From Microvelia longipes (taxonomy: Eukaryota; Arthropoda; Insecta; Hemiptera; Veliidae), in contig JACMZG010001908.1 of the NCBI GenBank assembly GCA_018340805.1, positions 38,815,689 through 38,879,688 on the forward strand: DNA of 64,000 bases. Direction: 5' to 3'. The notes under the pieces were generated by a model that worked only from the letters and a program-made list of their open reading frames with translations, ran no database searches and was not told the origin of the DNA. Shown piece after piece: positions 1-64,000 of this stretch. The position numbers and the translations under genes are program-made. Every line of letters starts with the position of its first letter. The first letter of the stretch is position 1.

Positions 1-63
1 AGGTATACATGTTTATACCTACGAAATACCTAAACGTAATATACGTAAATACCTAAACGTAAT

Positions 64-352
64 AAATAAGTTACCCTAAGTTTCGTTTCAATTCGACGAG
101 TGTATCCATGATTTTTTTTATCATAAAAGTTAAGCAACATTGAGCGTGATCAGTACCTGGATAGGTGACTGCTGGGAATATATTTACTATCTAAGGGCGA
201 AGCTAGTCTGAAGAGGTGTTGCAGTATAAATTTAACGACTTCTATTTGCTGAGGATAAGTGAAGCGTGTCCAAAGATGGCGGGATGAGCGTCGCAAAATC
301 CGATGTGATGAGGAAAATTCTGAGGTACCCCCGTACTCGATTTTTTCTTTCT
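64..352 (+). repeat. Family A repeat, 3' part with 5S rRNA-like segment
   Basis: The segment opens with the family A module ending CTAAGTTTCGTTTCAAT. A stretch at 129-178 then reads like the internal control region of 5S rRNA (GTTAAGCAACATTGAGC, then CAGTACCTGGATAGGTGAC and GCTGGGAATA). Two tail units with AAGCGTGTCC-type motifs follow, and the copy ends GGTACCCCC-GTACTCGA before a T-run. The 5' part of the family is missing or lies outside the window. Positions 27-63 before it hold a short direct repeat (ATACCTAAACGTAATA). Confidence 0.75.
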
Positions 353-440
353 TTTATTTAACAATGATATAATTATAATAATAATATGTTTATAAATTTT
401 ATTAAAAAGCATGTTTATAAATATTGAAAAATGAAATTTA

Positions 441-1630
441 GGCCCGTATTCAAAGACGTTTCCTAACTTCTCCTAACTTTTTCTAACTTTTTTTTCTTCC
501 TAACTTTTTCCTAACATTTCCTAACTTTTTCTAACATTCTCCTAACTTTTTTTCCTAACTCCTAACATTTTCCTAACGTTCTCCTATCGTGTTTTAAAAG
601 TATTTTAGAGGCTTCGCATGATTTTATTTAGTAAGAACCTAAGGTAGTTATGTCAAAAAGTGATACCATTGTAAGTAATGTAATATATATCGCAAAATAT
701 CAATGTTATTAACTTATTACCTGGATTTACGACACACTTTGTCATAACAACAATGCGGCCTTGCTTTGGCGAATGTTAATATATTAGAAACATTATTTAC
801 ATATGTTTTCAGTAAACAGTAGAGTTAATACAAATACAATGTTCAATTATTGTAACAGCTTTCATAAATAAAGCAGTAATCAAGCGTTTCAAGTTTGAAC
901 GTGGACCAGGTTGTACGAATCCAAAGGTGTCTAAATGAAGACCTGTTAATCAGTGCAACACTGTTTTCATTTTGCTAAATCATTTACACAATTTTGTTTT
1001 CGTATTTGTCATCAATTCATTTTTGTTTGTGTAAAATGTTTGTTAAATAATGGCTGAATTATTCACACCGGGACCAACTGAATTTCCTCTTTGAATCGAT
1101 AGCCCGCCACAAACAGACCATAGAAAATAAAAAATCTGATTTTATTAAAAGAATTTCAGGGTAAACTCCCCTAATAGTAAGGTAAGTGGATTTAACAGTA
1201 TTATGCAAATTTATGTAGATAGTTTAATACGACAAAGTGTGTCGTAAATCCAGGTAATAAGTTAATAACATTGATATTTTGCGATATATTACGTTATTTA
1301 CAATGGTATCACTTTTTGACTTAACTACCTTAGGTTCTTACTAAAAAAAAATCATGCGAAGCCTCTAAATGACTTTTAAAAACACGGGAACGATCATTTA
1401 AATTCGTGGCTTAAAAAACATTTCCCTTACCTAAACCTAAGGTGAGTGTTAAGAGAGGAGTTAGGAAAATGTTAGGAGAATTAGGAAAATGTTAGGAGAA
1501 TGTTAGGAAATGTTAGGAAAAAGTTAGGTGTTAGGAGAAGTTAGGAAAATGTTAGGAAAAGTTAGGAATGTTAGGAAAAAGTTAGGAGAATGTTAGGAAA
1601 ATGTTAGGAAAACGTCTTTGAATACGGGCC
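441..1630. mobile_element. Non-autonomous PIF/Harbinger-type foldback element, 1190 bp
   Basis: Both ends carry the inverted repeat GGCCCGTATTCAAAGAC. Each end is flanked by TTA (438-440 and 1631-1633), the 3-bp TWA-type target duplication of PIF/Harbinger elements. Long inverted arms run 441-743 and 1231-1630. Their outer parts are arrays of CCTAAC-rich (left) or TTAGGAAAA-rich (right) motifs. The inner parts match as an inverted copy, for example ACACACTTTGTC at left and GACAAAGTGTGT at right. The central 744-1230 has no open frame and no transposase, so the element would depend on enzymes from elsewhere. Two much shorter relatives lie at 9404-9506 and 51645-51700. Confidence 0.85.
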
Positions 1631-1639
1631 TTAGATTTT

Positions 1640-2560
1640 TTTTAATTGTAGAGAAGATCTTAATTTAGATTTACTGTGTCTTTGAGTAAAAACAAAAAAT
1701 GTTTTCCGAGGTTGCTTAGCCTGATTTTTAATAATTTTCGCCATTTAAGTTTAAAAATCGCCTTTATTTTTTTTTTAAATCACCTTAAAGTCTTTACCTA
1801 TTTAAGAAATTATGTTAGTTTTAAAAAGTTAGAACAGAAATATGAATGAATGTGCCATTTAAGTCAAAATCAGCTGTAAGATAGTGAGAATGATTTTGCG
1901 AGTTTCGACTGGTTGTTTTTTTGGTATGTTAACCTTTCTATACGAAATCTTTAGTAAAGCTTTGATACTTCATAATCATTGTTTTTTAACTAACTAAATG
2001 TTTTGTGTGAATAAAATTATAACAAATAATAAAGATAACACTCTTTATAGGCGGCTGTTGTGGGGGTATGTTAACGTTTATTTACGTTTCATAATTTTCG
2101 TCTACTTCGTTTTCGTTTCTATTATTTTTGTTCGTTTTAAAGTTTGTTTCAAAATCGTCTCTATGTCGTCAAATGCAAGCTAATTTTAGTATTTATTTAT
2201 AAACGGAATTTTATCATTACCAAAAAGAATTAAAGTTGAAAATTTATTATAGGTTTTTATTTAGTTTTTATAGTTTATTTTAGCGAATTTCCATAATGAA
2301 AATGAAGTTTTTAGGTAGCTTAGGCTTAGGTTCTTTGGTTGACGGAAGTCAAGAGGGGGGGGGGTTAAAGGGGATTGTTTAGTTAGGCTTCCTTATCACA
2401 AAAATATATGTCCAAAAACAAAAAACAATATATACATACAACACACTCACACACACACACACACACAATGTAGAGTTTATTGTCAAGGTATATTCCTTGA
2501 CAAATGTTGTAAACACGCTATCTCTTAAACGGGTAAATATTTTTGAATCAAACTTGGGAC
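1640..2560. other. AT-rich stretch without a supported gene
   Basis: Low-complexity AT-rich DNA with a run of ten G at 2355-2364 and a (CA)n microsatellite around 2437-2467. The 61-codon open frame at 1998-2183 is AT-driven (rich in F, V, I) and has no recognisable domain. Confidence 0.6.
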
Positions 2561-2564
2561 AAAA

Positions 2565-3410
2565 TTAACCTTAGGGAGGACACAAATCCTATTGAATTCC
2601 AGGTTGTTGTGACGTCATCAGTTTGCTGAGCCAGCAAAATTTTCTATAAATCGGCAAAATTCTAAGTTATTAATTTAAAATAAGAAAGGACCTTTTGATG
2701 TTTATTGGGGGCACTGAATCGAATTAACCCTGTCCAAAGTCGATACGACTACTCTAAGTGACCAAAAAGTCGGAAAACCATGGTAAATTACTGGAAACCT
2801 AAAATACCGTAAGCAACGTATTTTTAGTAGAGAATCGGATTCGATGTTTTTTGGGCCTGTGAGTTGAATGAAATAGTCCGGAGTCGACACGAACACTCAA
2901 AGCGATGGTATCTGGGTTCGAATCCTGGTAAGGACGACCATTGTGTATAGTTTTTTTACATTATATAAGTTTATAACTGAAAAATAATTCTGGTACTGTC
3001 AGCATGACGGGCGAATTTTCTTTGGAATGCTTGTTTGGGTGCTTAACAATCCATTGTTTGCTTAAGGTTCCGTTTTATGCTTTATAACTTGAGCAGTTAC
3101 TCAATTATCAAGCTTGACTTGTAACTCATTTTTTCAAAGGAAATGAACGTTTAAAGGAAAATACTAACTAAGAATTAAACTAATGCAAATAATGGCGTGG
3201 ACTGCCAATTTTATAAGGCATAGTTTTGAATAACCAACAGGAAAATTAGGCGGATTCCCTTTCAATAATAAAGAAAAACGAGTAACTAGTTTTGCTGGTT
3301 ATTGAGTAACTGCTTAAGTTATAAAGTATAAACCGAATTATTGAGCAAGAAATAGATTGTCAAGGACGGAAACACGCATTCCAAAGGCAATGCGCCCGAC
3401 ATGCGGACCA
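2565..3410 (+). repeat. Family C composite: tRNA-box unit plus inverted-repeat unit
   Basis: The first part (2565-2950) starts ACACAAATCC, contains CCAGGTTGTTGTGACGTCA, and ends with a box B-like GGGTTCGAATCCTGG (2919-2933). The second part (2998-3405) is an imperfect inverted repeat. Its left arm, with TTTGGAATGCTTG and GCTTTATAACTTGAGCAG, pairs with a right arm carrying CTTAAGTTATAAAGTATAAA and CGCATTCCAAAGG. The same two parts recur together at 27545-28200 and 52990-53380 on the minus strand, so they probably form one mobile unit. No coding capacity is visible. Confidence 0.65.
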
Positions 3411-3439
3411 CTGTGCCATAATTTTTAGCAAATTTTTTG

Positions 3440-3555
3440 AAAAAAAGAGCTTATGAGGTTGGGCTCATTGAGAGAGGAGTGGGGAGAAGTGAAACTTTTG
3501 GAAGCCGGAGACTTTCTGATCAAATATATACATATTAATTATATATATATATATT

Positions 3556-3612
<57 letters not shown>

Positions 3613-4310
3613 TATATATATATGTGTGTGGTGTTTGGGTGTCTGTGTGTGTGTCTGTGTGTGTATTTATGTAGGTTATGTATGTACTTGTGTCCTAGAC
3701 GTTTCTATGGGACACGATATCTTTCAAACGCTTTCTCTGCTCGTGATAAAACTTGATACATAAATCAACCTTCTAATGTACCAAACCCTATTTTTTATGA
3801 AATATGTGTAATGTCATTAACCCACAATAATGACCCCACAATCGTTTAAAAAATCATCTAATCTTTATTGTATTTAGATTGGGCTAAAATTGCTTAAATA
3901 TCCTAACTTGAATGGTTCACAAAAATACGAAGTTCCATTTAATTATCTGTATTAGTTCTGGTTTTATTGGTTGACATATATGTTGTAAACAAAACAATAT
4001 GTCATTAATTAACACAATGTAAACAAATCAAGTTTTTTTCAATAATACATTTGAAAATTCGCTTATATCGTGGCAGTATGCCACTTATATAAACCAGTAA
4101 TATGACAAACAGATCTTTATCTGATTTTTACAACAACCATGCGCCACAAGGAGGCGCGGGGGCCGATAAGCGGTTCCCAGCGCCGTCGCCGCGATGCGCC
4201 GAGACCATGGAGCGGCAAAGAGGCTAAAGGCCTCTTTTTTGTGTATCTGCAGGGGCGTCCTGGCCGGTGTAGGTAAGGGCAGCAGCCCTTCTAGTGCTCT
4301 TTAGACAAAA
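3440..4310 (+). repeat. Family B repeat with internal (TA)n and GC-rich 3' end
   Basis: Starts with a G-rich segment (TTATGAGGTTGGGCTCAT) and runs into a (TA)n tract (3540-3622) and a TG-rich tail. It continues with the family module TTTCTATGGGACAC and a CATTAACCCACAATAATGACC module shared with family A. At 4064-4110 comes the conserved CGTGGCAGTATGCCAC, a 6-bp stem with a 3-nt loop, then CCAGTAATATGAC. The 3' end is unusually GC-rich and finishes with a hairpin AGAGGCTAAAGGCCTCT plus T-run (near 4220-4240). The open frame at 3453-3674 is the microsatellite read as Tyr/Ile repeats. Confidence 0.8.
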
Positions 4311-4435
4311 ATAAACTTGAAGCAAAAACATGAAAATAATTACAAATGATAAAATGTTAAATATTTTTAATATAACTTATAATATATAAATTCATTTATT
4401 TATTATAATTATGAAATATATTTATAACACCAAGG

Positions 4436-5030
4436 GGCCCAATACTCTAAGGTAGAGTCTATAAAGAGCTCCTAGAGACAAATGTTTTTAAGTAGTTTAA
4501 AATATTCTCAAATTGTTACTTAAATCAAGGGTCTTTAAGGCCCTTATTTATTTCACCAGGACTTTTAAGGGCGCCATACGGAAGATTAGAGTCAAAGAGG
4601 GCCCTAGCATACTTAATATGGGTTCTAAAGCAGCATAAAAAGGCTCTAGATATTTTTTTTAAATAATTAAAAATATATTTTAAATTTGAGATCTTTATGG
4701 CCCTTATTCATTATACCTTTAAGGGCCCTTGAAGATATGAGCCTTTAAACGTCTTATACCTTTAAGACGTTTAAGGGCCCCATACGAAGGCTACAGCCAA
4801 TAATGGCCCTTAATACTTGGTCAGAAAGACTAAAGTAAGCAGAGAGGACCTTAGAGATTGATATTTTTGAGCACTGAAAATATTTTCAATTTGGTACCTA
4901 AATTTATGTCCTCTTAGACCCCTAATTTTTATACCTGGAGCTTTAAAGGTCTCAAGCGGAAGATTAGTGTTTCAAAAGGTCTTTAACATACTTGATCTGG
5001 AGCCTAAGATATTAAAGGCCCTAGATATTA
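4436..5030. repeat. Degenerate tandem block, about 170-210 bp per unit
   Basis: Three diverged units share the order GGCCCTTATT / CTTTAAGGG / CGGAAGATTAG / GGGCCCTAGCATACTT / GGCTCTAGATATT. Anchors sit near 4578, 4784 and 4957. Many short GGGCCC-type palindromes occur inside. One internal duplication (CTTTAAACGTCTTATACC with CTTTAAGACGTTTAAGG) lengthens the second unit. No coding frame is kept. Confidence 0.6.
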
Positions 5031-5566
5031 AATATAAAATAGTTTAATTAAATATTACAATTAAATAAATAAACTTTAGTTTTACTTAAGTTGATATGAT
5101 TCTTACTTATTTAGTTAAGTTTATTTCAATTTTAAATAAAATTATTTTATTTATTTTGATTAAATTAAAATTAAATAAATTAGATTAAGCTTGCTATAAT
5201 CATTAACACTACTCTAGTTAAAAGAAGACCACTCTACTTGGGAAGCAATATAGGACCCCCCCCCCCATTTGGCCCTTTGATATAAAGGTTTATGATATGA
5301 ATGTTTGTGCTTTCCTAGGCCTAACCCTCCTCTGGCCTTTTTGACCTGCAGAATATTTCCTTGGTGCTCCAATTCAGCGGTCTTTCTAGTTGATAAGTTG
5401 AGGCTAACAAGAAAAGATCTGGACAAAGATGTATTCTTTGTCCACTTGATTAATTAGTTTCATGATTGTTTCCCGTACAATCGTTTAAAAATTATTCACT
5501 TTTTGGTGCGGAGATCAGCATGCTGGTCGTATTTAATTTGAAATGCTTTCTTCTGTGCTTTAGGTT
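5031..5566. other. AT-rich spacer
   Basis: AATTAAATAAAT-type sequence with a run of eleven C at 5256-5266. No gene is supported. The minus-strand 70-codon frame at 5214-5426 crosses the C-run and has no recognisable motif. Confidence 0.5.
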
Positions 5567-5812
5567 GTCTTAAAAACTTCATCTTCCGAGCTGCACCTAA
5601 AGTCTAATTTTTATGCCAAGTTTCAACTCTATGATAAATACATCGGGAGTTATGCGTGCCACACAGACAACATGATGAATACCACTCAAAACGTCTTGAA
5701 AATACCTGAAACAAATAATTATGGTGAAACATCGGCTTCGGATTTTTGGGTGAATACAATGCTTTTCTTTATACCTACGGTAGTAGTTGGGGGAAGTAAA
5801 AATTGTAACAAC
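5567..5812 (-). repeat. Family A repeat, 5' part
   Basis: On the minus strand this carries the family A start (TACTACCGTAGGTATA then AAAG.ATTGTATTC), the 'ACGTTTTGAGTGGT' module, a short TGTCTGTGTGGCACGC stretch, and the 'GAGTTGAAACTTGGCATAAA' module. It stops before the mid-element and 5S-like parts. The minus-strand open frame across it (5597-5869) is a by-product. Confidence 0.7.
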
Positions 5813-8800
5813 AGAGTCTGAAATATTTATGTAGTGTTTATGTTTTCTTGTTGCTAAAGTTATCAACATTTTCTTATTGTAATTTAAAACTATGTTTGTA
5901 GGCGAGGAAATGTATGGAATTCTGGATTTGTGAATATATATTTTATATATCTTTTCTGTTTTCCATATATTTATAATTTTTTTGTCAATTATAGGTAGTT
6001 TGTATTGTATGCCTTGAGATCACTTTTAGTAGAACACAACCTTTCAATTTTTATTGCAGTAAAATAACATTCTGATTAAACTATTTATATTTCATAAGAT
6101 TTTTGTCACAAAGTATAAACGTGTAAATTTTTTAGTAGGATATGCAAGCCCGCAATGCAAGAGTGCAAGGCACGATTTAAACAACTGGGATTTTTAAGGA
6201 GCTATTCAAATTATTATACAATGTCTTATTGTCCATTCAGAAGGTAAATTTTAAAACTATTATTTCTTTTACCAATGGGACTGAGCACATCAAATTTAGG
6301 TTTTTATTTATTTTTAGGTTACATAACTGACGCCTTATTCATTCGTTATCTCAATACTTGTCTTATGTTTTTACTACTAGAAAGAATTCGAAATATCCTC
6401 TATTTCTAACGTTAGCATTGAAGCCAAATCATAGTAAATAATAAGAATAAGTAGTAGACACATAGTAAACCAAATCTATATAAAGTTATAGCATTTTCCC
6501 AACAGATTTAACATTATATTTATTGTTTCCTAACTATGATACTTTCTTCGATAACAGCTGAATCTAAACTTTTTATAAGACCTTTCTTTTTATTTTTAGC
6601 TATAGATTTGGACATTACTTATTTACATGCTAATAGTTATATATATAAAAGTGGTCACAGATTTGAAATCCATGGTAAAAAATGTATTCTCCAATTTATT
6701 TATTTTTATTTTTGATTTCTTCGGCTAAGAGAAGTTCTCAGCCAAAGAAAAGTCGTAAAATTTGATCTACGAATAATGGAAAGCGATATTTTGAATTTTG
6801 AACTTGGTTCCCTCATGCATTATTCCTCAAAAATCATCAACCCACTCTTTTTAATCTTAAATATATGTATAGAACTCAGCTAGATACATACATGGTTAAA
6901 GTTTTGTTGGGCTCAGAATTTTTCAAATGACTACTAGTAATAATATTTATCGATTTTTTGGGTCTTTTAAAAACAAAATCGCCGTCATTTTGAAAAGCTA
7001 TGTTAAATTTTTCACAAATTCAAATTTTTTATTCAAAAGCCTTGATTTTAGCATCAAATTTCATTGGAAGAGGGTTAGTAGTTTAACCTGTACAGTTTTT
7101 ACAAAAAATACAAATTACATCCATCCATTGGATGTAATCTATGGATCTATACATAAAGATACCATTTTTCGGTTTTTTGGATCTGTGAGTGCCTAGAAGT
7201 GGACGTTCTATACAAAAAGAGTGTATACTCAATACTCAATACAGTAATGCAGTGCACAGTGATTAGCATCCCAAACGTTTAAGGATCATCCAATAATTTG
7301 CACTTTGTGTGACATCAGAATTAGGCTCTTAATAGTTACTGACTTTAATGTAATACATTTATTGCCTTCATTTTTCAGCTTTAGAAGGGAGTTTTTCATT
7401 CATTTTTTTATCTTTTATCCAGTTTCATTGTTCGCTGAGATAGTTCATACGTTTACTTAACAGAAGCCATGATTAGAGGCTTCAAGACAATTTTTTTTAA
7501 GAATTAGAATATTGTTTTGATAAAGTAATTAAATAATATTAATTAAGAATTAATCAAAATAAAAGCAGTAAGTTTTAAAAGAATCATTAGGGAAATAATT
7601 TAATATTATGCTCAGCATAAATCTAAGAAGAGTTTGGTAAAACTCTGTGTATTGTATTATATTAATCCAATATTTTTCCTAACAAAGTTTCCAAAGAAAG
7701 CATTTTTTATCATTATTTTTCATTAATTTTCTTTCTCCTCGGTTTAGTAAAAACAGAAAATGAGTTTTTCTAATTTCGTCACTTCCAAAGGGAGTTATCA
7801 TTTTTAATGGCCTTTTCTGATAAGAGATATGGCGGGAAAATCCGGGGTAGGATTTTCTAAAAAATGAAAACAGTGGCCGCTGGACTGCGAAGAATTTTTT
7901 ACGCTTTAAAATCCCCGAATGCAATTAATACAAGTTAAATTGGATGTCGCCGGATTTAATTTAGCTGCTTTTTTAATCCCTCCTTCTTTTCTGAAGCAGA
8001 TTTTCAGTTTTCCGAAGAGTTTAAACAAATATTTAAAGAAGAAAACTTCTTAAAACAGATTGTATTTATAAATATAAGCCATCTTTTTCATTCTTTCGCA
8101 TTAATCATTTTTTTATTATTTTATACTTTTAATATAGTTGCTTCTAATGCTTGAGAACGAAAGCTAAACAATGATCTAGATAGAAAAAATTTAATTATGT
8201 TAAAATATTCCATTAAAAACGACGTTAACTAACTCGTTGAATCCTTTATCCCTCTCCCCGAGCTTGGACCGAAAAAGAACTTTTGTAATTAATTGTGGAA
8301 AAAGTGTATAAACAGTGACGAAAAGACTTGGGATAGAGTTGAGGATGAGCCGAGGGGGGGGGGGAGTGGATCTGCATATCGGCAACTCTAATTGGTTAAA
8401 GGATTTAAACAGGGTTCTTCTTCAATGTTTATCCTCGGAGTCCTTTCGTCAAGAATTAATTACGATTTTCCTATTTTTCCTTGACCATATTTAAAATAGA
8501 TTTATTTATGTTGTATACACCTGAAATAACATAGATATTTTGGGCTTAAATTTAAGTTTTTAAATTTTGTGCTCCTTCACATTTTGAGGACTAAATGGAA
8601 AATAAAATTTATCTTTACCCAAGACATTAGACCAAAGAGTATTCGACATTATTTGCCATACTTAGGCTTTCAATTAATAGTAAAGTTATTTTAACAATAA
8701 CTTTAACAATTTTTTTTGTTCTCATGTTTTACTGTACATCATTACACTCATAGTATAAACTAATAATGCATGTATGTTATGAGGTATACAAGTACTATAA

Positions 8801-9400
8801 TGTTGTTTAATATGGTTATGTAACTAAGATGTATATTTTATGGTGATGTTTTAGGAGACTGTGGACAAGAGATTTGATAAAAAAGAAGAACTACAGAATG
8901 TTACTTATCTGCGAGAAATATAAGCTTTAGAAAAAATTATTTTCTTAAATTATTATTAATTGTCAGGTATGTTATTCCATAACACATTCCAGATATTCTA
9001 TTTGTTTTACTAACCTGTTAAGATGATATGTCATTGGTAACAAAATATTATATGTTATACTTAAATAGAAAATTAAAACATACAGAATTTTAGCGAAATT
9101 TAAACAAAAAAATCGCCTACAAAGGACGGGAAGGGAGTATCCTGATTCTGAAATTTCTTATAATAATGAGTTATTAGTAAAATAATTATAAATGTATGAA
9201 TATTATTGAGTTTTATATATTTCCGTATTCAAACACTACTCTCTTATAAAACTCGATGGTTTTATGTTTTATTTCTTGGGAAATTTAACTTTTACGTTTT
9301 GGAAAGATTTAAATTGACATCATTGCTCCTATGCTTGATACCAGGTGGAACATTTCTGATGCACCAACGTTAAATCCTTAAAATAATGGGAAACATAGTC
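5813..9400. other. AT-rich stretch without supported features
   Basis: Mostly AT-rich single-copy-looking sequence. It includes a run of eleven G at 8354-8364 and short palindromes. The open frames at 6927-7196, 7679-7924 and 8200-8385 are rich in F, K, N and I, lack domains and lack plausible splice context, so I do not call them genes. Confidence 0.6.
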
Positions 9401-9403
9401 TTA

Positions 9404-9506
9404 GGCCCGTATTCAAAGACATCTTCCTAACATTTTCCTAACATTCGCCTTAAGGAACAAGGAGAATGTTAGGAAAATGTTAGGAAGATGTCTTTGAATA
9501 CGAGCC
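9404..9506. mobile_element. 103-bp Harbinger-type foldback MITE
   Basis: Ends GGCCCGTATTCAAAGAC and GTCTTTGAATACGAGCC are inverted copies and are flanked by TTA on both sides (9401-9403, 9507-9509). The arms are nearly perfect inverted repeats (CTTCCTAACATTTTCCTAAC against its complement) around a short GCCTTAAGG centre. It has the ends of the 1190-bp element at 441-1630 but almost none of its interior. Confidence 0.9.
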
Positions 9507-9509
9507 TTA

Positions 9510-10280
9510 GACTTTCGAAAATAGTCTCAACCCCAGTAAATTGTCTCTAAAGAGTACAAATTTACAATTATTATTTTGGTAAATATGGTAATTTTGTCAC
9601 CACTTTTGGTAATTTGAAAATTGGAGTATACCACAATATTATTTTGAAACTGAATTAAATTTTACATGATTTCATAACATTAGAAAGATGACTTTCTAAT
9701 GTTATAAATATGCTTAAGGACCAGCAGGTTGTAACTTATAATTGAGTTCTTATTATTCACATCCAGCCCTTATATTATAATCCTAATAATAATAGATAGG
9801 TTTCAACTTAATACGAGTTTGAAGGATTTTATTCTAAAAGTATATTATTAAGATATCAAGAACTTATTAAATTAAGTTATCTAACTTTTTAAACGTAACT
9901 TTCCATGTGGACCACTACTAAAGGAGCCTAAGAGTATTAAAAAATAAATTATAAATTATATATAATTGGATACAAAGGAAACAATAGATAAGTATGTCAG
10001 GAAACAAAAAGGTCCATTTGGATGTTATAGGTGATCTCGTTATCGTTCTAAGGTTCATATTATCTAATTAAAGTGCATCTAATCATCTTCCAAATGATGT
10101 CTACTTAAGTTATTTTTATGCGTTCTAATAAGATAAATACAGCGTTAGAATGGTTTTGATGCTCTTAGTGTCTTGGTAGATAAGTAAAAATTAAAGTGAT
10201 ATACATAATATTTTAATCCCTTGATAACTCTGTTTGAACTATCCGTTTGCTACTTTATTTACTTTAAATTTTTACATTTC
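9510..10280. other. AT-rich spacer
   Basis: No open frame or repeat unit is recognised apart from a short inverted repeat near 9680-9705 (TAGAAAGATGACTTTCTA). Confidence 0.5.
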
Positions 10281-10282
10281 CT

Positions 10283-10352
10283 TACCTACTACTGTAGGTA
10301 AGTAGTACTACCTACTACTGTAGGTAAACTTTTTCTACTGTGGGTAGAAAAA
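10283..10352. repeat. Two adjacent strong hairpins
   Basis: CCTACTACTGTAGG occurs twice, each a near palindrome, and the two copies are also arranged around GTAGTACTAC. It is followed at once by CTTTTTCTAC-TGTGG-GTAGAAAAAG, a 10-bp perfect stem. The CTACTACTGTAGGTA motif resembles the start of family A, so this may be a rearranged family A end. Confidence 0.6.
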
Positions 10353-11700
10353 GTGCTCAATCTAAATAAATAAATTAATTACGTGGCATCATTTACAATT
10401 TGACCACACTGTCATATTATATATAATAATAAAACTAAGTTAAAAAACTAAAACTACAGCTGAAGTAAATAAAAGATGACAAAACAACACAATATACAAT
10501 GAACAATTAACAGTACACTGACAAGTGCACAATAAATTATTAAAACAAAACTCTCTTTTTGATCGGTTCGTCTTTATTATAATTAATCAATTATATTTTA
10601 TTTTTTAGAGACTTAAAATAAATTTTAAATTATAGAGTGTATTTTGAATCAGTATGTGTTTTATTTGATATTTTAACTCTTTTTCGATCAGCAGAGTTAA
10701 AGAGGGAAGCAGATGATTATAGACCTAATACCCGTGTGTTGAATTGTTGTTTGTAGGTCGAAATCTGTTTACTTAATTACATCTATTTCTTGTTTTAAAT
10801 ACAATTAGCATGCATACATTGTGCTTGTTTTCGGTATTTAGACACTAAGCGGTGTCGACGCAGCGGCCGCTTTGTTCGCCATAAAGCGTGTTAATATTGT
10901 AGTTAACAATTCACACATTTAAATTACAGAGTACTTTAAATTAACAAGGTTGACTTTCGTACCATGTTTCAGTATATATTATACATAATTGATCAGTCTA
11001 CCCTCTGAAAAATAGTTTCTTTCTCCCTTTCATAACCCTAAGCTTACAAGCTCATTTTTCCTTTGGAAATTTGCTAAAAAAAATTTTTAGCAAATAATAT
11101 TACTTACAATAATGATGATGCCTTTTAGATCCTTGTTACTAATCAGGTATAAGATACTCTAACACTTTAACAAGTCTATAACACATGAAACAAAGTAAGA
11201 GTGAGTATGCAACATTACAACACAATTATCCCACCAGGAACAAACATAAATGAACATAACATAACATAACATAACAAAACATAACATAATGACACCTACT
11301 TATAGGTTGACTAAGTCAGAAACAGGCTTTGGCTGTTTATAAGAGTAAAACTGTTTATTAAATTTCCTGAAGAGACTAGGAAACTACCATATCTTCCTAC
11401 ACAGTATAATAAAACATATTTCTAGATAATCCTCTGTACTCAGTCTCTGAATTTTAAATTCAAAAGTAAAATTTGATTTTTTGGTTTTGACAATTTTATG
11501 CTCTTTGTAAGTTTTTAAAAATATATTTTTTTTAAATTAAAGCTCTTTTTAATTATTGTTTTAACAACCTAAGGTGTTATCCATATTTTTTACCTAGGTT
11601 TTCTGCAGGTTTCTTAGGTGTCACTTAGGCGTGTGTAAAATAAATGACATTTTAATTAGTTTGGTGCTGAATGAAATGTAATCGGTTCAAAATCGATAAG
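10353..11700. other. AT-rich stretch with (ATAAC)n microsatellite
   Basis: Holds a pentanucleotide tract of ACATA units at about 11254-11292 and a small GC-richer patch (GGTGTCGACGCAGCGGCC) near 10850-10870. No gene is supported. Confidence 0.55.
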
Positions 11701-11707
11701 AACGAAT

Positions 11708-13152
11708 GGATACCAAAAAGTAAAAAGGTGATAAGTAAAAAAATGCAACTTTTCAGAAACCGAAAAGCAAACTTTGACTGAAGCTCTAAAAACGATAAAT
11801 CCAGTTACAGTTTTTATTTAACATTATCATATTATTAAATGTTCTATATAAAAGAGAAGTAGTTTGGTTTTCAATTAATAAATAGTTCTCGAATATTGGG
11901 GAAAATTTAGGAAAACCCGTGATTTTTTATCGTTTCAAAGAGGTTAGCTATCCCTTTTGACTTTTTCACTTGTCATTTTTAAGGTTGTTGAACTAAAAAT
12001 CAAACTATTTTTCTTGGTAAGTAAGCTTACTACATTATAGTAAATTATCTATGTAGATAGGTTTCATATTTCTAATTAAAATGTGAATAAACATGAAAGT
12101 TAAAATTTACTATTTTACACAGAAAACGAAAATTCCTGAGTTAGCACGGTTGTAGTTGAATACTAAAATCAATGTGTTTATAAGGAATTTTTAATTTAAG
12201 CTTAATATTCGCTGTTTTGTGAATTTAAATTAAAAATTCTAGCTCAAAATATTTAAAAAACATTGCTTTGCGACTTTTTGGTAATGTAGTCAGACTGAAA
12301 AGTATAAAGGAAATAAGTCATACCACGGATACCAAAAATAAAAGGTAATACGTCGTAAAATGCAACTTTTCAGGAATCTCCAAAATCGTTAAACCAATCA
12401 CTGTTTTTATTTTAACATATTATTTATAATATGTTTCTATATAATTTGAAATAATTTGGTATTAATTTATAAATAGTTCTTGAAATATTAGCAAACATTT
12501 GAGAAAACCTACTGACTTATGTCTTTTTCATCGGTTTCAAAAAGAGAGTTATCCCCTTTTGACTGCCATTTTATTTTTTACAATTATCATTTTTAATCTT
12601 GCTGAACTAGAATTAAAACTATTTTGCTTGTTTGAGGTAAGCTTACTATTATAGTAAATATTTATGTAGATAAGTTTCATATTTCGAATTAAAATGTGGA
12701 TAAACATAAAAGTTTTAGAGCTTCATTCAAAGTTTGTTTTTGTTCCTGAAAAGTTGAATTTTTGACTTATACCTTTTTACTATTGGTGATTTTGTTCAAA
12801 GTTATTAGATAAAGGTAACGAAACAAACAGACGATAGGTTGACTTATCCCCTTTACATTCAGTAACCAGCAGGCAAATATTTGCAAAAGGTATAACTCGA
12901 CTTATGTTTTATATTTATAATTTTTTCAACTTATGAAGTCTAAATGGTTAACTTAACTTATTACGTTATACTAAATGCTTATGTCAAAATAAAAAATATC
13001 TCCTTTGCATTGAGTTAATTAATTAAAAAACTAATTATCGTAGATATACATTTATTATACAAATCGAAAGAGCTTTTTTTGCTGATTCCAGTGATAATAA
13101 TAACTCAAAATCGACATTTTTCGACTTATCACCTTTTTACTTTTTAGTATCC
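11708..13152. mobile_element. Composite terminal-inverted-repeat element, 1.45 kb, with internal duplication
   Basis: The left end GGATACCAAAAAGTAAAAAG (11708 onward, continuing GTGATAAGT) is matched in inverted form at the right end, which finishes at 13152, with one mismatch over 29 bp. Related end copies lie inside at about 12329 (forward) and about 12765-12790 (reverse). Two diverged direct copies of an interior of about 400 bp (about 11690-12110 and 12310-12710) share TGCAACTTTTCAG, CCCTTTTGACT and GTAAGCTTACT. This fits one element nested in, or duplicated within, another. No transposase frame is present and no clear target duplication is seen. Confidence 0.6.
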
Positions 13153-13745
13153 AAATTGTATCTCTTAAACCAGACGATTTGATCTTTGATTAAAGCGTTG
13201 AATTTTCGAGTAAAAATAAAAATACGTTCGATTTCGTGTTTTGAACCCAGGACAATAAGTGTCATTGGACAATGTTGGTAGAGTTGAGCGCAAATGGGCA
13301 TAGTCTTTCATCCAATACGTTCCGCAAATATTCCCCCAACCATTGTCCAGAAGCTTATAACAATTTCGCAATAGAAAAATAAAATGACTCAGTTCATAAA
13401 TATAATGGATGCAATGTAAGAACATACTTATTAACACTGAAAACACTTTTAATACATAATTATTAACTAAAGTATATTAATGGCTTAATTAGTTTTCTGG
13501 ATACGTTTTAAAATTTTAATTTCGTATATTAATGATATGATTATACAAATGTGTTGCTTTAAGTAAAATTATTCGAACACTAGTATTAGCGATACTTATC
13601 CGTATCGCCATAGAAATGGCAAAACGTTTTAAAAAGGAGTTTTCATGAATATTAATCAAGGATATTGTAAGAAGCCATTATGACAGTTTTACCTTTAAAA
13701 TGGAGTTCAAAAAACTGCAAAAACGTTATTGTAGAGGTTTTGTAT

Positions 13746-14350
13746 TTTTACTTTTTCTTATTTATACCTTAGGATTATAGGAAAAGTATTGTGTTTGCAA
13801 AAAAATCCGAAACCAGGAAGTCACCTAATTTATCTGTTTCACGTGTTTCATTGACCTCCTAAGTAGTTTTTACAAAGTTGTCTGTCTGTATGTGTGTCTG
13901 TTATCTTCGTAGCTCCTAGTTTATTCATGCTAGAGAGTTGAAAATTTCTTCAAAAAAATGCAGTCTATCACTTTAGTTGTGCTATTTGAAATATTTTTTT
14001 ATGATACCCGCAATAATGAGTCTGGGAAAATTTCGAAAATCATAAAACGCGGAAAAATGATGCGATCGGATTAAGATTTGGCACGCATGTAGCTATGTAT
14101 AAGACTAACATATGTGCAAAGCTCCATCTCATTATCAGCATTAGATCAATTTTTATCAAATGACTTGTGTACGATTTTTAAAAAATTGTAAAAAATCGAA
14201 AAACAATTCAATTGGTACAAGTATATACCCTTATAATAAATAAGTATACTAAGTTTCGTTTCAATACAACAAGTATATCCATGACTTTTGTTGGGTCATA
14301 AAACTGAAGCATCATTGAGCGGAGTCAGTGCTGCTGACTCTTTTTGGAAC
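13746..14350 (+). repeat. Family A repeat, nearly complete but without tail
   Basis: Starts TTTATACCTTAGGATTATAGG. It then has the TGTCTGTCTGTATGTGTGTC stretch, the GCGGAAAAATGATGCGATCG and ATTTGGCACGCATGTAGC modules, and the CTCATTATCAGCATTAG module. A degraded 5S-like segment lies at about 14305-14340 (GAAGCATCATTGAGCGGAGTC). The AAGCGAGTCC tail units are missing after it. Confidence 0.75.
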
Positions 14351-14661
14351 TCCGTTATTATGTAGATGGTATCCGTCGATACCATCTAACATATCTTTGT
14401 TATTTTACTCTAAATTCTTTAACTCCAAAAAAAATAAAGGTGGGTATAAGAGTTGAAGTATGTTGGTTGTGAGCTTTATTAAATTAAAATTTTAAATTCA
14501 ATTCATAAAATACTTTATTGCCAATATACACTAAAATATATAAGTATAACAGTATACTTAATTATAAGAATAATATATTAGTATACTGAAAAGTATACTT
14601 ATATAAGAGGAAACATCATTGACTTACTATCATTATATATGATATATTTATCAATACTATG

Positions 14662-14723
<62 letters not shown>

Positions 14724-16780
14724 TATATATAAATATATTTTTTGTTATATATTTATTTATTATTTCAAGTATCACAGAATTAATACTAAAATTTCCTACA
14801 GTAAAGCTTTTTTGCACTGTACATTTGTACATAAAAAATGTCTATTACTCATTCTGCACAGCTTAATCATTAACACTTGGCACTATAGGAACGAACGCCT
14901 GCTGTAACTCTGGGCTGCTCACTTAAAAAGTGTGAGATTTCATAAATAACAGTGCCATTATGTTTATTATTATTCATAATAAACTGCCTTATGCTAAAAC
15001 GGTGATTTACACATTGTTCGAGGAACAAAGTTCTTATAATTTTAAATTTGTACGAATTTAACGTACAAATAAATTCTCGCGTTCTTATTCACTAATTCGT
15101 AAAACACCCTCGCCTTTTATGAGACTATAAACGTAATTTTCTATAGAAAATTCGCTAAAAATTGCTGATCCGATATCTTGGAATATATTGGATAAAGCTC
15201 TATAAACACCCCTTGACATAAGTAATAGCTTAAACAATGCTTATGTAAACATTATTGTAGCAACGTTATTTACTGCAACATTGCTCTGTTAGTTCTATAT
15301 ATATCTACAATATATAACATCTCTTCCGGAAGCAAAAAGAAGAGTTTTCTATACCCAATAATTTTCCGGCATCTGGATCACATTTCACTGTAATTTGTCA
15401 TCCCATGACAATCCCTATCCAATTCCTTAAATCCAATACCCTATATTGACTTCCTCCCTTCTTTTGATAAAGTGCGTAATTTTTATTGTTATATCGAATA
15501 TTTTTAACCGTAAATTATTTTATAATTGAGTTTTAGTAAGATTTCCTATTTATTACTATTTACTGTTAACTTTTTACGGTCTGGAAGTTAGCTATAATGT
15601 AGTTAATGGTTTATACAATAAATAAATCCTGTTAATCGATTCCAGCTTAACAAAGTACAAATAAGTAAAAAAAAAAGGGAATATGACAAAGTAGAATTGG
15701 TGTTTTGAGTCTAAAATCAAGTTTTTGATTTACACGAAGGAAACGTCGCCCCGGTCCCTTCCGGACCATGGGCCTGGCTAGAATATGACCAAACGGATTT
15801 TTTTTATATTCAGCTTTTTAATTTAATGTGATTCCAAAATTCAAGTTTGATCTTTTTGTCTTTATTTAATTTATATCTTATCTCCATTCTATTGGTTGTA
15901 TTAGATATATAGAGGCTATATATCTATATAGATATATAGGTTAGATAGACACTAGAGGCTGAGGTCCTTGGACTAAAGCCTCAGGTATACCAACTCTCAG
16001 TTTTTATAGATATTTTATAGGAGAAGTGTGACCTGCTATGATAAATATTGCCTAAAACTAATAGCTTTTACATTAGGTAATTTTTGTTGGACGAAGGGCG
16101 TAGAGTTATATTTATTTATTAAGTATATAAGGAAGGGATAAAACGTTTAACTTTTATACTAGAGAAAAATACAAAGATAAAACATCCTTTCTTAATTTTA
16201 TATTCAGCAAAAGAAATATACACTTTTGTTTTAACTCACTGCTAACAAAAGAAAAAGACATTATTTACCAAAAAAGCTACATTAACAAATGTAAGTCTAT
16301 TTGATTGTACCAACTTATAATAAAATCCGTCCTTAGGAATCCAGTTTTCACTTGTTAAGATAGATTTTCAAACAAAATTGAATTCACCCCTCTCTCTTAT
16401 CTTTTGAGACACTTTGAAGAATCTTGGAAAATTGTGTAATTCATTCTCCATTTTGTTTTTTCCCAAAAGAAAATCCAATTTAAGTCGGTGTTGGAGATTT
16501 AAAAGGAATAAGTTTGAAACGAAGTTTTTTAAAATGTGTTTTTGTTTGAATCTGTAGTAAAATTGTTTTTGGACAAGTTTAATTTATTAGGTTCCGTTTG
16601 TTTCTTTTTTAGTTTTCTAAACTGAAGTTTATTAAAAGTTCTTATTCTCAAAACCACTTTCGAGTATTTTGCGCTTTCTCAAAGGAAAAAAATCATGTAT
16701 AAACATTAGTGAACATGGTTCTTGTATTTGTAAGAATAAAAGAAATTTTGGTAGTTTATCCTAGGCAACTATTAGGTCTG
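14351..16780. other. AT-rich stretch with (TA)n microsatellite
   Basis: A (TA)n tract lies at 14667-14731 and creates open frames on both strands that are only Tyr/Ile runs. A palindromic TATATCTATATAGATATATA is near 15919-15938. A small GC-richer hairpin GGTCCCTTCCGGACC is near 15752-15766. No gene is supported. Confidence 0.55.
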
Positions 16781-16789
16781 TAATAGTTG

Positions 16790-17345
16790 GCTACGATAGG
16801 TGTCCTGAACGGATTCAAAATGAGACTTAAAAGGTGACCACTTAGATCTATGAGTATTTTAAGTTTAAAGTTTAGTCAAGATCTATCGATTTGATTCCGT
16901 GGTTTATGCACTCACATTTTATTTTCTTACATTATAGTTATACATTTTAAACCACGCCCTCAATTTCAAATCATGCCAACCTTATTGGTTCTCAACACTA
17001 TTGTCCCATGCTGTCAACTGGTTTTAGCTGTGTGTCGTACTATAACCCCCAATTGTTATTTGTAAACTTATCTCGTTGAATCATAAAATATGTTCATTCT
17101 GACCTAAGAGTAGTCTAGTGAAGTTCAGTTTAATCAAGATCCATCAATTAGATTCTAAGCTGTAAGCATTTAAAATTTATTTTTACACTAATCCCTAATG
17201 TAATTAGTGAACGAATTTCGATATGACATAAAATGTGTTCATTATGACATATGAGTCGTCTAAATGTAGAGTTTGGTCAAGATCCATCCTTCGATTAGAT
17301 TCAGATCTGTAAGCACTTAAAATTTTGTGTTGCTCTAAACCCATG
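16790..17345. repeat. Diverged tandem-like repeat block
   Basis: Three diverged units (around 16850, 17100 and 17230) share TTTAGTCAAGATCTATCGAT, or close variants, then GATTC...GTAAGCA(T/C)T(T)AAAATTT. The last two also share the lead-in CATAAAATATGTTCATT. Spacing is irregular (about 250 and 130 bp). The units look like fragments of one dispersed family. Confidence 0.5.
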
Positions 17346-17929
17346 TGTGATAAGTGTGTTATTCGTCTCTTGTATATTTTCCCTTAAATAATATTAAAAC
17401 CTGGCTGTTTGCCACAAAATTTGTTTCAAATTCTTTTAATTAGTTACGGCAGATCAGAAGGAGACAAACTGCGATGTGGTCAGATATTTAATAAAAAATG
17501 CTTGAACCATCTAACTAGCTGGAAGGTTTTTGAACCGATACCTCTGCTGATTATGTTTATTCGAATGTGAAGCAGTATCTTTATTAGTAATGTAAAATAA
17601 AAGAAAATATTGTGATATGAAAGAACTTAACTTTTGTCGCAATAATATAAGAATCGTTACAGGTTTTTGATATTAATACTACAAATATTTATCAACATCA
17701 ATTAACAAAAACTTGTTTATACAACACTTGTTCTTTTCCCTCTCTTGCCGCAGGACCTGGTCCTATAATGAGGTATCTTTTGTATTTTGTTTGGTGGTAT
17801 AGTTTTATTTTTATTGTTTATGCAAACTTTTAATTTTGTAAATTCTAATTTTATAATTTGTTATCAATAAAGAGAATTAAAAAGAATATTCTCTATACAC
17901 TACGGATATTGAATAAAGGAGAAATTTTC

Positions 17930-18080
17930 TGACCTCATGTACGTTGTATGAGAGAGAGAAATAGGAGCAAACTTACCTTCCTATGGTAGGTGTTCCATAG
18001 AAACATGGGCAAAGACAAAGATAAGTCGAATTTCCTACACAACATTTTTCTGTCGAAATCTACAGTTGTCATTTCGATCT
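17930..18080 (-). other. Composition island with a possible minus-strand splice donor
   Basis: The stretch is less AT-rich than its surroundings. Read on the minus strand it gives an open tract ending ACCATAGGAAG followed by GTAAGTTTG, a good donor match. An AG precedes GAAATTCGACTTATC about 58 bp upstream, and two of three frames are open across the gap. I do not recognise the peptide, and the stretch could equally be a repeat fragment. No partner exon is identified. Confidence 0.2.
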
Positions 18081-18418
18081 ATGTGGTGATTTAGTTACTT
18101 GTGGTGCTTGTTAAGTCATTATAACAAATCAGTTACGAAAAAAATATATTACTTTTTGCTTATAAAAGTAAATTAGCAAAACAACAGAAAACCATTGGGA
18201 GGTAAATTTGTCTTTCAATTTAGGACCGGCAGAGTTAATGTAATGATTATAAGCCTGCACAGTTCGTACCAAGTACGTACAGGTTGTTTTTTACTTGTGT
18301 TTTGTGATTGATTTTTCTCTATTTTAGGGATATTTAAAGAAATTATCACTGTAATTATTTTCATGGAGACAAATACTCTATGCTATTTAAAATGCGTGTA
18401 GTTTTAGCGAATTTTCGA

Positions 18419-18505
18419 AAAAAAAGAGCTAATGAGATTGGGTCATGGAGGGAGGGGGGGAGTGGGAGGGAGCAATTTTTTGGAAAAAGGGGCCTCCTTG
18501 ATCAA

Positions 18506-18549
<44 letters not shown>

Positions 18550-18856
18550 TATATAATATATATATATATAATGTATGTATGTATGTACGAGACTTGTGTC
18601 GTTAACGTTTCTATGGGACACAATAACTTTCGAACGCTTGCTTGGCTCGAAGTGAAACTTGATACAAAAATTGAGCTTGTTTATGTCTCGAACCCTATTG
18701 TTTATGAAATATGTGTGACACAAATCTTCATATAGTGTTAAGATGGGTTTTTATACATATAATAATATGTATGTTTCACAAAAAATACGAAGTTCATTTT
18801 ACTATCAGTATTAGTTCTGGTGTTATTGATTGACATATATATATATATATATATAT

Positions 18857-18898
<42 letters not shown>

Positions 18899-19090
18899 GT
18901 CAAACAAAACATTTTTCTTTGATTGACATAATGTAAACAAATCGCGTTGTTTGACCAATACAGTTGAAATTCGCTTATATCGTGGCAGTATGCCACTTAT
19001 ATAAACCAGTAATATGACGGACTGATAAAGTACAAAAGCCCCGAGGCCGCGGGGCGACAAAGAAGCCAAAGGCCTCTTGTATTGTTCTTT
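18419..19090 (+). repeat. Family B repeat, nearly complete
   Basis: It has the same order as the copy at 3440: GAGATTGGGTCATGGAGGGA, (TA)n at 18508-18571, TTTCTATGGGACACAATA, a second (TA)n at 18835-18893, CGTGGCAGTATGCCAC (18980-18995) and CCAGTAATATGAC. It ends with a GC-rich region and hairpin AGCCAAAGGCCTCTTG. The minus-strand open frames at 18429-18723 and 18794-19069 are microsatellite artefacts. Confidence 0.8.
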
Positions 19091-19586
19091 AGGTCACTTT
19101 GTAATACGGTAAATCGATTTTGTGTGTCATTCCCTTTTTAGTCAAGATCCTTGACTATAATATAGATAGCTAGCTATACACTCTTATATTTGGTTCCAGA
19201 GTCGACTGCTTGGTTATTAGAACAGTATGTAGATCATGTAATCATGTAAATCATGATCTACACCTCCTCAAATATATTATAAAAAATCACAAAAGTTTAC
19301 TCGAATTCTTTTTCTGTTTATTGGACATAGTCTATTCAAAAAGTATATAATGTGTGTTTTATGCGTGATTTGCATGATTTTTAAGGAAGTCAAGGGAATC
19401 CTTGAAGCCAGTTTTTTATTCTTTATTCTGTGATTTTTATTATTTTCTCAACAAATTTGATTGTTATATAGGATTAATTGTAATGAATTGATGCGGAGAT
19501 CAGTGTAGAAAAAGAGTAACATTATCTAGAAAGAGCAGCTAAATTAATGACAGTATAACAAGAAGATCAGCTTTATCTAGATAGGG

Positions 19587-19769
19587 ATGAACAGTCCATC
19601 TCCAGCTATTGAAATCACAGTAGAACATATCGAAGATAAGAGATTAACTATAATCCTGGAAGCAATGAGAAACAAATTGTCTGCAAGTGATTCTTTTTCT
19701 AAATTACAACAAAGATACGAATTGTCTACCTTTATATCAAATACAAGGTTAGAACGCTTTATATTTTAA
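19587..19769 (+). CDS. Unrecognised 60-codon ORF, weak gene candidate
   Basis: This frame encodes a 60-residue peptide beginning MNSPSPAIEITVEHIEDKR and then a charged, mostly helical-looking stretch (EAMRNKLSASDSFSKLQQRY). Its composition is more protein-like than the AT-driven frames around it. An in-frame TAG lies 9 bp before the ATG, a G sits at -3, and an AATAAA follows the stop at about 19788. It could be a very small gene, a 5' coding exon (AAG/GTTAGA near 19748 is only a weak donor), or a pseudogene fragment. I recognise no domain and assign no function. Confidence 0.2.
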   Translation: MNSPSPAIEITVEHIEDKRLTIILEAMRNKLSASDSFSKLQQRYELSTFISNTRLERFIF

Positions 19770-22700
19770 TTATTTTATAATTTTAAATAAATTAATGAAT
19801 AATTCTGGAATTAGTTTTTTATGGAATTCCAGTAACTAAGAAGCATTACTTAAGGCAAACTATTGCTTTTCTTTATTAGTGTGCATTTAAATACTATTGA
19901 AATATAGGAGCATGTTTTTCCCGTATTTATAAAAAAAAAAAAAAATAAGAAATCCTTTCTTTTTCTGCAATTGACAAAGGGAGATCCTTTGTTTAAATTA
20001 TTACCTACCGGCGTCTTTTATTTTTATCTATAAAGATCCTCCCCCCTTTTTTTTATAAAATGTTAAAAATTGAAACAAAGCTTGTATTTTTATCAGTTTA
20101 TTAAACAAAGTTTAAAAATTGTATTATGGTTGGCAGCTGCTTAAAATATCTTAACCAAAAGGGTAATAATGTATTAAATGAGTTTATTATCTATAAAATT
20201 TTAAGTATTTTGAATTTGGTCTTGTTTAGTTATTCTGACATTTGTTCGTGTTGGAATGGGATTCCGATCACATTTTGGACACCTGTCGGTCGTCGACCGA
20301 TAACCAACCAGTTTGGGGACACCTAATTTGGTTTATATTCTTAAAAAAACTAATTTACTTTATTTATTTGAGAATGTTTTATTCTCTGGGAATTACTCTT
20401 CAATTTAATCATAGGGGTCTATTATGAATAGAGAATAAAATTTTAAGTCAAGTTTTTTTTCTGGCAAAAAGTATGAATGTGCTTCTGTACATTCTTATAA
20501 TTTTTATTAAACATTTAATAATTGTATTTTGTAAAAATGCCACTGTTACAATTACAGCTAAATTAAGCAGTGTATTCTTGTTCAGTGAGTCCCTCATTTA
20601 GAAAAAAAGCCACTCCTTCCTGATCATAATCGCATAAGCTGTTTTCTTTAGAAAATCGCAAAAAATATAACGAATCATATTTGAGTACTTTTTAGAAAAA
20701 TATAATTACTGTTAAGATTTGGCGATGCATAAGATGCAAATTATCACTAGTTGGAGAAAAATAAAGAGAGCTGCCTATAATATTCTAGTTGCCCCTAGGT
20801 GGAGATAGCTGATTCTTCAGGAGAGTCGTTAGAGCATGTTAAGATTACCTTATTTTGGATGGGTATCTCAATGTAACTTATTTGGGCCCTTCAGTGTATT
20901 TCTTAGTTGGTGGGCTCAGTGGTATTTAGAGTTAACAAAATATTGATAGCAGCTACTAATCGTTAGTAATCTGCATAAAATGACTGCTGGAGTTGCTTTG
21001 AATTTACTTAAATAGAACCTTTTGTGGTCTTGGAAAATGTCTGTACAAAGATAGTTCTATTTTATCTTGTCGTAATATTATAGTTTTAATTGAATACAAT
21101 TTAATTTTAAGATAAGCAAACTTAGACTCCCGCCGTTAACAGGATTCTAAATGCCAGGATTCTTTCGGTAGAGATTGCCTTTGTAAAAGCGTAAAATATT
21201 TTTTTGGTTTCGAACTGGTGTAATACACTCAAATTTTGTATCGAAGTATTATAAATCAAATATTCCCAAAGGAAATTCACTAAAAGAGGTGCATGGGTAA
21301 TTCAACACTACTATATTTGGTGCATCCACGATGCTTATAACTTTTCAGGAATTACGAAAGTGTGACATTTTGAACTTAAAAGTTTATACCTTCTATATGA
21401 AGGGAACTTCTAGTATGAACACTGTTGCAATATTTAGGGGCTTAAATAAAAAGGTGTTTTTGTATAAGAACTTATTTTTGTTTTTTTAATTTAGCTGGTA
21501 CCTTGCCTGATGCAATAACATTTTTTAAATTATTTGATCCAAAAAGTGGAACTTTAACATCATGCGTATTTGGATACTTGATCCAAAATTATTGACAGCT
21601 GGTGTTATTCTATAACGAGATATCATTAATACAAACTAACAATTTAAATATTAACTCCAGTCTTACCAATTCAACATATTATCATGATGATGACGTCACA
21701 CCTTCAAAAACCTAGTTATTTTCAAAACGACTAGGTTTCTCTCATTTAAATTCTTCATCCTTTTCATTACGATTTGATAATTTTAGTCTCGAAACAAAAC
21801 TGGGAATTATCATTACGAACCTGCTTATTATCCAAGAAAAGTCAAAACAAGAATCGTCTTGTTAACAAAAATATCGAAGTATAATTTAAAGTTAATTTGA
21901 TACGAAGTCAACAATTATCACTTTTACGGATAAAAAAGTAAACCAGATACTAAATTTATTCGTTTTATCTTAAGAGCTTTAAATGCGAAAGAATAGAACC
22001 TTAATTTTTTAAAGCTCTAATTTCAGGGCAATACAATAGGAACATTAGGAAACCACTAAAAATGTTTAGGCTTTTCTTTATAGTAAATAGTACTTCCTTA
22101 TAATTTATTGGTTGACATGTATAATTTCAAAATCCAAGAATCTAAAATTTTGTTTTTAGGAAAAGAACTTCTGGTTTTTATTCCATAAATTGGTCTCTTT
22201 CACATGTTGATGTTAATTTAAATGCATTATTATTTCATTTCCTGATCATTTGTAATTTAGATTATAATGCATATTGATAATTAATGAGGTTCGATTTCTA
22301 AAATGTAGAAAACTGGTCACTTTGAGCTGTTTATGTTGTAATAATTGGTGCCTTTAAGCCACCAAAAAAACTATACTGATTAATGGTCTAAATTTGAAAA
22401 GCTTACATCATTTGCACTTGTAGAAACAACCTATTTAACAAAATTAACGTTCTTTTTAAAACAATTAAAAGCAAATTTAAGCAAATTTTCTTCGAAACGT
22501 TTGGTTTCCTGCTCAATAATCCATTTCTTACTTGTGCTTTCGATTTAGGCAATTGTTGTTCAATAAATCAAAAAATCATAATTGTTGATGATCAATGTTG
22601 CAAATTTTTCTTCCCCGTTTTTCAAAAGATGTTAATTCCAAAGGCTATGTACAAAATGATGTACACATATTTAAATTGTACTTTAAATTTTTTTAAAGTG

Positions 22701-23877
22701 AAAATTCAAGTTTTTCATAACATAGAATATGTTTATGAAGTGCATTGTATGGATAATATACAATTCCTGTAATACTTATTCTTTGTGATCAGAATATAAA
22801 TTTCTGGTCGCTAAAAAATTCAAATGCCTCTCGGTAGTCTTCAAATAAAAAAAAATATAAATCAGATTTTATCGCTTCTATAGTTTTTAACACCCATTTC
22901 CATTTTAATATGCAACATGAACTTATATTAGTAAAACTAACTAATATTACTAACTTACTAACTAAAGTATACAAAAGTTGATCCTTTAGTAAAAATAATC
23001 TTTGAAGTTTCTCTAAAATTGGACATTATACACCAATTGAATGACTCGGACTGTTATAGTTTTATATCATAGGGTATCGGTTTGGATTCTTCTAATGTTT
23101 ACATATCATTATTTCAAAATTAATTAAGAACATTCCGTTTTAACTTTAAATCTAATCTTAATTTATAAATCTAATCTCTGTCAATAAAACTACAGATTAA
23201 GAGTACTTAACAGTTCTCCCTATACTCCAGATTTAATTGACACACGGTCGGCCCTGCAAGAGCGTTAGATACGGAGTAAAAACTATTTAATCGTTAACCT
23301 AAAAACCCGACTCTTTTTACCAACATTGTTCTTTGCATATTCAGCTTAGCACATGTTGTTCACTTATAAAAAGCTAATTTTATGTTGATCTTGAAAATAT
23401 TTTTGCGCATTTCCTTTTAAAAACGGCTGGAAAAATTGACTGCGTCACTAACTAAACTGCATAGAATGATCTGAAAACATGAACAAGGAATATACTGTTC
23501 AGCAAGGGAGCAAGTATTTCAATGAAAATTCGCTTGGTAAATAATTAATCTTGGGGCAAAATTTTGTTGTTGTTATATAAAGTTAAATATAAAATTAAAG
23601 AAACGAGTTTATAATTGTTAATAATCGAAAAAAGTATATATTAAAGTCAAAGTTAAGTCATTAATTTGTTACGATTTGATTAGATTTAATGGCACTAGTT
23701 GGTTTGTAGAAAGTAATACCTTTCTAGATATACTTCGGGCAGCTTGTCTCGCTATTTATTTCTTTATCTATATTCTATATCAAAATTGCTGGTTAATTTA
23801 GTATCTCAATGACACCCCAAATCTAAGAGTCGTTTGTCCTCCAACTTTTTATTACTATTTATTAAGTCGCTGAAAAA
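19770..23877. other. AT-rich stretch without supported features
   Basis: Contains an A-tract at about 19930-19945, a CGGTCGTCGACCG palindrome near 20287-20299 and a TGACGTCA site near 21690. The open frames at 20126-20427 and 22789-22974 are short, without domains or splice context. I see no repeat units of the families seen elsewhere. Confidence 0.55.
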
Positions 23878-24455
23878 TCAGGTATGGGGATGCTCGGAAC
23901 TTTTGTCACCTTATTCACTACGCTCGTCTTCACCACTTCGGACTCGTTTCGCATGTCCTTAGAATTTGAAAATCCCCTAGCGATCACACTGCCTATAATA
24001 CTTACGTAGCTTAATGCTTCCAAATATAATGCTGCTCAATTAGATGAATTTTGATTTTTTAAAACTGTTATTCGTGTCATTTAATAAAGAACGAACAAAT
24101 GCTGATAATCAGATGAAACTTGATAATGTCTTAGTTTTGTTTGGACTACGTGCGTGCCAAATTTCAGAATGATCCGAACATTTTACCGGGGAAAAACTAA
24201 TATCCTTAAAGCACATAATTAGACCCAAAGCTTTATTTCCGTACTAAGTTTCAACGCTATTTAGCATACAAATACTAGGAGCTACTTTGATCACAGTCAT
24301 ACACTCACACATTCATACAGACAGACAATAACTTTGTAAAAACCACTCAAGAGTGGAACACACTTGAGTGGTGGACTCTTGAAAACACAAAATTAATTTA
24401 AAATCCCGAATACTTTTCCCATATCTATGGTATTAATGAGAAAAAGTAAAAAAGA
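23878..24455 (-). repeat. Family A repeat, degraded
   Basis: On the minus strand it runs from CCATAGATATGGGAAAAGTA through the CAAAGTTATTGTCTGTCTG module, the ATTTGGCACGCACGTAG module and CATCTGATTATCAGCATTTG. It ends with tail units carrying CGAAGTGGTGAAGACGAGCG. The 5S-like segment is almost unrecognisable in this copy, so it is an old insertion. Confidence 0.65.
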
Positions 24456-25180
24456 AAATCTCTTGTCAATTAATTTTAGAAATTAATAAATAATGTGATG
24501 AATTATCAAGTTAAAATACTCAAATGTAATTTATTCTCTTCCGAAAAAATACATTGTCAACATTTAAAACAAATAAGAACGTTGACATAAAAATATTATG
24601 ACACATATTTCCAGATATTTCATGTTTTGAAAATTTATGTTAAAATATGTATTATTACCTTATCAGTCAACAGTGGGATCTAGGCGTGGGAGGGGGGAGG
24701 TGGGGAGAGTATCAAGATCATTTTAAACGTCATTGAAATAAATTTAGAGTGAGTTTTGGGATGAATTCAGTAATATAACTGATTAAATTACATCAGTGAT
24801 ATTTTCTTGTGAGCAGCTATAGAGTGGGGCAACAAAAGCTAAAAAATATAAAATTAATAAAAACTTATTACTTCGTTTAATATGATAAAATATGAATACT
24901 AATTCTTGACTTTTAATATTGTTTTTAAAAGGGTGCCAACATGAATATGAGTTTTCGTATTAAAATTTTATTTTTTTAAGGATTAATTATTCGGAAAGTT
25001 TATATGAAAGAACCCATTAAAATATTATGGACTGTAAATGTCTTTGTCGCGTCTAATTATTTCACATGAAACGTGTTTTAATTTTATGTCTAATAGGACA
25101 TATATGTTATGAAATTATAAAAATTTATGTATTTGTTTATTCTACTGAGTTTAGCAAAACATTATTAGTTGACATAATAT
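24456..25180. other. AT-rich spacer
   Basis: No gene or repeat unit recognised, apart from a G-rich patch at about 24687-24707. Confidence 0.5.
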
Positions 25181-25184
25181 TGTA

Positions 25185-25545
25185 GACGTACGAGAGACAT
25201 CTAGGACTGAATCAAGCAAAAAGCTATGCCTTATTCGAGATAGTTCCATTATTCGACATCAAAACTCGGTACTATCTAATGTTTTGCATGCCTAGCATAA
25301 TAAAGGTAAGAGAGCATACCGCTCGTATATGGTAAATAATTAACTTTATATTCGAAATTTTAAGTGAAGAGCAGAGTGATTTTTAGCTATGTCAGCGCTC
25401 TGATGCATGAATTACACTCTGTGTAACGAACAGAGTATAACATGTCATCAATAATGACGAACGTCGAATGATGGAGCAGTTCTCAGATGTAGCATAGCAC
25501 TTTGTTCCTTACGTTTCCTAGGTGTCATTCGCGTAGGTGTCATAA
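25185..25545. repeat. Inverted repeat related to 51405-51640
   Basis: The right arm (25455 onward) reads GTCGAATGATGGAGCAGTTC then AGATGTAGCATAGCAC. The left arm (25195-25265) holds the complement, with GATAGTTCCATTATTCGACA. The same module occurs once more at 51460-51545 (GTCGAATGATGGAACAGTTC). All three share an AAAACTCGGTA(G/C)TATC neighbour. It behaves like a foldback repeat and has no coding frame. Confidence 0.6.
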
Positions 25546-25555
25546 AAAAGTAAGC

Positions 25556-25975
25556 TTTAATTGACCTAAGACTATAACACCCTAGGTATATGGTTACTTA
25601 ATAATTCTGACGTCGAGCTTAGCGAGACCTATGTAATGTTACCTTAGGCTTTAGATAATAATAATAATCTATAAGGACGAAGCAAGTCCAAACACATGAC
25701 ACCCTAGACATCGGTTAAGCATTTTATTTTGAAGTCGAGTGTAGCGAGACCAAAGTAATACTAACGTAAGTGTTGGATAATCACGTGTCAGTCTGAAGAC
25801 GAGCGACGTGAGCTCGAAATCCAATCTACCTTCCTGTAGACTTTGGATAACCATTTTATTCAGAGATCGAGCGCAGCGAGATCGAAGGTTTGCATAATAA
25901 TGAAATTCTGAGGATAAGAGAAGCTAGTCCTTAGTTGTGAGGAAAATGACAGAGGTACCCAGTACCCGATTTTTT
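25556..25975 (+). repeat. Family A tail array
   Basis: Several tail units follow one another, each with a near-palindromic core of the GAGC-n-AGCGAG type (GTCGAGCTTAGCGAGACC, GACGAAGCAAGTCC, GTCGAGTGTAGCGAGACC, ATCGAGCGCAGCGAGATCG). Between them are ACACCCTAGGTAT and TTAGGCTTTAGATAAT spacers. The array ends GGTACCCAGTACCCGA plus a T-run, like every family A 3' end. More tail units are present here than in full copies. Confidence 0.7.
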
Positions 25976-26712
25976 TATTTTAAGGACCTACTGGCACCAA
26001 AAGAAAAACACAATGACACTAAGTGCAATTTTTTTATTTTCGATTATAATGGGGGTTTATTTTTTAAAATTAACACCATGAGGTTCGTTATCTTATCTGG
26101 TTATTACTTTATAATTACTTAGTAGCATAAATTGCTGAGCCTACGAAATTTTAAGTCTCTAAGACAAATGGTGACGGAGCAACTAGGTGAATACAAAAAA
26201 ATTGTGCGGGTAGCACAGTCTTAATGCAGCATTGTTTTAACATAAAATGTATTATTCAGTTATTCATTTAACTTAAAAACAACACTAAGGTAATAGAAAA
26301 AAAAATTTCTTCATGCAGATCATTATTTTCTTTCCAATTTTTCTTTCTCCTTAATGTTTCCGCTTTTCAAAGCTTTGAATTAAATTATTATGATGGGAAT
26401 AAGCAATGATAATGAGCACCAAGGATAAATGTGAGGTATTTCGTTGTGTTAATTTTTTCTGTAAGTCTGGTAATATTAGTCAGACATGCATTTTGAAATG
26501 AAGAAAGAGAGGAAAATAAAGAAAGTTTAGCGCGGAGGTTTAAGAGCCGGGCGAATTTCCATTAAAAATTGTTTCTTAACAACCCATTTCTTGTTAGAGT
26601 TGAGGATTAACTAAATAGTAGTTTCTTACTCCTGTAAGTAATTCTTATAAGAATAAGACAATGTTATACGCACTAAAAATACAAACAAATCTTGAATACG
26701 TGTTTAAAAAGT

Positions 26713-27470
26713 AAAAATTGGGTACGGGGTACCTGGGAACTTTTCCTCGTCACATCGGATTCGCTACGCTCATCCCTACTTCAAACTAGCATCGCTCGTC
26801 CTTAAATTATACAATTCGCCATTTTTATACTGCAACACGTCTTCGGACTCATTTGGATCGTCCTTAGAAAGCAAATACATCCGTTTCACACTCAGCGATT
26901 ACCCACACAGCACTGACCACGCTAAATGCTGTTTAACGTTTATAATCCAACAAAAATCATGGATATATTGTTGTATTGAAACGAAACTTTGTGTACCTAT
27001 TTATTACAAAAAAGTATATACTTGAACCAAATTTTAACCCAATTGGATTATTATCCGATTTGTTACAATTTTTCAAAAACGTACACAAGTCATTTAGTAA
27101 AAATTAAACTAATGCTGATAATGAGATGAAACTTAGCACATGTTAGTCTTATACATGGATGAATGCGTGCCAAATCTCAATCCCATTGCATCATTTTTCC
27201 GCGTTTAATGATTTTTTGATATATTTGCGGGTTAATAACGGCATAAACAATTATTTTCCGAATAGCACAACTACAGCAATAGATTGATTTTTGTACAAAG
27301 TTTCAACTCTTTAGCATAAATACTCTGGGAGCTACGATAATAACAGTCAATAACAACTTTGTAAAAACCACTCAGGAGGCCTTTAAAACACCTGAAACGT
27401 ACAGGTTTCGATTTTTCTTGCAAACAATACATTTTCTATATACCTACGTAATAAATGAGGAAGTAAAAAA
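26713..27470 (-). repeat. Family A repeat, essentially full length
   Basis: Read on the minus strand it starts TTTTTTACTTCCTC and CGTAGGTATATAGAAAATGT. It runs through all modules to the 5S-like segment (26893-26937), with GTTAAACAGCATTTAGCG and CAGTGCTGTGTGGGTAATCG. Two tail units follow, then CCCAGGTACCCCGTACCCAA. At about 760 bp, this is one of the two best copies for defining the family. Confidence 0.85.
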
Positions 27471-27544
27471 CAATACCATTTTACAACAAGTACAATCAAT
27501 GTCATATGAAATTGATTTTATGAAGGATGAATAAATATATTCAT

Positions 27545-28200
27545 ATGAAAAAAAAATCCGGTTTGTGGTTTATAACTTGAGCAGTAGGATACTGCTACTA
27601 CAACTCGTTACTGAATTTTTCTGGATTTTTCAAAGTAAATACGCATATGTGTCCCATTAGTTACACAAATCATGCTCATCCTTCTAAAAATGACATTGCA
27701 TATTATTAGCACTAATTTAAATATTTAGTGCAAATAAACAATTATTTTGACTCAGTTAATGCATATCATTGTTTCAGGTTTTAGCATACGAGTATTTTCT
27801 TTAAAAGACCCAAAAAAAAAAATAAGTAACAAGTATTATTGCAACTGAATTGCAAGCATATACAGTGGAAACTTAACCTGAAATAGATTTCAAAGAAAAT
27901 TTGTCTGGCATTCAAACCTCCGCGTCAAATTTTGTTGTTTAGCTACCGTATTTTAGGTTTTCCGGGTTTTTAATAACTTTTTGGATCTCTTAGACTCCGC
28001 GTCTTATCGATTAAGCGCTTCAAAAACACAAGGAAAGACTTTTATCCTTGCAAAAAGTGTAATCCTCAATTTTACCGATTGTTTTTTATAAATGAAATTG
28101 ACTTAGCCAGATCAACGAAACGAGATTAAACCAGGTTATTGATGTCACAACAACCTGGTATTTCATAAAGTTTGTGTCCAGTTCAAAGTTGTATTTTGTA
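27545..28200 (-). repeat. Family C composite, minus strand
   Basis: At 27895-28200 the minus strand reads ACACAAACTTTATG, CCAGGTTGTTGTGACATCAA, an A-box-like AATCGATAAGACGCGG and a box B-like GGTTTGAATGCC. At 27545-27660 lies the partner unit with GCTCAAGTTATAAACC and a GCGTATTTACTTTGAAAAA arm. The order matches 2565-3410. Confidence 0.55.
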
Positions 28201-28570
28201 CCTCGTTTGGTTTAAAAATATTAATCAGTTTGGATGACGAAGCGTTTAAATAACTTTTTATAAATACACACACTCACACACACACACACCCTCATTCATA
28301 ATCAAAAGCCTGTTACCTAATTAATCTGAAAACCCCTTATTAACTTATATTATAGTCTGATTCAGTCTAACTTGTATGCCATTGAAGTATAAGGAAAGTC
28401 ATCTTACGCTAAACAATTTCCAAAATTACAAAATACTGGTTTAAGTTCTGTTATATTTTGACGCGTTAAGATTAATAGTATGCACACTCAAGAAAGTTGT
28501 CAATCAGTTCTAAATACTGCAGAGTATTGTATAGGTCTGATTTTTTACAATAGTCTACCTGAAAATATAA
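28201..28570. other. Spacer with (CA)n
   Basis: A short (CA)n tract lies at about 28266-28288. The first copy of the 'TAAGTTCTGTTATATTTTGA' repeat, detailed under 28885-29260, is at 28442-28466. Confidence 0.5.
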
Positions 28571-28571
28571 A

Positions 28572-28700
28572 AGAAATATTGTGGCATGAGGCCTTCGGCC
28601 TCTTAGCCACTTCGCTACCTCGGCGCTTCGCGCTTTGACCGCACCGCGATACGGCCTATAACTACGCGATATTACTACTTTACTGCCATGATATAAGTGA
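28572..28700 (-). repeat. Family B 3' end, minus strand, with tRNA-like A box
   Basis: The minus strand gives CTTATATCATGGCAGTAAAG and then a GC-rich segment with GTAGCGAAGTGGCTAAGAGG and CCGAAGGCCTCATGCC. The segment resembles the 5' half of a class II tRNA (Leu/Ser type, A box TRGYNNARNNGG), which suggests the origin of the GC-rich family B end. Only the 3' end of the family is present. Confidence 0.6.
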
Positions 28701-28884
28701 ATTTTCAAATGTATTAGTCGAAAACGAGCTGGGAATTTTCAATCTTCTTCTTTCTTTACAAAGTTAAAGAGTTTAACTAATTAGTTAAATTCTCGTTTAA
28801 CTTCTTAATGTTTATTTGAAAAGAGATATTCCTATGGTTTTATTAAATTCGCTAACCTTATTTATTTATTTATTTTTTACATTA

Positions 28885-29260
28885 ATTTTTTTAAGTTCTG
28901 TTATATTTTGACGCGTGATTGTACTACAATGAAAACATCTATACGTTTTTTTCTGATTCTGAAATAATTCTGTCGCGAGCTGGTCCAATTTCCTTTTGAA
29001 AAGTCCAGGTAAATGAAGAAACAAATTAAAATGTTGAAACGAAAAATACCAATCAAAAAATGGATTGGTAAGCAAAAAAGCAAACATTTTTAAAAAATTG
29101 ACCCAGCTCGTGACAGAATTAATTTAAATTAATTAAATTAATTTATTTTAAAATTTTTATAAGTTCGGTTATATTTTGACGCGTCCTCGTACTACAATGT
29201 TTAGAAACACCTATAAGTTTTTTTCTGCTGGGCCAATTTTCTTAAAAATGTTTGCTTTTG
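28885..29260 (+). repeat. Repeat unit present twice, enclosing a hairpin
   Basis: AAGTTCTGTTATATTTTGAC followed by GCG(T)...GTACTACAATG occurs at 28893-28930 and, slightly diverged, at 29160-29198. A shorter third copy lies at 28442. Between them, ATTCTGTCGCGAGCTGGTCC (28969) and its inverted form GACCCAGCTCGTGACAGAAT (29100-29119) make a stem across about 150 bp. The two minus-strand frames here follow from the repeat and are not genes. Confidence 0.6.
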
Positions 29261-30535
29261 TGCTTACCAATGCACTTCATATACCTGTAGTTTTCAAAGG
29301 AAAATCGCTAAAACTTAAAAAAATTAGCACATACTGAGCTTTGTATGACTGCATAAAATGTTGCTTTTAACTTATTAAGCAAAGACGAACATAATTTGAA
29401 ACAAATTCGCATTTCCTGTTTGAAAATTAACAAACAAATTGAACTGTTACTGTTTCAACTAAGAAGCATAAATCTTAAACCTGAGCAAGAACTTGATTGG
29501 TGAGTAAAGAAATTAGCACAGATCTCGGACCTCCGTTCAAGAATTGTTTTATACTTACGTATACAAATTTATATTTTAATGATATTTGCATTTTACGACA
29601 GATGCATGAGTCTGCAGAGGGGGTCTGACCGGCTGCAACTTGTTCTTAATTTTCATACAATCCATCTATTTATGTTAATTAAAATAAAGATTCCGGTGTT
29701 ATCTGTTTTGTTTTACATGCGATACATAAATCTCAAGAAAATAATGAGTTTCTTCAATTTCTTAAACATTTATTAATTATTTCTATATTTCTCTGGTTTT
29801 ATAATTTTTAAAGTACCTTTTTATTTATTTCTTTAAAATGAGGTGCCATTTTTCATTTTTCTTTAATAGATTAATTAAAATAAAAATAAATATAAAAAGA
29901 AAACAAGAAGTTGTTGTAAAGATTAATTCATTTCCGGTGAAATCAACGAATGTTTATAATTAATTATGGTTGAGTAATTATTGTAATTATGAAAATTCGT
30001 TCTTATTAACAATGGCAGTTGTCTTCTTAACTTCGTTGGTGGTATAGTGTGCTTAAATACCATAGTATCATTGTTGCTGCTCTGTTAGGGCATTATCTCA
30101 TAAGAGGAAGGGTGCTAAAAGAGACGTTTAGGAGACGTGCTCTTAAACTAGTCTTTATCCTATGAAATTTAAGAGTCTTTTCCAGATATAACTGTACTGC
30201 TATCTAATAACTACAATATTTTAAATATTTAAAAACTCTTTGAAGTCTAATCAAATACTAATGATTTGTTATTTTTTAAAATAACAATTTTAAATTTTAA
30301 TGTAAATTTTAATGCCAAAATTAAAAATTAATTAAAATATATTTCTGTTCGTGTCCCTACATAACTGTTTCTTTTTGGCCCTTTGTGGAGCAATGGCCCT
30401 CGGCTTAGAAACTCTACTTTAAACTATAAAGATCTGGAAATTTATTTTTTGAAAATATAAAATCTATTAACGGTGTGTATGTACTTCACAACAGTTCAAG
30501 TTTGCCTCTGATTATTAAATACATTAAACCATCTG
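29261..30535. other. AT-rich stretch
   Basis: Family C-like fragments are near 29270-29335 and 29400-29510 (AAGCATAAATCTTAAACCTG). Nothing else is recognised. The 65-codon frame at 29579-29776 has no domain. Confidence 0.45.
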
Positions 30536-30800
30536 GGCCTTCGTGGACACTACCTCGCGACTGTTTAGAAGGCTATGGCATTTTGCCATGTTAGCAGATT
30601 TTCAATGAGTAAAGCGCTTCGTGACTACCTTGCCTCGTGGGCCCAATTGGCTTTGAGAACCTTCTCGGCTTTCCAAGGCCCCTTCGGGATCGCATTTTGT
30701 AGGCCCTTGGTCTCCGTATAGGAGGCCTTCGGCCTGGCCTTTTGCATTAGAGTCTTCAATTCAAGTGAGCGACTAATTCGCGTTGGTCGTATCGCTTTAA
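30536..30800. repeat. GC-richer block of short palindromes
   Basis: Several GGCCTTCG/CGGCCT-type palindromes (AGGCCTTCGGCCT near 30723-30735, GGCCCCTTCGGGATC) and TGGCATTTTGCCA sit in a block clearly richer in G+C than its flanks. The AGGCCGAAGGCC core recalls family B ends. No coding frame. Confidence 0.45.
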
Positions 30801-30899
30801 GACCTTATTCATTCGATTCAGCACCCCAAATGCAATAAATAATTATTTTTTATTATTCATCATATAATTGTATTACTTGAAAGTTTTTAAAAACATAAT

Positions 30900-31105
30900 A
30901 ATGAATAACATATTAATAGAATAACATATTAGATATATAAGATATATATAGAATAACATATTAGATATAATAAGATATATATAGAATAACATATTAGATA
31001 TAATAAGATATATATAGAATATATTAGATATAATTATATATAGAATAACATATTAGATATATAAAGAATATTATATAGAATAACATATTAGATATAAAAT
31101 AATAG
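30900..31105 (+). repeat. 33-bp AT-rich tandem array
   Basis: The unit GAATAACATATTAGATATAA followed by TAAGATATATATA repeats with a 33-bp period (starts near 30918, 30951 and 30984), then becomes irregular to about 31105. Confidence 0.8.
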
Positions 31106-31405
31106 ATTTGTTTGTTTATCTTCATAGCTCTCTTTTTGATGCAGACAGAGGATATATACTACCTTCTGTGTGTTCAAAGCATTCGGTATTAGTTTCAGCC
31201 TAGTATGAAATATAACTTAGTACGTATTTCAGGGGTCAAAAAATATTGATCATCACTATTAGATTTATTGAAGGCATAGTTTTCAGATTGAATACAATAG
31301 GTATGATTTATATTAAGATGTTCTAAAAGAGGACTAGATGACATTTCAGGAGGAAAACATAGACTTAGTAGAACTTGAGGAATGCAATAATTCAATTCTT
31401 TTGTT

Positions 31406-32422
31406 CAAATCTTGAGTGTGGACTGAAAAAGATGAAATACCTTCCGTAACATTGCCAGGCAGGAATGATGTCTATGCTCTCTGTCCGCCATTGTGGACAG
31501 ACTAGATAATAGTTTTTGTACGTAGTTTAAACACATTATAAAATTTGCTAATAATAAAAAATAAATATAACTACAAATCATCATGTCAGGTTAAAAATCT
31601 TATAATTATTTACTTATACCATGTATACTAGGTGGATTATTTCTAATTGTCATTAAATTGTTTTTTTTATTTCCTCGCCTACTACCGTAGGTATAAGGAA
31701 AAGTATTGAATTCCACCTTAAAAGCCAAAACCGAGATTTCAACATAATAATCAACCATTTTCATGACGTTCTGAGTGGTTTCCATAATGCTGTCTGTCTG
31801 TCCGTGTGTGAGTTTGTGTGTCTGTGACACGCATAACTCCCGCAGTGTTTATATGCTAAAGAGTTGACAATTGGCCTTAATGTCTAGTTGTCTAATTGCT
31901 GCCCGCAATTATGTCAAATCTTGAGTGTGGACTGAAAAAGATGAAATACCTTCCGTAACATTGCCAGGCAGGAATGATGTCTATGCTCTCTGTCCGCCAT
32001 TGTGGACAGACTAGATAATAGTTTTTGTACGTAGTTTAAACACATTATAAAATTTGCTAATAATAAAAAATAAAATATAACTACAAATCATCAGTCCAGG
32101 TTAAAAATCTTATAATTATTTTACTTATACCATGTATACTAGGTGGATTATTTCTAATTGTCATTAAATTGTTTTTTTTACTTTTCCTCGCCTACTACCG
32201 TAGGTATAAGGAAAAGTATTGAATTCCACCTTAAAAGCCAAAACCGAGATTTCAACATAATAATTCAACCATTTTCATGACGTTCTGAGTGGTTTCCATA
32301 ATGCTGTCTGTCTGTCCGTGTGTGAGTTTGTGTGTCTGTGACACGCATAACTCCCGCAGTGTTTATATGCTAAAGAGTTGACAATTGGCCTTAATGTCTA
32401 GTTGTCTAATTGCTGCCCGCAA
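31406..32422 (+). repeat. Tandem duplication of about 509 bp carrying a family A 5' part
   Basis: The sequence from 31406 (CAAATCTTGAGTGTGGACTG) recurs from 31915 and stays nearly identical to GCTGCCCGCAA at 31908 and 32422. Most of the few differences are single-base length changes. Each copy contains a family A start (CTACTACCGTAGGTATAAGG, TGTCTGTCTGTCCGTGTGTG), and the plus-strand family A sequence stops at the same point in both. No gene: the minus-strand frame at 31606-31830 reads family A backwards. Confidence 0.9.
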
Positions 32423-33689
32423 GATGACATTTTTCAGACCACGATAACCTATTTTGAGAAATCAAAAATTTAAACAATTCGTTAAAAATCAAAAATATGG
32501 CCGTTCGAGTTGACAATTGACACACATGTAGATCTTTCATGTGATACATTGATCTAATATGATAATTAAGTATCATAGCAAACGAGATATAAAACAAAGT
32601 AAAACCTAATTGATAGATATCTTATTAAAAAATTTTGCAGCCTCCGGCAGAACAAGAGAGTTTCAGGAGCATACAAGTGCCTCTTACTCTCGCCTGCTTG
32701 CACATTAAATCCTAAAAAATAGGTTATAACATGGTCTGGACTTCTCAATACGTTCTCTTCAATAGGGATAATATTTTTCTTTTTTTTTATTAGTGGCTAT
32801 TATTTAGGAAGATTAATTTTTTACTTAGGAAAGGATTACTATTATGTAGCTCATTAATTAGTACACTTTTTGTAAAATCTATTTATTAGAATTATTTTTA
32901 AAATGTCGTTTGTTATGTTTAAGATACAAACATACTGATATGAGCTTGTGAATATAGTACTTTAATAGAACTACCTAGAGCTGTAGATAATATTACTTTT
33001 ACGAATAATCGATCATCCTAATTCTTCTCTAAATCAATTGGTAGTCTTGGGTTGTCACTTCACCCACTAAATAGTTTTTTTATCCCTTCAGTAGGTACAG
33101 TTTCTCATCTGTCTAATTCATGCGATATTTTTTTAACACACCTACAACATGCCGTATGCGTACTCTATCATTAAATTGGCGTTTGTAACAAAAATATACA
33201 TAAACTATTATAGTATAACAATCGTGCTTATTCTAAATTATTATTATTTAATTGAAAAATAAAATCTTGGTTATAACGACTTTAGGCAGTCAAAGTTTGG
33301 CCAGCAGACCCAATTATGGTTTTTTGAACACTTCCGGCTCTAACCGAAGCTTTTAAAACAATACCCTCGCTCCTTTACATGTCTCTATTAGATAGCGCTA
33401 GTAAGCATTTCACTTACAATTTGAAATTTGAATGTAACAACACATTGGAAGAACATAATTAGGTTTGCAAGCAATACCGATTACCGAGAGTTTCTGAATT
33501 TGCTAAAACTGCCTTAGAATTATGATTGAATAATTCAGTAAGAGTAAAAATTGCCCCGTTTTGCGGTATACTATGGTAAATTAATGTTAACATAAATTAT
33601 CTAAAAATGACGAAACATCTCTCCAGCGCATTGTAGTGATGTATTACCTACTTAGTACTGTAGTGCCTTTCTTATCATGTGCCTAAAAT
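32423..33689. other. AT-rich spacer
   Basis: No supported gene. The minus-strand frames at 32406-32748 have no recognisable domain. Confidence 0.5.
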
Positions 33690-33932
33690 TTGATTTTTGA
33701 ACGTATTTTGTACGGATTTGTAAGTTTCAACTCTCTATAGTATACACTTGGAGGTACAATGATAACAGACACACACGCACACACACAAACAGACAGAAAA
33801 CCTTGCGTAAACTACTCAAGATGCCTTAAAACGCCTGAAACGGGTTATTCCGGTGACTTCCGGAATTTCGGATTTTTTGAAAGCACAATACTTTTCCTAT
33901 ATACCTATGGTATAAATGAGGAGAAGTAAAAA
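33690..33932 (-). repeat. Family A repeat, 5' part
   Basis: The minus strand gives TTTACTTCTCCTC, CCATAGGTATATAGGAAAAG, TATTGTGC, GTCACCGGAATAACC and a (TG)n-containing TCTGTCTGTTTGTGTGTGTG tract, then GAGTTGAAACTTAC. It stops well before the 5S-like segment. Confidence 0.75.
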
Positions 33933-34375
33933 ACGTTCATAAAAATTAGCTCTAAAATATATTTTGAGAAGTTTGCTTTTTTTATAAATAATATGCTGAT
34001 ACAGTATTGGTAAAGAAAATCGTGCAAGGAACAAAGTTTTCACTGGGTTTCCCTGCATTGTGCTGAACTCTGTTGATTAAACTTGCAACTTACTTTTTAT
34101 TCTCTATAACATAATTTCCAATGTCAAATATCCATAGTAATACTTTTACTATTAAAGCTTAATTAATTATTTATTTGGAAACAATTCGTAAAGAAAAAAT
34201 TAAGCTTCTTTTAAAGACTATCCTAAAAATGATTGATAAAATAGTTGTGTGTCTCAGAGAAAATATAAGAGTGTGTACTAATTAGGCGTATGATGTACTA
34301 TATGTCTATTTATTATAGTTTAAATCATGCAACATGGAACATAACTTAAGTTCCATTTTATTTCTAGTGAATTTT

Positions 34376-35312
34376 TAAAGAAAAAACTTATGAGGTTGGG
34401 GGTCATGGAGGGAGGGAGGGATCGGCGGTGGATTTTTAAGGGAGAGGACTTACTGAACAAGAATATATAAAACTAATTTTGAGGTAGTCGTACTGCAATA
34501 TAAATTAAGGATTGCCATATTTTAAAAACGAGCATTATCAACCATGTTAATGTCCAGAACGGTATTGTTTACAAAATATTTGTGACGTCATTAACCCAAA
34601 ATAATAACCCCACGAACATTTTAAAAAATCATAAATCTTCATAGTGTTTAGATTGGGCTGACATTTTTTACGCATTTACACAACTACGAACTACATTTTT
34701 TTCACACAAATACGAAGCTACATTTAATTATCATTATTAGTTCTGGTTTTATTGATTGACATGGATATGTCAAACAATAAAACATGGATAAAGTCATAAT
34801 TAGACATAAAGTAATCAATTTAAGTTTTTTCACTAATACATTTGAAAATACGCTTATATCGTGGCAGTATGCCACTTATATAAACCAGTAATATGATAGT
34901 GATAGTGATATGGGGGGAGTGGTAGTAACCACCAGGCAAGTAGGCCTCGTTGTTGGGCCCTTTTTGCCAGCTTCCTAAGATAGTGTTCTACTCCTTTTAA
35001 TTTCAAGTGTAGGTATATTTCATCTAATCTAGACAGAAGAGCCGTGAATTTCTATGGTTCCTCTCATGCTTTTTCAAGCAATCATACATATTTTCACTAA
35101 CTCTTATAGTCTAGTGAAAACTGGGAACAACACGTGGTCTCACTGTTAAAACACTGTTACTTCACACACTTTAAACTACAAGGCATACACAGTATAGTAT
35201 TATAATGAATCTACAATAAGGCTCCTAAATCCATTAATATGACGAACTGATAAAGTACAACAACCATGTTGCCGAGGAGCGGCAAATAGGCCGAAGGCCT
35301 TTTGTTTTAATT
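34376..35312 (+). repeat. Family B repeat interrupted by a SINE
   Basis: Starts TTATGAGGTTGGGGGTCATG with almost no TA tract. It carries the ATTGATTGACATGG and CGTGGCAGTATGCCAC (34860-34875) modules, is split after CCAGTAATATGA by the insertion at 34897-35230, and resumes CCATTAATATGACGAACTGA. It ends with the GAGGAGCGGCAAATAGG-CCGAAGGCC hairpin and TTTTGTTTT. Confidence 0.8.
34897..35230 (-). mobile_element. 5'-truncated SINE copy, minus strand
   Basis: On the minus strand it matches the 3' two-thirds of the SINE at 36361-36903: the ATTGTAGATTCATTATAAT, TTTCACTAGACTATAAGAGT, GCATGAGAGGAACCATAGAA and GCCTACTTGCCTGGTGG modules. The tRNA-like head is missing. The insertion is flanked by 12-bp repeats CC(A)GTAATATGA (34885-34896) and CCATTAATATGA (35231-35242), 11 of 12 identical. 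This marks retroposition into an existing family B copy. The 3' tail is a short (TATCAC)n. Confidence 0.85.
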
Positions 35313-36349
35313 AAAAGTGATTTCATTTTGATAAGTCATATTGGATTAATCTTAAACTTTAATCAGTTCTCCTTTTCATAGAAATTGATTTTTGATCTAA
35401 GTTTCATTGAAATTAGATCAGCAATTTGAGCTGTAGCGTTTACAAAAAATGTGCACATTCATACACTCGTAGATTACGACATTAAATGTTTATTTAGTTC
35501 TTTTTTAGTGTGCTAAATCGACGAAAATTAATAAAAAGGGGGGAGGGGAGGTTATGATTTAAGCTATTTAATGCTTCCCTCTTCTTGTAGGAGGTAAAGA
35601 AGCAAAAAATAATTATTAGGTAGCAGTTTTATCATATCATTTATATTGGAAAATTGTGGGTAAATTCTTTATTTATTTTTTTAACACACATAAAACAACT
35701 GGGAAGTAAATAATTTCGATTCGATAGTAAAACTAATAACAATAATTTCTAATTAAAAATAGCTTGCTCCTATCAAGAGGCAGGTTTATCTCATGCCATT
35801 AGCACATGTTTTACACTCAGTTACATACGCAATTAAGTCATAAACTTGCGCAATCAAATCATTATCACTTCATAATAACTTCAAAACCTAACTATATATT
35901 AGTCGCGTGGTTTTAATTGTGATTTATAGTCAATTTAACAAGCTAAAATGATAAAGCGTTGCATTTTATATCTATTTTTATTGAGTTGTACTCGCTATGA
36001 ATTACCAATGTTTATGTTATCAGAGTTAATCGTGCCTCGATTGCTTATGTTTTACTCTGTTTTAAACTGCTTTGGATTGCTTTACTCGCCCATATGTTAT
36101 GTGGAATTAACAGTAACGTTTTTACGTTTCTGTTAAACGTATTATATTTATGAATTTACCTTAGAGATATTGTGAACAAACGTATTTACTTGGGTTTACT
36201 AAATATCTACAATGTAATACCCCAAGGTTTTTCCAAGTTATATTATTTTTTTGATCACCCACAAATTTCTGCATCTATTGGGTTATTGTGTTCTAAAGTG
36301 CAAAGATGCGAAGCCCTCGCCAGGGTCTTATAAAGTAGTTAATACTTTA
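35313..36349. other. AT-rich spacer
   Basis: A purine-rich patch (AAGGGGGGAGGGGAGG) lies near 35537-35552. The plus-strand frame at 35948-36136 encodes a hydrophobic 62-residue peptide with cysteines (MIKRCILYLFLLSC...). No family is recognised and no gene is claimed. Confidence 0.45.
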
Positions 36350-36360
36350 ATATCTACCCT

Positions 36361-36903
36361 TGGTTTAGTGGTTAAGATACGCGGCCAATGCACAGAATAA
36401 ATGGACTTTTAACTTCAGAGGCATGGGTTCAATCCCAGCACGGGCCTCTGGGATTTTTATGTGAGGGATAAAAATTCTGCGTACCACATCCTTTAAAAGG
36501 GACGTAAAGCCGGTAGACTCGAGCCAGGAACTCCTTAATGATCCCTTACCCTAAATGAAACTGGGTATAGGCAAAATTTAGGACCCTCATTGTAGATTCA
36601 TTATAATGCTGTAGTGTCTGTCTAGTAGTTTTTAAGTGTTTGTAGGTTTAGTTTAACAGTGAGGACACGTGTTGTTCCTAGTTTTCACTGAACCTTATGA
36701 GTCAGTGAAAATATGTATATGATTGCTTGAAAAAGCATGAGAGGAACCATAGAAATACACGACTATTCTATCTAAGATTAGATGAAATACACCTACACTT
36801 GTAATTAAAGGAGTAGAACACTATCTTAGGGAGCTGGCAAAAAGGGCCTAACAACGTGGCCTACTTGCCTGGTCGTTACTACCACTGCTACATATTACTA
36901 CTT
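36361..36903 (+). mobile_element. tRNA-headed SINE, full length, 543 bp
   Basis: The head has an A box TGGTTTAGTGGTTAAGATAC (from 36361) and a B box GGTTCAATCCC (36427-36437). Their spacing is longer than in a normal tRNA. The body runs to a simple ACT-rich end. Exact 11-bp target duplications ATATCTACCCT flank it at 36350-36360 and 36904-36914, as expected for LINE-driven retroposition. There is no coding frame. The element has no long poly(A), so its partner LINE probably recognises the 3' body. Confidence 0.9.
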
Positions 36904-36954
36904 ATATCTACCCTAAGGAGTAGCCTTAAATTTAGAGACACGCGGCGGAATTTT

Positions 36955-37745
36955 TGACGATTTTCCCGTTTTTAATTTTTCTTACCCTTTCCTTAAATTT
37001 TTCTTTTAAAGTTTGCACTAAAACCCCCTAAGTGGTTTTGTTTGTCTGCGTGTGTGTGTCAGTATACGTGTTTGCGTGTAAGTGTGTGTGTCTCTTTTAT
37101 CATCGTATGCTTGTTCTCATCAAATGACTTGTATATACGCGTTCTAAAAAAAATTATAAAACTTTTTTTTTTAACTTTAAACTTATTTGCATAAAAATAA
37201 TAATGCTATCTACAGTGCCGGTGAGATGTTGAGTCTTTAATTCTTGGGAGTCTGAATTGAAAGACTCAACATCTTACCGGCACTGTCGAAAGCCGGCTCT
37301 GCTTAGAGTTAAATTAAAGCTTATTGGTAGAATGACGAAGTTGGTGTTGTTAATATTGTAGATCGCGATATTGAACGGCGCTCACTGAAGTTATGAAAAA
37401 TAATTTAATTATACAGAACTTAGGTACAAGTTTCTCTTTTTGTGTAATAAATTAGTATACTGAGTGTCGTTTTATTACAGCAAGTATCTATAGTTTGTGT
37501 TAAATCATAAGTGTTTAGCAGCATGGGGTGATGTCAGTGTGTAGATGGGTGCACCCTGGGGGGAAAAATGAATGTATTTAATGTCTGAGAACAAGAGAAA
37601 TGAGTCTGGAGACTTGAGAGTTTTTGAATTAACTTGGTGATTTTTATATTTAGAGGACGCGCGGAGCGAGTCCGAAGTAGTGATAATAAGCCTTGGGAAT
37701 CCGACGTGGTGAGAAAAAGTTGAGAGATACCCCGTACCCGATGGT
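36955..37745 (+). repeat. Family A repeat, diverged, with internal insertion
   Basis: The start is degraded (CCCTAAGTGGTTTTGTTTGT with (TG)n). The mid modules are partly replaced by 37180-37390, which contains the hairpin at 37213-37285. The 5S-like segment at 37512-37560 reads GTTTAGCAGCATGGGGTGA and TGTAGATGGGTGC. The copy ends with a tail unit GCGCGGAGCGAGTCCGAAG and ATACCCCGTACCCGATGG. Confidence 0.7.
37213..37285 (+). ncRNA. 73-nt near-perfect hairpin, miRNA-precursor-like
   Basis: CAGTGCCGGTGAGATGTTGA followed by GTCTTT (37213-37238) pairs with AAAGACTCAACATCTTACCG followed by GCACTG (37260-37285). There are 25 Watson-Crick pairs and one position that becomes G-U if transcribed from the plus strand. 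The 21-nt interior again starts AATTC and ends GAATTG, so five more pairs can form and leave a 10-nt loop. Size and shape fit a pre-miRNA or a short foldback. I recognise no known mature sequence. A mobile-element remnant is the main alternative, although no target duplication is evident. Confidence 0.35.
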
Positions 37746-38735
37746 TAATTCCTTATTTGCATTAAAATGGTCTGAACAATGAATTATTCACGAAAAAACC
37801 CTATATTTTGAAATTTTGACTGTTTCTAGATGTATGACACTTAGCTAGCCTACCTATATTTCGTTTCAACATACCATGAAACTAGGCCCTTTGACTCGCA
37901 ATTTTTTCGGTCACCATACTCTTTTTTTTTAGGCCCTAAAACATCAGTAATATCAGTAATTTATCCTTAAAGGTTTGAAAGTTAGGGTCAAATACTTTCA
38001 GACAACACTCTGTAGTATTACTCAACTTTAGCCAATGTCGTGATATACAATCATTGACCAAAAAAACTCTTATTTAATATACAAAACACGAATAAAAAGT
38101 TAACAGCAAGGTGATTATTCGAGTAAAAAATAGTCCAGTAGTTAATTCCCTACGAGCTATATGTTTAACCAGAGTTATTTTATAAAAATTATTCATTACT
38201 TGAAATTAAAACTCAACAAAATTGGTTAAAAACGTTGTATTATGGTTGTTTAATTTTAGACTTTTTGTTAAACTTATGTAGCTTTAATATCATAGGTAAT
38301 AATTTTCAAAAAGATTCATATCTCGAATACTTAAAGCTTTAGTTTTGAAAAAAATCGTGTTCTTAACTTGTTCTTTTTAGAGGGAAATTTCTCATTCGGT
38401 TAAACGAATAAAAATGAGGTTTTGGAAAAACAAGTAATAATAGGTTAAATAAGGAAAAAACATGAAAAGTATATAACACTACTACCAAAATGCATTTTGA
38501 TTAAGAAAATCGGAAGAGTAGCTAATTAAATAAATACACGATTTTAGACTTGTATGCATTTTTATTGTATGCCTTTTGAATAGTGATAATTGTAAAAAAA
38601 ACATAAGAAAAACTACATAGTATCCTAGTACTCCTATATAGTATCCTTTAATAATAAAGGATTATTAAACTCGACAGAACATTGTGATTTTATTGTTGCT
38701 GAAATGTATAAATAAAATATTAAATTAAATATAAG
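37746..38735. other. AT-rich spacer
   Basis: No gene, repeat family or strong inverted repeat recognised. Confidence 0.5.
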
Positions 38736-38752
38736 TAATGTTAAACAGCTTT

Positions 38753-38997
38753 ACAACCATGCTGTGCTTTACAAAAATGAGCTTTTACAACCATGCTGTA
38801 AATGAGCATAACCATGCTGTAAATGAGCTTTACAACCATGCTGTAAATGAGCTTTATAACCATGCTGTAAATGAGCTTTGCAACCATGCTGTACATGAGC
38901 TTTACAATCATGCTGTAAATGAGCTTTACAACCATGCTGTAAATGAGCTTTACAACCATGCTGTAAATGAGCTTTATAACCATGCTGTAAATGCTGT
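38753..38997 (+). repeat. 24-bp minisatellite, about 10 units
   Basis: The unit TTTACAACCATGCTGTAAAT followed by GAGC repeats with a 24-bp period. Early units are irregular and several carry single-base changes. Because 24 is a multiple of three, frames stay open on both strands and yield repetitive 81-88-residue peptides (plus strand repeat NHAVNELY). Nothing outside the array supports translation. Confidence 0.95.
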
Positions 38998-39081
38998 TTA
39001 GGTACAAACTGCAAAAACCGCCTAGTAATTTTTATTTCATAAACACGAAAGTAAGATCAAATGCATTAAATTACAAATCGT

Positions 39082-39212
39082 GCTTTACAGACAGTATTGT
39101 AGCTTTACAGATAGTATTGTAGCTTACAGACAGTATTGTAGCTTTACAGACTGTATTGTAGCTTACAGACAGTATTCTAGCTTTACAGACTGTATTGTAG
39201 CTTTACAGACCG
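39082..39212 (+). repeat. 20-bp minisatellite, about 7 units
   Basis: The unit is GCTTTACAGACAGTATTGTA, with 19-20-bp variants and a C/T or G/C change in some copies. It lies under 100 bp beyond the 24-bp array and shares the GCTTTACA start with it. The two may have a common origin. Confidence 0.9.
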
Positions 39213-39699
39213 AATATATTGCCTTATTTTTTAAAAAAAATCATTAATTTCTACGTTAAAGATTTATCTTTATATTATTAAGATAAAACCTTTTAATGTG
39301 CTTTTAATATTTTTGAACTTAACACCTAATACTTCTTGTTTATTAAATTTAAACTTAATAAACATTGAATTATCCCTGCTAAACGATGGAAAAACACAAC
39401 TAATGCTATAAACAGGCATTAATCAAAAAAGAAAAACAAGAAAAAAGACCAAGTTCATCAATCAATTTAATCTAGTTACAATTGTCAAGCAACAAATTTT
39501 TACCATCCAACATGACTCTTATCTGTAAACAAAAATACATCCATGAAGAAGAGGGGTACAAAATCGTATAAAGGACTTTTTCCAGCTAATGTAAAACATA
39601 ATCCATCATGCAAGTTGAAACTGAATTATTACTGTTCTAAGTAAACAATGTTTATCACTTTTTCGATTATTTTCTTTATCTACTATGTACATTAATTAT

Positions 39700-39850
39700 G
39701 TATTATAAACATATGTATTTATGTATGTATTTTTCATGTTATGTATTTATGTATGTATTTTCATGTAATGTATTTATGTATGTATTTTTCATGTCATGTA
39801 TTTATGTTTTATTTATTTATTTATGAACTTTATGTATTTATTATGTACTT
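39700..39850 (+). repeat. Short ATGTATTTATGTATGTATTT tandem repeat
   Basis: About three units of 33-35 bp (ATGTATTTATGTATGTATTT then TTCATGT.), grading into (TTTA)n. Confidence 0.8.
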
Positions 39851-40520
39851 AATAAACATTAAATACTAGATTCCTTAACTTTAAAATTTCTTGGATCAAC
39901 TGCTCTTGAATATCTTCTATATTGTAAAGAAAGCTGCTTTAAAATTGTACAAATTTTTATAAGTTGCGTCCATTTACTTAAAGTAATTAAAGCTATACTT
40001 GAATTAATAATCAATAAAATTTATCTGTCGTCACATAAATTTTTTAAAGTATTTATCATATTTTTGTTAAGCTTTTAAAATTAATTTTCACCGAATCTGA
40101 TAAAACCAAAATATTGTTACGGTCATTAATTTTAACGAGATATATTACAACAAAGATTAAGCTGAAAAGCATAATAGAAGCTTCAAAAATATTTTTATAA
40201 CCTCAAAAAACTAAGGGAAAATCAAATAAAAACTAATAACTGATAATAATCGTGTAGAGGGAACAAAAAAACCATTCTGGATCAGAAGTCCAATAAAACA
40301 TGTGAACCAACGAAAATTATGATTATTTCAATTCGGAATCACAGCAATTAAAAGCAGTAATTTTAATTACAGGTTTAGCCGTTTAATTAGAAGCGCTAGG
40401 TTCGACATACTAGATGTACTATTTTGACTGTTTTGTAATTATATATAGGTATTATGAGTACTCTTACAAAGTCATTAGAGCATGGATAATTGTAACACTC
40501 GATAGTTAAAAAATGGTCGA
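39851..40520. other. AT-rich spacer
   Basis: No supported feature. Confidence 0.5.
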
Positions 40521-40835
40521 CTATCTTATAAAACGACCATTTGAATCATGCCTGCCTCCGTGGCCGTGATCATAATATAATCACTCGATTTCGGCATCGG
40601 AGATCCGGAGTTCGCAGCCTGGACTACACTTGGAACGAAAACGCTCCAGTCTACTGCTGTAGTTGTGCTATTCGGAAAATATTTTATAATACTGGGGAAA
40701 AATATCATTAACCCGCGATAATGTCTCACCAAAACTTTTGAAAAATCATAAATCACGGAAAAATTATATGATCCTATTGAAATTTGGCACGCATCTCATT
40801 ATCAGCATTAGTTAGATGATGCATTAGTGTAGATG
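40521..40835 (+). repeat. Family A middle fragment next to a GC-richer patch
   Basis: 40645-40835 carries family A mid modules (TAGTTGTGCTATTCGG, CATTAACCCGCGATAATG, CACGGAAAAATTATATGATC, ATTTGGCACGCATCTCATTA). The preceding 40535-40645 is GC-richer (CCTCCGTGGCCGTGATC, TTTCGGCATCGGAGATCCGG) and of unknown origin. The minus-strand frame at 40526-40756 spans both and is not a gene. Confidence 0.55.
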
Positions 40836-41685
40836 ATGCTACACTTATTACACTTATGAGCATAGTAAGCTGCGCATGAGTACACTAGTCTGTGTACACT
40901 GTGTCTTAAAAGAGTGACAAAATGGTTATAGGTGGCAGAACTGAAATATGCACGAGTTTGTTTTTCTGTAACAAGCTGTTCCCTTGGACCTTATAAATTA
41001 AAATATATACGTTTGACGCGCATACGTAAGTGCATACGTAAATACAAATTAATCTTAAAAAAGAGTCCTAAACTTATAATAGCTATTATTATGCATAGAA
41101 GTTCTTATAATACATATGCACAAACTTTTCAACTTTATTACAATCTAAAATTTACATAATTGTGCTAAACAACTATTTTTAAAACGTTAAAAGAGTTTTA
41201 TCGAAAAATTATGCGATAGAATTAATATTATTATAACAAATAATATTATTAAATATTTTATATTTTTCACTTAAGGCTATGAATAAATGTTATTATGTAA
41301 AATAAAATTACGAAAAATCGTGTTCCAGTCATTATTTAGAGCAAGAAAATTTTAGAAAATATAACAGAAACATGGAAGTTTTTGGTTAGGCTGATTTAGC
41401 TATTATGCAAAAAAGTTTTGTTTGGGTAATTTGTTTTGTAAGGTTGGCACGACATATCTTAATAATTTAAATAGAGGTTATTTATTTATTATGTTAATTA
41501 ATTGTTCTCTAAAATATTGAATATTTTTTCCAATTTTCCCCTTCCTAATAGGTTGGGTGGCATAGAAATGTGTCTGAAGTCCGTTTTAGAGTTCCATCAA
41601 CACAAAAAAATACTTTTCAGAAAGTATTTCTTAACAAATCTTGTTAAAACATTAACTTAGTTTGCTTAGTCAGCAAAATTGACTT
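40836..41685. other. AT-rich spacer
   Basis: The plus-strand frame at 40932-41159 is basic and AT-driven, with no domain. A family C-like TTTGCTTAGTCAGCAAAATT lies near 41660-41680. Confidence 0.45.
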
Positions 41686-41689
41686 AGCA

Positions 41690-42095
41690 AAACTTCATAA
41701 AACGCGGAAAAATGTATCCATCGGTTTGTGATTTGGCATGAATGTAGCCATATATAAGATCAATATATGTACCAAGTTTTATTGAATTATTAGCATTAGT
41801 TATTTTTTATCGAATGATTTATATATGTTTTTTAAAAAATCGGAGTAACCCAATTGAGCTGAAATTTGGAACAAGTGTATGTATTCTTAAATAAGAATAC
41901 AGAGTTTAGTTTCAATACACCAAGTACATTTATGGTTTTGTTGGATCAAAAAAGTTAAGCAGCATCGATCGATGACATTGCCTGGATGGGTGACCGCTGG
42001 GAATAAAACTAATGTAATTACTATCTGAGAATGAGCAAAGCGAGTCCGATTTGGCGAGGAAAGGTTCCAAGGTACCCCGTACCCGATTTTTTTAG
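41690..42095 (+). repeat. Family A repeat, 3' half with well-preserved 5S-like segment
   Basis: Starts at the AACGCGGAAAAATGTATCC module. The 5S-like part at 41953-42003 (GTTAAGCAGCATCGATCG, then CCTGGATGGGTGACCGCTGG) is among the closest to real 5S sequence. One tail unit (AATGAGCAAAGCGAGTCCGA) and GGTACCCCGTACCCGA-T(7) follow. Confidence 0.85.
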
Positions 42096-43850
42096 TGTAT
42101 TATATTCTTCAACTATGGAATTAACTTTTAATTTAAACATAGATATAATATTGCAGGGATCAATTTAATTAAAAATTGGCTAAAAATCTAATTAACATTC
42201 ATAGAAAAGATTTAATCATTAGATAACAAAAAAATATTTGATTATACTTTATACTTTCCCAACAAATAACAACGTAGAAAATTAAACCTAATGAAACAGT
42301 GAAATTAAAGTAATAAAAATGGCGGTCAGAAGTAAGTAATAAGTACTTCTAACACTTATTACACTAATTCTAAAGTATTCATTACATAAATACAAAAGTG
42401 CTTATTACAATAACACCTTAACTTTATGCATAAATGAAATTTTCGTAATATTCCAAAATTAATAACTCCATTACGTTACTTATTAGTCTAATTAGTTGTT
42501 ACTATATTTGTAATTATTCGTCTTTTTGTAGTAATTTATTCTAATTAGTATTTAAAAGTATTTACTTTCCACCAATTACAAATTGCTAAAAGAAGTATCC
42601 GCTTTTAAATATTTTTTAACAACACCCAAATGTCAAAATTATCTTATTTCGTTGTAATTAGATGTTTTTAAATTATAGAATTAATATAAATTCGTTATAT
42701 TACTTCACAATTAAGAAGTTAATTTAAATATTTACGATTTCGAAATATACATTTTTACTTAACTTTACAATTATAACAAAATTATTTTAATGCTATTTAA
42801 CGTAAAATAATTATTTAAAACTTCAGAATTAAGTCTTATGCAACTTAAAATAATGGCGATGTTATGATCAAATGTAAGTTTCAGTAGCCATAATTACAAC
42901 TTGTTATCCTTTAATTATTTACTTATATGAACCAATACCATTCTTATTGCATTTTAACTTCTACTCTGTTTTAATAAACATATAATTATTTTGTTTTGAT
43001 ATCTTTATTCTTTTTCATTTTAATATAACATTTTGTTTTATCTTGATGGTAGAATAAGAAAAGGTAATGTAATATGGTTTTAATAATCAGTCATTTTTTA
43101 ACGTGTAAAGCTTGATATTATAAGTATACCCTTTCAAAGAATAAAGGCGGTCAGTCATATTTTTTAAAAAATTTTCTTATGCATTATTTTTTGATATTTT
43201 ATTCTTTATATTTATATTTTTATGCCAAACTAGGTTGTTTATCGGTATTTCCCTATATTTTTCATAATTTTCATAAAATCATAATTAATAATTTATTAAT
43301 TTATTCCCCTGATGATATCTCTTACAATCATACAATTGAAGCAAATTTGTGCAAAATCAGCAGTAAAAGTATGCTGAAAAACTTACCTCACATTATTTGG
43401 GCCTCCACCCTCTATAAAGATGTTCACAAATGATAATATGTATAGTTATTGTGTAGTTTTACATATTAGTTGCTTCTTAGTCAAAGTCAAAGTTAGCCTC
43501 CGCATCAATAAGTCATAATTGCTATAATCGTAGTTCTCAAGGGATTGCTACTAAGAGTTTTTTATTTTCGTTTATAATTTGTATTTATTTTTTAAATTGA
43601 ACTTGGATCATCAAGTTCTTTATCTTGTCCTGTTTTTATTTCATAATATTTACCTATCGACTTAGTAGCATTACAAAGACTTATTTATGTTAATCGAAAA
43701 TTCAAATATATTGTCTAGTCTAAACTATGGATACAATTTGTATCAGAATCGCACCAAATTCATTTAACGACCGTACTGATTATTCAGTATGGTATCAGTA
43801 TAAACTGAGCTGTGTATGAATGTACCCAAAATAAAGTTCAGCATCAATTA
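42096..43850. other. Very AT-rich stretch
   Basis: Dominated by ATTA/TAAT words, with several AGTACTTATTAC-type short repeats near 42340-42420. The 84-codon frame at 43179-43433 is F/Y/I-rich and not supported as a gene. Confidence 0.5.
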
Positions 43851-43854
43851 TACA

Positions 43855-44048
43855 AAGGCGAGCCTAGTTTTGAACAACATGTGGTATGAAAATGCGCATT
43901 CCCTTTGAAACATCCATTGAAATCGAAAGATAATAAATAGTGCTACTCTTCCGACTGTAAAGTATAAACTAGAAAACCAGAGCAAGATCTGGATAATTGC
44001 ACAAGAAAGCGAGCATTGCAACGGAAATTCGCCCGCCTTGGGGTCCAC
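43855..44048. repeat. Family C inverted-repeat unit fragment
   Basis: GGTATGAAAATGCGCATTCC (about 43882) and GCGAGCATTGCAACGGAAAT followed by TCGCCCGCC (about 44010) are the two arm types of the family C inverted unit. The minus-strand frame 43848-44048 coincides with it. Confidence 0.5.
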
Positions 44049-45330
44049 TGCGCTAGAGTTTTTGTATAAGAATCTACTATCATTAAGTGCTGACGTTTTT
44101 GTTGGCTCAAGGATTGTCTTTAATATCCTTTGAATAAAGTATGATAGGAATGAATTATATCTTATAACGTTTTAAATCAGAGAAGTCTAAATCCTAATGG
44201 TCAAAAAGATAAACTTGAAGAGTCAGAGAACCTAATTGTCAAAGAATAATATAATTAGCTATAATATTATTATGACATACTATAAAGCATAACAACATAG
44301 CACAAAAATGCTTTAATTATAATTATAAGCAATATCATTACAAATATAATATTACGTCATATTTATTTAAATATAAAAATGAACCTTGCAGGAATGATGA
44401 AATCGTAGTGTTAGTAGTAGATTCTTCAGTTTTTGACAGTGAGAAATGTAGAGAGGTATAAGCCAAATAGTTGTTCCATGAATAATAAGCCAAATGAATA
44501 GTTGAATCCATGATGGTTTCCTAGAAGCAGTGTTTTTCGTGTTTCTTAAAGGTATCTTGCTCAATTATTTGCGTTGAAATCCTACTTTAGTAAATTAAGC
44601 CACTTTCAGAACATAAAAGATACATATAGAAAGTTAAAGAACGTAGGAAAATAAAAGAAACGAAAAATAAGAAGGAAACAAAATTGTTGAAGTAGAGGGT
44701 TGAAGGGAGATGCATACTTAATACTTTGTCGAGGCGTCATTTCGCTCTGGAATAATTGAACAGTGCTGTCAAAGTCTGTCGGCTCCAAGATAAACTTTAA
44801 CAACTCCTCCCCAACAAGATATTTAAAGCATCTCAGATTTCCAGAGAGGGAATCTCCATTGTTTTCCCTCCGATTGTCGATTTGTATCCAAGTATATCTT
44901 AACGCTTTTCCGCTACTACTTTTCTTTGCAATGAGGTATTACTTCTTTGCCAAGTAAAAGCTTTAACTCCGTCTTTACTGAAGTATTTTGAAGCACATGC
45001 TTTAAAGGTAAGTTTTTTGACAAAGCTATGTCACTCCGCATTGTATTAAACAAATCTTTTACCACTCGCACATACGTAGCAACGACTTCAACGTATCTTT
45101 CAACACTTCTTTAGAATGCTTTATATTCTTAACACTCAAGTTAATAATATACTAAACCTCAAATGTAAAAGTTTTACTTCCTAAGGAAACAGTGGAAAGA
45201 TTTGTTATAAAGAATTTATTTCAGGTTATAAAATTATCTTAAGACATCGCTTCCGTGTTTGAAACGGCAGCTTTTTGTTTCCTTCTATTGTGGTGAGTTT
45301 TAATTTTAAAAGTACATTATGTTTCGTCTT
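44049..45330. other. AT-rich stretch with a slightly GC-richer part
   Basis: 44690-45010 is less AT-rich, and short frames are open on both strands (44606-44803 minus, 44763-44957 plus). A possible donor TTAAAG/GTAAGT lies at 45007. The frame leading into it is open for only about 110 bp, and no acceptor or domain is recognised. No gene is called. Confidence 0.35.
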
Positions 45331-45334
45331 TATG

Positions 45335-45950
45335 GTCCCTAAAAATTCTAATTCAACCTCATTTAACCTGTAAAGTCTATTTATAATCATTCAAAAAACA
45401 TTATTGGTCTTGGTCAAGACGAACTCAAGGTCAAGAAAATTAGGATCATAACCTTAAAATTAGCAGATTTAGACTTTTTACTGTTTTCTTCATTCTCGTA
45501 AAAATATATTTTACCATCAGCGTGCTTAATAATTGTACCTTGTTTCTTATAAAATAAAATTTCATCTATCCTAATTCTTAGTATATATCCTGATTTTATT
45601 CATCTATTTCATTCCAATTTTCTAATTCTCAAATGTCTAATGTCCCTAAATATTCTAATTCAACCTCATTTAACCTGGAAAGTTCATTTATAATCGTTCA
45701 TCTTAATCATTCAAAAAACATTATTGGTCTTGGTCAAGACGAACTCAAGGTCAAGAAAATTAGGATCATAACCTTAACATTAGCAGATTTAGACTTTTTA
45801 CTGTTTTCTCCATTCTCGTAAAAATATATTTTACCATCATCGTGTTTAATAATTGTACCTTGTTTCTTATAAAATAAAATTTCGTCTATCCTAATGCATA
45901 GTATATATCCTTATTTTTATCCATCTAATTCATTCCAATTTTATCTGCTT
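45335..45950 (+). repeat. Tandem duplication of about 307 bp
   Basis: GTCCCTAAAAATTCTAATTC at 45335 recurs from 45642, and the copies stay collinear (TTGGTCTTGGTCAAGACGAA, CATAACCTTAA.ATTAGCAG, ATTTTACCATCA.CGTG). A 13-bp insertion is present in the second copy. The divergence is higher than in the 31.4-kb duplication, so this is older. Confidence 0.85.
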
Positions 45951-46181
45951 CATAAGGACCACTTAATACCTTTAACAGAATCAACTGACCCTTTTTCATC
46001 GATGAATTTGCATACTGCTTCATCGCAGATGAATCAACTCCACCTGTACACTATTAAAAACAAATTATGTCCTTACTGTCGCGAGTTAACCCTCGGACTA
46101 TTAAACGTGCCCTTTCTTGTGGTGAAATTAAACGCCACACATTACCACCCTTCTAGAACGTTGTCCCTTAATTTGCATTAA
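45894..46181 (+). CDS. Unrecognised 95-codon ORF, probably not a gene
   Basis: The frame begins in the last part of the 307-bp duplication and continues into less AT-rich unique sequence. The peptide includes TESTDPFSSMNLHTASSQMN and LCPYCRELTLGLLN. A single CPYC pair is present, but there is no zinc-finger or thioredoxin context. The start codon lies in repeated DNA, which argues against a conserved gene. It is listed only because it is one of the two longest frames that are not microsatellite or LINE. Confidence 0.12.
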   Translation: MHSIYPYFYPSNSFQFYLLHKDHLIPLTESTDPFSSMNLHTASSQMNQLHLYTIKNKLCPYCRELTLGLLNVPFLVVKLNATHYHPSRTLSLNLH

Positions 46182-46599
46182 GTTACAAAAACAAAGGTGA
46201 TCATTACTATCATTACAATAACTATTAGTTAGTAAAACAATGTAGGTTGCTCTATAATTTTACTATGTAGGAAGTTCTACATGTTTTTAAATTCACTGGT
46301 TGCTAAACGTTTCCCTTTGATCTTATCATCTTATTTATTCATCTGAATAAGCGAATACTAAAAAGAAAAGCAATTGTAGTAGGTACATCGTTGATAACGA
46401 CCTTAAAAATGTATATGCTTTCATATACCTGCAAAATAGATAACAGATTACTTGTAATCTGAATTTTTATCTTATTAATTAAATATACTTAGGTTACCTG
46501 AAAGATAGTTTTCGTAACCGTTACTTACACTTAACGTGGGCTTAACTTGTAAATGTGGCTTCTGTATTATGATTTGTTACCCATCGCTTTATATGGTAA

Positions 46600-47172
46600 A
46601 CATTTCATTTTTGAAGAATCAGCTGCCTTTGATATATGCTACTGAAAATAGCAACTATAGAAGCTTCAATTGCTTCTTTAACTAGCGGTGAATATAACCT
46701 CTTTAATTTTACTTTTGAAGAATCAGTTGCAGTCGATACAATCTGCTCAACAACAGCAACTATCGACGGTTGCTGATTCTTCAATTGCTTTTTTACCTTG
46801 CGGTAAATATAACCTCTTTCACTTCATTTTTGAAGAATTAGCTGCAGTCGATACAATCTGTTCAATAACACCAACTATCGACTGTTGCTGATTCTTCAAT
46901 TGCTTCTTTAACTTGCGGTAAATATAACCTCTTTCATTTCATTTTTAAAGAATTAGCTGCAGTCGATACAATCTGCTCAATAACAGCAACTATCGATGGT
47001 TGCTGATTCTTCAATTGCTTCTTTAACTTGCGGTAAATATAACCTCTTTCACTTCATTTTTGAAGAATTAGCTGCAGTCGATACAATCTGCTCAACAACA
47101 GCAACTATCGATGGTTGCTAATTCTTTAATTGCTTCTTTATCTTGCGGTAAATATAACCTCTTTCATTTTTT
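46600..47172 (+). repeat. 115-bp satellite whose unit is a stem-loop
   Basis: ATAACCTCTTT anchors lie at 46694, 46809, 46924, 47039 and 47154, exactly 115 bp apart. A degraded partial unit lies before the first anchor. Within a unit, TGAAGAATCAGTTGCAGTCG (then ATA) is matched in inverted form by TATCGACGGTTGCTGATTCT (then TCA), with few mismatches. Each unit can therefore form a stem of about 23 bp with a loop of about 24 nt. The 67-codon frame at 46688-46891 is a by-product. Confidence 0.9.
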
Positions 47173-48404
47173 TTATTGGAACAAGAAAAATGTTTTTTAA
47201 GGTTATTTTTTATTTTTTTAACTTCTTTGCTTCAAGTTATTAGATATTAATATAATCATAACCACAATGCACGTTCAAGCTTTATACTTTGTAATTTGGC
47301 TTTTATGTATATAATTATAAGATAGTTGTGAAGTTTCTTAACATTTAATCCTTGTTTTTGTTGGTTTACCTAAGCAAGCCTTGTGTTTAAAAACTTTTGA
47401 CAAGTTAATTTCATATCACTACAGGTTGAACTTATTGTAAACAAAGGTATGTTTAATAATAAAAAAATATTATTAAAAATACCTGATATTAAAAACATAA
47501 TATTTTTGCTCCTTAATAATACATTACAAATTTAAAATTATTTCACTTAATTATTAATCATAATTAAGTTCAAATTTGATAGAAATAAATAATTACGTAT
47601 TTTTCTTTTTTAAGAAGCAAACCTCAAAATAATAAGCCCAAAATGATCAAACATTTTACCTCCTTACAATAATTTACTAGATACATTCTTTGCTACAAGA
47701 TTCAATAGCCATTTTATATCATGCATATCATGTATATCCATCATAACATGTTAATTTGATGAAAAAGAGCACCTGAAACTTAACCTTAACGGAATCTTGT
47801 TATTTTATTGAATTATACAATAATTTAATGATTATATAGGACAAGTTTCGACAAGCTGCTCATTATCGATGAATTTTTTAGTAGTTTTCAAATTCTTAAT
47901 ATGGTTTTGAATAAAGAAAACAAGTTGATTTTTCGATTAGTATCTTTTACAGAATGTTAAAAATAAGACTATGTCCTTTTAGTATGACTACATTCTTTAG
48001 TTTTAGTATTCTTTTTATTTGAACAAATAAATTTGTTTTGTATTTTTTTGTATTTTTCAACGAACTTACTTTTATTTAATTTATGAAATTTGTGATTTTC
48101 TGCTTATTTACATGTTTTATCGATAAACATATGTTATTCCTTTGAAGTTTTTTAAAAGAAGAATAAGGTGGTTAGAAGGCTACCCTGTGGCAACCCTTTT
48201 ATTATAGAATAATAAGATGTTTTTTGTGTTTTACTATGTTTGATATTTTGTGAAGCAATGTACTTATATGATAATTAGCTCCTTACATTTTGTTAGTGCT
48301 ACTTAAATAACAGCAACAATGAAGTCAAGTAAAATAACACCTTGATTTGTTGTAGATATAAAAATATAGTACTTACTCATTTATGTGAATTCAAAATAAC
48401 AAAC
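47173..48404. other. AT-rich spacer
   Basis: No supported feature. Confidence 0.55.
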
Positions 48405-48558
48405 AATCGGCTACGGGTACATCTGATTCACTACGCTCATCTTCCCTACTTCAGATTCGCTTCGCTCGTCCTTAGCTAAAAATACATCCGTTTCATTCTC
48501 AGCGGGAATATATATTCAAAATCTTGATATACTTGACGTATTGAAACGAAACTTAGAG

Positions 48559-48873
48559 TAATAAAAGAGGAAGAAGTCTCTCCACAAAAATATATTTCTT
48601 TTTATCAAAGCGCTTTCAACCTAACAAGAGGTCATCATCAGTGCTAGCCGTTGAATAAAGAAGAGGGTGATAGATGAGTCTTACAGATCAGATATCAAAG
48701 ATAGACTTAGGGACTTAGATTTAGGGTCTATCTTTGATATCTGATCTGTAAGACTCATCTATCACCCTCTTCTTTATTCAACGGCTAGCACTGATGATGA
48801 CCTCTTGTTAGGTTGAAAGCGCTTTGCTAAAAAGAAATATATTTTTGTGGAGAGACTTCTTCCTCTTTTATTA
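48559..48873. mobile_element. 315-bp foldback element inserted in family A
   Basis: The left arm 48559-48707 and right arm 48727-48873 are inverted copies with very few differences around a centre of about 19 nt. The whole is followed by about 32 bp (AGATGAACTCCATTAACGC...). A 12-bp duplication AAACTTAGAGTA flanks the insertion (48549-48560 and 48906-48917), both inside family A sequence. Each arm carries TGATGATGACCTCTTGTTAG then GTTGAAAGC, discussed as a hammerhead-like core. Inverted organisation plus such a core would fit a Penelope-like terminal remnant. No ORF is present. Confidence 0.8.
48786..48829 (+). ncRNA. Compact hammerhead-ribozyme-like motif
   Basis: In order on the plus strand: TAGCA (48786-48790); the invariant CTGATGA (48791-48797); GACCT-CTTGTT-AGGTT as a 5-bp stem II with one G-U and one unpaired T before it; the invariant GAAA (48815-48818); GCGC, which can close as one G-C pair on the A-U next to it; TT; and TGCTA (48825-48829), the exact complement of TAGCA, as stem I. 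The expected cleavage would be after T48824. Short stem III versions are known from Penelope-like elements. The minus-strand twin in the left arm reads TGATA, breaking one stem I pair. Activity is inferred, not shown. Confidence 0.45.
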
Positions 48874-49283
48874 AGATGAACTCCATTAACGCTCACCTTA
48901 GTTCTTAAACTTAGAGTACTTATTATAAAATAAGTACCCACTTACTTCATTAAAGTATACACTTGTACCGAATTTCAACTAAATTGGATTATTTTCCGAT
49001 TTTTTACAATTATTTAAAGTTAACTAATTTGATAAATATTAAACTGATTATGAAATTAAAATTAATACACTTGTTAGTTTTCATGCGTGCCTAATCTCAA
49101 AATGATCGCAATATTTTTCCGTGTTTTATAATTTTTCGAAATTCAGACTAGTTCATGACGCTATAAAATATTATTTTTCTGATAGTACAACTAGACCTAA
49201 TGATTGTTTTTTTTTATAAAGTTTCAACTCTCTAGCTTAAATATTTCACACTACCAGGCACACACACACACACACACACACAC

Positions 49284-50083
49284 TTACTTCTCTTTTATAC
49301 CGCAGGTATATATAGGAAAGTATTGTGTTTACAAATATATCTGAAACAGGAATGTCACCTGAACAATTGTATTTCAATGTCACCGTTTCATGTATTTTTA
49401 AGACCTCCTAAGTAGTTTTCACAAAGCTATCTGTCTATATGTGTGTGTGTGTGTGTGTTTGAGTTATTATCGAATCTCCCAGTGTATTTATGCTAGAGAG
49501 TTAAAACTTCATACAAAAATAGTCTATAGGTATACCTATGATATTCAGAATTTTTTTGACGTCATTAACCCGCATAAATGACCCAGCAAAAATTGCAAAA
49601 AAACATAAAGCGCGAAAAAATGTTGTGACAAATATGAGATGGCACGCATTTAGCCATCCATAAGACTAACATATGTGCCAAGTTTTATCTCATTATCAGC
49701 AAAATGTCTTTTATATGTTTTTTAAAGAATTGTAAAAAATTGGAAAATAGTCTAATAGAGTCGAAATTTGGTACTAGGGAATACTCTTATACGCATTAAA
49801 AATTTACACTAAGTTTCGTTTTAATACGACAAATACATTCACGATTTTTGTTGGATCATAAAAGTTAAGCAGCATCGAGCGTGTGCAGTGCCTGGATGGG
49901 TGACTGATGAGATGAAAAGGTTGTTTATATCTGAGGACATGCGAAGCGTGTCCGAAGACGAGTTGCAGTATAAATTTAATGAATTGTATATTCTGATGAC
50001 TAGCAAAGCGAGTCCGGAGTAAGGAGGATATCGATGTGATGAAGAAAAGATCTGAGGTACCTCGTACCTGATTTTTTTTGTTG
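49284..50083 (+). repeat. Family A repeat, full length, about 800 bp
   Basis: Starts TTACTTCTCTTTTATACCGC and AGGTATATAGG. It carries AAGTATTGTGTTTAC, TGTCTATATGTGTGTGTGTG, GACGTCATTAACCCGCATAA, ATGAGATGGCACGCATTTAG and CTCATTATCAGC, then the 5S-like part at 49864-49910 (GTTAAGCAGCATCGAGCGTG, CCTGGATGGGTGAC). Two tail units follow, then GGTACCTCGTACCTGA-T(8). With the minus-strand copy it makes an inverted pair of about 1.7 kb. Confidence 0.9.
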
Positions 50084-51404
50084 TCTGATTTTAGCTTTGG
50101 TTTAGTTTTATAAATATTACATTTAACATACAGAAATGAGTGTTTTTACTCACTATATGTAAAATATGTCTTACTGTATGTTTATATAAAACTTAATAAC
50201 ATATTCTACATCGTATAACCTGCGATGCTCTGTAGAGCTTTTTAAATAATATTTTATCTCACTTGCGCAAAACGTAAAATATAATTGTAAATCAAAATTA
50301 GCATTTAAAAAATAAATTAGGTTACATTTATTTAATTACTTATAAACAATTTTATATTAAGATTAATTCATAATTTTATTATTATTTTACAATCTTTATA
50401 AAATTTTTGAAATTAAATTTTAATTAAAAATAATATCGGTACCATTTATAAATATATTTGAATGGTAAAAATATGCGTTAAATTTGTTTACCAAATGTAA
50501 AGAAAAGAAACATCAAAAGGAACAGCTGTAAGCAAATTTTCCTTCTTGTTATTTTTGTTACTATGAAAAGAAATGAGAGGAAAAATTATGTTTTTTCCAA
50601 GTTTTTGCCCCGAAGGGTACACGTGCATAATTAGGGCTCTTTTTAATATAAAAAGGGCTATTTTAGAGCTGTCCTTAGAAAAAGTTTTAGGAAAAATATG
50701 AAAAGATTGTTTGAAAATTGAAGAGTGTTAAGGGCGGTTTTTTTGGTTTTTTTTTTTTTCATTGTGGACGATTACATCTCATTAGTTTTTCAAGGAGACT
50801 TAGCAAGCCTAAGGGCTACAAGCCTGCTTGTGTCCTCCCTGGTTAAAAATATAAAAAAACCAAAATAAAAGTTTCTTTTTTTAAAAGAGGCCCTTAAGGG
50901 ATATTAGCTTAAACAAGTAAACAATAAACTAACCTAGAGTATAAACGTAAGCATAGTACGTCGTTAGGTTGAAAATAAAATGTGCGATATTAAACGAAGA
51001 TAAAGAAATAAAATCCTATTAATGTAACATAGAACGATGTGTTTTACATTTGATCTATGCGAGCTCTGGCGGTAAAAGTTTCCTGTTACATAATGAAACG
51101 AAAAGATTTGCCAAATTATAGGCGAAAAAAGTTATTCGCCCCTCCCTGGTAAAGACGTTAGTTAGGAAGTTAATGTTTTTTTACGTTTATGCGCTCAAAG
51201 ACCAGAGGAAACGAAAATTATCTGTTTTCATAATAGCGTAATGTATTATTAAATAATAGCTAATTAAAATGACTTGATACCTAAAAAAAGAAAATATTTC
51301 AAAGCTATTAATTATTCAGGTCACTTTATATATTTTACTAAAAAATCTATAGATTTTATAGTAAAATAAAATATATAGTAATGTCTATAGCCTAAGAGAT
51401 ATTT
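50084..51404. other. AT-rich stretch with one GC-richer patch
   Basis: 50790-50865 (TTAGCAAGCCTAAGGGCTAC, CTTGTGTCCTCCCTGG) looks like part of a retroelement 3' region, but no frame or poly(A) supports it. The rest is AT-rich without features. Confidence 0.4.
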
Positions 51405-51640
51405 TGCTTGCAAAATATGTCAATATTGAAGTATGACGATTGTCATAGTATGAAGTATGACGATTGTCGAATGATGGAACAGTTCCCAGATGTAGCATTG
51501 CATTTTGCTAGTTACATTCCCTTGGTGTCTCTCGCACAACTATATTGTGTCAACTATTCATGTTTTGCAAAACTCGGTAGTATCAAAATGATATATGTCA
51601 ATATTATTTGTGGAGGAATACTCTCTCGTGTTATTTCGGT
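51405..51640 (+). repeat. Dispersed repeat shared with 25185-25545
   Basis: Contains GTATGACGATTGTC twice, then GAATGATGGAACAGTTCCCA, GATGTAGCATTGCA and AAAACTCGGTAGTATC, all with counterparts at 25195-25540. The 89-codon plus-strand frame at 51408-51677 reads through this repeat into the adjacent MITE, so it is not a gene. Confidence 0.6.
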
Positions 51641-51644
51641 TTTA

Positions 51645-51700
51645 GGCCCGTATTCAAAAACATTTAGGAAATGTTAGGAAAATGTTTTTGAATACGATCC
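51645..51700. mobile_element. 56-bp minimal Harbinger-type foldback
   Basis: GGCCCGTATTCAAAAACATT and AATGTTTTTGAATACGATCC are inverted copies. TTA flanks both (51642-51644 and 51701-51703). The interior is only a short CCTAAC-type repeat on one strand. It is the smallest of three size classes in this window. Confidence 0.85.
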
Positions 51701-51814
51701 TTAGTCATCTCGCTGGTTTAATTTAGAAAATTATATTTCATATCTATCTTGATTGATTTTTTATTAAATGTTACCAGAATTACTATAATGGTAATTCTGG
51801 TGCAGAGGTCCTCA

Positions 51815-52165
51815 AGGCTAGCGAATTTTCTTAGGAATGCTTACTTTCTTGCTCTATACAGTTCTTACTCAGGTTTTTCGGTTTATGGTTCTCAGTCAGA
51901 ACAGCGATTTCCTTAATTATTTGTCAATTATCCTAATTTTTCAAAGGAAATGCGCATTTTTATACCGTAGGTATTTCAAAACTATGCTCACCCTTTGGTA
52001 AATGAGGTCCGAACAATATTTTGGGGAGTCATACAAAGCTCTGTTAATGCTAAACTTTAAAATGAAAAAATGAGAAAAATCATCAAACGGTTCATGCTTT
52101 TTGCCTTAGAAGCATAAACCGAAACCTGAGCTGGAAAGCGAGCATTGCAAAGGAAACATAGGATA
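51815..52165. repeat. Family C inverted-repeat unit alone
   Basis: Left arm GGAATGCTTACTTTCTTGCT and AGGTTTTTCGGTTTATGGTT; right arm GAAGCATAAACCGAAACCTG and AAGCGAGCATTGCAAAGGAA. The arms lie about 180 bp apart and the tRNA-box unit is absent. Confidence 0.6.
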
Positions 52166-52800
52166 AAAATGCTAATAACAAGCAAGGATATGAATCTAAT
52201 TGAAAGATATTTAAGGTGAAAGAAACATTATTTTATATAAATTACAATGAATCATCATATTTTATCATATTTTATACATCAATGTATCAAATCTTAGCTA
52301 AACAAAATACATCTAGAGCTTTTCATGTAGAGATTTACTTTTGAATTTTACCAACTAAGTTGTAGAATAGTTACCAAATCTATCATGATATGTCGCTGAT
52401 ATTTCATGGTATAATTTATCCTAACTCCTAACTAAATGAATTTATCAGAATATTATCTTTGATCATATCTTACCTTACCTATATTTAAGATAAAATATTG
52501 AACAATGAGCCGACTCTATGATCAAAATCATAAACGTCAGTATATACAACGTCCTCAGTATAAACAAGCTCCACGGAGGTCTGGGGTGTGTATCCCAGGT
52601 TATACTCTCAGTTTATATAAGAATATTGTTTAAATAAATTATCGCCAACTTAGATTAATTTATGAGCTAAAAGTAATAGTGGTAGTGTCTGCCACTACCA
52701 CCTCAGGTTAATTCCGCAGGAGTTATCCCTGATGAGCCGCAAGACTCTAAACTGGCATTATTATTGTTATTTTTATATGATGTACATTATAAAATAAAGA
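52166..52800. other. AT-rich spacer with a small GC-richer patch
   Basis: 52675-52760 (GTAGTGTCTGCCACTACCAC hairpin, then a CCTGATGAGCCGCAAGACTC stretch) is unlike its flanks. The source is not recognised. Confidence 0.45.
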
Positions 52801-52817
52801 AAACTGTTATGTTGCAG

Positions 52818-52868
52818 ATAGAGGAAGAAAATCAACAACTTCAAATATTGTCGTCAATGTCAATTTTA
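52818..52868 (+). CDS. Candidate 51-bp internal micro-exon
   Basis: A T-rich stretch and TTATGTTGCAG precede position 52818, and GTAAGTAC follows 52868, a near-consensus donor. The 51 bp between (17 codons) are open in the frame giving IEEENQQLQILSSMSIL, whose first half looks like coiled coil. The length is a multiple of three, so inclusion would not shift frame. The composition (GAGGAAGAAAATCAACAACT) differs from the AT-rich surroundings. No neighbouring exon can be assigned with confidence, so the gene is unknown. A chance match cannot be excluded. Confidence 0.35.
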
Positions 52869-52989
52869 GTAAGTACATTTTGCTCTGATTTTAGTTTTAT
52901 TTATCACTATATTTCAATAAATTTTTCTGAAATGTAACAAATGGTATTATAAACTGCACCGAGCTCAAGGGAATCCTTAAATAACCTTA

Positions 52990-53380
52990 TAACAATTCTG
53001 ACACAGAGATCTATGAATTTCCTTTTTGCGTATGCTTATAAGCACTGATATATCAATCCAATCGCTTGCTTGCTCCAATCAATTGTGTTTAACTTTTCGG
53101 TACAAGCTTTACATAACCTGAGCTGTATCATTGCAACTTGTTATTTAATTTGTCAAACTTTCAACAAAAATGCGCTTATTTATCTCATAGATAAATAACT
53201 CCTTGGCTTCAGACCAGTTAAATTCGATTTAGCGTATAAAAATACACAAAGCTCTTTGTAGCTTGTTTAAGACCCAATATTATCGATTTTTTAAACGTTT
53301 GCTGACTCCGCAAACCGGATTAAAGACGTCATAACACCTGGTTTTCAATTAGGTTGTGTTTTTACCTACGTTAATTTTTG
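52990..53380 (-). repeat. Family C composite, minus strand, degraded
   Basis: At 53280-53380 the minus strand reads AACACAACCTAATTG, CCAGGTGTTATGACGTC and TTTGCGGAGTCAGCAAAC. The partner unit at 53040-53180 has ATGCGCTTATTT with AACCTGAGCTGT and GCTTGCTTGCTCC words. Box B is not preserved. Confidence 0.45.
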
Positions 53381-53454
53381 TACTAAATTTGATTTCGAAA
53401 TATTAATCTGTATTAAACGTGTTTAAAAGAATCCTCTATAAAATACATAGTGTT

Positions 53455-53600
53455 TGTATGCACGAGATTTATGTTCTTCCTCCGATCGAAATAAAACTTG
53501 GTACAAAAATCAACCTTGTTAATGTCCCAAACCCTATTGTTTCTGAATATGTTTGACGTCATTAACCCATAATAATAAGTAGATGTTGACTTAGTATACT
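53455..53600 (+). repeat. Family B middle fragment
   Basis: CGAAATAAAACTTGGTACAA, CCCAAACCCTATTGTTTCTG and GACGTCATTAACCCATAATA match the middle of family B. Both ends are missing. Confidence 0.65.
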
Positions 53601-54455
53601 GACGAATTTATTGAATGACTTTTTGCACTATATAACAGCAAAATGGTATTACCCCAGCAACATCAAATACCCCAAATTTATTCTCCTTCAATCATGATTC
53701 TATCATTTGATAGAATAAAGGAATCGTTCGATGCCATGGAATCGTTTGATGCCATCCAAACGATAGATAGCATGTAGATTCACACAATTTTCGTAGACTT
53801 TAACGAAGCAGTTAAATAATTTTTAATTTCGACCCTAAGTAAGAGCATTATTATTTTACATTATTACGAGCACAAGGCCAAGTCCAATTTTACATCCAAA
53901 ACAAAAATGCTAATGTTTTAATGAAATAGCATGTTTTGTCAAATTAGGTCTCTCAGTCTGGTCGCTTCGTGAATACTAATTCTCGGTTTAATATAACCCC
54001 TTATAAAACATGGTACATAGAAACCGGGACTGAAAAACATTTGTACGACAAGTAAATGAAATTAAGAATGTCATCGTATTCATAGAATGGACTAATAAAA
54101 TTTTATTTTATGGTAAACAATAAAAGAATGTGAAGAAAACGAATAAAGTCATACTCAACTAAACGACGGTCTAGTAAAATCTAAAGAATCTGGTAATAAA
54201 TGTCATTTTAGAGAAACACTTATATAAATAAGTTTTTAAATATAGTATATGAGTAGCCTAAATAAGTACCTTAGTAAAAGCAACAAATTTAATATCTATT
54301 TATCTATATGTACATACCTAAACGATGAATATGTACACTAGTATGTACCTAAAATGATGCACGACATTCATTGTGTTACGATCTACGTCTATTAGTTTTA
54401 TTGTATAATCAACAATTTCGACAACAAGGTAGTAACACACGCGGCTAGGATAATG
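53601..54455. other. AT-rich spacer
   Basis: Short near-repeats GAATCGTT(C/T)GATGCCAT occur at about 53720-53755. No gene supported. Confidence 0.5.
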
Positions 54456-54460
54456 CTAAT

Positions 54461-54652
54461 CACCAATCGACAAATAAGGAGCTTGCTATTCCACCAATCG
54501 ACAAATAAGGAGCTTGCTATTCCACCAATCGACAAATAAGCAGCTTGCTATTCCACCAATCGACAAATAAGCAGCTTGCTATTCCACCAATCGACAAATA
54601 AGCAGTTTGCTATTCCACCAATCGACGAATAAGCAGCTTGCTATTCCACAAA
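54461..54652 (+). repeat. 31-bp minisatellite, 6 units
   Basis: The unit is CACCAATCGACAAATAAGCA followed by GCTTGCTATTC. Starts lie at 54461, 54492, 54523, 54554, 54585 and 54616, exactly 31 bp apart. The first two units have GGAGC where later ones have GCAGC. Very low divergence suggests recent expansion. Confidence 0.95.
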
Positions 54653-54984
54653 GCATGTATTGTCAGTTTGTTTTGTAATTAATTTCAAGTTCTATATGTT
54701 ACTTTAAAACTGAATTTAGATCAATTTTCAGCGATAGTAGTTCCAAATTTTAGATAGTAGAAAAGTTTCTATAGATACAGCATGATTAGTTGTTTCTTGT
54801 ATTTCTACATATATGTCCTGCATAATGTTTTAGTCTTCTTTAATTTTTTTTATTGGGTAGCCGATTTTTGTTACGTATTTAAAGGTTTAAGCCACCACTA
54901 AATATCTCAGATCTAACCCTATAAAAATTAACAATTTTTCTATGAAAACAATAATCCCGTAACAGCTACGGTTCTTAAAGTGAA

Positions 54985-55090
54985 TATTCAAAGAAAAATG
55001 GGTTTTTTAAAGGGGGGATTCAGTAATCAAGAAAATATATATATATATTATTATATATATATATATATATATATATTATTATATATATAT

Positions 55091-55134
<44 letters not shown>

Positions 55135-55400
55135 ATATACATTTATCCTTGATTCGAACCTTTTCTCGGATCGAAATGAAACTTGGTACAAAAACAGACC
55201 TTAATAATGCCCCGAACGCATTGTTTATTGTTTAAAATATATTTATTTTACGCATTATTGTTTTTTAAATATATTTGATGAATTAACCCACAATAATGAC
55301 TCAGCGAAATTTTCAAAAAATCACCAAACTTCATAAAGTTTGTTATTGGGCTGGCTGAAATTTTAAACACATGTACTACTTCTTATGGTGAACACAGATT
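54985..55400 (+). repeat. Family B repeat, 5' and middle part
   Basis: A G-rich start (AAGGGGGGATTCAGTAATCA) is followed by a long interrupted (TA)n at 55037-55138. Then come CGGATCGAAATGAAACTTGG, CCCCGAACGCATTGTTTATT and ATTAACCCACAATAATGACT. The conserved CGTGGCAGTATGCCAC and the GC-rich 3' end are missing. The open frame at 54980-55204 is the microsatellite. Confidence 0.75.
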
Positions 55401-56098
55401 ATAAGTTAATTTATTATTAAATAACAGATTTACTGTACTTAATTTATCCAATGGCTGTAAATTATTATAAAACTTATATAAGACAAATTATGTTAGAACT
55501 TTCTTATAATTTAATAAATTCGGGATGAATGGATTCATGAAATAAATTATAACGCTTAGTCTAATAAATTAATAAAAATATTAGAGTGTAAACGCGCAGT
55601 TTCTGGGCGCAAAAACGTGATCAGAAAAGACACTAAGAAAACATAAAGGAAACGTGACGGAACATTAAGAAAACTGTTTTGCTATTATACATTCCTAACT
55701 CGCTTCTTAATTTATTGGAACTATTAATCATAGCAGAATGTAAACTCGCCCTGGTTTAATTCAGTAAACAGCCGTTAGATGTCGTGAACACCGATTATAA
55801 TATGATTTATTTGTTCTGATAAGTAAATATGATTTCTTTCTTGTAGAATTTCCCTTTTTACGAATTCTTTACGTAATGCAATTGTCACGATAGCATATTT
55901 GTTTGCATATTAAATGGTCTTAATAATTAGCAATGTTGGTATCGCCTACAGCATCAAGAAGGATACACTTGAACATTTTGATAACAGATTAACATCAAAA
56001 TAAAATTATTTACACTCAGACTGTATTAATTGTGATAATATTTGGCATTTTAGCATATCTCTTGGTTAATTAAATGGTACATAAAATAATTATATACC
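55401..56098. other. AT-rich spacer
   Basis: No supported feature. Confidence 0.5.
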
Positions 56099-56102
56099 TT
56101 AA

Positions 56103-56648
56103 GTTATGAAGAAAAAACATAGCCTGCCTATCCAGAGTGAAGCCCTTCATATGATTGCGCCTGGTCCAAATTTTATAAAATCGCACAAATTTCAGTTTTA
56201 TTAAAATAAGTGGTTCCCTGTAGGTCGTGTGAAAAACATGAATATATCATTTTTTAAAGATGATAAAATTTCCAATAAAGCGAGAGTTCAATCATTAAAA
56301 TCAGATGACTATAACCAAAGTTTGGCTCCTTCAAAAACACCAGAAAAATGGTTAATTTATGCAAAGTTAGCGAATTTATTTAAAAAAAGCTCGACTTTTT
56401 GTGCACTTTTTAGTCATTTAAGAAATGTCATAACTTTAGTTGTAGTTATCCGATTTTGACGAAAAACACTCATTTAATAGGAAATTTTATCAGCTTTAAA
56501 AGAAGTTCTCTTCATGTTTTGCACACGACCTACAGGGAACCACTTATTACAAGATAACTGGAATTTGTGCGATTTTCTAATATTTTGAGCGAGCGCATTT
56601 ATGAAGGGATCCACTCTGGATAGGCAGACTATGTTTTTCCTTCATAAT
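56103..56648. mobile_element. 546-bp foldback MITE flanked by TTAA
   Basis: The left end TTATGAAGAAAAAACATAG and the right end CTATGTTTTTCCTTCATAA are inverted copies, and the arms extend about 140 bp (AAGTGGTTCCCTGTAGGTCG against CGACCTACAGGGAACCACTT). TTAA flanks both sides (56099-56102, 56649-56652). The outer bases ATACC and GGTAT would rebuild a palindromic target on excision. TTAA duplication is the piggyBac signature, but the termini do not start with CCY, so the superfamily is provisional. The 76-codon frame at 56229-56459 lies in the core and resembles no transposase. Confidence 0.85.
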
Positions 56649-56859
56649 TTAAGGTATACTTTTTAGGAAAATTTGGTTTGATTGAAGTAGTACAAAATGA
56701 GTCACATTTTTTAGGCCTGGCCCTTGGACTATAAGACATTGGAATCCAGCTCGACTGCGTATTACCTGCACATATTACTTTACTATATTACCTTACTAAA
56801 CACATGTACTATTCCTAACCCTGAATTTTATCATTTTTTATATCATTAGTATCAATAAT

Positions 56860-57393
56860 GTGATAAAAAGTTTAAGGAAGGAGTATAGTATTATACTCCT
56901 TGCTCATCCTACAAAATCACATCCTAGGAAATCATGGAGAGAAATATTCAGGTCTAAGAGAATTTTAACGCTATATTCTCTATTTAGTTACCAGACACTT
57001 TTTATCTATGACACCCAACTAGATTATAATAAAATTAACAGCTTGCATAACTACCCGACTAAACAAAGCAATAAGTTACTTATCAGGAAGCCCAGACTCA
57101 CAAAGGCTGCTAGACTTAACATTACTCACTTAGGACTTATACTATATAATCACTTACCAGACTCCATAATTAGCTTAGATAAGAGGCCCTTCATAAATAA
57201 AATTAAAAGAATTCTGTTAGACAACCCATTGTATTCGGTAGAAGATTATTTTCAATTAATTTTTAATTATATTTGTTGTAAAATTATTGTTTCAACTGTA
57301 TGTTTGATTGCATTGACTGTTTGCAACTGTACAGAAATGTATGTTATGCAAATAAAGGTTTTATTTATTTATTTATTAGTTATACTATACTAA
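56860..57393 (+). pseudogene. 5'-truncated non-LTR retrotransposon, C-terminal end of ORF2
   Basis: The 177-codon frame carries the typical end of a LINE reverse-transcriptase polyprotein beyond the catalytic domain. It has HPRKSWREIFRSKRILTLYS, a Tyr/Phe-rich helix, then LHNYPTKQSNKLLIRKPRLT, the widespread 'LGLILYNHLPDSI' block and a Lys/Arg-rich end LDKRPFINKIKRILLDNPLY. This order (short REIF-R-ILTL segment, 'Y-TR-sN' segment, 'G-kLYN-LP' segment) is seen in jockey/CR1-type elements. No polymerase motifs, endonuclease or start remain, so the ATG at 56860 is fortuitous. A TGCAAATAAAG and (TTTA)n tail at 57352-57380 mark the 3' end. It is a dead copy whose interrupted 5' end is typical of incomplete reverse transcription. 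Confidence 0.8.
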
Positions 57394-57399
57394 TATGAC

Positions 57400-58180
57400 T
57401 TATACTATACTCCTTGGTTTAGGCACAAACATTGCATTTTAACTGAGCGACGTATGCGTGTTTAAAATGGTAAAGTGATTTAGAGAATTTGAAGGGTAAG
57501 AGTGAGAAAAGAGTTATGAAAATGTGAGAAAAGGGAGTTATAAAGGGACTGAATATGACTTAATACACGTGAAATGAAATGTTAGAATAAGTTAAAAGGT
57601 TTGTGTCAGGCAGAAGTAGTAAGAGTGAGTAAAAATGTATTAAGAGAGAGAAACAAAGTCGTAATACCTTGCGCAAGTGAAAAACAAAATGTCAATGTGA
57701 GTTAGTGAAAAGGAGTTAAGAAACAAGCAAAAAGTTACAATAGCTCCTACAGTGATAAGAGTTGGTGGTGGTACAGTTTAAAGCGATACACGGAGAAGGC
57801 TCTGCTCTGTAGGAGCGTGGGATAGGGGCTCATAGCGGTAGGGTTAGAGTTGGTCCTATAGGGCTCTGCCTCAACGTCGTGTAGCTCCTATAACTCCCTA
57901 CAACCCTGCTCTATACTAGGCTAACTCTGCTCTCTCGTGATTTCTCTTGACTGACACTTGACAGCATCCCGCATCCCTTTCTTCTCATGAACCCAACTTC
58001 CATCCCCCACCACTCTCTAACCCCTCAATCCCTTCCCTCTCTAATTTTTTTACTCGTCTTTTTAAACACCATCCTTTCAAACGCTTCTTCCACGCAGCTA
58101 CTGAAATTCAAAAATTGTTGGATGCACTTATTGAATAATAATAATAATTGCTATTGCTGCGGCAATAAGTAAAGTAAATA
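57400..58180. other. Block with strong purine then pyrimidine strand bias
   Basis: 57470-57760 is purine-rich on the plus strand (AAGGGTAAGAGTGAGAAAAG) and 57860-58090 is pyrimidine-rich (CCCACCACTCTCTAACCCC). The centre has short inverted words (TAGCTCCTACAG and CTGTAGGAGC; AGGCTCTGC and CTCTGCCTC). The block is clearly less AT-rich than its flanks. The 61-codon frame at 57987-58172 is Pro/Ser/Leu-rich and is not recognised. It could be a decayed large inverted repeat. Confidence 0.4.
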
Positions 58181-58557
58181 TTGCAAAGAAATCATAGTTT
58201 ATCATTATACTCCTATAAAATCATGCAACTTATATGCAGATGTTTAGAACCGTCAACTAATCAAATTTAGAAAATTCATTAATGTTAAATTATTAAAATT
58301 CATAAATTTGTGTTAAATTGTTAAATAGTATTAAATCAAAAAGAGTATATATTCATCGAAAAAGGCAACTAGTAAGAGTTTTCATGAAAAAGCGGACTTG
58401 ATGTCTTACTTTAAATGCAGTTTTCTTTAAAAGTAACCTACCTAACCAGTAACCTACTACTAGTAACTTATTACTAGTAACCTAGATAACCATATCAATT
58501 ATGCACCTGTAAAAATATTTAGACGTGGGTGATCATCTGATACTCAGCTCAAAAATA

Positions 58558-59285
58558 AAAAAAAGGATACGGGGTACCTTGGAACTTTTCCTTATAACAT
58601 CGGATTCGCTTCTATCATTCTCCCTACTTCGGACTCGCTTCGCTCGTTCTTAGGATATATAATTCGTGAAATTTATACTGTAACACATCTTCGGATTCGC
58701 TTCGCTCGTCCTCAGATAGTACATACATCCGCTTCATTCTCAGCGGTCACCCATACTGCACTGACCACGCTTAATGCTGCTTAACATTTATGATCCAATA
58801 AAAACCAAAGACATACTTGTATTAAAAAGAAACTTAGTGTACTTATTTTTTACGTAGAGGTATGTATACACTTAAACCAAATTTTAACTCAAACGTATTA
58901 TTTTTCGATTTTTTACAATTTTTTAAAATGTGTACACATTTCATTCGATAATTAGATAAAACTTGGCACATATCTTAGTCTTATACATGGCTACATGCGT
59001 GCCAAATCTCAATTCGATCACATCATTTTTCCGCGTTTTATGATTTTTCGAAATTTTCGTTGTTATTTTTGGGGGTTTATGACGTCAAAATAAAATATCG
59101 AATAGCTTAAATACAGCAGTAGACTGATTTTTGTTCAAAGATTCAACTTTTTAGCATAAATACACTAGGAGCTACGATGATAGAAGACACACACAAATAG
59201 ACTGACAACGTTGTGAAAACCATTCAAGAGGTTTTAAAAACACCTGAAACGTATAATTGCTGTGACATTCCTTATGACGTAACCT
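58558..59285 (-). repeat. Family A repeat, essentially full length
   Basis: On the minus strand it runs from ATACGTTTCAGGTGTTTTTA through (TGTG)-containing TGTGTGTCTTCTATC, the CGCGGAAAAATGATGTGATC and ATTTGGCACGCATGTAGCC modules, to a well-kept 5S-like segment (58741-58785; GTTAAGCAGCATTAAGCGTG, GTATGGGTGACCGCTG). It then has two tail units and AAGGTACCCCGTATCC. Confidence 0.85.
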
Positions 59286-59384
59286 AATCTTTAAAGAATG
59301 AATAAAACCTCAAAAAATACGAAATTTCATGTATTAATTTAAGTGTTTCCTCTGAAATTTAACTTTATAGTATTTTAACTTTTG

Positions 59385-60240
59385 CTTACCTACTATCGTA
59401 GGTATAAAGGAAAGTATTATGTTCTTTCTAAAATTCCGAGTTTTATTATAATTATTCGTTTCATGCATTTTCATGACATTCTAAGTGGTTTATATCAAGC
59501 AGTCCGCGTGTGTAGGTTTGTCTCTATTTCTTTGTGTCTGTGTAACGCATAACTCCATCTATGTTGTGGTGCATGACTTAAAATTATTCACAAAGTTTAA
59601 TTACATATATAAAAATCATGACGTTATACCAAGCTGATAGAATTTATAAGGTGATTCAATTGGAGGGTTTTTATGAATGAAATATATTTTAACATGTTAG
59701 GTTATAGTCCGGAATTGACGTCATTGTAGAAATAAATAGTAAATTTTCAATGTTTACCGCCAATACAGATTCCTGCAATGACGTCACACGTCATTCATAA
59801 AAACGTTAGGTTGTAACCTCCGAATGCGTTTAGTTTGTTTACATCGAATTGAATCATCACCTTATAAATTTCTAAATCTTGAAGTTATACCACATAAATT
59901 TTAAATTAACATTAACATGATACCAATAAAAGAACTAAGCAGCCAAGTAATATCACAGGTCTTTAAAACAATTGTAAATGCAGTACTACTTCTCTAAGCT
60001 TTATTTAACCTAACGCTGTAACACCATAGATATTTGGATACCTAATAATTCTATAGCTTTGCAAGACCGAAAAAATACCACCATAAGCTTCAGGTGATCA
60101 TGACTTTCTAAGGACGAGCAAAGCGAGTCCGATTGCATAACGCTCTTGACTTTGAATGATTATTTCATTCTGAGGTCCAGCGCAGCGAGACAAAGTTGTG
60201 AGCAAAAGTACTGGGGTACTTTGTATCCGTTTTATTGCTT
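59385..60240 (+). repeat. Family A repeat, plus strand, interrupted by a MITE
   Basis: Starts CTTACCTACTATCGTAGGTA with the TCATGACATTCTAAGTGGTT module and a TG-rich stretch. It is interrupted at 59650-59861, then ends with tail units (GACGAGCAAAGCGAGTCCGA, GTCCAGCGCAGCGAGAC) and GGGGTACTTTGTATCCG. The 5S-like part is not recognisable. It lies head to head with 58558-59285. Confidence 0.6.
59650..59861. mobile_element. 212-bp TIR MITE
   Basis: GGTGATTCAATTGG at the left is matched by GAATTGAATCATCACC at the right (one 3-bp insertion). TTATAA flanks both ends (59644-59649 and 59862-59867). Internal inverted words TTAGGTTATAGTCCGGAAT and TTAGGTTGTAACCTCCGAAT, plus two TGACGTCA sites, lie inside. 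No ORF. TTATAA is itself palindromic, so whether the duplication is TTATAA or TA cannot be settled here. Confidence 0.75.
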
Positions 60241-60655
60241 ATTTATTTTTTTATTTATATTCTTTTGTACTGGAAATTTTTTTATAACTTAATATTTTAT
60301 TGGAATTAATTAATTTGTTGTTACGAACAAAGAGAAATAAATTGTTAATACTAATTAAAATATTTATTGTTTACTGTATTAGACTCTATTTATATTCATT
60401 ATTTCCATTATATTCTTCATTTTCTTTCTTTAACAATGTAATTAATTAACATTAAAAATAAGTAAATAATTAATAGAGTCTATAATTGGATTGGGAAAAT
60501 AATAGATTAGTAAAATAAGTGTATACACTATAGACGCCCAGAAGCTTTAGCGTTTGCGGCTATTAAATATTAATTTATTGTTTAGGATCAGAATAAATTA
60601 TAGATTTGAAATAATTATTCACTCTATGTGTGTAAAATTATAAAAATCATTTACA
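60241..60655. other. AT-rich spacer between inverted family A tails
   Basis: No gene. TA-rich with short AATTAATTAAT words. Confidence 0.5.
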
Positions 60656-60910
60656 GGGTACTCACAACTCGCTTTGCATGTCCTTAAAGTGGCATGGATA
60701 CCCCTAAGCTTAAGGTCGTATTATTTCGGTTTTGTGGCGCTTGGCCTCAGAATAAAGTGGTTATCCGATGCCTAGGGTGATATAACATCCGACTAGCTTT
60801 GCTCGTCCATAGAATGTCATGATTATCTGAAGCTTTTGGTGCTATCACTTCGGCATTGCTTCGCTCGCCCTTTGCATTATTAGGTAACTAAATATCTAGG
60901 GTTTATAGAC
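60656..60910 (-). repeat. Family A tail array, minus strand
   Basis: The minus strand reads GGGCGAGCGAAGCAATGCCG, GGACGAGCAAAGCTAGTCGG, AAGCGCCACAAAACCG and GACATGCAAAGCGAGTTGTG with ACACCCTAGG-like spacers. It ends near GTACCC. It faces the tail at 60000-60240 across about 420 bp. Confidence 0.65.
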
Positions 60911-60985
60911 TTAAGTTAATTAAAGTTTAGAGTTTAATTAATATAATTAGGTTACATATGTTTATTTACATTAATAGTAGAAGGT

Positions 60986-61916
60986 ACCGAGTCCGGTAGC
61001 TCAGTGGTAGAGCGCTCGCCTTTCGACCTGGAGGTCGAGGGTTCAAATCCAGCCGGGGGAGGACCTCAATATGAGGTTATCCCTTGTACCGTACACTCGG
61101 GAGGTCTTGAATTCAAGGCCGGCCAACCCAACCAGGGTTTTACGTGGTTTCCTTGGCTACTAATACGCAAATGCGGGGTTGGATCTAGTTTCATCTGAGA
61201 CAAGTCTGGATCCACGTTTCCGTTGTCTCCAGCTCACGAAAAGTTAATGTTCTGCGGGCTGGGGGAGATGAAGGTCGGAAAGATATACTGAGCCTTTGTA
61301 TGTCCGAAAACTTAGTCAGTGAAAGTGATGGCGGCGACACGAGTAACGTAAGTGACTAGGAACAAAGTGCTCGGTTCTTGAAGACAGACGTCTCCTATTA
61401 GCACTGCGGAGCTTTGACTTTCAGGTCAGGGCTAAAGAATGAGTTTGTGCACGCTGACATCTGGGTGCTAGAGTTCTTTGTTGGGTGGCGCTGGACTGGC
61501 CAGAGCGGTGAGCCTAGCTAGAGTCTGGTGATGCTAGTGGAACTGATGAGATTGGTGAGACTGGAAGGACGAGGTCAAGTGAGACTAATGTGATCAGAGG
61601 AGCTAGTAAGACTAGATGAAACAAGCACACAGTGAACTAGTAGTCGGCGCTAGCCAGAGCGGTGAGCCTAGCCAGAGTCTAGCTGGTCTAGATGAACAGG
61701 CACACTGTGAACTAGTCGCAGACACTAGTCTGAGCAGTGAGTTTGGATAGAGTCTGGTTGGGCTAGATGAACTAGACACACTGTGAACTAGTTATATGTG
61801 CTACCATGTACGGAGGGGTGTTTCCTAGATGAATTGGATGTGTACAAACTCAGGGGTTAATGTTGAGTGAGATTTAGTGAGGGGAAAACGCTAAATGACA
61901 AAAAAATGAAAAAAAA
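60986..61916 (+). mobile_element. Long tRNA-headed retroposon, 931 bp, with exact target duplication
   Basis: The 13-bp duplication AATAGTAGAAGGT lies at 60973-60985 and 61917-61929. The head contains A box TAGCTCAGTGG (60997-61007) and B box GGTTCAAATCC (61040-61050). GTCC at its start and GGAC after the box B region echo an acceptor stem, but the anticodon and T stems do not pair well, so it is not a functional tRNA. The body has CCAGGGTTTTACGTGGTTTC and GCAAATGCGGGGTTGG, words I associate with widespread insect SINE bodies. A tandem section at 61484-61800 follows, and the 3' end is A-rich (61901-61916). The 64-codon frame starting in the head is an artefact. Confidence 0.9.
61484..61800 (+). 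repeat. Internal tandem section of the long SINE
   Basis: GGCGCTAGCCAGAGCGGTGA (with variants) followed by GCC-TAG-C-AGAGTCT, CTAGATGAA and CACACTGTGAACTAGT repeats. The last two units are about 75 bp each (from 61647 and 61725) and the first is longer (from about 61488). Confidence 0.75.
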
Positions 61917-61929
61917 AATAGTAGAAGGT

Positions 61930-62590
61930 GGTCAAGTTATTTTTTCAATGTTTCACAATTTAACCAATAAGGCCTCTAGTAATATATCTCTATGTTTTAA
62001 ATAATGTTTCTAAAAATAAAATATAATGATTAGTATTAAACATTTTACCTAAAATTTAAACATAAATTACCTAATAATATTATGTTGAGGAAAATATTGG
62101 CAACAATAATATATTTGACTTGTTTTATTTTTTTACCAGCTCTTTAAGAATCGTTAAATTTTTCTAGTTATTGTGTCATAAGTTCTTGGTTTTTTTGTTG
62201 ATTTATTTTGGTTAAATAAAGTTAAACATCAAAAATACTGTATGCTACTACTAAACCGGTAAACAAAATGAACTTATTTTGCTAAAACATATTTTGAATC
62301 AGATAAAAGAGAAGATAACAAAATCATTGTTGGGACTAGACCATGCTCTTGTCTCTACCTAACATTGTAAATGTCAACAGAATCCAAGTACATGTAGGAA
62401 TACTGTATACAAAATCTCACTTAAATACGATGTATTTTTTTTAAATCTTTGTTTATCTTTATCCCTCTCGTTTATTCATTTAACTTATCGTTTCTTACCA
62501 TAATTTAATAATTTCTTGTTTTATAATAATATTATATATTTTATAATAATATGATTATAATTTAAAATAATTATTATCAATTAATGAAAA
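61930..62590. other. AT-rich spacer
   Basis: No supported feature. Confidence 0.5.
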
Positions 62591-62605
62591 TAAATCAAAC
62601 AAAAT

Positions 62606-62742
62606 CATGTATGTATGTATGTATGTGTGTGTATGTATGTATGTGTATGTGTATATATGTATATGTATATATATGTGTGTATGTATATATATATATATAG
62701 TATATAATATTATATATATATATATAATATATATATATATAA

Positions 62743-62802
<60 letters not shown>

Positions 62803-62862
62803 GTAATATGGATGTATATGTATGTATGTATGAGTGTGTATGTGTATATATATATAACAAAA
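62606..62862. repeat. Complex (ATGT)n/(GT)n/(TA)n microsatellite
   Basis: Runs of ATGT, GTGT and TA with ATATTATATA interruptions. The long open frames on both strands here (Tyr/Ile/His/Thr or Tyr/Val/Cys repeats) are artefacts. Confidence 0.95.
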
Positions 62863-62937
62863 TCAGAACCACTAGGCATTTATGTTTATAATATCTTTTT
62901 TTTTCTTAAATTAAGAATGTTAAATTGTAATTTGGCT

Positions 62938-63068
62938 AAGGACTCCCTCTCTGCAGCACAAGGCGTAAGCCTTTAGCAGAGAGGTAACCTTAATATTAGA
63001 ATATAATTTTGTTGTTTGTGATTTATTTAATAAAGGTATTTAAAAAAAAAAAAAAAAAAAAAAAAAAT
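62938..63068 (+). mobile_element. Retroposed 3' end with hairpin, AATAAA and poly(A)
   Basis: CCTCTCTGC and GCAGAGAGG (62946-62984) form a 9-bp stem enclosing a second stem AAGGC/GCCTT. AATAAA lies about 10 bases before a run of about 28 A (to about 63067). This is the layout of a reverse-transcribed 3' end, LINE or processed transcript. No coding sequence precedes it, no target duplication was found, and it differs from the (TTTA)n-tailed LINE at 57380. Confidence 0.65.
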
Positions 63069-64000
63069 ATAGAAAAAATATTTTTGTAATTAAAATAATT
63101 TACCGTAATATTTAATAATTTATTAGGTAAATGACATAGTACATGATTTTATTAAGCATACGCAACAGTGCTGACTCGTTCTAGCAATTATCTGCATCGG
63201 CTCCGCTTCTGTAGGCAAATCTCCATTTGCCTTACTCGGCTTTATCTCTTCGGTTAAAAATGGATCAGCGGTGGCAGTTATTTTCTATAGCCTTTCCTCA
63301 CCTTTGGCTAAAGACTAATTTGTTAAACTCGTATAAGAAAAATCCGTTTTTGCTGTCTAGTAGCATAATATAATATTCCTTGTTGCTTAAAGTAAAAAAT
63401 AATTACATCAAACACAAAAAATTACATAATCTTTTATTATTTTAGACTATTAACATTTATAAAAAAAAACTTTAAGATAAATGGTAAGGCGATAACTGAA
63501 GCATAGAACCTTTATTTTTATTTTATAAAAACATACTTTTTAATTAGCATGTAATCGCTGTTAAACTACAACTAAAATATATTCTATTTTAATTATTTTT
63601 TAACAATTATTTTTTATATTATTTTTAAATATAATTCTCGAATATGTTTTTACAAAAATGTTATATATCATGGTTATAATTATCGTGTAAATATCTTAAA
63701 AGTAGTTATTAAAATATTTAACCTTTAAAATTAAAATTATTTCAGATTAAAAATTCTTAAATAATTACTATAGTAATTGTTTATTGTTATTTATTTGTAT
63801 TTTTCTAGTATTTCTTCTTTATTCATTAGCATGCATTTTTAAAATAGTAAAAAAAATAATCCTGCGTTTTTATCTCAAGAAATTTTATAAAGAATAAATC
63901 AGTTAATGAAAAACGTTTTGTCAAAATATAGCTGTACAATTAAAATCAAGGCTGCTAAAGATGAAACTGAGCATTTATATTATAAAAGATGAAATTAAAA
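63069..64000. other. AT-rich end of the window
   Basis: One GC-richer patch at 63160-63300 contains the hairpin AGGCAAATCTCCATTTGCCT and CGGCTTTATCTCTTCGG. The remainder is AT-rich without features. Confidence 0.5.

Follow-up and report, generated by a model that had tools for sequence, protein, structure and literature searches.

Short hammerhead-bearing palindromes in the genome of Microvelia longipes as probable leader insertions of a Penelope-like element

The near-perfect palindrome found in a 64,000-nucleotide stretch of the Microvelia longipes genome (hereafter the window; contig JACMZG010001908.1, positions 38,815,689 to 38,879,688) is probably an insertion made by a Penelope-like element (PLE) from the leader of its own mRNA, in which paired cDNAs were joined head to head. 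The insert is a PLE product and not a complete PLE: it has no open reading frame (ORF) at all, and hence none with RT and GIY-YIG domains, the matching ORF being located in partner PLE loci, and it presents a hammerhead leader (or pLTR), a one-sided tail in the range of 30-40 nt and a short target duplication.

The palindrome at 48559-48873 was confirmed as it had first been described, with arms of 148 nt each (48559-48706 and 48726-48873), a single mismatch between them (48605 versus 48827) and a 19-nt centre. The preliminary description had also placed it as an insertion with a 12-bp target duplication in a copy of a repeat, family A, which has other copies inside the window; the duplication (AAACTTAGAGTA) and an insert-free site in another family A copy (49848-49721, minus strand) agree with this, whereas the extent has to be corrected, given that the position of the right duplication makes the insert run 33 nt further than the palindrome. 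The whole insert thus occupies 48561-48906 and consists of the palindrome and a 33-nt one-sided tail, flanked by the target duplications (Table 1). Elsewhere in the window, a tandem repeat with a period of 115 bp (46601-47238) and an open frame of 177 aa that has no Pfam match (56860-57393) were recorded.

Table 1. Features of the insert and its target site, in window coordinates
Feature	Position	Strand	Remarks
Left target duplication	48549..48560	.	Final TA doubles as the opening TA of the palindrome
Leader exon 2 in left antisense arm, 90 nt, tail absent	48559..48648	-	Outer end is the putative proximal reverse-transcription start
Leader exon 1 in left antisense arm, 58 nt	48649..48706	-	
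Hammerhead motif in left arm	48603..48646	-	Stem I mismatch, TAGCA / TGATA
Centre, 19 nt, specific to the window copy	48707..48725	.	Putative joint between two cDNA ends
Leader exon 1 in right sense arm	48726..48783	+	Matches the last codons, stop and next bases of the L099 PLE ORF
Leader exon 2 in right sense arm, as far as the proximal start site	48784..48873	+	
Hammerhead motif in right arm	48786..48829	+	Predicted cut 48824/48825
33-nt tail, right side only	48874..48906	+	PLE ORF start as read in L121; ATG 48876-48878
Right target duplication	48907..48918	.	

A foldback or MITE-type DNA transposon, with a hammerhead resemblance that arose by chance, would present the same long inverted repeats and target duplication, but its inverted repeats would touch both duplications, and here the tail stands between repeat and duplication on one side. 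In two samples of copies that both favour tails, this tail was found in the sense orientation in 73 of 74 copies and in the antisense orientation in none of the 74. Other evidence set out below also speaks against such a transposon, namely the retention of the hammerhead core across PLE families, the truncation of the arms independently of each other and, as a strong counter-argument, the derivation of the arm from a PLE leader by the loss of a GT-AG segment, and the probability left to this explanation is close to negligible. Rfam matches to miRNA precursors stayed below the gathering scores and were dismissed as a reflection of the near-perfect hairpin.

The core elements of a hammerhead ribozyme lie on the plus strand of the right arm, as had been claimed: TAGCA (48786-48790), CTGATGA (48791-48797) and TGCTA (48825-48829), together with a stem II formed by GACCT (48799-48803) and AGGTT (48810-48814) and followed by GAAA from 48815. 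The CUGANGA and GAA(A) core, with U16.1 and H17 before the cut, is therefore present in full (48791-48797, 48815-48818 and 48823-48824). Two traits had been overlooked, an unpaired U (48798) that separates A9 from stem II, and a stem III segment that is self-complementary, being AGCGCT (48818-48823) in the window and AGCCGGTT and AGCT in sister families. A hammerhead descriptor, designed after the motif had been seen, matched once in the 64-kb window; in 100 Markov-shuffled windows there were no matches with stems I and II of at least 5, and one with at least 4. The folding energy of the isolated motif was no better than that of shuffles (z 0.00-0.39).

A search of Rfam returned no hammerhead family for the window motif up to an E of 10, and no hammerhead in the PLE loci L099, L073, L074 and L071. 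The proposal of a hammerhead survives this result, given that a missing Rfam match is weak evidence when two viral motifs that pass as complete hammerheads (L007 and L003) are missed as well. These came from a scan of viral contigs (IMG/VR) for the core string CTGATGATGACCT-N4-8-AGGTNGAAA, which produced seven loci (L001-L007, with L001 and L006 alike), all of which qualify as complete hammerheads of type I or III by the test applied here and have an extra U after A9. A second pattern gave a single match (L008), which is no hammerhead by the same test.

The covariation of the stems that had been looked for was found, within few independent types, in five leader types of the genome, in which the core is constant (N7 apart) and stems I-III differ with pairing largely kept: stem I is paired at 5/5 in four types and at 4/5 in one, stem II is complete, and self-complementarity of the stem III segment is total in four types and 6/8 in one. 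In 40 copies of the palindrome, the hammerhead was intact, by the criteria used here, in 33 right arms and 33 left arms, and in both arms of 27 copies, with a divergence in the core of 2.1% (right) and 1.1% (left) versus 2.2% and 2.9% in the rest of the arm; among copies this young, and with no clear excess of conservation in the core, conservation says little on selection. The comparison of sequences thus supports the window motif as a minimal-stem-III hammerhead of the PLE kind, and its stem III may permit cutting as a dimer or the pairing of RNAs.

Position 42 of exon 2, where the cut is predicted, is not the start of any truncated arm in the tail-selected sample, which suggests that the templates were uncut, in agreement with work on a lizard PLE in which cutting was unnecessary for insertion (PMC11167929). 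The ATG formed at A9-U-G was considered as an ORF start, by comparison with the nearby position in the lizard element, and rejected on account of an in-frame stop (TAG in the window, TGA in L084). In the sister families L078 and L084, none of which was seen spliced, stem I seems to include the AG that ends the assumed intron, so that splicing could alter the ribozyme.

The source of the arms is to be found among the PLEs of the same genome, where 63 GIY-YIG domain matches were obtained among 150 scored of 843 candidates. Hammerheads with the window layout are carried by six of nine large GIY-YIG loci (L077, L078, L079, L080, L082 and L084), with other stem sequences and with leaders that are direct, inverted or both; in a looser set, in which some loci overlap, a hammerhead was present in 11 of 29. 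One of these loci, L082 (G000:C558:38798000-38807500), is a sister-family PLE fragment with direct and inverted hammerhead leaders about 15 kb to the left of the window. Next to a GIY-YIG domain, a 49-bp fragment (L070/L076) was set aside as a separate truncated insertion on the opposite strand.

The window-type leader itself follows an interrupted frame that ends in ...VSLSLISDL-stop in locus L099, which is among the first 30 loci with an exact tail. This locus was placed as a PLE because its frame shares 46% identity, in an alignment of 156 residues, with the GIY-YIG region of the protein P0001 of the PLE L084, the frame alone having no Pfam match at E 0.01. P0001 has a GIY-YIG match above the curated cut-off and an RVT_1 match below it, and a protein search with the L084 frame returned 38 proteins with identities of up to 46%, including two from the moth Leguminivora glycinivorella.

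A segment of 183 nt separates CAACG from GCTAGC in L099; it opens with GT and closes with AG, the latter preceded by a T-rich stretch, and the leader without this segment matches the consensus arm of the palindrome family, and the right arm of the window, at 180 of 181 positions. Across the genome, 613 exact spliced junctions and 135 unspliced ones were counted, with none for the reversed-pattern controls. Three haplotypes, defined by four sites of exon 2, occur both with and without the intron, which suggests that the intron was lost repeatedly, as by splicing, and not through one deletion. The tail, for its part, reads in L121, a fuller copy, into an ORF that begins MNSINAHLSS..., and the subsequent residues share 51% identity, over 70 residues, with the beginning of the L084 ORF, so that the tail corresponds to the first codons of the ORF. 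The leader is thus laid out as a 58-nt exon 1 that includes the end of the upstream ORF, an exon 2 with the hammerhead, and then the first ORF codons.

The beginning of exon 1, like the splicing, was deduced from DNA, and may represent the 5' end of the RNA. Of the 32 spliced arms in the tail-selected loci, 26 have their ends no more than 5 nt from where exon 1 begins and none goes beyond that point, and all five unspliced arms that reach it continue past it. All six intron-bearing copies examined have TCAGTC at the exon 1 start, which fits an arthropod-type initiator, and AGTCTATC would be the place at which the capped PLE mRNA begins. In L084 and L077, a TCAGTCTA stretch follows the ORF stop about 164 bases upstream of the hammerheads (7006 and 7742), an arrangement shared with the family studied here, and no TCAGT occurs within 420 bases upstream of the hammerhead in L078 and L071.

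A derivation of the palindrome from a PLE of the host genome is supported by these comparisons, and the Penelope origin suggested in the preliminary description is upheld, since PLE loci of the genome carry the window leader or related leaders with an equal hammerhead layout. The accompanying idea, that the palindrome is an inverted terminal remnant of a larger element, fits less well than a pair of spliced mRNA-leader cDNAs, which is apparently formed anew with every insertion and of which the genome has hundreds of copies.

These relatives, for which the preliminary description had recommended a search, were sought in 665 Mb (1470 contigs) and comprise 343 exact matches to the tail, with none for the reversed-pattern control, besides the 613 exon junctions. 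A first sample goes back to 2413 first-look candidates; the 40 that were scored gave 80 matches, being 40 loci on both strands. This sample consists of 39 other loci and the window copy, ranked by a query with 17 of the 33 tail bases. A second sample contains 36 loci (L085-L120) chosen by the exact tail regardless of the left arm, two of which (L094 and L101) it shares with the first sample, leaving 34 new ones; tailless or two-tailed insertions may be under-sampled in both. Nearly all of the 40 copies of the first sample have precise outer ends and a tail that ends in CTTAGTTCTT, the target duplication is 12 bp long in 19 of 40, with letters that are 75% A+T, and a majority consensus of the copies is its own reverse complement at 306 of 306 positions. 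In another PLE family, two copies inspected by eye have one tail each, on the inverted arm in L084 and on the direct arm in L077.

The centre is unique in all 39 parsed copies of the 40 (L052 was unparsed), with 3-34 nt between the arm anchors, often part-copied from the arms; the palindrome would therefore be remade at every insertion. This is difficult to reconcile with a self-propagating non-autonomous family, in which an intron-less palindrome would have arisen once and spread through its own transcription, and would have passed on its centre. The high copy number and the excess of spliced over unspliced junctions would be expected from such a family, and the three haplotypes found in both intron states, as well as the arm allele variants that also occur in intron-bearing copies, would not, which makes it very improbable. 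In a variant of the same idea, an internal promoter in exon 1 might conceivably re-use single arms.

The comparison of the two arms bears on how they were made. Within 460 bases upstream of the tail, the 36 tail-selected loci have both arms spliced in 10 cases, a spliced left arm with a right arm truncated in exon 2 in five, the reverse (left truncated, right spliced) in three, both truncated in four, both unspliced in two, no left arm in nine and other arrangements in three; within 700 bases, antisense pieces are present in 29 of the 36. The left arm has leader sequence missing from the right arm in six loci (L085, L086, L092, L096, L108 and L112) and the right arm is longer in five (L100, L106, L110, L111 and L113), a count that leaves out L105 and L114, which look like internal right-arm deletions. 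Later deletions could mimic some of the unequal arms.

The orientation of the arms is nearly constant, given that 17 of 18 close spliced pairs, from the first 100 of 613 places, are head to head, the single other pair being between two adjoining palindromes, as are 17 of 18 close unspliced pairs from the first 100 of 135 places. Two spliced palindromes adjoining in tandem were noted at G000:C510:56478440-56478776. At arm position 105, which has two alleles, 25 of 58 copies are T/T, 24 are A/A and nine are mixed, against an average of about 0.3 A/T discordances at each of the remaining sites (48 over 143), which suggests that some insertions had two template RNAs. Close junction pairs, on the other hand, were spliced with spliced in 18 cases, unspliced with unspliced in four and mixed in none, in the stretch common to both lists, and together with the 49 of 58 copies that agree at position 105 this restricts two different templates to a minority at most. 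The two templates would usually have come from one pool, or one RNA would have been copied twice.

An alternative that was adopted as the first model is snap-back, in which the 3' end of a single leader cDNA folds back and primes the copying of itself into a second arm. It would yield a head-to-head palindrome with nearly equal arms, a loop-like centre and the agreement of most copies at position 105, and for the PLEs of Adineta a self-priming reaction with an antisense template has been put forward (PMC3846280). It was dropped after the tail-selected sample revealed unequal arms, because leader sequence present only in the left arm of six copies would demand later deletions restricted to the right arm; the nine mixed copies are a second difficulty, and the exact end of the second arm at the proximal start is left unexplained. 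Given this, snap-back is considered quite unlikely.

Two cDNAs made separately from the leader RNA and then joined, the explanation preferred here, would be generated as follows. The PLE protein would nick both strands of the target approximately 12 bp apart, and both nicked ends would prime reverse transcription within the leader RNA of the PLE. Each arm would have its own start site, a distal one just inside the ORF and a proximal one 33 nt upstream. In retroviral strong-stop DNA, synthesis ends at the 5' end of the RNA, and the cDNAs may likewise be extended to the capped 5' end or fall off early, after which their 3' ends would be connected, in many cases through filler derived from the arms, to give a head-to-head palindrome and a target duplication. 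As the start region would lie only near the 5' end of ordinary mRNA, leader-only insertions would be the common product, and full-length insertions would require a tandem, unspliced read-through RNA.

In vitro, the purified PLE protein of a lizard cuts and extends both strands, and the tail of the lizard PLE is the segment between two reverse-transcription start sites, although the start site did not differ between the strands in that study (PMC11167929). An unlikely extension of the preferred explanation is that PLE integration is obligately paired, with a dimeric RNP that carries two leader RNAs, both strands primed, one cDNA per fixed start site and the template RNAs paired via the self-complementary stem III of the hammerhead. 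If this were the case, the conserved hammerhead would be a pairing device as well as a cutter.

No report of leader-only spliced PLE palindromes was found in the open-access library searched, and PMC11167929 and PMC3846280 regard PLE integration, the occasional inversion of the terminal repeats and the one-sided position of a 30-40-nt tail as unsettled matters. The many natural insertion joints described here point to a spliced sense RNA as the template, to two start sites used one per arm, and to a head-to-head joint between two cDNAs whose lengths are independent, which would amount to a strong-stop-like product in a class of retroelements outside the LTR and LINE elements. This would explain short palindromes with a hammerhead that could be mistaken for MITEs, and so compact a substrate makes the mechanism of PLE insertion testable.

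Among known systems, twin priming of LINE-1 is a process in which both target strands prime reverse transcription and inverted segments of one RNA result. The palindromes of M. longipes differ from its products in that both cDNAs would copy one and the same leader, with a palindrome as the outcome. Animal retrozymes, as described in PMC7229834, where PLEs are suggested as their machinery, are likewise small non-coding retroelement copies with type I hammerheads; the copies studied here depart from them in their derivation from a PLE leader and in the absence of direct tandem repeats, the arms being inverted head to head.

The minimal hammerheads of PLEs described in PMC6155905 and PMC7229834 share with the window motif the type I layout and the very short stem III, and the palindromic stem III segment reported there for salamander hammerheads (PMC7229834) is a trait that the window motif also has. 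The latter differs from them by the unpaired U after A9 and by a G-U pair at the base of stem II.

Finally, the closest likeness is to PLEs of the Penelope/Poseidon type, with inverted pLTRs and an optional tail (PMC11167929 and PMC3846280), with which the insertions have in common the inverted head-to-head leaders, the one-sided tail of 30-40 nt, the short and variable target duplications, the hammerhead in the leader, the AT-rich targets and the presence of GIY-YIG partner elements in the genome. They differ in the lack of an ORF between the arms, in arms that both consist of spliced leader and nothing else, and in hundreds of copies. For Adineta, the 2013 study (PMC3846280) attributed head-to-head joints to self-priming on an antisense template, with a link to the retention of introns in PLEs, and left the matter open, whereas the joints of M. 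longipes would reflect two independent cDNAs of sense RNA.
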